Source of the DNA: a virus
Reading direction: 5' to 3' (one strand)
IMG/VR virus record: IMGVR_UViG_3300025102_000249
Span: 1 to 25,744 of that record
DNA length: 25,744 nucleotides
Of this stretch, positions 1-25,744 are shown piece after piece. The translations under genes were made by a program, and so were the position numbers. Position 1 is the first letter of the stretch; each line of letters begins with the position of its first letter. The notes under the pieces are model-generated. The model did not search any database and had not been told where the DNA came from. It saw nothing but the letters and a program-made list of their open reading frames with translations.

Positions 1-1
1 G

Positions 2-931
2 GCTGAGATGTCCGGCCTGATTGATCTTGTTCCGCAGCTAACGCAAGCCCAGCTAGACAATCTCGTTGAGTTTGGCCCGCAGTTTGTTAACGCACAGCGG
101 GAGCAGATGCAGCAGCTAGACCCAGAAGGGTTTGGATTACGCGAAGACTTTGCCCGCAGACTCCGTGAAGGGCAAGGAACAGCAGAGGAACTGGCGTCAG
201 GAACGCAATATGAGGAGGTTGGTGGTGCTCCTGAGTTGCGTACTGATACAGGTCAGACTGCCGAAATGCGGCGTCAGCTTGAGGAACAGGTGCTAGACCA
301 GCTAATGTCCGGTGAAAGGCTCACAGGAGCGCAACAACGCTCATTAGAGCAGGGTGTACGAGGGGCTGCTGCTGCTCGCGGACAGGCTCTAGGAACTGGT
401 GCTGGCTTACGGGAAGCGATTGCGAAGATGGAAGGCGGTATGCAGCTAGGTCAGCAACGGCGTGGCGAGGCTCTGGGCTTGCTGGCAAGCGGCCAGACTG
501 AAGCTGATCGTTCCAACGCTATGGCGCAGCAATCGTTTGCTAATGCGATCCAGCGTGTGCAGCAAATTAATCAAGCTCGTAACGTAGGCTCGCAACAGCA
601 GCTTGCTGCCCGCCAGCAGGACGTTGGCAACATCCAGTCCTACTTAGGGTTACAACCGATTGCAGCGCAGGGTGCTGCGATGTCCGGTCTGCAACAGGGT
701 GCGTCACCATTTACGATGCCTCAGATGCAGCGCGGTATGGGGCTTGATGCTAACGCTGGAGCAAATGCCACTGGGTTTGCGAGTAACGTGTTCGGCACAC
801 AAGCTAACATTTACGGAACTCAAATGGCTAATCAGGGTGGAGGAGCCGGAGCAGTCTTAGGCGGAATTGCCGGAGGGTTAGCAGGAAATGCTGGGTTTGG
901 TGAGAAGCTTGGAGACAAACTATTTAATTAG
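2..931 (+). CDS. Putative internal/ejection virion protein, 3' part (5' end outside window)
   Basis: The reading frame is open to the left edge; the first ATG is at position 8 with no ribosome site visible before it, so the true start probably lies upstream. About 309 residues are seen. The protein is rich in Gln, Ala and Gly, with long helical stretches (roughly residues 60-200) and a glycine-rich C-terminus ending in small-residue repeats. The pattern of a G.RLTGAQQRSLEQGVRGAAAARG stretch followed by glutamine-rich helices resembles structural proteins encoded just before the large internal proteins in podoviruses; this is inferred from pattern memory, not from a search. The stop codon TAG (929-931) uses the first two bases of the dispersed palindrome. 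It is followed 32 bases later by another virion-type gene on the same strand. Confidence 0.6.
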   Translation, partial: AEMSGLIDLVPQLTQAQLDNLVEFGPQFVNAQREQMQQLDPEGFGLREDFARRLREGQGTAEELASGTQYEEVGGAPELRTDTGQTAEMRRQLEEQVLDQLMSGERLTGAQQRSLEQGVRGAAAARGQALGTGAGLREAIAKMEGGMQLGQQRRGEALGLLASGQTEADRSNAMAQQSFANAIQRVQQINQARNVGSQQQLAARQQDVGNIQSYLGLQPIAAQGAAMSGLQQGASPFTMPQMQRGMGLDANAGANATGFASNVFGTQANIYGTQMANQGGGAGAVLGGIAGGLAGNAGFGEKLGDKLFN

Positions 932-945
932 TACTGCACAGTACT
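930..945. repeat. Dispersed palindrome AGTACTGNNCAGTACT (NN=CA)
   Basis: A perfect copy at a gene junction. TAG of the upstream gene (929-931) overlaps it, and the next ATG is 18 bases downstream. Confidence 0.95.
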
Positions 946-963
946 GTTTGTAAGGAATATATT

Positions 964-2814
964 ATGGCAACTTGGGGAAAATTCTTTGAAGAAGCTGGTC
1001 GCGGATTTGAACGCGCATACGAAAAAGCTACCGACAGAAGGGAGCGGAAGGCCGCTCTTAAAGCTCTGCAAGAGCGAGAAGACGATCTTCGAGAAAGCCA
1101 GCGCAGGCATGATGAGCGCATATACAATCTTCGTGAAGGCGACAAGAGGCAGCAGAAAGAGGCCGAGCTTCGTGCTTCCTTAGCCCCAAGCTTGAACCAG
1201 CCATACGGCCAGATTAAGGGGGACGAAACTCCTATTCCTAATGTTATGCCGGAGGGAACTCGTCAGCTTCCTAAGTTTGGCGAGGAGAGGCGCAATATCT
1301 TTAACGACCCTAGCCTCTCTGCAACAACCCAAAGGACTCCTGAAGATGTTTTAAGGGAGATGAAGCTTGAAGAGCTTGCAGCCGCTGAAAAGAAAACCAG
1401 TGTAGCTAAAGCCTTGCAGGATGCGAGGGACGAAAGAACCAGAACTAGCTACGCCGCCTACACAAACGCTGGTGGGGATGAAGAGTTAGACTTGACCAAG
1501 CCGGAATACTACTACTCCAAGCAAGCCTTTTTAAAAAAAGAGGGAAAGCAAAAGGAGTCAAGCCTCTTAAAAGCCAATGTAGATCAAGCCTCTGCTTTAG
1601 GTCGGGAAGGCAATAGGGAAGGGTTGCAATCTATTTTAGATCAGTACGAAGGCGACCTGAGCGATCAAAGACTAATTCAGAGTGCTTTTAATACTGGGTC
1701 TTCTCAAACTTCAGCCGAAGAAAAACAGCAAGCAAGAGAAGCAAGAAATTCTGCAATAATAGAACGCGCCGCCAAGCTGGGGGCCAACTCTTACCTTAAC
1801 CCAGACAGCACAGCTTATGCCGAGCTAGATCAGATTGTGGAAAACAACCCCAGACTCGATGATGCGCTACGCGAATCATTCAGTGTGGGTAGGGAAAGTG
1901 CTGAAAACAGCGAGCTTACAGAGCAAAGAGATATGCAGACAAAGGAGGCTTTCGACACGCAAGCTTCTCAAGAAAAGATTTCTAGTTTTGTTACCTCAAT
2001 TCAAAATATGTTTCCTGATGCGGACGTAAAGTGGGATGAGCTTAAAAAGGTTACAGACTTAGCTACTGTTAAGGGTATCATTGAAAGAGAAGTGCCTTCT
2101 TTCAGAGAGCCAAACGCTTTCGAGCAAAAGTTTGCCATAATTGAAAGGGCGAACGATGCCCTCTCTCAAGCGCAGCAGGACTTAGATGCTGACCCACAAG
2201 ATGATGGGGCGAGGGTGCGTTTGCTTGAGGCTCGGAAACAGGCTAAACTTGCATCCGCGCTAACACTAAGCACTGGCTGGAATTTAGTAACAGACAAAGA
2301 TGGTTCAATTTCCGCTGAAAAAATTGTTGATGAAGACGAAGAAGAAGTCCCTTACTCGTTTGGTTTCGCTACAAACCTGCAAGGCGGAATTATAATGTAT
2401 CCCAAAATTGACGCTGGGGTAGAGCTTACTGAAGAACAGCAGAAACAGATGGGAAGGGATTTCGCGCAGTATAAGAGAATGATAACAGCAACTATGCCAT
2501 CAGTTGACTTGGCCATTTCTAAGCCTGAAAAGGACAGCGCAGTTTATGAGTCTCTTAAAGACGCTAATTTACTTAACAGCTTAGAAGAATCAAAAACAAT
2601 TCTAACAGCATTACTGGAAAAACAAAAAACAGGCGATCCAGATGCAGCCAGCACGGCTGAAAAGTATTTGATTGAAGTTGAGAAAAGCCAAGAAGGGCTG
2701 GGTGCTGATCAAAAAATAATTGACACAGCTTTGTACAGAGAATTGTTTGGTCTTGGAGCTACGCCGAAACAAAAACCTGAACCCGCACCTAATGTCCCAC
2801 AACTCCCACAATAA
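964..2814 (+). CDS. Putative internal virion protein (616 aa, coiled-coil)
   Basis: A 616-residue, highly charged protein with an Arg/Glu-rich N-terminal helix (residues about 8-70, with repeated RRERKAALKALQERE-like segments) that should form a coiled coil. A long Lys/Glu/Gln-rich helical body follows, with a Pro-rich tail (PKQKPEPAPNVPQLPQ). No enzyme motif was seen. The start has a good ribosome site, TAAGGAA, 8 bases before the ATG, and lies 18 bases after the palindrome at 930-945. It sits between the 307-residue protein and the 1615-residue protein, the usual place of the middle-sized internal (ejectosome) proteins of podoviruses such as T7 gp15, so that role is inferred from context. 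Confidence 0.6.
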   Translation: MATWGKFFEEAGRGFERAYEKATDRRERKAALKALQEREDDLRESQRRHDERIYNLREGDKRQQKEAELRASLAPSLNQPYGQIKGDETPIPNVMPEGTRQLPKFGEERRNIFNDPSLSATTQRTPEDVLREMKLEELAAAEKKTSVAKALQDARDERTRTSYAAYTNAGGDEELDLTKPEYYYSKQAFLKKEGKQKESSLLKANVDQASALGREGNREGLQSILDQYEGDLSDQRLIQSAFNTGSSQTSAEEKQQAREARNSAIIERAAKLGANSYLNPDSTAYAELDQIVENNPRLDDALRESFSVGRESAENSELTEQRDMQTKEAFDTQASQEKISSFVTSIQNMFPDADVKWDELKKVTDLATVKGIIEREVPSFREPNAFEQKFAIIERANDALSQAQQDLDADPQDDGARVRLLEARKQAKLASALTLSTGWNLVTDKDGSISAEKIVDEDEEEVPYSFGFATNLQGGIIMYPKIDAGVELTEEQQKQMGRDFAQYKRMITATMPSVDLAISKPEKDSAVYESLKDANLLNSLEESKTILTALLEKQKTGDPDAASTAEKYLIEVEKSQEGLGADQKIIDTALYRELFGLGATPKQKPEPAPNVPQLPQ

Positions 2815-2828
2815 ACCTCTGATTTAAA

Positions 2829-5800
2829 ATGCCAGAAAAAACTTTAGAAGAGCTTAACAGGGAGCTTAGGAAAAGTCTGGGCTTAGACTCTGACGAAGAG
2901 GTTGATAAGGAAAAGCTTTCACTTGATTACCCTTCTCCAGAGTCTCCTCTAGCAAAGCTTAGAAGGGAGTTGCGCTCACCCACATCCCTTACTGAAGAGC
3001 AGAAGAGGGAAAGAGAAAAGGTAAGGTCAGGGGAGACAGTAACAAAGGGGACTGGCGGACTTGACACTGCCTTAACTGGTCTTCATCATGTTACAAAGGG
3101 CGTTAAGGATGTTGCGACTGGCGAAATCCTTATAGACCCCATCATGAAAGCAACTGGGGCTTCTGAGGGAACCACAGAAGAGGGAATAAGAGCAGCAAGG
3201 GCTGGCGTTGGGAGCGGCGCGGCTGTGGTTCGAGCTATGCCATACGCACAGGCTGTCCCCCACCCGCTTGGCAAGGCAGCAGTGCTGGGCGGCGCGGCCT
3301 TATTAGGCCGAATGATGGCTGACAGTGCGTCCGGCAAACCTACCACTGGCAGAGAGGCTGCGGATGCTCTGGGTATGGGGCTGATGGGACAGTCTGCCTT
3401 GACCACTTTGGGCCAAGCTCCAACTGTAATGAGATTTATTGTTGGTGGGGCAGAAGCTGCCACGATTAACGAGCTTACCCTGCAAACCGCAAGCATCCTA
3501 GAGGAAGGCAAGCCCCTTTCTCCTGATCTTATCGAAGTCTGGGATAGGAACAAACTAGCCCTTGGTCTTGGTGCGCTATTATCGCCTCTCTCTAAGGTTA
3601 AGCCTACGCCTAAGCAAATTGCGAATGACAACCTCAAGGTTAAGGATGCTCTCAGGGAAAAGGCTCAACAGGCTGTGTTTATGGGTAAACACGCATCAAC
3701 AAAAGGAAAAAGGAACGCTGCTAAGGAGTTGGCTAAGAGACTTAGACAAGACATAGCCCTAATTGATTCAAACCCCAAAGTCTTAATTGACAACTCTGAC
3801 CCTCAAATGATGCAGAGGGTTATTACTATTTTACGAAACAAACAAAACCTAGAAAACAGTTACCGCAGTAGCTCTTTATCGGATGAGGCTATTGCCAAAG
3901 CTGAAGATAAACTTATCAAGTCCGTTACGGACGGGATGTCTGGGGCTGGTAGGGAATCAAGAAGGAATCTTGCTGGGATTTTGCGGGACAATATGGGGGA
4001 GAACAGACCCCCAAACTTCTACCGCAATCACGCTATTTCTGAGAAGGAGCTTCTTGAGTATGAAATTAAATTCTTAAACTCTCTTTCTCGAATGGACGCC
4101 GAGGAGGCTGCTGCAACTTTGGTGGACTTAGGGAGACAGGCCAGCAGTCAGGCGACCAGTAAGTACGGAGTTAAATTAAAAGGCTCCGAACTGGTGACAG
4201 AAGGCCAGAACATAGAAAGGATGGGCGAAGGATGGCTGGGTTCGGCTATCAAAAAGTACGCTACAGACCCTGTGTTCAAGTGGGCTATGAGAAATAGCGA
4301 CACGTCTCGTGTTGCCGGAGCTATTGACCGAGCGGGTGCTAAGATCAGCACATTGCCCACCCCTATGGTTAACAGGCTCTATATGGGTACTGCTGATATT
4401 TTGGAGAGGGCAGCACAAAAGGGTGGCGCAGGAGAGAAGAGCGCATTGTTCCAACTTGCCAAAGGTCTTCGCCACTCAGTTGATGATGGCAACTTCCTTG
4501 CCTCTAACTATCAAGCAAGATTTTTAGATAAAGCGGAGGGAATTGGATATGGATTGTTTAGAAATAAAAAGGAAACCGAGTTAGCTAATGAAGAGTTTTC
4601 AGAGTGGATGCGTAGAAGGCATTCTGAAACAGGCGGCGTAAGGGGTGACGAGTCCGCGACAGTGCGTACCCAGTACGAAGACAAAGCCAAGGGTCTTACT
4701 CAACTTAAAATTAACCAACCCGCCTACCTGCATGAAGGCCAGATAGCAGAGAACATGAGGGTTGCTAGGTCTAAAGATTACTACACAAGGATGTCACCTA
4801 TGGGTAAGGCTCTTGTGGACGGGTGGTCTGACGCTTCACAGCAAGCCGGACGGAAAATGCGGGGGCTAAACATAATCGTAAAAGATGGTGACTCTTGGAG
4901 GAAGGCCAGACAGCATGAGGCTTACTGGCCCAGAAAGCTGAAGCAGGAATACGAGGAGCTTATAGAAGATAACTTTAGGCTTTTCGATAAAAGAAAAGAC
5001 TCAAAAGAGGCAAAGGAGTTGCTGCGTATATTCGGCGCAAAGGATAAAGCAACGCTAGAGAAAAAGCTTAAAAACTACGTTGAATTTAAAGATCAAATAG
5101 CAAGAGAGGGAGGCTCTTCTAATTTTTTCAGCCACCTAGAGCGAGGCAGAACCTTGGCCGATCTTCCCCCCGAAGCTTTGGACTTTAGCCCAGACTTAGG
5201 TGCTGCTTACCTTGATGACTCTGCAAGAAGCTTGGCTCAAATACGCCACTTTGGAGGTCAGGACAAAGTACTGGACAGTACTGGTCGGGCTATTGATAAC
5301 CCTGACTTTCTCTTTAGGGTTATATCTCAAGGCAAGTCTGATCGAAATACCAAGAAATATGTTGATGACATTCATAAAGTAATATTCAGCCCAAGCGGAA
5401 GCTCGTTTGCTAGTGGGGCTAACCAAGCGGCTACCTTTGCTTTTATTGCTAACCCGTCATCCTCTATTAAGAACCTTACAGGGGCATACAAAACTTGGAC
5501 GATTACTGGCACTGAGCCTATGGCTAGGGCTACAATTATGCAGCTTGCCGACACCTTTTCTGAAATAGGATCAAAAATAAGGGGCAATAAGAAGGCACAA
5601 CATTTAGCCGAAAGACTGGGAGCAACAGGGAACGACATTGGCAGGGTGACTGCTATGGTGGACAGCCAGTCTTTAACGAAAGGCTCAAGAGCCGGAGGTC
5701 AGGGGGTAGTCGGCAAGGCTCTAAGGGCGACAGGATTTTCTGGTGCTGAAGATTTTATTAGAAAGCAGGGTACTATAGCTGGGGACTTAGCCAGAAGAGA

Positions 5801-7676
5801 GTGGATGGACTTGTACGATGAGGTTGAGAACGCAGAGCAGATTGTCTATTTAGTTAGGAACATTCATAGCATTAAGAATGCTAAATCAGGGCCAGCATTT
5901 AACAGGCTCCAGTCACAGAAAGAATTGCTAGACGGGCTTTTGAAAGATGGTGGGCAAAAGGCAAAGAACCTAGCTTCCGCTCAAAGATTCGCAAACAACA
6001 ACAATATAGATTTGTCTAAGGTTGCGAATGAAAGGTTCGGCAATGTGATGGGAAAGAAGACTGCGGTTCCTTTCAACCCTGAAGCCCACGAAGAAACAAG
6101 AAGGCTTCTGCAAAGCTGGACTAAGGAAACGCAAGGTGGATACAGGTTCGACCAGCTTCCGTTGTTTATGCAGAACGATGGATGGAGGACTGTTTTTAAG
6201 TTCCAAAACTGGGGCCAACAAATGCAGCGACACCTGCATAAGAACATTATTGGAGAGCTTGAGAACGGTAATGCAAAACCATTTCTTAAATGGCTTGCCG
6301 CAACACAGTTAGCTGGTGAGACTGTTGGGCAAACTAACAGATTGTTCGGGAGGGATAGAGAGGATGCCAGCTATGAGGAGATAGCGGAAGCGTTTAAGGA
6401 TGATTCTGGAAAGGGCTTGCTGATGCTTGCCAATAGAGCGGTAAACAACGCAGCACTTGGCGGACAGTGGGATTTGTTTGGAGAGTACATAGGAGGCACT
6501 GCACTAAGGTATAAGAAAACTGGAAGCTTTGATCCAGTTGGAGTGCCTGTAGTTGACGCAATCAATCAGACTAAAGAAGCTGTAGGTTCTGCCATAGAAA
6601 CTGGGGCGTCTCTGCAAACCTTAGATGAAGGTCTGAGAATTGTAGCTGGCGCAGGAAGCACTGCTGCCGGATATAGAGAAATTACCGGAGACAGGAGACA
6701 GGATATAAAGGCAGCAAACAAAAAGCTGAGAAGGTTCGTGAACGACAGATTCATGAAGGAGAGCTTGTACGCAGTCAAGAAGTCTAAAGATGTTGAGAGA
6801 ACTCCAACACTGAAGGGGAGCTTCTCACCCACACAGATCGCTGCTGATAAATCTGAGATTGTTGCCGCTATTGAAAAAGGTGACGCTGTTAAGGCAAAGC
6901 TTCTGGCTGACCAGTTTATTGATAACGAAATGAGCAAGCCGAATGTTCTTGGATTCGGCAAGAAGTATTCTGATGCCAACGCCGAGGAGCTTATTAAGGA
7001 TATAATTAAATCCTCTGTTAAGAGTAAGCAGCCGTTAAGAGTTGGAACCTCCACATCTAAAGAAGCGCAGGATGCCCTCATTAAGTTTATGAGGGACAAG
7101 AAGTTTGCGGCTACTGATGAAGTTCTTGAACTTCAGAGAGGTTATATTGAGACGGCTGTTAAAGCTGGCTTGATGGACGAGCCGAAGGAACCCACAACCA
7201 TAGACATTGCAGTGGAGCAGGAGCGTACTGGGAAATATGGAACCGGAAGAAGGGACGCTTTGGTTAACAAGTTCATTAAGGAGAACAAAGACCTTCTCCT
7301 TAAATCTGCAAAGAACATAAAGGGCGGCGATGTTAACGAGGCTGTTGTCGAGGCTGCTAGGAAGTACGCTGTCGGCTCCAGTAAGAAGCTAAGTCCTGAA
7401 GAGAATCTGAAGCGCGAAGAATTTTACAGGTCGATTATCGAGCGCGTTAAGTCAATAGCAGCCTCAAAGAATAAAGAAGCTGCACTGCTGGGAGCCTTGT
7501 TGCCTGAAGACTTTGGCAGGATTCAGAACAGTTGGGATAGGGGCCAGTACCTCAAGGAGCATTTCAAGGGGGTTGGCGATGAGGAGAGCAAGAATGTGAT
7601 AAAAGAGCTTATTAAATCTGGTGCTGTTAGGCCGAAAGACTATCATGCGTTCAGGTATTTGAGAGATAACAAGTAA
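2829..7676 (+). CDS. Giant internal virion/ejection protein (1615 aa)
   Basis: At 1615 residues this is the largest gene in the window. The N-terminus (1-70) is charged. Residues about 120-220 are rich in Ala and Gly with hydrophobic stretches (AAVLGGAALLGRM) that could insert into a membrane. The rest is mostly long charged helices broken by globular parts. I saw no lytic transglycosylase, zinc peptidase or RNA polymerase motif, so it is not an evident T7 gp16 or N4 vRNAP relative, but size, composition and place (last of three virion proteins) fit a core protein ejected with the DNA. It starts 14 bases after the preceding stop with no clear Shine-Dalgarno. A perfect dispersed palindrome (5267-5282) lies in frame and encodes residues about 813-818 (VLDST). 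Confidence 0.6.
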   Translation: MPEKTLEELNRELRKSLGLDSDEEVDKEKLSLDYPSPESPLAKLRRELRSPTSLTEEQKREREKVRSGETVTKGTGGLDTALTGLHHVTKGVKDVATGEILIDPIMKATGASEGTTEEGIRAARAGVGSGAAVVRAMPYAQAVPHPLGKAAVLGGAALLGRMMADSASGKPTTGREAADALGMGLMGQSALTTLGQAPTVMRFIVGGAEAATINELTLQTASILEEGKPLSPDLIEVWDRNKLALGLGALLSPLSKVKPTPKQIANDNLKVKDALREKAQQAVFMGKHASTKGKRNAAKELAKRLRQDIALIDSNPKVLIDNSDPQMMQRVITILRNKQNLENSYRSSSLSDEAIAKAEDKLIKSVTDGMSGAGRESRRNLAGILRDNMGENRPPNFYRNHAISEKELLEYEIKFLNSLSRMDAEEAAATLVDLGRQASSQATSKYGVKLKGSELVTEGQNIERMGEGWLGSAIKKYATDPVFKWAMRNSDTSRVAGAIDRAGAKISTLPTPMVNRLYMGTADILERAAQKGGAGEKSALFQLAKGLRHSVDDGNFLASNYQARFLDKAEGIGYGLFRNKKETELANEEFSEWMRRRHSETGGVRGDESATVRTQYEDKAKGLTQLKINQPAYLHEGQIAENMRVARSKDYYTRMSPMGKALVDGWSDASQQAGRKMRGLNIIVKDGDSWRKARQHEAYWPRKLKQEYEELIEDNFRLFDKRKDSKEAKELLRIFGAKDKATLEKKLKNYVEFKDQIAREGGSSNFFSHLERGRTLADLPPEALDFSPDLGAAYLDDSARSLAQIRHFGGQDKVLDSTGRAIDNPDFLFRVISQGKSDRNTKKYVDDIHKVIFSPSGSSFASGANQAATFAFIANPSSSIKNLTGAYKTWTITGTEPMARATIMQLADTFSEIGSKIRGNKKAQHLAERLGATGNDIGRVTAMVDSQSLTKGSRAGGQGVVGKALRATGFSGAEDFIRKQGTIAGDLARREWMDLYDEVENAEQIVYLVRNIHSIKNAKSGPAFNRLQSQKELLDGLLKDGGQKAKNLASAQRFANNNNIDLSKVANERFGNVMGKKTAVPFNPEAHEETRRLLQSWTKETQGGYRFDQLPLFMQNDGWRTVFKFQNWGQQMQRHLHKNIIGELENGNAKPFLKWLAATQLAGETVGQTNRLFGRDREDASYEEIAEAFKDDSGKGLLMLANRAVNNAALGGQWDLFGEYIGGTALRYKKTGSFDPVGVPVVDAINQTKEAVGSAIETGASLQTLDEGLRIVAGAGSTAAGYREITGDRRQDIKAANKKLRRFVNDRFMKESLYAVKKSKDVERTPTLKGSFSPTQIAADKSEIVAAIEKGDAVKAKLLADQFIDNEMSKPNVLGFGKKYSDANAEELIKDIIKSSVKSKQPLRVGTSTSKEAQDALIKFMRDKKFAATDEVLELQRGYIETAVKAGLMDEPKEPTTIDIAVEQERTGKYGTGRRDALVNKFIKENKDLLLKSAKNIKGGDVNEAVVEAARKYAVGSSKKLSPEENLKREEFYRSIIERVKSIAASKNKEAALLGALLPEDFGRIQNSWDRGQYLKEHFKGVGDEESKNVIKELIKSGAVRPKDYHAFRYLRDNK
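5267..5282. repeat. Dispersed palindrome (NN=GA)
   Basis: A perfect copy inside the 1615-residue gene, in frame as VLDST. Confidence 0.95.
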
Positions 7677-7677
7677 T

Positions 7678-7693
7678 AGTACTGCACAGTACT
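7678..7693. repeat. Dispersed palindrome (NN=CA)
   Basis: A perfect copy between the 1615-residue gene (TAA 7674-7676) and the nuclease gene (ATG 7701). The ribosome site of the latter begins directly after it. Confidence 0.95.
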
Positions 7694-7700
7694 GGGGGCT

Positions 7701-8138
7701 ATGGACAACCTCAAGGTGGGAACGGGAGGTGAGCTTGCGGTTGCGTCTAAGATGGCGCAACTGGGGTTTAATATATCGTTCCCGATAGGCAGTGAGCCTT
7801 ACGACCTGATCGCTGAGAAAGGCGGCGGTTGCCACAGGATTCAGGTTAAGACTGGCAAGCTACAAAAAAGGGGCAGCTACAGGATATGCCTGTCCCACGG
7901 CAGCAAGGTCAAACATCATTACGGGAAAAAGCAGTGCGACTATGTTGTCCTCTTTGCCCCCTACTCAAAAGACTTTGAAGGGATTAACGAGGACGGGTAT
8001 TATGTTATTCCGGTTGCTGACATTCAGAGGCTGAAGAAGTATCATGCAACGATATTCCCAGCGGGTCTGGGCAGGGGCAGAATAGGAACTTGTAATTGGG
8101 AAAGGTATAGGGATGGCTGGCAGAGCATACAAAAATAA
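7701..8138 (+). CDS. PD-(D/E)XK endonuclease, group I intron-associated type
   Basis: A 145-residue protein with a complete small PD-(D/E)XK core: E11 in GTGGELAVASKMAQLG, D35 in SEPYDLI, and Q48-V-K50 in RIQVKTG. The order and spacing match the PDDEXK_5 / group I intron-associated endonuclease family, which also includes resolvase-like and repair-like nucleases. The ATG lies only 7 bases after the perfect palindrome at 7678-7693, and the ribosome site GGGGG (7694-7698) begins immediately after that repeat. It is attached to the 3' end of the virion operon and is shorter and functionally unlike its neighbours, so it may be a moron or mobile cargo gene. The natural substrate is unknown. Confidence 0.75.
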   Translation: MDNLKVGTGGELAVASKMAQLGFNISFPIGSEPYDLIAEKGGGCHRIQVKTGKLQKRGSYRICLSHGSKVKHHYGKKQCDYVVLFAPYSKDFEGINEDGYYVIPVADIQRLKKYHATIFPAGLGRGRIGTCNWERYRDGWQSIQK

Positions 8139-8379
8139 GATACCCAAAAGCTGGGTCGGCAAGAAGGTAGAGATAGAGTGGCTAGACCCCGCTGGCTATG
8201 TTCAATGCGAGCTTTCCAAAGTGCGCCCCTGCATCTGTATAACCAACGGGGTACTCCTCTCTATAGAAAAGGAGTTTATTATAGTGTCCTCAAGCCAGTA
8301 CCCTGAAGACACTGTTGACCCAATAGTTGACGCCACCGCCATTACTACTGGATGCGTATCAAGGATCAGTCGAGCATAG
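8113..8379 (+). CDS. Small conserved-looking phage protein (88 aa)
   Basis: An 88-residue protein overlapping the nuclease gene by 26 bases, with a good ribosome site (GGAAAGG) before ATG 8113. The N-terminus carries WVGKKVEIEWLDPAGY, followed by a beta-rich region (CICITNGVLLSIEKEFIIVSSS). The layout resembles small beta-barrel phage proteins of unknown function that begin with a VEIEWxDP motif; that resemblance is from memory. It is the last + strand gene before transcription converges: its 3' end overlaps the end of the - strand gene at 8366 by 14 bases, and no terminator hairpin separates them. Confidence 0.7.
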   Translation: MAGRAYKNKIPKSWVGKKVEIEWLDPAGYVQCELSKVRPCICITNGVLLSIEKEFIIVSSSQYPEDTVDPIVDATAITTGCVSRISRA

Positions 8380-8593
8380 CAGTAGCCAACTTGCTCAAGA
8401 CCCTCTTACGCTTTCCGCCCAAATCATAGAACTCCTTCTTAGCCTCGTCATTATTCCAGACGAAGTTCCCTCCGGCACACTCGCTCCTGTGCCAAGCAAG
8501 TTCCTTGCGTCTCTCATCTATAGCCTCAAGAACCTGCTTCAGTTCCCATACGGATGCGGGTTTCCTTACTGGCCTGTTTTCGTCAAACAACAT
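8366..8593 (-). CDS. Hypothetical helical protein (75 aa)
   Basis: I do not recognise this 75-residue protein. It is charged and mainly helical (WELKQVLEAIDERRKELAWHRSE, then KKEFYDLGGKRKRVLSKLATAMLD). ATG 8593 was chosen over an in-frame start 27 bases upstream because AAGGA lies at proper distance before it. It overlaps the stop of the DnaA-like gene by 11 bases and is the last gene of the leftward operon, ending inside the 3' end of the opposing gene. Confidence 0.6.
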   Translation of the reverse strand: MLFDENRPVRKPASVWELKQVLEAIDERRKELAWHRSECAGGNFVWNNDEAKKEFYDLGGKRKRVLSKLATAMLD

Positions 8594-8972
8594 CTTTGAT
8601 CCTTTCTTTTGCTCTCTCATTCTCTTTCCTCAAATGCTCCCTGTAGAAGTCTTTGTAATACTTAAATGAATTCTTTATGCAGTCACAGTAGCCGCCCTCT
8701 AGGTCTAGCTCCAGTATGCCCTCGATCTGCTTAAACCCCTTTATGGTAGCAGCGTGATCTCTGTTAACTGCCAGAGCTATTCTGGGGTATGTAAAGTCTG
8801 ACTTTCTTAATAGCCAGTAGATTGTCTGTCTAGCTAGTGCTATCCTCTCAGTCCTCTTGTAGCTAAGTACGTCCGAGTCTTGAACCCCGAACCCAAAGCA
8901 GGATGCGACGATAGACATTTGCAGCATAGCCCTCTCCTTATTGGTGAGTGGCGGTTGGTTTTTATTTTTCAT
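8583..8972 (-). CDS. DnaA domain IV-like DNA-binding protein
   Basis: A 129-residue protein whose middle resembles the C-terminal DnaA-box-binding domain of DnaA: an ARQTIYWLLRKSDFTYPRIALAVN helix-turn-helix (about 47-70) followed by RDHAATIKGFKQIEG (71-85), comparable to the RDHTTVLHAxxxIE signature that contacts DnaA boxes. There is no Walker A or B motif and no AAA+ domain, so it cannot act as a full initiator. The C-terminus (about 95-129) is a charged helix. ATG 8972 is supported by AGGAG 5 bases upstream. The leader (8973-9043) is G-rich and a palindrome copy lies at 9044-9059. Likely roles are recognition of a phage origin, recruitment or blocking of host DnaA, or regulation. Confidence 0.7.
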   Translation of the reverse strand: MKNKNQPPLTNKERAMLQMSIVASCFGFGVQDSDVLSYKRTERIALARQTIYWLLRKSDFTYPRIALAVNRDHAATIKGFKQIEGILELDLEGGYCDCIKNSFKYYKDFYREHLRKENERAKERIKDVV

Positions 8973-9043
8973 GTTATCTCCTATGTGTTTGTTAATCCCC
9001 TCCCCCCTCATAACTTGCAGCGTAAAAGAGAGAGGAGGGGGCC

Positions 9044-9059
9044 AGTACTGTCCAGTACT
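9044..9059. repeat. Dispersed palindrome (NN=TC)
   Basis: A perfect copy between two - strand genes. The TAG stop of the 98-residue gene overlaps it. Confidence 0.95.
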
Positions 9060-9354
9060 AGAATGGTGAATTGGAGGCTGGCTTAGACTCAGCCGGAGCT
9101 TCGCCCTGCTTCTCGACGTACTGGCATTGCAAGCCAAGTCGGTCAGTGCCTTCTTGATCCTGCTCTCGCCATCCGGCTAAAGCTACAGTGACCTTACCTT
9201 CCTCATCGGCATACGGCTCAAGCTTCTTCAATTCAAGCTCGACGATCCTTCCCTTAACGTCAGGCGCAGGGCTTCCTTCCTGCTTGTCTTCGTTGTTGTA
9301 AAGGTAGCCCTTCTTAGCGACCTTAATGTAGTTGTATTTATTTTGCTCAGGCAT
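9058..9354 (-). CDS. Hypothetical protein (98 aa), possibly DNA-binding OB-like
   Basis: A 98-residue protein beginning with KYNYIKVAKKGYLYNNED, then an alternating hydrophobic stretch (GRIVELELKKLEP, KVTVALAGW), and ending SKPASNSPF. The KGYLYNN...LAGW arrangement recalls small beta-rich phage proteins near recombination genes, and the C-terminal PF is reminiscent of single-strand-binding-protein tails, but without the usual acidic run. The function is therefore not assigned. It starts just after the stop of the RecB-like nuclease C-part, with a weak ribosome site. Its TAG stop (9060-9058) is formed with the palindrome at 9044-9059. Confidence 0.6.
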   Translation of the reverse strand: MPEQNKYNYIKVAKKGYLYNNEDKQEGSPAPDVKGRIVELELKKLEPYADEEGKVTVALAGWREQDQEGTDRLGLQCQYVEKQGEAPAESKPASNSPF

Positions 9355-9358
9355 ATTA

Positions 9359-9949
9359 CTATTTCTTTTTTACCTTGTCCCGCATCCGACATCCCCAATC
9401 CTCCACCGCATCCACGATGGATAGTAACCGTTCTCTAACAGCAGGGTCTAACGGATCGTCGAGATTTATTTGCTTCATCGCCTCAACCTGTCCGGCGATT
9501 GTATAGCTAAAGTGTTTGATGGCTGTGCAGTTATCCTTCCTGCTGCACCAGCGGCAGTAATCGCAAGGCCAAGGTGAACGTGTCGGGTCTTTAACTGAGT
9601 CCACTATCCCGTACACAATGCGTTCCGCCTCCTCAAGCTCTATGTCAAATGTCTCTACATCCTTGAACCTAGAGTAGACTAGGTGGCAGGTCAGCTTCTT
9701 GTCCCCAAACTTCTGCATGACTCCCAACGCATACGCAGCCATCTGCTGCTTGTAGTCTCTCTTCATGCCAGTCTTCAGGTCGAACAGATGCCCCTTGCAG
9801 TAAGCGTCCATACTGCCAAAGCTTATCTCCTCCCCATCCCGCATGATGGACACGCGCTGCTCGCTGATTAGCTTCTTCCTGCCAGCGACAGAAAGAATGT
9901 AGGACGCAGCCCAGACTATCTCCTTTGGGTAATCTTTAACCTTTGACAT
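9359..9949 (-). CDS. RecB/Cas4-like Fe-S nuclease, C-terminal catalytic part (split gene)
   Basis: A 196-residue protein with motifs II-IV of the RecB/Cas4/AddB-type PD-(D/E)XK nucleases: D48 in GSMDAY, D57-L-K59 in HLFDLKTG, and Q69-MAA-Y73 (QxxxY). It also has the cysteine cluster C129-x2-C132-x2-C135-x5-C141, which in this family ligates a 4Fe-4S cluster together with an N-terminal cysteine. The N-terminal part expected to carry that cysteine and the motif I histidine is missing here; a protein of that description is encoded 1.28 kb upstream at 11232-11444. ATG 9949 has a clear GGAAGG ribosome site and overlaps the 62-residue gene by 14 bases. It probably acts as a 5'-3' or endonuclease in phage recombination with the Erf-like protein, if the two parts assemble. 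Confidence 0.75.
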   Translation of the reverse strand: MSKVKDYPKEIVWAASYILSVAGRKKLISEQRVSIMRDGEEISFGSMDAYCKGHLFDLKTGMKRDYKQQMAAYALGVMQKFGDKKLTCHLVYSRFKDVETFDIELEEAERIVYGIVDSVKDPTRSPWPCDYCRWCSRKDNCTAIKHFSYTIAGQVEAMKQINLDDPLDPAVRERLLSIVDAVEDWGCRMRDKVKKK

Positions 9950-10124
9950 TACTTGCCTTCCAAGCTTTCTCTTTTTTCTTCTCAAGCTGCTCCCTTAACC
10001 AGTTGTCTTTGCTTCTGGTAATACCCACCAGCACAGACTCTATGTGGCTACAGCTTGCGCCCTTATCCACCAACACCTCCTTGGCTATGGCTTCCCACTG
10101 TTTAATTTGTTCACGCTCGTTCAT
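9936..10124 (-). CDS. Hypothetical charged protein (62 aa)
   Basis: An unrecognised 62-residue helical protein (MNEREQIKQWEAIAKEVLV...) with a strongly basic C-terminal helix (LREQLEKKKEKAWKASNVKG). Its ATG overlaps the TGA of the 28-residue membrane peptide as ATGA, indicating translational coupling, and its end overlaps the start of the nuclease C-part. It lies inside the segment that separates the two nuclease parts. Confidence 0.55.
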   Translation of the reverse strand: MNEREQIKQWEAIAKEVLVDKGASCSHIESVLVGITRSKDNWLREQLEKKKEKAWKASNVKG

Positions 10125-10207
10125 GCCGTTGCAATCCTTATGACCAGCCCCAGTGCCGCGAGTGCTATGATTATGGCTGTGATAACTTCTAAATCTTTTA
10201 AGCGCAT
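10121..10207 (-). CDS. 28-residue single-membrane-span microprotein
   Basis: A tiny reading frame, MRLKDLEV followed by a 20-residue hydrophobic segment (ITAIIIALAALGLVIRIATA). An AGGAA ribosome site lies 6 bases before ATG 10207. The start overlaps the end of the nuclease-like gene by 10 bases and its TGA overlaps the next ATG as ATGA. The exact fit between two genes, the ribosome site and the classic one-span composition argue that it is translated. The function is unknown; candidates are a small membrane effector or lysis accessory, but the lysis gene lies elsewhere. Confidence 0.6.
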   Translation of the reverse strand: MRLKDLEVITAIIIALAALGLVIRIATA

Positions 10208-10689
10208 TTGTGTTCCTTCGCTTTGTCCATCGGTATAAATGCGTTGGGCTGCTTGATGCTCCCGCCATTGATGGTGGCTTTTGTTGTCGTTTCTCTTACG
10301 TCAAAGTCTATGCAGTACTGTCCGGTACTGTCTGTTATCCTGATAGTCAGGATAGTCTTGTCGGGTATCAGGTACAGCATCCCAACAAACGGGACACATA
10401 ACAGATGGCTTATCATTCTGCCCTTCTCTATCTTAGCCTTCGCAACTAACCACTCGCCCCCGTAGTCAGAGAACAACTGTTCGTGCGTCATGTTCCTGCA
10501 CTTTATTTCAACAACAGCCTGAAGGCAGTCGCTCTTCTTCATGTATAAAACACCATCAATAGCCGCTGGCTTATCCTTGTTAGTCTCGATAAAGGAGTAG
10601 TCAGGGTGAAGGCTTCGGTAGAGAGAGATGCAATCCCGCTCGTGCTTCAAAGCCTCCTGACCTCGCGGCGTATTGATGGCTAGGCTCAT
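10198..10689 (-). CDS. PD-(D/E)XK nuclease-like protein (163 aa)
   Basis: A 163-residue protein with the PD-(D/E)XK pattern E17 (KHERDCISLYR), D45 in PAAIDGVLY and E61-I-K63 in AVVEIKCRN, followed by beta strands (MLYLIPDKTILTIRITD). This is the fold of many phage endonucleases and restriction-type enzymes; the substrate cannot be told. A palindrome copy with one mismatch (10314-10329) lies in frame and encodes STGQY. The ATG overlaps the stop of the MazG-like gene (ATGA). The gene belongs to the group that separates the two parts of the RecB/Cas4-like nuclease. Confidence 0.65.
   Translation of the reverse strand: MSLAINTPRGQEALKHERDCISLYRSLHPDYSFIETNKDKPAAIDGVLYMKKSDCLQAVVEIKCRNMTHEQLFSDYGGEWLVAKAKIEKGRMISHLLCVPFVGMLYLIPDKTILTIRITDSTGQYCIDFDVRETTTKATINGGSIKQPNAFIPMDKAKEHKCA
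10314..10329. repeat. Dispersed palindrome, one mismatch
   Basis: AGTACTGTCCGGTACT inside the 163-residue nuclease-like gene, in frame as STGQY. Confidence 0.8.
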
Positions 10690-10970
10690 CGCTGGGATAG
10701 CTCCTTGTAGAACTCCACCATCTTCTCAAGCTCGGCTATCCTGCTGTCCTTCTTCTGAAGCTGATGCGACAGGCTTCCCAGATAGAATACTGCGTCTACG
10801 ATCTCTTCACCTAATGCTCCGATCAAGTCTGGGTGTTTGTCTAGGTTGTCAGTCACCTCAGACTTTGCCTGTCCTTCATTGTACTTCAGTGGTGCTATGG
10901 TGTTGAACCACTGGATAGCGTCATCCCTGATCTTATCAGGGCTTCTTGTGCTGGATATGTTTTCTCCCAC
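10686..10970 (-). CDS. MazG-like nucleotide pyrophosphohydrolase domain protein
   Basis: A 94-residue all-helical protein. KYNEGQAKS (29-37) followed about 18 residues later by LGEEIVDAVFYL (53-64) recalls small phage MazG-like all-alpha NTP pyrophosphatases, in which acidic residues (here E55, E56, D59) bind Mg2+. The C-terminal half (HQLQKKDSRIAELEKMVEFYKELSQR) is a coiled-coil helix. The second metal motif of full MazG is not evident, so activity is uncertain. The start is GTG 10970 with AAGGA 6 bases upstream. In phages such proteins are thought to alter nucleotide or alarmone pools. Confidence 0.5.
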   Translation of the reverse strand: MGENISSTRSPDKIRDDAIQWFNTIAPLKYNEGQAKSEVTDNLDKHPDLIGALGEEIVDAVFYLGSLSHQLQKKDSRIAELEKMVEFYKELSQR

Positions 10971-10996
10971 TTGTTTCCTTTCTCTTTGTTTGGGGT

Positions 10997-11230
10997 TTAG
11001 TCTAGCTTATAGCGGGGATTGTCGGGACTGTCGGTATAGGTTGGGTTGCCCCATTTAAAATTGGCCCATCCAGAACCTTTGTCTGGCTTGCGGGGGCGAT
11101 AGGCGGTTGCCCCATCGGGTCGTGTTACGATCCACATCCCCTTTGTGCCGTCCTTTCTTTCTTGGATTCCAGTAATAACCGCGCCGTTATTAAGCTCGCT
11201 ACCAATTCCTAGTTCCTGTTCCTCTTTCAT
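10997..11230 (-). CDS. Hypothetical protein (77 aa)
   Basis: Unrecognised. It has an acidic N-terminus (MKEEQELGIGSELNNG), then a short beta-rich core (AVITGIQERKDGTKGMWIVTRPDGATAYRPRKP) and a polar tail rich in Pro, Asn and Asp. It begins 2 bases after the stop of the nuclease N-part, with AGAGG as ribosome site, and is followed by the MazG-like gene after a 26-base gap. Confidence 0.6.
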   Translation of the reverse strand: MKEEQELGIGSELNNGAVITGIQERKDGTKGMWIVTRPDGATAYRPRKPDKGSGWANFKWGNPTYTDSPDNPRYKLD

Positions 11231-11231
11231 A

Positions 11232-11444
11232 TTAAGAACCTCTTGAATTTTTCTTCTTTATCTCCTTAATCAATTCAGTACTGCACAGTATTTCCTCAAG
11301 CTTTTCGTGAAGCTGTGTCCCCCTGATTGCTGCTTGCCCCACTGTGTCAGAGGACTTGTAGCAGGGACACTTCGCAAACGCTGGGAGGGAAGACGGAGGA
11401 AAGTCTGGGTGATGCGCCCTCTCGCTGTGGTTTATATCGGTCAT
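11232..11444 (-). CDS. RecB/Cas4-like Fe-S nuclease, N-terminal part (split gene)
   Basis: A 70-residue protein carrying what the gene at 9359-9949 lacks: HPDFPPSSLPAFAKCPCYK (with C26 and C28, candidates for the first Fe-S cysteine), then QAAIRGTQLHEKLEEIL (with H46, motif I of RecB-type nucleases). Soon after this motif it passes through a palindrome copy (11277-11292, one mismatch, encoding ILCST) and ends in a short basic tail with no further nuclease motif. The ATG has only a weak ribosome site. Both parts are on the same strand and in N-to-C order, separated by five genes. Either they assemble in trans or this is a disrupted gene whose remains are retained. Confidence 0.6.
   Translation of the reverse strand: MTDINHSERAHHPDFPPSSLPAFAKCPCYKSSDTVGQAAIRGTQLHEKLEEILCSTELIKEIKKKNSRGS
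11277..11292. repeat. Dispersed palindrome, one mismatch
   Basis: AGTACTGCACAGTATT inside the N-terminal nuclease part, in frame as ILCST, close to where similarity to the nuclease family is lost. Confidence 0.85.
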
Positions 11445-11569
11445 ATTAAAGTAGGCTGCTCACGTTTGTTTCTAACAGGCAACACCGCAGGAGAGGAGAT
11501 ATATGAAAACCCCTACGGAAACCTCGTCCACGAATCTCTCGTAGCACCATACCGTGAGCAGCCATAATG

Positions 11570-12112
11570 TTATGGCTTTAAGAACCCGTCCACGTTTGCC
11601 TCAACCGCAGCGCGGCGTGAGGTAGGGGTCTTACCGTTGCTTCTTCCTGAAGCCATTGCTGCCACCTTGTTCTCTCCGACTGCCTTAACGCCATCATCAT
11701 CCGGCTCGTCAGTTGCAATGCACAGTAGTGCTTGCAAGGTGTAGCGTCTGGCATAGGTCAGCGCACTGCCGAAGGCTTGCGCGTCATCGCGTCCGCCCAT
11801 CAGTATAGGCATCTGAGTCTTGATCTCTTGCTCGCCACGAGCGATATGGCAGGTGCAAAAATCCTGCCTTGGGTAGTGAACCTTCGTGCCGTCCTCCCTT
11901 AACTCTGTGTACTCTCGCACAGAGTCAATGGTGTGAGTAAGGAAGCAGCCTTCCTTGTTAAGCACAGGTCTGGCAACCTCGATGAACTCATCAAGTCCAG
12001 CGTACTTGCTTTTGTAGTGTGGATTCTTGGAGGACTTTTCTGCCCTCTCCAGCTTCTCCTGAACTCGTGCAAGCACTTCGTACAGGTTTTCGGTTTTATT
12101 GTTCGTTGGCAT
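11570..12112 (-). CDS. erf: Erf-family single-strand annealing recombinase
   Basis: A 180-residue protein with ERF-superfamily hallmarks: an N-terminal helix, NPHYKSKYAGLDEFIEVARPVLNKEG (about 30-55), and SALTYARRYTLQALLCIATDEPDDDG (about 115-140), the conserved YARRY...DDD signature. Erf proteins anneal complementary single strands during phage recombination and genome circularisation. The C-terminal 40 residues are polar and low in complexity, as usual for the family's variable tail. Its start overlaps the preceding resolvase-like gene by 17 bases. Together with the split RecB-like nuclease and the resolvase-like nuclease it forms a recombination module; the palindromes could be convenient short homologies for it. 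Confidence 0.85.
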   Translation of the reverse strand: MPTNNKTENLYEVLARVQEKLERAEKSSKNPHYKSKYAGLDEFIEVARPVLNKEGCFLTHTIDSVREYTELREDGTKVHYPRQDFCTCHIARGEQEIKTQMPILMGGRDDAQAFGSALTYARRYTLQALLCIATDEPDDDGVKAVGENKVAAMASGRSNGKTPTSRRAAVEANVDGFLKP

Positions 12113-12431
12113 TGTTCTGTATTATTTTAAAGAACGCTTCGGCTGGCATAGACACGACCCACTCCTTGAGCTTCCCGCCTGTCCTGTAGCTCGCCACCAC
12201 TGGCAGCTTGCTGCCGCAGTCGGAGTGCGCTTGGATCAGTGCCGCTTCTATGTTTGGCCTCTGCGTATATTTTACTTCAAAGTGGAGATGTGGCAGGTCT
12301 TCACAGATTACATCTGGTGCGGATTCATCGCCGCTGAATTGCTGCCCTCGCCTAGAGTTTGTATAGCCAGCAGCCTTTAGCTGATCTCGCCACATCCTCT
12401 CTCCACGTTTACCTTTCTCTCTGCTATTCAT
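12096..12431 (-). CDS. Holliday-junction-resolvase-like PD-(D/E)XK nuclease
   Basis: A 111-residue protein beginning MNSREKGKRGERMWRDQLKAAGY, with catalytic pattern E11, P39-D40 (APDVIC) and E52-V-K54 (LHFEVKY), plus SRRGQQFSG before the PD. This matches the phage resolvase/VRR-type nucleases found beside Erf or Sak genes. ATG 12431 is chosen because the conserved pattern begins there, but it has no Shine-Dalgarno. The leader just upstream folds into a strong two-level hairpin containing an anti-Shine-Dalgarno-like sequence (12445-12510), so initiation may be unusual or regulated. It overlaps the Erf gene by 17 bases. Confidence 0.75.
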   Translation of the reverse strand: MNSREKGKRGERMWRDQLKAAGYTNSRRGQQFSGDESAPDVICEDLPHLHFEVKYTQRPNIEAALIQAHSDCGSKLPVVASYRTGGKLKEWVVSMPAEAFFKIIQNNANEQ

Positions 12432-12444
12432 TGAGATTTTAATT

Positions 12445-12510
12445 GGAGCGTGACACCACAAAGGAGGTGAGGCCAATGAGAGAAGCCTCAAGAGGGCAGT
12501 GCCACGCTCC
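12445..12510 (-). ncRNA. Nested hairpin with 16S anti-Shine-Dalgarno mimic
   Basis: A 66-base inverted-repeat structure lies between the RHH gene and the resolvase-like gene. The outer 12-base-pair stem is 12499-12510 with 12445-12456 (one G-U in RNA from the - strand). The inner 6-base-pair stem is TGAGGC/GCCTCA (12485-12490 with 12468-12473). The - strand RNA contains UCACCUCCUUU, which matches the 3' tail of many bacterial 16S rRNAs. Read on the + strand the same bases (12460-12470) are an ideal ribosome site placed 5 bases before ATG 12476 of a 12-codon frame ending at 12514. Which strand matters is unknown. Confidence 0.4.
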
Positions 12511-12515
12511 GTAAT

Positions 12516-12707
12516 TCATTCCGAGTGTTCCCCCACTGCGCTCTGCTCAATAAGTTTCTCGACGATCTCGTTCTTATTCCAGTGCGTTTCTCTCGCAAGC
12601 ATATTCAGCTTGGTGTGATGCCACTCGGTTATCCTGACGTGCAGACTTCTCCGCTCGTCACCTTTCTGCTTCTTGGGTAGTTGTACTGTGTTAGTGTCCT
12701 CACTCAT
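12516..12707 (-). CDS. Ribbon-helix-helix (Arc/MetJ-type) transcription regulator
   Basis: A 63-residue protein with a polar N-terminal arm (1-19) and then an RHH fold: strand RRSLHVRI (19-26), helix A about 28-41 (EWHHTKLNMLARET), turn, helix B about 44-55 (NKNEIVEKLIEQ). In this fold paired strands of a dimer enter the major groove and typically recognise short palindromic or tandem sites. AGGAG precedes ATG 12707 at 8 bases. A palindrome copy lies 52 bases upstream (12760-12775), next to a promoter-like region, as expected for autoregulation. It is therefore the best candidate reader of the AGTACTG family, an inference from fold and placement only. Confidence 0.75.
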   Translation of the reverse strand: MSEDTNTVQLPKKQKGDERRSLHVRITEWHHTKLNMLARETHWNKNEIVEKLIEQSAVGEHSE

Positions 12708-12728
12708 AATAGGCTCCTATACTGACAC

Positions 12729-12747
12729 ATTATCTGGTTCAAGTCAA
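12729..12747 (-). promoter_or_regulatory. Possible promoter elements of the RHH gene
   Basis: On the - strand TTGACT (12747-12742) and GATAAT (12734-12729) lie downstream of the palindrome at 12760-12775. They are too close to pair with each other: TTGACT pairs at 17 bases with a poor CAGTAT, whereas GATAAT has no good -35. If GATAAT is the -10, the palindrome occupies about -34 to -49 relative to the start, an activator-like place. Confidence 0.3.
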
Positions 12748-12759
12748 GGTAATAAATCT

Positions 12760-12775
12760 GGTACTGTACAGTACT
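12760..12775. repeat. Dispersed palindrome, one mismatch
   Basis: GGTACTGTACAGTACT, 52 bases upstream of the RHH regulator and next to its promoter-like boxes. Confidence 0.85.
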
Positions 12776-12800
12776 CAAATGTCTACAGTGTATATTCTGG

Positions 12801-12845
12801 AAATTAAAAAGCGGAGTCGGGAGAAAGGTAGACCGACTCCGCTTG
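12801..12845 (-). terminator. Rho-independent terminator
   Basis: A perfect 12-base-pair stem AAGCGGAGTCGG/CCGACTCCGCTT (12809-12820 with 12833-12844) and 12-base loop. Read on the - strand it is followed by TTTTTAATTT. It lies downstream of the gene ending at 12889 and separates the upstream operon (13976 to 12889) from the RHH gene. Confidence 0.8.
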
Positions 12846-12888
12846 GAGTACTTGGCGCAGTCCAAAGAAACAGTTTGTTCGTGCGTTG

Positions 12889-13146
12889 CTACTCCTCTTC
12901 TTCTGCTTCTGCGAACGACTTCCACGCTGTCAACATAGTCTTTGCTATCGTTAACGCCTTGCGCGTGTCCTCGTTGCACCCTTCTTTTAAGACTTGAAGA
13001 CCGCAGCCAATCATCGCTTGTCCCATTCTTCTTTGGCTGCATCCCCGTACCTCCGATACTTCACTCAGATTTTTCAAGTCCTCGCAGAACTCCTCTGCTA
13101 GTCTTTCTTCGTCTGACTGATCTTCTGGGCCTATAAGGTGAGACAC
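12889..13146 (-). CDS. Hypothetical acidic protein (85 aa)
   Basis: Unrecognised, helical and acidic (DQSDEERLAEEFCEDLKNLSE), ending with EAEEEE. The frame is open further upstream, but GTG 13146 is preferred: AAGGA lies 7 bases before it and everything upstream would overlap the coding part of the previous gene by almost 200 bases. Even so it overlaps that gene's basic C-terminus by 86 bases. It is the last gene before the terminator at 12801-12845. Confidence 0.5.
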   Translation of the reverse strand: MSHLIGPEDQSDEERLAEEFCEDLKNLSEVSEVRGCSQRRMGQAMIGCGLQVLKEGCNEDTRKALTIAKTMLTAWKSFAEAEEEE

Positions 13147-13450
13147 GGATTGTTCCTTTCTTTGTAGCTGTGAACTTAACCTCTCTTCCACCGTCAGTCT
13201 TGTACTCGACGGTCTTGCGTATGCGGCTCTCGCAGAGCGCACCACACTCTGTAACATCTACCACCTCATAAGTCCCTTCGTCGAGCTTAATCTCCTCGCC
13301 AACCTTTAGCATTACGCTGCCGTCTGGCAGTACTGGGGGTATGGTTTCCCATATCTCAAAGGCTCCGATCTTCTCGCGCAGCACCTGTAAGCAGCCGCGC
13401 TTCTCCCTGTACCCAGTCCGGTACGGGTTCTGGTACTGTCCAGTACTCAT
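13061..13450 (-). CDS. Hypothetical protein (129 aa) starting inside the palindrome
   Basis: Unrecognised. Codons 2-6 are the palindrome itself: the ATG is directly followed by AGTACTGGACAGTACC, giving MSTGQYQ. GGAGG lies 8 bases upstream. A beta-rich core follows (GSVMLKVGEEIKLDEGTYEVVDVTECG... REVKFTATKKGTIRVSPY), like a small domain of SH3 or OB type. The last 25 residues are Arg-rich and overlap the next gene in another frame, so the functional protein may end near SPYRPRR. It is joined to the upstream gene by an ATGA overlap. Confidence 0.6.
   Translation of the reverse strand: MSTGQYQNPYRTGYREKRGCLQVLREKIGAFEIWETIPPVLPDGSVMLKVGEEIKLDEGTYEVVDVTECGALCESRIRKTVEYKTDGGREVKFTATKKGTIRVSPYRPRRSVRRRKTSRGVLRGLEKSE
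13432..13447. repeat. Dispersed palindrome, one mismatch
   Basis: GGTACTGTCCAGTACT. It directly follows the ATG of the 129-residue gene and abuts the TGA of the upstream gene. Confidence 0.85.
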
Positions 13451-13623
13451 TCGATGCCCTCCAGTTTGAGTTGGTTAGGGTCTTCTAGAGTTGGGTCAAG
13501 CTCCGGCCTGATCTCTGTTATCACAGCCCTGACCCTGACTAGCTCCGGCATTGGTAGCGGGTGAGTGTTAAGCTCGTCGTCAACTACCCTTAACACCTCC
13601 TTGATTATCTCTAGGTTCCTCAT
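13447..13623 (-). CDS. Hypothetical small protein (58 aa)
   Basis: A 58-residue unrecognised protein, MRNLEIIKEVLRVVDDELN followed by a Pro-containing link and VRAVITEIRPEL. ATGA overlaps occur at both ends (start with the 13620 stop, stop with the 13450 start), so it is translationally coupled inside the operon. Its TGA abuts the palindrome at 13432-13447. Confidence 0.6.
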   Translation of the reverse strand: MRNLEIIKEVLRVVDDELNTHPLPMPELVRVRAVITEIRPELDPTLEDPNQLKLEGIE

Positions 13624-13976
13624 TCTTCTCCCTCCATTTCTGCATCGTGCATTGCCATCTGGCGCAGCTTCTCCATCTTGTCCTCGCTGCACCCTTCCTC
13701 CTCCCCCCACTCACAGCAGTAGGGCCAACGCTCTCTGAACGTATCAACAGCGGCCTGTATCACCTCGCTGTTGGCCTCGTCCTCTAGGTCTATCAGTCTC
13801 CAGACAGGCTGGCGCAGTAGTCTCCCACGCTCTACCCCTCCCCGCCTGTATAGCTCTCTGACTTCTATTACTGGCTCGCGCTCCTCCGCGAACCCGTCCA
13901 TCTTTGCTGGCGTGAAGTCCAACAGTGCGCTGTACTCCTGCCCTTCGTGCATCCAATCATCATGCTCTAATGTCAT
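13620..13976 (-). CDS. Hypothetical acidic protein (118 aa)
   Basis: Unrecognised 118-residue protein, acidic at both ends (MTLEHDDWMHEGQEYSALLDF ... HDAEMEGEE), with PVIEVRELYRRGGVERGRLLRQPVWRLIDLEDEAN in the middle and a Trp/Cys segment (RWPYCCEWGEEEGC). An in-frame ATG at 14042 would add 22 residues, but they fall in AT-rich, promoter-like DNA with no ribosome site; 13976 is preferred though its own site (AAAGAGAAAG) is weak. It is the first gene of the operon that ends at the terminator 12801-12845. Confidence 0.55.
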   Translation of the reverse strand: MTLEHDDWMHEGQEYSALLDFTPAKMDGFAEEREPVIEVRELYRRGGVERGRLLRQPVWRLIDLEDEANSEVIQAAVDTFRERWPYCCEWGEEEGCSEDKMEKLRQMAMHDAEMEGEE

Positions 13977-13994
13977 GTGAATAACTTTCTCTTT

Positions 13995-14063
13995 ACTAGG
14001 TTTTTGTATGTGTGTATAATTGATTCTTACTAGGTCAATCATACTAGATTCTGTATTAACTAG
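13995..14063 (-). promoter_or_regulatory. Leader with four ACTAG boxes and weak promoter-like elements
   Basis: ACTAG occurs four times in the same orientation (13995, 14029, 14043, 14059), the first two as ACTAGGT and the last two as ACTAGATT. On the - strand TTGACC (14038-14033) and TATACA (14018-14013) resemble -35 and -10 boxes but are only 14 bases apart. The whole intergenic stretch 13977-14149 is AT-rich and precedes the first gene of an operon, so an operator region is plausible. Confidence 0.35.
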
Positions 14064-14149
14064 ATTTAATTATTCTATCTATCTCCCTAACAAAATCAGT
14101 TCTAATTGTTCACTTGGTTTCCTTGGTTTAAGGATAGCTGTGTCTATGT

Positions 14150-14704
14150 TTAACGATGCCTTTCAAACGTGTGATTACCTACGATCTTTCCATTGCCGTT
14201 GAACCTCCAGCCTACGGTCTTACCCTTGGCATCCTTCACTGGATCGTATGACTTGCTCCAGTATGGTGGGGTTCTTACGCCGCCCACCTTGGGCATAGAT
14301 TTAAGGGCAAAGTAATGGTCGGCTCTGTTGGTGTTAGTCTTTCTCTGCCCTGCTGGGACGGTGTGAACCGTTAGCGGTGGGAACCTAAGCATACTCTGCA
14401 CCTCCTTGAATTGGTCGGGCCATTTACCTTTAGCCCACGCAATGAACTCGCTGTGATTGCGTCCGGTTATGCACTCGAACTGGTGCTTCCTCGTCACCAC
14501 TTGCGTGTACGTCCGGCCTGATAGGCTGGCTCTTTTCCACAGTACCTCGTACACACTCTGCATCCCTGTGGCTCCCTCGCCTCCTGCCTCTGCTACTATC
14601 ACCGCAGAGACTAGATCACGCTCTCCCTTTGTTGGAGCCTCGGCTGGTTCCCAGCCGAGGGCAGTACTGGACAGTACCGCTGTGGTTAGTAAAAACATTC
14701 TCAT
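14150..14704 (-). CDS. Secreted SleB-type cell-wall hydrolase (endolysin)
   Basis: A 184-residue protein with an N-terminal hydrophobic export signal (MRMFLLTTAVLSSTALG, 1-17) and a Hydrolase_2/SleB domain: ERDLVSAVIVAEAGGEGATGMQSVYEVLWKRA (28-59), with E39 in AEAGGEG as probable catalytic glutamate, and YTQVVTRKHQFECITG. This family cleaves peptidoglycan glycan strands. The signal suggests Sec export, as for SAR-type endolysins. ATG 14704 follows AAGGA and overlaps the upstream gene's TGA (ATGA); a second ATG lies 6 bases inside. The signal-peptide coding region contains a palindrome copy (14663-14678) and next to it a perfect 10-base-pair hairpin. It lies in the early-gene strand, not in the late operon. 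Confidence 0.8.
   Translation of the reverse strand: MRMFLLTTAVLSSTALGWEPAEAPTKGERDLVSAVIVAEAGGEGATGMQSVYEVLWKRASLSGRTYTQVVTRKHQFECITGRNHSEFIAWAKGKWPDQFKEVQSMLRFPPLTVHTVPAGQRKTNTNRADHYFALKSMPKVGGVRTPPYWSKSYDPVKDAKGKTVGWRFNGNGKIVGNHTFERHR
14638..14660. repeat. Perfect 10-bp hairpin within endolysin signal region
   Basis: CCTCGGCTGG-TTC-CCAGCCGAGG, an inverted repeat with a 3-base loop, only 2 bases from the palindrome at 14663-14678. It codes for residues just after the signal peptide (GWEPAEAP). There is no U-run, so it is not a classical terminator. Confidence 0.7.
14663..14678. repeat. Dispersed palindrome, one mismatch
   Basis: AGTACTGGACAGTACC within the endolysin signal-peptide coding region, in frame as VLSST. 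Confidence 0.85.
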
Positions 14705-14844
14705 TTCGACAATTCCTTTCTGACTATTTCGTTTACGAATTCCATTGCGTGTTCGTAGTTCAGGCAATGCACTTCGACTGTGTGGTTTATAGTGACCCAC
14801 CATTGGGTCTTGTTTCTCCGGTGTTCGATGGTAATGCTGATCAT
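14701..14844 (-). CDS. Hypothetical small protein (47 aa)
   Basis: A short frame beginning MISITIEHRRNKTQWWVTINH and ending EFVNEIVRKELSK, an apparent two-strand-plus-helix unit. It overlaps by ATGA both with the upstream gene's stop (14843-14841) and with the endolysin start (14704), and GGAG lies 8 bases before its ATG. The exact tiling makes it a convincing coupled gene although no family is recognised. Confidence 0.65.
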   Translation of the reverse strand: MISITIEHRRNKTQWWVTINHTVEVHCLNYEHAMEFVNEIVRKELSK

Positions 14845-15077
14845 TGCATGATCTCCGTCTCAACGTATTGTTCAAGCTGGGCGAGCACCTTCTGCTTGTT
14901 ACCCTTGAACCCGAACTCCTCTTTCACGATTGAGTAGACAGACCTGCCTCTCCGTTTCATCCCTTGGATTTCCATACTCAAAGCTGCCTTGAGGGCAAGC
15001 ACTCTGAATGCGTTGATGGCTTCCGGTGTCTTCAGCACTATCAGCCCGTCTTCGTTTGTTTTGTTTTCGTTACTCAC
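14841..15077 (-). CDS. Conserved-looking phage protein (78 aa)
   Basis: A 78-residue helical protein: LKTPEAINAFRVLALKAALSMEIQGMKRRGRSVYSIVKEEFGFKGNKQKVLAQLEQYV. The AFRxLALKxALxxEIxGMKRRGxS pattern resembles a small protein family common in marine phages, with function unknown to me. It starts at GTG 15077 with AAGG 6 bases upstream, about 12 bases after the likely transcription start of the consensus promoter at 15097-15124. It is the first gene of a small operon with the 47-residue protein and the endolysin. Confidence 0.65.
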   Translation of the reverse strand: MSNENKTNEDGLIVLKTPEAINAFRVLALKAALSMEIQGMKRRGRSVYSIVKEEFGFKGNKQKVLAQLEQYVETEIMQ

Positions 15078-15096
15078 AACTTACCTTTCTCGCTCT

Positions 15097-15124
15097 ATTA
15101 TACAGACCTGTACCAGTCTGTCAA
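15097..15124 (-). promoter_or_regulatory. Consensus sigma70 promoter with overlapping operator
   Basis: On the - strand a perfect TTGACA (15124-15119) and perfect TATAAT (15102-15097) are separated by 16 bases. The spacer is almost filled by an imperfect palindrome, CAGACCTGTACCAGTCTG (15103-15120, 7 of 9 positions symmetric), a good operator candidate. A further 10-base palindrome CCTGATCAGG lies just upstream (15137-15146). It drives the 78-residue gene, the 47-residue gene and the endolysin. Confidence 0.75.
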
Positions 15125-15179
15125 CATTAAAATGTGCCTGATCAGGTACACGCCTACTCTTTAGGCTTCCGATCTCTTT

Positions 15180-15195
15180 TCATCTGTACAGTACT
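15180..15195. repeat. Half-degenerate palindrome copy
   Basis: The right 12 bases, CTGTACAGTACT, are intact and the first 4 bases have decayed. The TAG stop of the SprT gene overlaps its right arm. Confidence 0.6.
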
Positions 15196-15772
15196 AGGCC
15201 GCGCACACTAACGCGCCGCCACATTTCCCGCAGCCATACAGGGACTGCCCTCGCAATACTTTGTTATGACGCCTCTGTGAAAACTCCGTTTCATATCCGC
15301 AGCCGTCACACTTATAGGGGTAATAGTTCCCACGCCTTGCTGCCTTGGTATCGTATGTATGGCAGCGCGTCACATCCTCAACGCCTAGATCGCGCATGAT
15401 ATTGCGCCAGCCTTTGCCGTGCGCCTGTCGATACTCTGCCTCGCCATTGAATAGCCCATACTGTACAGCGTGGGCGAATTCATGCGGCACAGTACGCGCA
15501 AGGAATTGCTCTGTGTTCGTTGGCGTGTTCATGATCGCCTCATTAAACCTCACCTTTTCCACCTCATAATCCCCACCGATTCGCACAGAGTGCATCATTC
15601 CGGCAGTCCTCCCGCGCAAGTTGAATTCCACTTTGAACCGTGGCAACCCTTCCCCGTACAGGCTCACCGTCCGCTTGTGTAGCTCTTCAATTCTTGCCAT
15701 TACCTTTGAACGGTTGCCGGATTTAGGGCGAAGCCCTGCCAACATTTGGCCCATCAAATCATCGTTAAGCAT
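15194..15772 (-). CDS. SprT-like zinc metalloprotease
   Basis: A 192-residue protein with HEFAH (97-101, the HExxH zinc site), a further histidine in AHGKGW (118) as third ligand, and a C-terminal zinc ribbon: KCDGCG (C155, C158) and YGCGKCGG (C181, C184). This is the SprT/SPRTN architecture, implicated in cellular life in DNA-protein crosslink cleavage; phage members are known but their targets are not. ATG 15772 has GGAGG at 6 bases and overlaps the preceding gene. Its TAG stop (15196-15194) uses the right arm of a decayed palindrome copy. Confidence 0.85.
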   Translation of the reverse strand: MLNDDLMGQMLAGLRPKSGNRSKVMARIEELHKRTVSLYGEGLPRFKVEFNLRGRTAGMMHSVRIGGDYEVEKVRFNEAIMNTPTNTEQFLARTVPHEFAHAVQYGLFNGEAEYRQAHGKGWRNIMRDLGVEDVTRCHTYDTKAARRGNYYPYKCDGCGYETEFSQRRHNKVLRGQSLYGCGKCGGALVCAA

Positions 15773-16058
15773 TGGACACCTCCGATGGGTCAAGGTCGAT
15801 TTGTTGCGGTTCTTTGGTCTTTGTTTTCTTGGTGATCAAGCAACGCTTGACGCAAACCCCGTCAAGGTAGAAACGGAATTCCCTGTCGCCGTTGTCAAGC
15901 TGGCGGTGTGTGGTGCGATGCTCAACAAAGACGTGCGAATTTTGTGCGCTAGTTCCCACGCGCACCGTGGTTGCCGCCTCTTTTTGTGCGCCGTATGATT
16001 TGCTGCCCTTGTAAGTACAAGCGGTAATGTCCATCCAAATTGGTTTTGAGTATGCCAT
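15765..16058 (-). CDS. Hypothetical protein (97 aa)
   Basis: Unrecognised. A beta-rich small protein: KPIWMDITACTYKGSKSYGAQKEAATTVRVGT, then NSHVFVEHRTTHRQLDNGDREFRFYLDGVCVKRC. A CGGAGAT ribosome site lies close before ATG 16058, the same site type as the gene starting at 17466. The palindrome at 16085-16100 is 26 bases upstream. Its end overlaps the SprT gene, suggesting a joint transcript. Confidence 0.6.
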   Translation of the reverse strand: MAYSKPIWMDITACTYKGSKSYGAQKEAATTVRVGTSAQNSHVFVEHRTTHRQLDNGDREFRFYLDGVCVKRCLITKKTKTKEPQQIDLDPSEVSNA

Positions 16059-16084
16059 TTTAATATCTCCGTTTTTTGTTTGTT

Positions 16085-16100
16085 AGTACTGTTCAGTACT
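16085..16100. repeat. Dispersed palindrome (NN=TT)
   Basis: A perfect copy 26 bases upstream of ATG 16058, abutting a GC-rich hairpin. Confidence 0.95.
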
Positions 16101-16122
16101 GGCGGGGGCAATGCCCCCGCCA
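16100..16122. repeat. GC-rich hairpin next to the palindrome
   Basis: A perfect inverted repeat TGGCGGGGGCA/TGCCCCCGCCA around one central base, lying between the stop of the 235-residue gene and the palindrome at 16085-16100 (shared T16100). It is related in sequence style to the twin hairpins at 16894 and 17928. No U-run follows on either strand. Confidence 0.7.
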
Positions 16123-16138
16123 GCTTTGGGTTTGGTGT

Positions 16139-16846
16139 TTAGTTTTGCGCGGTTGCTTTCTTGCCCTTGCGGTTGCCGGATCGGGAGCTTGCGCCCTTGG
16201 TGGTCGCCGTCTTGGCGTCTTTGTTGATGCTTTCCAGATCGTCACTGTCCAGCTTGGCTTTTTGTTCGCGTGTCTTGGCTTGCTCTGTAAGAGCGCGTGA
16301 GTAGGCAAGGCTTGCTTTTGCTACGGCTTTGAATATCAAAGCCGCGGCGGCATCGGGGCAGTCGGGGAAAGGCCCAATAGCAAGCAGTTCTTTCTCAAGG
16401 TATGGAGCAAACCCTGCTTGTCCTGCTTCGATTGCTTGATCAAGGCACATGAAGCCCTCACCCTCGATGCCCTGTATCGCCTTGCCTGATCCAGTCTTGG
16501 CGGTGTTTGTTTGTCCGCCTTTGTTCTTTTTGTTTGGGTCTGCTTCAAGGTTGTTATTCCTGCGCCATTCACCGATCCAATTTTGAACGGTGTTGATTGA
16601 ATACGCGCTGGATTCCTTGGCGATTTCCTGAATGTGCAAACCCGCCGCAACGTGATTCGCCTTGTGTTTGTCAAGTATGGCGTACAATTCCGGTTTGAAT
16701 TTGAGAGCTTGTTTGCCCCGAATTTCTTGATACTTGGCAACCTCTCCCCCAATCTCCGCCGCGAATTCTTTCACGCTTGCGGTTTGGGTTTTGGTCAATA
16801 CGGTTTGCACCTTTTCGGCTTGCGCCTTTTCGTTAGTTTTTTTCAT
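16139..16846 (-). CDS. Hypothetical protein with a possible helix-turn-helix (235 aa)
   Basis: Unrecognised 235-residue protein. Residues about 72-95 (IQEIAKESSAYSINTVQNWIGEWR) look like a helix-turn-helix. The region 100-125 is a polar linker, 130-200 an Ala-rich helical part, and the last 25 residues are strongly basic (SSRSGNRKGKKATAQN), suggesting nucleic-acid binding. It could be a regulator or nucleoid-type protein, as inference only. A GAGAAAGAC site precedes ATG 16846. It follows the first of the twin 36-base hairpins. Confidence 0.6.
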   Translation of the reverse strand: MKKTNEKAQAEKVQTVLTKTQTASVKEFAAEIGGEVAKYQEIRGKQALKFKPELYAILDKHKANHVAAGLHIQEIAKESSAYSINTVQNWIGEWRRNNNLEADPNKKNKGGQTNTAKTGSGKAIQGIEGEGFMCLDQAIEAGQAGFAPYLEKELLAIGPFPDCPDAAAALIFKAVAKASLAYSRALTEQAKTREQKAKLDSDDLESINKDAKTATTKGASSRSGNRKGKKATAQN

Positions 16847-16893
16847 GTCTTTCTCTTTTGTTTATATGTTTCTTTATGTTCAAGGTTCTCCCC

Positions 16894-16929
16894 TGATTAC
16901 TGCCCCCGCAGCGCGGGGGCAGGGTATCA
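16894..16929. repeat. 36-base intergenic hairpin, copy 1
   Basis: TGATTACTGCCCCCGC-AGC-GCGGGGGCAGGGTATCA: a 10-base-pair GC stem flanked by TGAT/ATCA arms. It differs in one loop base from the copy at 17928-17963. Its TCA end is the TGA stop of the gene at 16927-17466. It lies between two - strand genes and has no U-run, so transcript-processing or partial-attenuation roles fit better than full termination. Confidence 0.85.
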
Positions 16930-17466
16930 ACTGAGATTTGCGCCAGCCTTTTTTAGTGCCAGCTTGGCCCCCTTTGCTACGCCTACGCTAAAGTCTGGCA
17001 TATTTTCCAGCGCATTATCTATCATCCCATCCCAATCCGATAACAGCGTGGACAATTCCCAAACGCAAGACCCTTCCCATTCATAATCCGCGCCCCTAAA
17101 TTCAAACCTTCCTTGCCAACTCATAACGGGGATGTGTTCGCCGCCTTCCTCCCTGCAGGAATGGACTGGTTTGAATTTCCCAATGCGAGACAAAGTCCCG
17201 TCCTTGCGTTTCCTGTATAGGTTGAACCTTTCCTTTGCTTGGCATGAGTAGGTTGAGCTATGGTGATCGTCCTTTGTTAGCCATTCGCCGAGGTATTGCT
17301 TGCCCGATGGGCCTTCCCATACTCCGATGGTTAGTAGCATTTTTACCTTTCCGTATTTTTTCCGTTTGCATATATGCTCCGTTTGCTCCGGTGTTTGGCT
17401 CGGCGGGTACGGTGCCAAGGACGTAAACGTAGCGTTGTCAAATTTTATTTGGTCTGTTCTTTTCAT
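16927..17466 (-). CDS. Hypothetical protein (179 aa)
   Basis: Unrecognised. It starts MKRTDQIKFDNATFTSL with ATG 17466, supported by CGGAGAT 8 bases upstream. The sequence is beta-rich with KVKMLLTIGVWEGPSGKQYLGEWLTKDDHH, three separated cysteines (SCQAKERF, HSCREEGG, GSCVWELS) and a helical C-terminus (FSVGVAKGAKLALKKAG). It starts 19 bases downstream of the 138-residue gene. No enzymatic motif was seen. Confidence 0.6.
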   Translation of the reverse strand: MKRTDQIKFDNATFTSLAPYPPSQTPEQTEHICKRKKYGKVKMLLTIGVWEGPSGKQYLGEWLTKDDHHSSTYSCQAKERFNLYRKRKDGTLSRIGKFKPVHSCREEGGEHIPVMSWQGRFEFRGADYEWEGSCVWELSTLLSDWDGMIDNALENMPDFSVGVAKGAKLALKKAGANLS

Positions 17467-17485
17467 TTTATGATCTCCGTTTTTC

Positions 17486-17902
17486 TTAACCGTTTGCGAT
17501 TTGATAAACCGTCTCAGCCTCTCCGATGGTGTCGCCGACAAACATAAGGCCGGAAAGCGTGGCCGCATTCAGGTTGAAATAATCGTCAAGCCAATAGGCT
17601 GTGAAATTGTCCTCGTGAATTCCCCAAACCTTTTCTGGTTTCTGGGTGTCATAGGTTGGTGTCCAGCCCTCTGTGGTTTGCACTTTGTGCGTGGCGAATA
17701 CTCTGAAAAGAAACTTCTTCAAACCTTCTTCTTCTGTTGGAAGCATCGAGTTGAAACCGTCTTGCCAAATCAACTCATAATCCCGATTCAGGAAGTAAGA
17801 GAGGCGCGTGTTTCTCCTGTGTTTTACCAAGACATAGGGCGTGTTTTTGCGTACGTCTTTGGAGTCCTTTGTCCATTGCCGTTTGAATGTGCTTTTGTTC
17901 AT
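17486..17902 (-). CDS. Hypothetical protein (138 aa)
   Basis: Unrecognised. It has a basic N-terminus (MNKSTFKRQWTKDSKDVRKN) and an aromatic-rich middle (TPYVLVKHRRNTRLSYFLNRDYELIWQDGF), then WGIHEDNFTAYWLDDYFNLNAATL. No clear Shine-Dalgarno is present; the context AAAAACACGATGAA is identical to that of the gene starting at 18156, suggesting a duplicated leader or a special initiation context. Confidence 0.55.
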   Translation of the reverse strand: MNKSTFKRQWTKDSKDVRKNTPYVLVKHRRNTRLSYFLNRDYELIWQDGFNSMLPTEEEGLKKFLFRVFATHKVQTTEGWTPTYDTQKPEKVWGIHEDNFTAYWLDDYFNLNAATLSGLMFVGDTIGEAETVYQIANG

Positions 17903-17927
17903 CGTGTTTTTGCTATTAGGTTTAAAC

Positions 17928-17963
17928 TGATTACTGCCCCCGCTGCGCGGGGGCAGGGTATCA
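17928..17963. repeat. 36-base intergenic hairpin, copy 2
   Basis: The same sequence as 16894-16929 except T for A in the loop. It lies between the stop of the 61-residue gene (17971) and the start of the 138-residue gene. Confidence 0.85.
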
Positions 17964-17970
17964 GGCCAAA

Positions 17971-18156
17971 CTAGCCACGGCGGAGGTGGGCTGTATTAAG
18001 ACACAGTGTCTTGAATTGTGACCGCTCAAAAAACAGACCTGCAATTTCAATTGTTTCTAGGTTGGGGTTGTTTTTGAACTCATCGCCAAGGTTGATTTTG
18101 GTGCGCTTGGCGGTTTTCTTGCCGTTCTTTTCGGTCAATATTGCTTTGTGTTTCAT
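17971..18156 (-). CDS. Hypothetical small basic protein (61 aa)
   Basis: Unrecognised. MKHKAILTEKNGKKTAKRTKINLGDEF is basic, followed by ETIEIAGLFFERSQFKTLC and an LRRG end. ATG 18156 is the first - strand start downstream of the divergent intergenic region, in the context AAAAACACGATGAA without a usual ribosome site. Upstream are promoter-like boxes and an operator-like inverted repeat, so this is probably the first gene of the leftward transcript. Confidence 0.55.
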   Translation of the reverse strand: MKHKAILTEKNGKKTAKRTKINLGDEFKNNPNLETIEIAGLFFERSQFKTLCLNTAHLRRG

Positions 18157-18198
18157 CGTGTTTTTGTTTCTCTCGCGGTGGCTCCCGCTGTTCCAATA

Positions 18199-18226
18199 AA
18201 GATACCAGAGATGGTGCCAGTGTAAA
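18199..18226 (-). promoter_or_regulatory. Leftward early promoter candidate
   Basis: On the - strand TTTACA (18226-18221) and TATCTT (18204-18199) are 16 bases apart, about 40 bases before ATG 18156. The -35 lies inside the 22-base inverted repeat 18219-18240, suggesting control by a bound protein. Confidence 0.45.
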
Positions 18227-18240
18227 GTTTTATTTACACT
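18219..18240. promoter_or_regulatory. Operator-like inverted repeat
   Basis: AGTGTAAA-GTTTTA-TTTACACT, perfect 8-base arms with a 6-base spacer. It overlaps the candidate -35 of the leftward promoter. Confidence 0.5.
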
Positions 18241-18276
18241 TAAATGAAAGTTTTTTTCGGGGCGGTGAACGTGGGC

Positions 18277-18292
18277 AGTACTGCCCAGTACT
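18277..18292. repeat. Dispersed palindrome (NN=CC)
   Basis: A perfect copy in the divergent intergenic region, partly nested with a second 14-base palindrome GGGCAGTACTGCCC (18273-18286). Confidence 0.95.
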
Positions 18293-18302
18293 GAATGGGG
18301 CC

Positions 18303-18406
18303 GGATTGGTGGCACATAATCTGGCGGCAGGTCTGGCAATCAATCGCGGATTGGGGTCGATAGGATCGGGCCGGATCGGATTTGATGTGGCAGGGGGCAG
18401 GATCGG
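18303..18406 (+). repeat. GGATCGG iterons, cluster 1
   Basis: GGATCGG at 18363, 18373 and 18400, with GGATTGG variants at 18303 and 18348, all in the same orientation. Confidence 0.6.
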
Positions 18407-18588
18407 AAATGGCGGGAGGGGGGAGTTAAAGTCTTATTTACTGCATACATTTAACGGGCCTTGAAGGGGTGCTGTAGGCATCGGGCATGCCCATAAGGTG
18501 GTATATCATTCCGGCGGAGAAAAGCTCTCACAGGGGCATTTAGAGGCCACAAGATATAGGGGTATATTCCGCCCACACCACAAGATGC

Positions 18589-18651
18589 AGATCGGGCAGA
18601 ATCGGGGCGGATCGGGGGGCCGGATCGGGGCAGGGGATCGGGCCGGATCGG
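18589..18651 (+). repeat. GGATCGG iterons, cluster 2, G-rich
   Basis: Six units in the same orientation start at 18589 (A first), 18599 (GAATCGG), 18609, 18622, 18635 and 18645, with spacings of 10, 10, 13, 13 and 10 bases. G-runs of 3-6 between them satisfy a quadruplex pattern. Confidence 0.7.
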
Positions 18652-18719
18652 GACGGCTTAACATTACCGCCTTAATCATGATTTCCCCACTCAACTTTAG
18701 GAAGGGCGTTGCCTACCAC

Positions 18720-18738
18720 GGGGGGCGCACCACCCCCC
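18720..18738. repeat. G6/C6 hairpin
   Basis: GGGGGG-CGCACCA-CCCCCC lies 76 bases upstream of the small terminase start. Confidence 0.6.
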
Positions 18739-18775
18739 ATTGGATCGACTCTCCACACACCCCCCCTTTAAAAAC

Positions 18776-18803
18776 TGGACGTGTTTTCAACTTGTGGTAC
18801 ATT
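18776..18803 (+). promoter_or_regulatory. Rightward promoter candidate for the packaging operon
   Basis: TGGACG (18776-18781), a 16-base spacer, then TACATT (18798-18803) preceded by an extended -10 TGG. The transcript would start only about 4 bases before ATG 18815, giving a nearly leaderless message, which agrees with the lack of a ribosome site there. Confidence 0.35.
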
Positions 18804-18814
18804 CTTTGCAACAT

Positions 18815-19195
18815 ATGGCAGAGATTTCGGTTAAGAAGAATTTGACGGGGGAGACGCTTGATATGTTTCTCAACAAACTGAGCCTCGGTATCAGCATTAC
18901 TGGTGCGTGTGGAGCTTGCGGAATTAGCCCTAGTCGGCTTGATAAGCTTAGGAAGGAAAAGCCTAAGTTGAACGCGCAGGTTCTGGCAGCGCAAGCACAG
19001 GCCGAAGAGGCTTTGTGCCGGAAGGTTATGGAAAGCCGCGATGGGAAGCTGGCATTGGCTTTTCTACAGTCGCGGTTCCCGCAATGGAATCAGAAGACAA
19101 CTAAAAGTGACAATCAGTCCGCGCCTAGCACTATCTCGCCTGAGTTGCTATCGCAGTTGTCTTCTATTCCAGAGCGGGTGAAGACTCGCAATTAG
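18815..19195 (+). CDS. terS: Terminase small subunit
   Basis: A 126-residue protein with an N-terminal helix-turn-helix (LDMFLNKLSLGISITGACGACGISPSRLDKLRKEKP, about 15-50), then a helical oligomerisation part (LNAQVLAAQAQAEEALCRKVMESRDGKLALAFLQSRFPQW) and a polar tail. This organisation is typical of small terminases, which bind the packaging site and deliver DNA to the large subunit. It lies directly before the large terminase gene. An upstream TTG in frame is rejected as it lies in the GC-rich intergenic region. Its TAG stop (19193-19195) is built from the palindrome at 19194-19209. Confidence 0.8.
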   Translation: MAEISVKKNLTGETLDMFLNKLSLGISITGACGACGISPSRLDKLRKEKPKLNAQVLAAQAQAEEALCRKVMESRDGKLALAFLQSRFPQWNQKTTKSDNQSAPSTISPELLSQLSSIPERVKTRN

Positions 19196-19209
19196 TACTG
19201 TGCAGTACT
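19194..19209. repeat. Dispersed palindrome (NN=TG)
   Basis: A perfect copy between the small and large terminase genes, forming the TAG stop of the former. Confidence 0.95.
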
Positions 19210-19250
19210 GAGAGTGACACAGAGAGGACAGAGGAGAACAGAAGAGGTGT

Positions 19251-20846
19251 ATGCCTGCGAAGAAACCAAAGAAGCTTAAAAAGCTTATAGTGCAGCCACC
19301 ACTGAAAAGGAGTGGCCCAGCACCTAAGAAGGGCAAGTATGGGATTCTGCTTCCCAAGAAGACTATCAAGCCAGTTCCAGCACCGTCCTTAGTATTGTCT
19401 TCATCTGAGAAAAAGTCTCAGAGAGCATTGGAAAGGATTGCTAGGGATAGGGATGCTTTGGAGGAGGCGAGCAAGCTTGAGAACTTTCCAGAGAACTTTT
19501 TGGGGTTAGATACTTATCCGTGGCAAAAGAAGGTTTTGGAGTCTTTGAACGATAAGGAGTGTCAGGTTGCGCTAAAGGCGGCGAACGGGTCAGGCAAGAC
19601 GAGTGTGGTAGCTGCGAGTGCGATTCTCTGGCATATGGTTCGATTCCCAGAAAGCTTAGTTGTAACGACTGCGGGTGTCTGGCGTCAGGTTGAGGGCCAG
19701 CTTTGGCCGACCTTGAAGAAGTATGTAGGGGGATTGGGGAGAGGATGGAGAGCGACGAGCAACGAGCTTGAGTACCAGAACGGGAGTAGGGCGATTGGGT
19801 TTAGTACGAATGATGCTGGCAAGTTTGAGGGCTGGCACAGGCAGGGGCCGACAGAGAACCTGTTAATGATCGTGGATGAGGCAAAGACTGTCCCTGATCC
19901 CATCTTCACAGCCATTGCTCGCTGCCAACCTTCGCGGCTCCTTGTGATGAGCAGTCCCGGAGCCGCTGCGGGAGCTTTCTACGAATCGTTTACAAAGAAG
20001 CGCAAATTCTGGGACTGTCATACTGTTACCGCATTTGACTGCCCTCATCTTACAAAAGATTGGATTGATACCCAGATTGAGATGTATGGGGAGAATAGTC
20101 CTTTGGTTCGCTCGATGATCTATGGGGAGTTTGTGGATGATAGTGGGGAAGGATTGGTTCTTAACCTTAAAAGCCTAGAGGAGTGTTTGCAGAATCCGCC
20201 GGAGCTAAAGATGGGCATGAAGGTTGCTTTCATTGACTTTGCAGCCGGAGGGGACGAGTGTGTTTTCGCGTACAGGAATGGGAACAAGGTGATGGAGATG
20301 GTGACGTGGCGTGAAAGAAACACGAACACGACCATTGGTAAAATCATAAACCTAGTTAAGAAGCACAACCTTACGCAAGACGAGATATACGCTGATGAAG
20401 GCGGTATGGGTTTACCGCTGTGTGATGCGCTGATGGATGCGGGTTACGACATACATCGTGTTAATTTTGGTTCTAGGCCATTTGATGAGCGGTACTCTAA
20501 CCGGAGTGCCGAGATGTGGCACACTGCTGCGAGGATAATTGAAAAGAGGGAAATACTGTTACCGGATGACCAGACGCTTCATCAGCAGATGGTCACTCGC
20601 AGGTCGGAGGTTAGCCGGACTGGCAAGCTGGGTCTGGAGTCGAAGGACAAGATGAAGTCCAGAGGGCTGGACAGCCCAGATAGAGCGGACGCTGTGATGG
20701 GTTGCATAGCGTGTGGTGGTGGGGTTGGGGGAAGCTGGGAGCGGTTCAACTCGATGTCTCGTCCTACATACAAGGAATTGATGGAGGAGGCTGAGTCAAG
20801 TTTTAAACAAGATTGCTTGCCAGAAGGGATGTTTGTGGGTTATTAG
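19251..20846 (+). CDS. terL: Terminase large subunit (ATPase and nuclease)
   Basis: A 531-residue packaging motor. The N-terminal ATPase has Walker A-like ALKAANGSGKTS (107-118), Walker B LLMIVDE (204-210, with the catalytic glutamate) and coupling motif LVMSSPG (231-237). The C-terminal RNase H-like nuclease has D329 in VAFIDFAAGGDE, D382 in EIYADEGG and D477/D480 in SPDRADAV. Length and motif order are normal. The first 40 residues are Lys/Pro-rich. ATG 19251 follows AGAGG; the 55-base gap from the small subunit contains the palindrome. Confidence 0.95.
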   Translation: MPAKKPKKLKKLIVQPPLKRSGPAPKKGKYGILLPKKTIKPVPAPSLVLSSSEKKSQRALERIARDRDALEEASKLENFPENFLGLDTYPWQKKVLESLNDKECQVALKAANGSGKTSVVAASAILWHMVRFPESLVVTTAGVWRQVEGQLWPTLKKYVGGLGRGWRATSNELEYQNGSRAIGFSTNDAGKFEGWHRQGPTENLLMIVDEAKTVPDPIFTAIARCQPSRLLVMSSPGAAAGAFYESFTKKRKFWDCHTVTAFDCPHLTKDWIDTQIEMYGENSPLVRSMIYGEFVDDSGEGLVLNLKSLEECLQNPPELKMGMKVAFIDFAAGGDECVFAYRNGNKVMEMVTWRERNTNTTIGKIINLVKKHNLTQDEIYADEGGMGLPLCDALMDAGYDIHRVNFGSRPFDERYSNRSAEMWHTAARIIEKREILLPDDQTLHQQMVTRRSEVSRTGKLGLESKDKMKSRGLDSPDRADAVMGCIACGGGVGGSWERFNSMSRPTYKELMEEAESSFKQDCLPEGMFVGY

Positions 20847-20860
20847 CGGTCAAGTAAATT

Positions 20861-21088
20861 TTGCATTTACAGCGGTCGGCATTAACGCCAATAAAGTCAA
20901 ACGGCGAGACTTGCTTTATATGCGGCGAGGTGGGGCAAGCAGTTGCTTATGATGTTGTTTGCAAAGGTTGTGTTTGTGAGGACTGCATTAAGTTTGCGGT
21001 TGGAGCGGAAGTTGCAATGATAGCAGCTTGGTCAGGGAAGAGAGTTAGACATCCGAACAACGAGGATTTTAAAGATGGCTTACGGTAA
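20861..21088 (+). CDS. Small zinc-ribbon-like protein (75 aa)
   Basis: A 75-residue protein with CFICGEVGQAVAYDVVCKGCVCEDCIKFA: paired CxxC motifs (CFIC, CKGC, CEDC) that should bind zinc. The C-terminus (GAEVAMIAAWSGKRVRHPNNEDF) is unrecognised. The start is unsure: TTG 20861 is the only candidate before the cysteines and has no ribosome site. It lies between the large terminase and portal genes, and its end overlaps the next microgene. Confidence 0.6.
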   Translation: MHLQRSALTPIKSNGETCFICGEVGQAVAYDVVCKGCVCEDCIKFAVGAEVAMIAAWSGKRVRHPNNEDFKDGLR

Positions 21089-21125
21089 GAAGAAAAAGAA
21101 AAAGAAAACAACCTACGGCAAGTAG
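21075..21125 (+). CDS. 16-residue lysine-rich micropeptide
   Basis: A complete frame MAYGKKKKKKKTTYGK with ATG and TAG, overlapping the end of the zinc-ribbon gene and ending 1 base before the portal ATG (TAGTATG). Seven consecutive lysines flanked by matching YGK ends are unlikely to be a random frame. It could be a tiny DNA- or capsid-binding peptide, or translation through it could couple to portal synthesis. Confidence 0.45.
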   Translation: MAYGKKKKKKKTTYGK

Positions 21126-21126
21126 T

Positions 21127-23022
21127 ATGAGCAAAGAACTTTACACTGACATCGTTGAGGATGTCGCTAGTCGCGCACGATGGGAGACGCGACAATCTCT
21201 ATGGTATCAGATGCGGAATGACGGTTTACGCCGCCGCCAGAAACCGTGGGCCAACGCCTCTGACTTTCATTTCCCTCTGATTGATACCACTATCAATAAA
21301 CTCAAACCTGCGTTCTTCCAGCAAGCGATGGGGCTAGATGTGCTGGCTACTTTTGTGCCGATGCGTTCGCAGTTGAGTGGGTTTACTACAGCGGCAGAGC
21401 ATTGGTTTAGCTACAAGCTAAATGAAAAAAGCAACTACGCCTCTGAGGTGATGAGCTGGATTGACCATATGCTTGTCAGTGGTCAGGGGGTTATGAAGAT
21501 TTACTGGAACCCCGACAAGAAGCAGGTCGAGTTCCAAGCGGTAGACCCGATGTATATGATCGTTCCACCGTGGACGAAGGGTCTTGATACGGCCGACCGC
21601 ATCACGCAGGTCATGCCTATGAGCCTAGACCACTACAAACGTCTTGGCATTTACGACACCAGCAAGGAAACCATCGAACGCATCAAGGGTGGTAACGCTA
21701 AGGACTCCGGCATTACAGATGATCTGAAGTACGAGCGGGAGATTCGTGAGGGCATCACGCATTCTAATGACGAAGATCAGATAATTGTTTGGGAAGTCTA
21801 CACTCAGGATAAGGATGGCAAGTGGTTGATGAAATGTTTCTCACCACAAGCCCCACACATTCCTTTGCGGGATGATATGGAGGTTCCGTTTGACCACGGC
21901 CAACCTCCTTTCGCTGTCACTAAGTACGAGATTACTGACGGCGGCTGGTACTCGCCTCGCGGGGTGTGCGAAGTGCTTGCACCTTTCGAGGCTTCGATGT
22001 GCAAAATCTGGAACGAGAAGATGGACGCCTTTACGCTGTTCAACAAACCACTGTTCCGAGCCGAGCGCGACCTACCAAATAGTGTTAATTTACGCCTAAA
22101 TCCCGGCCAAATCCTGCCTTTTGGTATCGCTCCAGTTCAAATGCCCAGCACTCCGATGGACTTCGATAAAGAGGTTCAGCAGACGCAAGCCATAGCCGAG
22201 CAGCGAGTCACCGTTCCCGACTATGGAATAATGGCGGACAGGGATCGCCGCACTGCGACTGAGGTCGAATCCGTTAACGCTCAAGCGCAGCAGAATATGG
22301 ATTTGCGTCTGCGCCTCTTCCGTCAGGCTTTGGGAGACTTGTTCCGAATGTCTTGGGAAGTTTTGCTACAGTTCGACAAGAAAAGCCTACAGTACAGGTT
22401 CTTGCAGGACAGCCTTACGGTAGACCCGATGGCACTGCACGATGAGTATCAGCTAGAGCCACGGGGCGGGATGGATATGGTGAGCAAGTCTATGCTGCTC
22501 AACAAAGCTGTGCAGCGTAAGCAGTTGTTTATGAACTCGCCTTGGATCAATCAGGTTGAGTTAGACAAGTCTATCCTAGAACTGGAAGACCCATCTCTGA
22601 TTCCTCGACTGGTTCAAGACCCGAACGAGAAAGCAGCTAATGAAGTTAAGGATGAACAACAAATCCTCCCTGCCCTTTTGATTGGCGAGATGATTCCTGT
22701 CGGACAAGTTAACGAGCATCCGGCTCGGATCGGTGTACTAATGCAGTACATCGAGAAGGCAAGGCAGTCTGGCTTGCAGATGAGTCCCGATGGGCAGCAA
22801 GCTATTATGGCTCGTATGGATCAGTTGCTCTCAGCCTACGAACAGGTTGACACAAACAACGCTCGATCTATGCGGAAGGATGTTGAGGATTACCTGCAAC
22901 AGACTGGGATGATTCCATCGGAGCAAGACCAACAAGCCGCACAAGCCCAGCAAACGATGCAACAAATGCAGCCTCAACAAATGCAGCCTGAACAAATGCA
23001 ACCACAGCAGATGGCAATGTAA
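21127..23022 (+). CDS. Portal protein
   Basis: A 631-residue podovirus-type portal. It begins MSKELYTDIVEDVASRARWETRQSLWYQM, with HFPLIDTTINKLKPAFFQQAMG typical of the portal N-terminal region, and carries SGQGVMKIYWNPDKKQVEFQAVDPMYMIVPP and a long helical central region (TATEVESVNAQAQQNMDLRLRLFRQALGDLFRMSWEVLLQF). The C-terminus is Gln/Met-rich (QQMQPQQMQPEQMQPQQ repeats). The dodecameric portal forms the packaging channel and neck. It sits between the terminase and capsid genes and is followed directly (TAATG) by a small basic gene. Confidence 0.85.
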   Translation: MSKELYTDIVEDVASRARWETRQSLWYQMRNDGLRRRQKPWANASDFHFPLIDTTINKLKPAFFQQAMGLDVLATFVPMRSQLSGFTTAAEHWFSYKLNEKSNYASEVMSWIDHMLVSGQGVMKIYWNPDKKQVEFQAVDPMYMIVPPWTKGLDTADRITQVMPMSLDHYKRLGIYDTSKETIERIKGGNAKDSGITDDLKYEREIREGITHSNDEDQIIVWEVYTQDKDGKWLMKCFSPQAPHIPLRDDMEVPFDHGQPPFAVTKYEITDGGWYSPRGVCEVLAPFEASMCKIWNEKMDAFTLFNKPLFRAERDLPNSVNLRLNPGQILPFGIAPVQMPSTPMDFDKEVQQTQAIAEQRVTVPDYGIMADRDRRTATEVESVNAQAQQNMDLRLRLFRQALGDLFRMSWEVLLQFDKKSLQYRFLQDSLTVDPMALHDEYQLEPRGGMDMVSKSMLLNKAVQRKQLFMNSPWINQVELDKSILELEDPSLIPRLVQDPNEKAANEVKDEQQILPALLIGEMIPVGQVNEHPARIGVLMQYIEKARQSGLQMSPDGQQAIMARMDQLLSAYEQVDTNNARSMRKDVEDYLQQTGMIPSEQDQQAAQAQQTMQQMQPQQMQPEQMQPQQMAM

Positions 23023-23261
23023 TGGCTATTGATAAATCCAAAATGAAATGTAACTCGCCCAAGCGTCAAGTGCAGGGCGGGAAGAAGTTTGTAGTTAAGG
23101 CGTGTAAAGACGGTAAAGAAAAGATTGTTAGGTTTGGCGATGCCAACATGACGATTAAGAAGAGCGACCCAGCCAGACGGAAAAGTTTCCGCGCACGACA
23201 TAACTGCGATACTGCAACCGATAAAATGACAGCACGATATTGGTCGTGCAAAAAGTGGTAA
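23022..23261 (+). CDS. Small basic virion-region protein with RARHNC motif (79 aa)
   Basis: A 79-residue Lys-rich protein with MKCNSPKR, then KIVRFGDANMTIKKSDPARRKSFRARHNCDTATDKMTARYWSCKKW. The FGD.NM.IKK...RRKSFRARHNC....K..ARYWSCK.W pattern is one I recall from both phage and giant-virus small proteins of unknown function; Cys/His content suggests a metal-binding fold. It starts on TAATG with the portal stop and ends on TAATG with the next gene, so the run is translationally coupled. Confidence 0.75.
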   Translation: MAIDKSKMKCNSPKRQVQGGKKFVVKACKDGKEKIVRFGDANMTIKKSDPARRKSFRARHNCDTATDKMTARYWSCKKW

Positions 23262-23416
23262 TGGCTGAAAAGAAAAAAGAAGACGCTTGCACTAAGAAGG
23301 TTAAGAGACGCTACAAGGTCTGGCCTTCGGCCTACGCATCTGGTGCTGTTGTTCAGTGCCGTAAAGTTGGGGCAGCTAACTGGGGGAACAAGAGTGGCAA
23401 AAGAAAGTCTGCATAA
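23261..23416 (+). CDS. Small Lys/Cys-rich protein with KVWPSAYASG motif (51 aa)
   Basis: A 51-residue protein with DACTKKVKRRYKVWPSAYASGAVVQCRKVGAANWG and a basic tail. The RYKVWPSAYASGAVVxCRKVGAxNWG block resembles small conserved proteins of phages and giant viruses (DUF5872-like, by memory). The ATG overlaps the previous stop by one base (TAATG), and the 3' end overlaps the next gene by 23 bases. Confidence 0.7.
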   Translation: MAEKKKEDACTKKVKRRYKVWPSAYASGAVVQCRKVGAANWGNKSGKRKSA

Positions 23417-23597
23417 ATGGTTTGCCCGTAATGACGGGAAGGGCTGGGTTGACTGCAAGACTGGTAAGCCCTGTGGTCGCCAGAAGGGCGAAAAGCGGGA
23501 TGGCTACCCAGCCTGTAGGCCAACGAAGTCTCAGTGCAGTAGCGCAATGCGGAAGAAAAAGGGGCCGGAGCGAATTAGCTGGAAAAAGAATAAATGA
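23394..23597 (+). CDS. Small Lys/Cys-rich protein with GWVDC...PACRPT motif (67 aa)
   Basis: A 67-residue protein starting at GTG 23394 (a GGGGGAA site lies 5 bases upstream): HKWFARNDGKGWVDCKTGKPCGRQKGEKRDGYPACRPTKSQC, then a basic tail. The WFxRxxGKGWVDCKTGKPCGR...YPACRPT block resembles a family often found beside the KVWPSAYASG protein. The four spaced cysteines suggest a metal site. It ends with ATGA overlapping the next gene. Confidence 0.65.
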   Translation: MAKESLHKWFARNDGKGWVDCKTGKPCGRQKGEKRDGYPACRPTKSQCSSAMRKKKGPERISWKKNK

Positions 23598-23974
23598 GAT
23601 TTTTTAACTTTATATCTATTGCGTGGCGTCTATCTAAGCATATCCCTTGGATTGGGGAGCCTGAGTGGAAAGCGCAGGAATCCGCTGCTTTAAGGCGTTT
23701 CTTGGTGTCTGCGGAGGGTAAGAGGTTTAGGGCAGTGTTACTTAATATGGTTCTCAAACAGAACCAACAAGCAGTGTCCAGTAAAAAAGAACTTGAATTC
23801 AACGCAGGTTTTGCGAATGGTGTGAGAACAACGGTTCACACGGTTGAAGCTCTGGCAAAAGAAATCGAAGAACCGGAAGAATTTACGTCTGATATGTTTG
23901 GGGTTGATTATCAGGCGAGTGAAAACCCCACAGCAACGTCTAGCAGATTTGGTGCGATTGTTGGACGAGGATAA
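23594..23974 (+). CDS. Hypothetical virion-region protein (126 aa)
   Basis: A 126-residue protein with an N-terminal amphipathic segment (MRFFNFISIAWRLSKHIPWIG), a helical core (ESAALRRFLVSAEGKRFRAVLLNMVLKQNQQAV ... ELEFNAGFANGVRTTVHTVEALAKEI) and a flexible end. It is coupled by ATGA to the previous gene and placed just before the scaffold-like gene. I do not recognise a family; an assembly role is possible from position. Confidence 0.6.
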   Translation: MRFFNFISIAWRLSKHIPWIGEPEWKAQESAALRRFLVSAEGKRFRAVLLNMVLKQNQQAVSSKKELEFNAGFANGVRTTVHTVEALAKEIEEPEEFTSDMFGVDYQASENPTATSSRFGAIVGRG

Positions 23975-23993
23975 GCACTAATTGGGAAGCATT

Positions 23994-24968
23994 ATGCCAG
24001 AAGAGTCCGTCGAAATTACCGACGATCAAATGAAGGCCGCTGCCGAGCAGTTTGACGCTGCTGTAGATGCGGGTGAAACGCCTGAGTTAGAAATAGTTCA
24101 GGAAGAACCGAAAGAGGAAGTTCAAGAAGAACAACCTCAAGAGCCATCAGATGAGTCGCCGGAAGGTCAGGACTCTTCAGTACTGAACAGTACTGATGGA
24201 AATGCTGACGAACAGGTAAGTTCATTGACAGAAGGGGAGCCTCCTGAAGCCAGCGAGGAACCCGCCAAGAGTAAGTGGGCCAAGAACGAAGAACGTAAGA
24301 GCAAGACTTGGAAGGACATAAACCTCCAGAAAGAGTCGATCAAACGTGAACGTGAAGAGCTTGAGTTAGAGAAGAAAAAGATTGCTGAAAGGCAGTCTGA
24401 TCTCAACGAAGGCAAGGCTTACAGGGATAAAGATAATTTCTCTGCTGCGGACTATAAGGCCGCTGCGGAGAGGTTAGAGCTTGAAGGAAGGGAAGACCTA
24501 GCTAAAGACGCTTTAGAAAAAGCCGAGGCTGTTGCCGAAGAAGGCAGGAAAGCCGAAGAAGAGCAAGCCACAAGGCAAGCTGTTAGGCAGCATGAAGAAG
24601 CGTTTCTTAAAGCTAAGTCTGAGTTAGAGAGGGATGACCCCGATCTGACTAAACCTGAAACTGAATTGTTTCAAAAAACAAATCAGTTCCTGAAAGAGTA
24701 TCCCGACTTGGTATATTTGCCCGATGGCAACGGTCTGCGTCACGCAGTCAAGCTTGCTAAAATGCAAATGGGTTCTGAAAAGGCGGATGTGTTGGAAGCC
24801 CAAAACAAAGAACTTACCGAAACAAATAATAAACTGGAAAAAAAACTGTCTCTTAATGGTGGCTACACTAGCGAAAAGGTTGGCGGCGCACCCTCATTTG
24901 ACGAACTGTCAACTGAGGATCAAGGCAAACTACTTTTGCAAAAAGCTTATGAGGCTGACAATGGTTAG
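23994..24968 (+). CDS. Scaffolding-like protein (324 aa, acidic coiled coil)
   Basis: A 324-residue protein with a strongly acidic, Pro/Glu-rich first third (EEPKEEVQEEQPQEPSDESPEG) and then long charged helices (KESIKREREELELEKKKIAERQ; AEEGRKAEEEQATRQAVRQHEEAFLKAKSELERD) predicted to coil. Placement immediately before the major capsid gene, acidity and helicity fit an internal scaffolding protein. ATG 23994 is preferred over TTG 23982 because the GGGAAG ribosome site lies between them. A perfect palindrome (24179-24194) is in frame and encodes SSVLNST around residues 62-67. Confidence 0.7.
   Translation: MPEESVEITDDQMKAAAEQFDAAVDAGETPELEIVQEEPKEEVQEEQPQEPSDESPEGQDSSVLNSTDGNADEQVSSLTEGEPPEASEEPAKSKWAKNEERKSKTWKDINLQKESIKREREELELEKKKIAERQSDLNEGKAYRDKDNFSAADYKAAAERLELEGREDLAKDALEKAEAVAEEGRKAEEEQATRQAVRQHEEAFLKAKSELERDDPDLTKPETELFQKTNQFLKEYPDLVYLPDGNGLRHAVKLAKMQMGSEKADVLEAQNKELTETNNKLEKKLSLNGGYTSEKVGGAPSFDELSTEDQGKLLLQKAYEADNG
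24179..24194. repeat. Dispersed palindrome (NN=AA)
   Basis: A perfect copy inside the scaffold-like gene, in frame as VLNST. Confidence 0.95.
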
Positions 24969-25003
24969 AACCATTATGGACTAATTAGTATAGGAATAAC
25001 ATT

Positions 25004-25744
25004 ATGGCTACAAATACTAGCTCTACTCTTTCCAACCAGTACCAAAACTTCTTCAGCAAGAAATTGCTGTCCTACGCTGTTGAGGCACTTGTGTTGGATC
25101 AATTCGGTGAAAAAGCTCCGTTGCCCGCGAAAGCTGGCCACAAAGCTATCACTATGTTTCGCTACGGCTCACCTTCGACAGCAGCAATCGCTGACTTAGT
25201 TGAAGGTACTGCGCCTACTCCTACTCGTTCTTTGACGCTCTCGAAGATTGAGAAAGCCCTCACTCAGCGTGGGCAAGTCGTTAAGCTAACAGACATCCTG
25301 ACTGCTACCGACCTGTTCAACAGCTTGCAACAAAGCATCAAGACTTGCGGTGAAGACGCTGCTCTTGATCTGGACACCATCACGCGCAACGTGCTTGTTG
25401 GTTCCAACGCTGCTGGTGACGCTAAGGAGAATGGTGACGGAGTTGCCCTCGACAACAGTGACACTCTTACTGAGATGTACGCTGATGGCGGGACTGACTA
25501 CACTACGTTTGAAGGAACCACTTCGGGCAACACGCTCGACGCTGGTGCGATCCTCGACGCCGTGACTAAGCTGAAAGTAAACCGCGCTAACCCCGTCTCT
25601 GGCGGTCACTATGTGTGTGTTGCTTCTCCGCAAGTTCTGAGCGACATCATGAAAATCAACGAGTGGTTGAACGCTGCTCAGTACAGCAATGTTGGCGAAC
25701 TCTATAAGGGTGAGGTCGGCTCGTTGTACGGTGCTAAGTTCGTG
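25004..25744 (+). CDS. Major capsid protein, N4-gp56 family (5' part)
   Basis: The first 247 residues are seen and the frame is open at the right edge. NQYQNFFSKKLLSYAVEALVLDQFGEKAPLPAKAGHKAITMFRYGSP, followed by LTEGT-like LVEGTAPTPT and KALTQRGQVVKLTDILTATDLF, is the signature of N4-gp56-type HK97-fold capsid proteins. Later GGHYVCVASPQVLSDIMKINEWLNAAQYSNVGELYKGEVGSLYGAKFV matches the conserved second half. AGGA lies 8 bases before the ATG; the gene follows the scaffold-like gene by 35 bases. Confidence 0.9.
   Translation, partial: MATNTSSTLSNQYQNFFSKKLLSYAVEALVLDQFGEKAPLPAKAGHKAITMFRYGSPSTAAIADLVEGTAPTPTRSLTLSKIEKALTQRGQVVKLTDILTATDLFNSLQQSIKTCGEDAALDLDTITRNVLVGSNAAGDAKENGDGVALDNSDTLTEMYADGGTDYTTFEGTTSGNTLDAGAILDAVTKLKVNRANPVSGGHYVCVASPQVLSDIMKINEWLNAAQYSNVGELYKGEVGSLYGAKFV

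Follow-up and report, generated by a model that had tools for sequence, protein, structure and literature searches.

In alpha-proteobacteria, RNAs with an unpaired CCUCCUCCC motif silence mRNAs at their ribosome sites (PMC10746234), and the CcsR RNAs share a transcript with the gene of a small protein (PMC10253847). A hairpin with an anti-Shine-Dalgarno loop was investigated here in a 25,744-nucleotide stretch of virus DNA (positions 1 to 25,744 of IMG/VR record IMGVR_UViG_3300025102_000249), referred to as the window. The hairpin is probably a phage-borne member of an anti-Shine-Dalgarno small-RNA family of Verrucomicrobiota, which would pair with the ribosome sites of other mRNAs. It is composed of the following parts.

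12445-12510, - strand: anti-Shine-Dalgarno hairpin RNA, 66 nt (fold; covariance-model matches)
12496-12510, - strand: 5' arm of the outer stem, pairing with 12445-12459 (fold; covariation)
12445-12459, - strand: 3' arm of the outer stem (fold; covariation)
12468-12490, - strand: inner stem-loop UGAGGCU-UCUCUCAUU-GGCCUCA (fold; covariation)
12460-12467, - strand: exposed CCUCCUUU on the 3' side of the internal loop, resembling the 16S tail (invariance of CCUCCUU)

The - strand RNA had a minimum free energy of -35.1 kcal/mol (z -5.7), and none of 200 shuffled sequences was equally stable; the fold of the + strand was far weaker (z -2.0). A two-stem hairpin on this strand had been proposed from the sequence alone with stems of 12 and 6 bp. 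The fold was confirmed, with corrected lengths: the outer stem has 15 bp (12510-12496 with 12459-12445), three G-U pairs included, and the inner stem has 7 bp (12490-12484 with 12474-12468), one of them G-U, closing a terminal loop of 9 nt. The internal loop is asymmetric, with CCUCU opposite CCUCCUUU. The 11-base match to the 3' end of 16S rRNA claimed in the same reading was reproduced: the 11-mer UCACCUCCUUU at 12470-12460, which has a single match within the window with one mismatch tolerated, equals the 16S tail GGAUCACCUCCUUUCUA taken from a Verrucomicrobiota genome. Since the UCA of the 11-mer is base-paired, the exposed part is CCUCCUUU. The hairpin is followed directly by AAUUAAAAUC and lacks a terminator U-tract. 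In Rfam it scored above no gathering threshold and no family matched up to E 1-5, apart from a chance match to a snoRNA (E 0.38) on the opposite strand.

The hairpin lies between two genes, and the surrounding unit was annotated as follows.

12516-12707, - strand: RHH (ribbon-helix-helix) gene, 63 aa, HicB/Arc-like fold, with the hairpin as its predicted 3'UTR (adjacency in relatives; weak Pfam HicB match)
12719-12747, - strand: predicted RHH promoter, TTGACT-N17-CAGTAT (same geometry in RHH loci)
12809-12844, - strand: terminator-like hairpin with CCUUUCU in its loop, insulating the RHH unit (sequence; relatives)
12096-12431, - strand: RusA-like nuclease gene, here following the hairpin, without a Shine-Dalgarno site (phrog_244, E 4.6e-12)

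The match of the RHH protein to Pfam HicB was weak (E 0.0086, below cut-off). Relatives were gathered with a profile of the RHH protein itself, blind to the RNA, which yielded 24 loci. In 23 of these a hairpin with CCUCCUU begins 1-10 nt past the RHH stop codon; in the remaining locus (L169) the RHH and nuclease genes overlap and the hairpin is absent. The hairpin is followed by the nuclease gene in some loci and by a small cargo gene or larger insert in others. Two additional hairpins found through a DNA pattern were RHH-linked too. Each contig carries one hairpin, and no further copies were detected in the same phages. No RHH relatives were found in isolated phages or in genome contigs. Other matches to the DNA pattern, in unrelated phages (L063, L064, L067, L069-L071 and L075-L078), had no hairpin and were discarded; several of them were ordinary ribosome sites read in reverse.

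The earliest close relatives had come from a search with the nuclease protein. In some of these the hairpin was in place, with diverged stems and ACCUCCUUU unchanged, and in others it was missing at the nuclease start, since its place is after the RHH gene. The sequence-only reading had correctly noted that the nuclease gene starting at 12431 lacks a ribosome site, as no Shine-Dalgarno complement is present at its start. Its link between hairpin and nuclease was not sustained: the hairpin stays with RHH whichever gene comes next, and a role as leader of the nuclease gene was rejected on this variable neighborhood and the constant RHH linkage. Gene order across the relatives thus identifies the hairpin as a putative 3'UTR element of the RHH gene. 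In the window the -10 box of the predicted RHH promoter ends 11 nt upstream of the ATG, and in all 24 RHH loci, the window among them, this distance is 6-11 nt. From this spacing, RHH mRNAs are predicted to be leaderless or nearly so, and the loop would consequently have no Shine-Dalgarno site of its own to mask.

Several other features of the window were recorded. Although its stem changes, the terminator-like hairpin at 12809-12844 has CCUUUCU, or a sequence close to it, in the loop in most relatives. CCUUUCU also occurs within the 16S tail (...CCUCCUUUCU), and in several relatives an extra hairpin, containing UCCUUUC, is located at the preceding gene's stop codon. The palindrome AGTACTGNNCAGTACT is present in 13-14 copies across the window, within and between genes (expected 0.11), at these positions:

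930, 5267, 7678, 9044, 10314, 11277, 12760, 13432, 14663, 16085, 18277, 19194 and 24179: palindrome AGTACTGNNCAGTACT

One copy lies just upstream of the -35 box of the RHH promoter, where relatives have different palindromes. The RHH protein may use these palindromes as dispersed operators, similar to stoperators. A perfect sigma-70 consensus promoter (TTGACA-16-TATAAT) at 15097-15124 on the - strand is probably the main leftward early promoter. At 8583-8972 on the - strand, the early phage operon encodes a protein with a DnaA C-terminal DNA-binding domain (Pfam Bac_DnaA_C, E 5.5e-10). Two 37-nt repeats (16893-16929 and 17927-17963) are 97% identical and contain a GC-rich hairpin, CTGCCCCCGCWGCGCGGGGGCAG.

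Relatives of the window nuclease in bacterial genomes were mostly from Verrucomicrobiota, and the terminase was nearest to those of Akkermansia phages. Both affiliations point to Verrucomicrobiota as the probable hosts of these phages. Three covariance models were used to search for the RNA: R1 was built from nine phage copies only, R2 from four host and two phage copies, and R3 from 20 host and three phage copies with the window copy excluded; E-values from these purpose-built models are rough. When R1 was applied to 16 genomes with nuclease relatives, seven genomes, of Verrucomicrobiota/Lentisphaerae, were matched, with E-values of 4.9e-6 to 8.6e-5 per genome. The host matches were free-standing hairpins of like architecture with a promoter-like TTGACA-TAACAT just upstream and a U-tract right after. 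A phage copy (L160) and a host copy (L313) share 36 nt of exact identity over the 5' loop, the inner stem and the anti-Shine-Dalgarno loop. The window copy, which was in no training set, was recovered with E 5.6e-7 by R1 and 1.1e-5 by R3, and was borderline (0.007) with the mainly host R2.

Under strict filters, which make all presence counts lower bounds, R2 and R3 detected the RNA in at least 23 of 289 genomes of the phylum. It was present in 15 of 37 relatives of genome G156, with up to nine copies, in 38 of 39 relatives of G038, a subdivision-3 Verrucomicrobiota bin, and in 5 of 38 genomes of an even phylum sample. None of 41 Bacillota control genomes carried it, and the two matches among 38 Myxococcota genomes were weak (E above 0.003), as chance would give. 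Among 62 distinct host copies, CCUCCUU was found in 61 and ACCUCCUUG in 60; a U-rich tract follows the hairpin in 48, and a TTG-type promoter ends within a few nucleotides upstream in 33. In all ten tested loci of the subdivision-3 type (L237, L238, L243, L284-L289 and L292) tRNA-Asp(GUC) lies just downstream of the RNA, a conserved gene order. The nearest upstream open frame was on the opposite strand in 31 of 46 host loci, which means that in most cases the hairpin does not terminate an upstream gene. A crude ORF caller, applied to GC-rich DNA, put thirteen of the 46 hairpins within open frames of 90 aa or longer. Three genomes (G156, G052 and G325) contain five to nine diverged copies each, and such multi-copy genomes suggest an RNA family with separate targets. 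Host copies had no Rfam match at curated thresholds (L235-L238) or up to E 1 (L249).

The window hairpin and the host RNAs very probably share one RNA family. Few copies have diverged as far as that of the window, whose nearest host copy is 56% identical. In a tree of hairpins the phage copies did not form one resolved clade, the sequences being too short to separate one capture from several. The window hairpin has neither the own promoter nor the terminator U-tract of the host form and lies in the RHH 3'UTR; it is a variant of the family and not the free-standing host form. The family, defined by a two-stem covarying hairpin with CCUCCUU in the internal loop, is apparently undescribed.

Direct alignment of all phage copies with MAFFT misplaced the loop, and covariance-model alignments were used instead. 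In the phage set (19 distinct copies, aligned with R1), 91.7% of the cells pair, and 46 cells were changed on both sides, compared with 14.2 in shuffles; slid controls did not exceed 12. The host set gave 211 double changes against 56.0 in shuffles and a mixed phage/host set 69 against 21.2. None of 500 shuffles matched any of these three values. Cells with G-U outnumbered those with A-C by 65 to 7 in the phage copies and by 192 to 11 in the host copies, an argument for the strand that was used earlier for the L17 downstream element (PMC2864571). Because the wobble pairs settle the strand, the hairpin RNA has the sense orientation of the RHH mRNA. All phage copies have an unaltered CCUCCUU in the internal loop, and the anti-Shine-Dalgarno loop is the sole fixed sequence common to all copies. 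Its offset within the internal loop varies by 1-3 nt between groups, as expected for a linear pairing site. The sequence-only reading had proposed an RNA that displays an anti-Shine-Dalgarno sequence and had named covariation and conservation as its check. This proposal was supported, as the stems covary, CCUCCUU is retained at the same place in relatives, and a multi-copy putative small RNA of this kind is found in Verrucomicrobiota.

With these results, pairing with Shine-Dalgarno sites is the mechanism we consider probable. The bacterial form would be a free-standing small RNA of approximately 75 nt ending at its own terminator, and in the phages it would have become part of the 3'UTR of an early gene for an RHH regulator, no more than 10 nt after the stop codon. 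Once transcribed, the phage hairpin may be released or may act within the mRNA. Its open internal loop would offer CCUCCUU to AAGGAGG-type sites of other mRNAs, of host or phage, and the resulting duplex would block ribosome loading and repress translation. Since the loop is identical to the 16S tail, it cannot pair with 16S rRNA and would compete with it for AAGGAGG sites. The RHH mRNA, being predicted as leaderless, would escape repression. Among the starts of orthologous phage genes no conserved strong complement to the loop was found; we infer that the RNA more probably acts on host mRNAs or, generally, on phage genes led by a Shine-Dalgarno site.

A further-reaching scenario is put forward tentatively: phages may have captured a housekeeping RNA of Verrucomicrobiota and joined it to a leaderless regulator mRNA, so that Shine-Dalgarno-led translation would be repressed and the RHH mRNA, together with early genes lacking Shine-Dalgarno sites, spared. 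If true, the capture would amount to a switch of initiation mode through RNA mimicry of the 16S tail, and the leaderless RHH mRNA provides a simple prediction of self-immunity. Few small RNAs are known from Verrucomicrobiota. The conserved and apparently undescribed family found here has clear covariation, a defined seed of 7 nt and a phage counterpart, and it makes two questions accessible to testing: do bacteria beyond the alpha-proteobacteria use an anti-Shine-Dalgarno regulator globally, and do phages copy regulators of this kind for translation takeover?

Other roles were weighed against pairing with ribosome sites. The hairpin could be a processing or stability element, either an RNase III site or a 3' stabilizer, that splits the RHH mRNA from the downstream genes and uses the loop only structurally. 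The processing hairpins of phage T7 are intercistronic and contain an asymmetric internal loop, and here too a long stem with such a loop stands right after a stop codon, with variable genes downstream. However, a structural signal would not be expected to keep one 7-nt loop sequence unchanged across phages and hosts when both of its stems vary freely, and the host copies are not placed between the genes of one operon, which makes this role unlikely. The order of promoter, small regulator gene, hairpin and early operon is also that of antitermination or attenuation elements such as lambda nutR after cro or the HK022 put RNA. The put RNA consists of two hairpins, whereas a single one is present here; moreover, no consistent terminator occurs just downstream of the phage hairpins, and the host hairpin itself precedes a U-tract and would end the transcript. 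We regard antitermination as very unlikely. In the + strand, the sequence-only reading had seen an antisense leader peptide. An ideal ribosome site and a frame of 12 codons (AAAGGAGG-N8-ATG) are indeed present in the window, but the peptide is not conserved: in 8 of 20 relatives an ATG at the proper distance is missing, and the frames of the other relatives are 2-78 codons long and unrelated in sequence. As fold and G-U bias both favor the - strand and the hairpin is conserved across phages and hosts, this peptide, or chance, is scarcely credible.

Two alternatives concern the loop itself. It could act as a protein decoy, mimicking the 16S 3' tail and titrating its binders, e.g. Era or ribosomal proteins of the 30S platform. 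The loop does equal the 16S tail CACCUCCUU, all loops are pyrimidine-rich, and motifs outside it are kept as well, such as UUCCUCA/UUCCCCA in the terminal loop. The GAUCA of the 16S tail, on the other hand, is not conserved among the hairpins, and no protein partner is known, whereas pairing RNAs of the same logic are (PMC10746234), so that a decoy appears rather unlikely. Masking in cis would be directed at the ribosome site of the RHH mRNA, by 3'UTR-5'UTR pairing, or at that of the next gene. The precedent is icaR, likewise a repressor gene, with an anti-Shine-Dalgarno motif in its 3'UTR (PMC3868564), and AAGGA sites occur near the hairpin in some downstream cargo genes. The predicted leaderless RHH mRNAs would rule out self-masking of this type, and the nuclease gene, where it follows directly, has no Shine-Dalgarno site at all; cis masking is thus highly improbable. 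Pairing with the ribosome sites of other mRNAs remains the preferred reading.

Among described systems, the family is most similar to alpha-r14/NfeR1, cuckoo and CcsR1-4, where an unpaired anti-Shine-Dalgarno motif is likewise ultraconserved, the stems diverge and several copies occur. As in CcsR, the phage RNA would follow a small protein gene in one transcript. The motif is CCUCCUUG here and CCUCCUCCC in cuckoo, alpha-r14 and CcsR; it is displayed in several hairpins there and in the internal loop of one hairpin per RNA here. Those RNAs occur in alpha-proteobacteria in a DUF1127 or stand-alone context, the present ones in Verrucomicrobiota and phages with an RHH partner. No sequence kinship between them was detectable by Rfam match, and by its CCUCCUU(U), single hairpin and RHH partner the window hairpin falls outside these families. 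The icaR mRNA of Staphylococcus aureus is the message of a repressor gene, and its 3'UTR too contains an anti-Shine-Dalgarno motif (PMC3868564), but it pairs with its own ribosome site, which the RHH mRNA is predicted to lack. From the RNase III hairpins of T7 the present hairpin differs by its invariant 7-nt loop and its free-standing host homologues. Phage anti-sRNAs and sRNAs of the AgvB type (PMC4104026) are similar in that a phage-carried RNA acts on host riboregulation. AgvB opposes a host small RNA, whereas here the phage RNA resembles a host RNA and sits within an mRNA.
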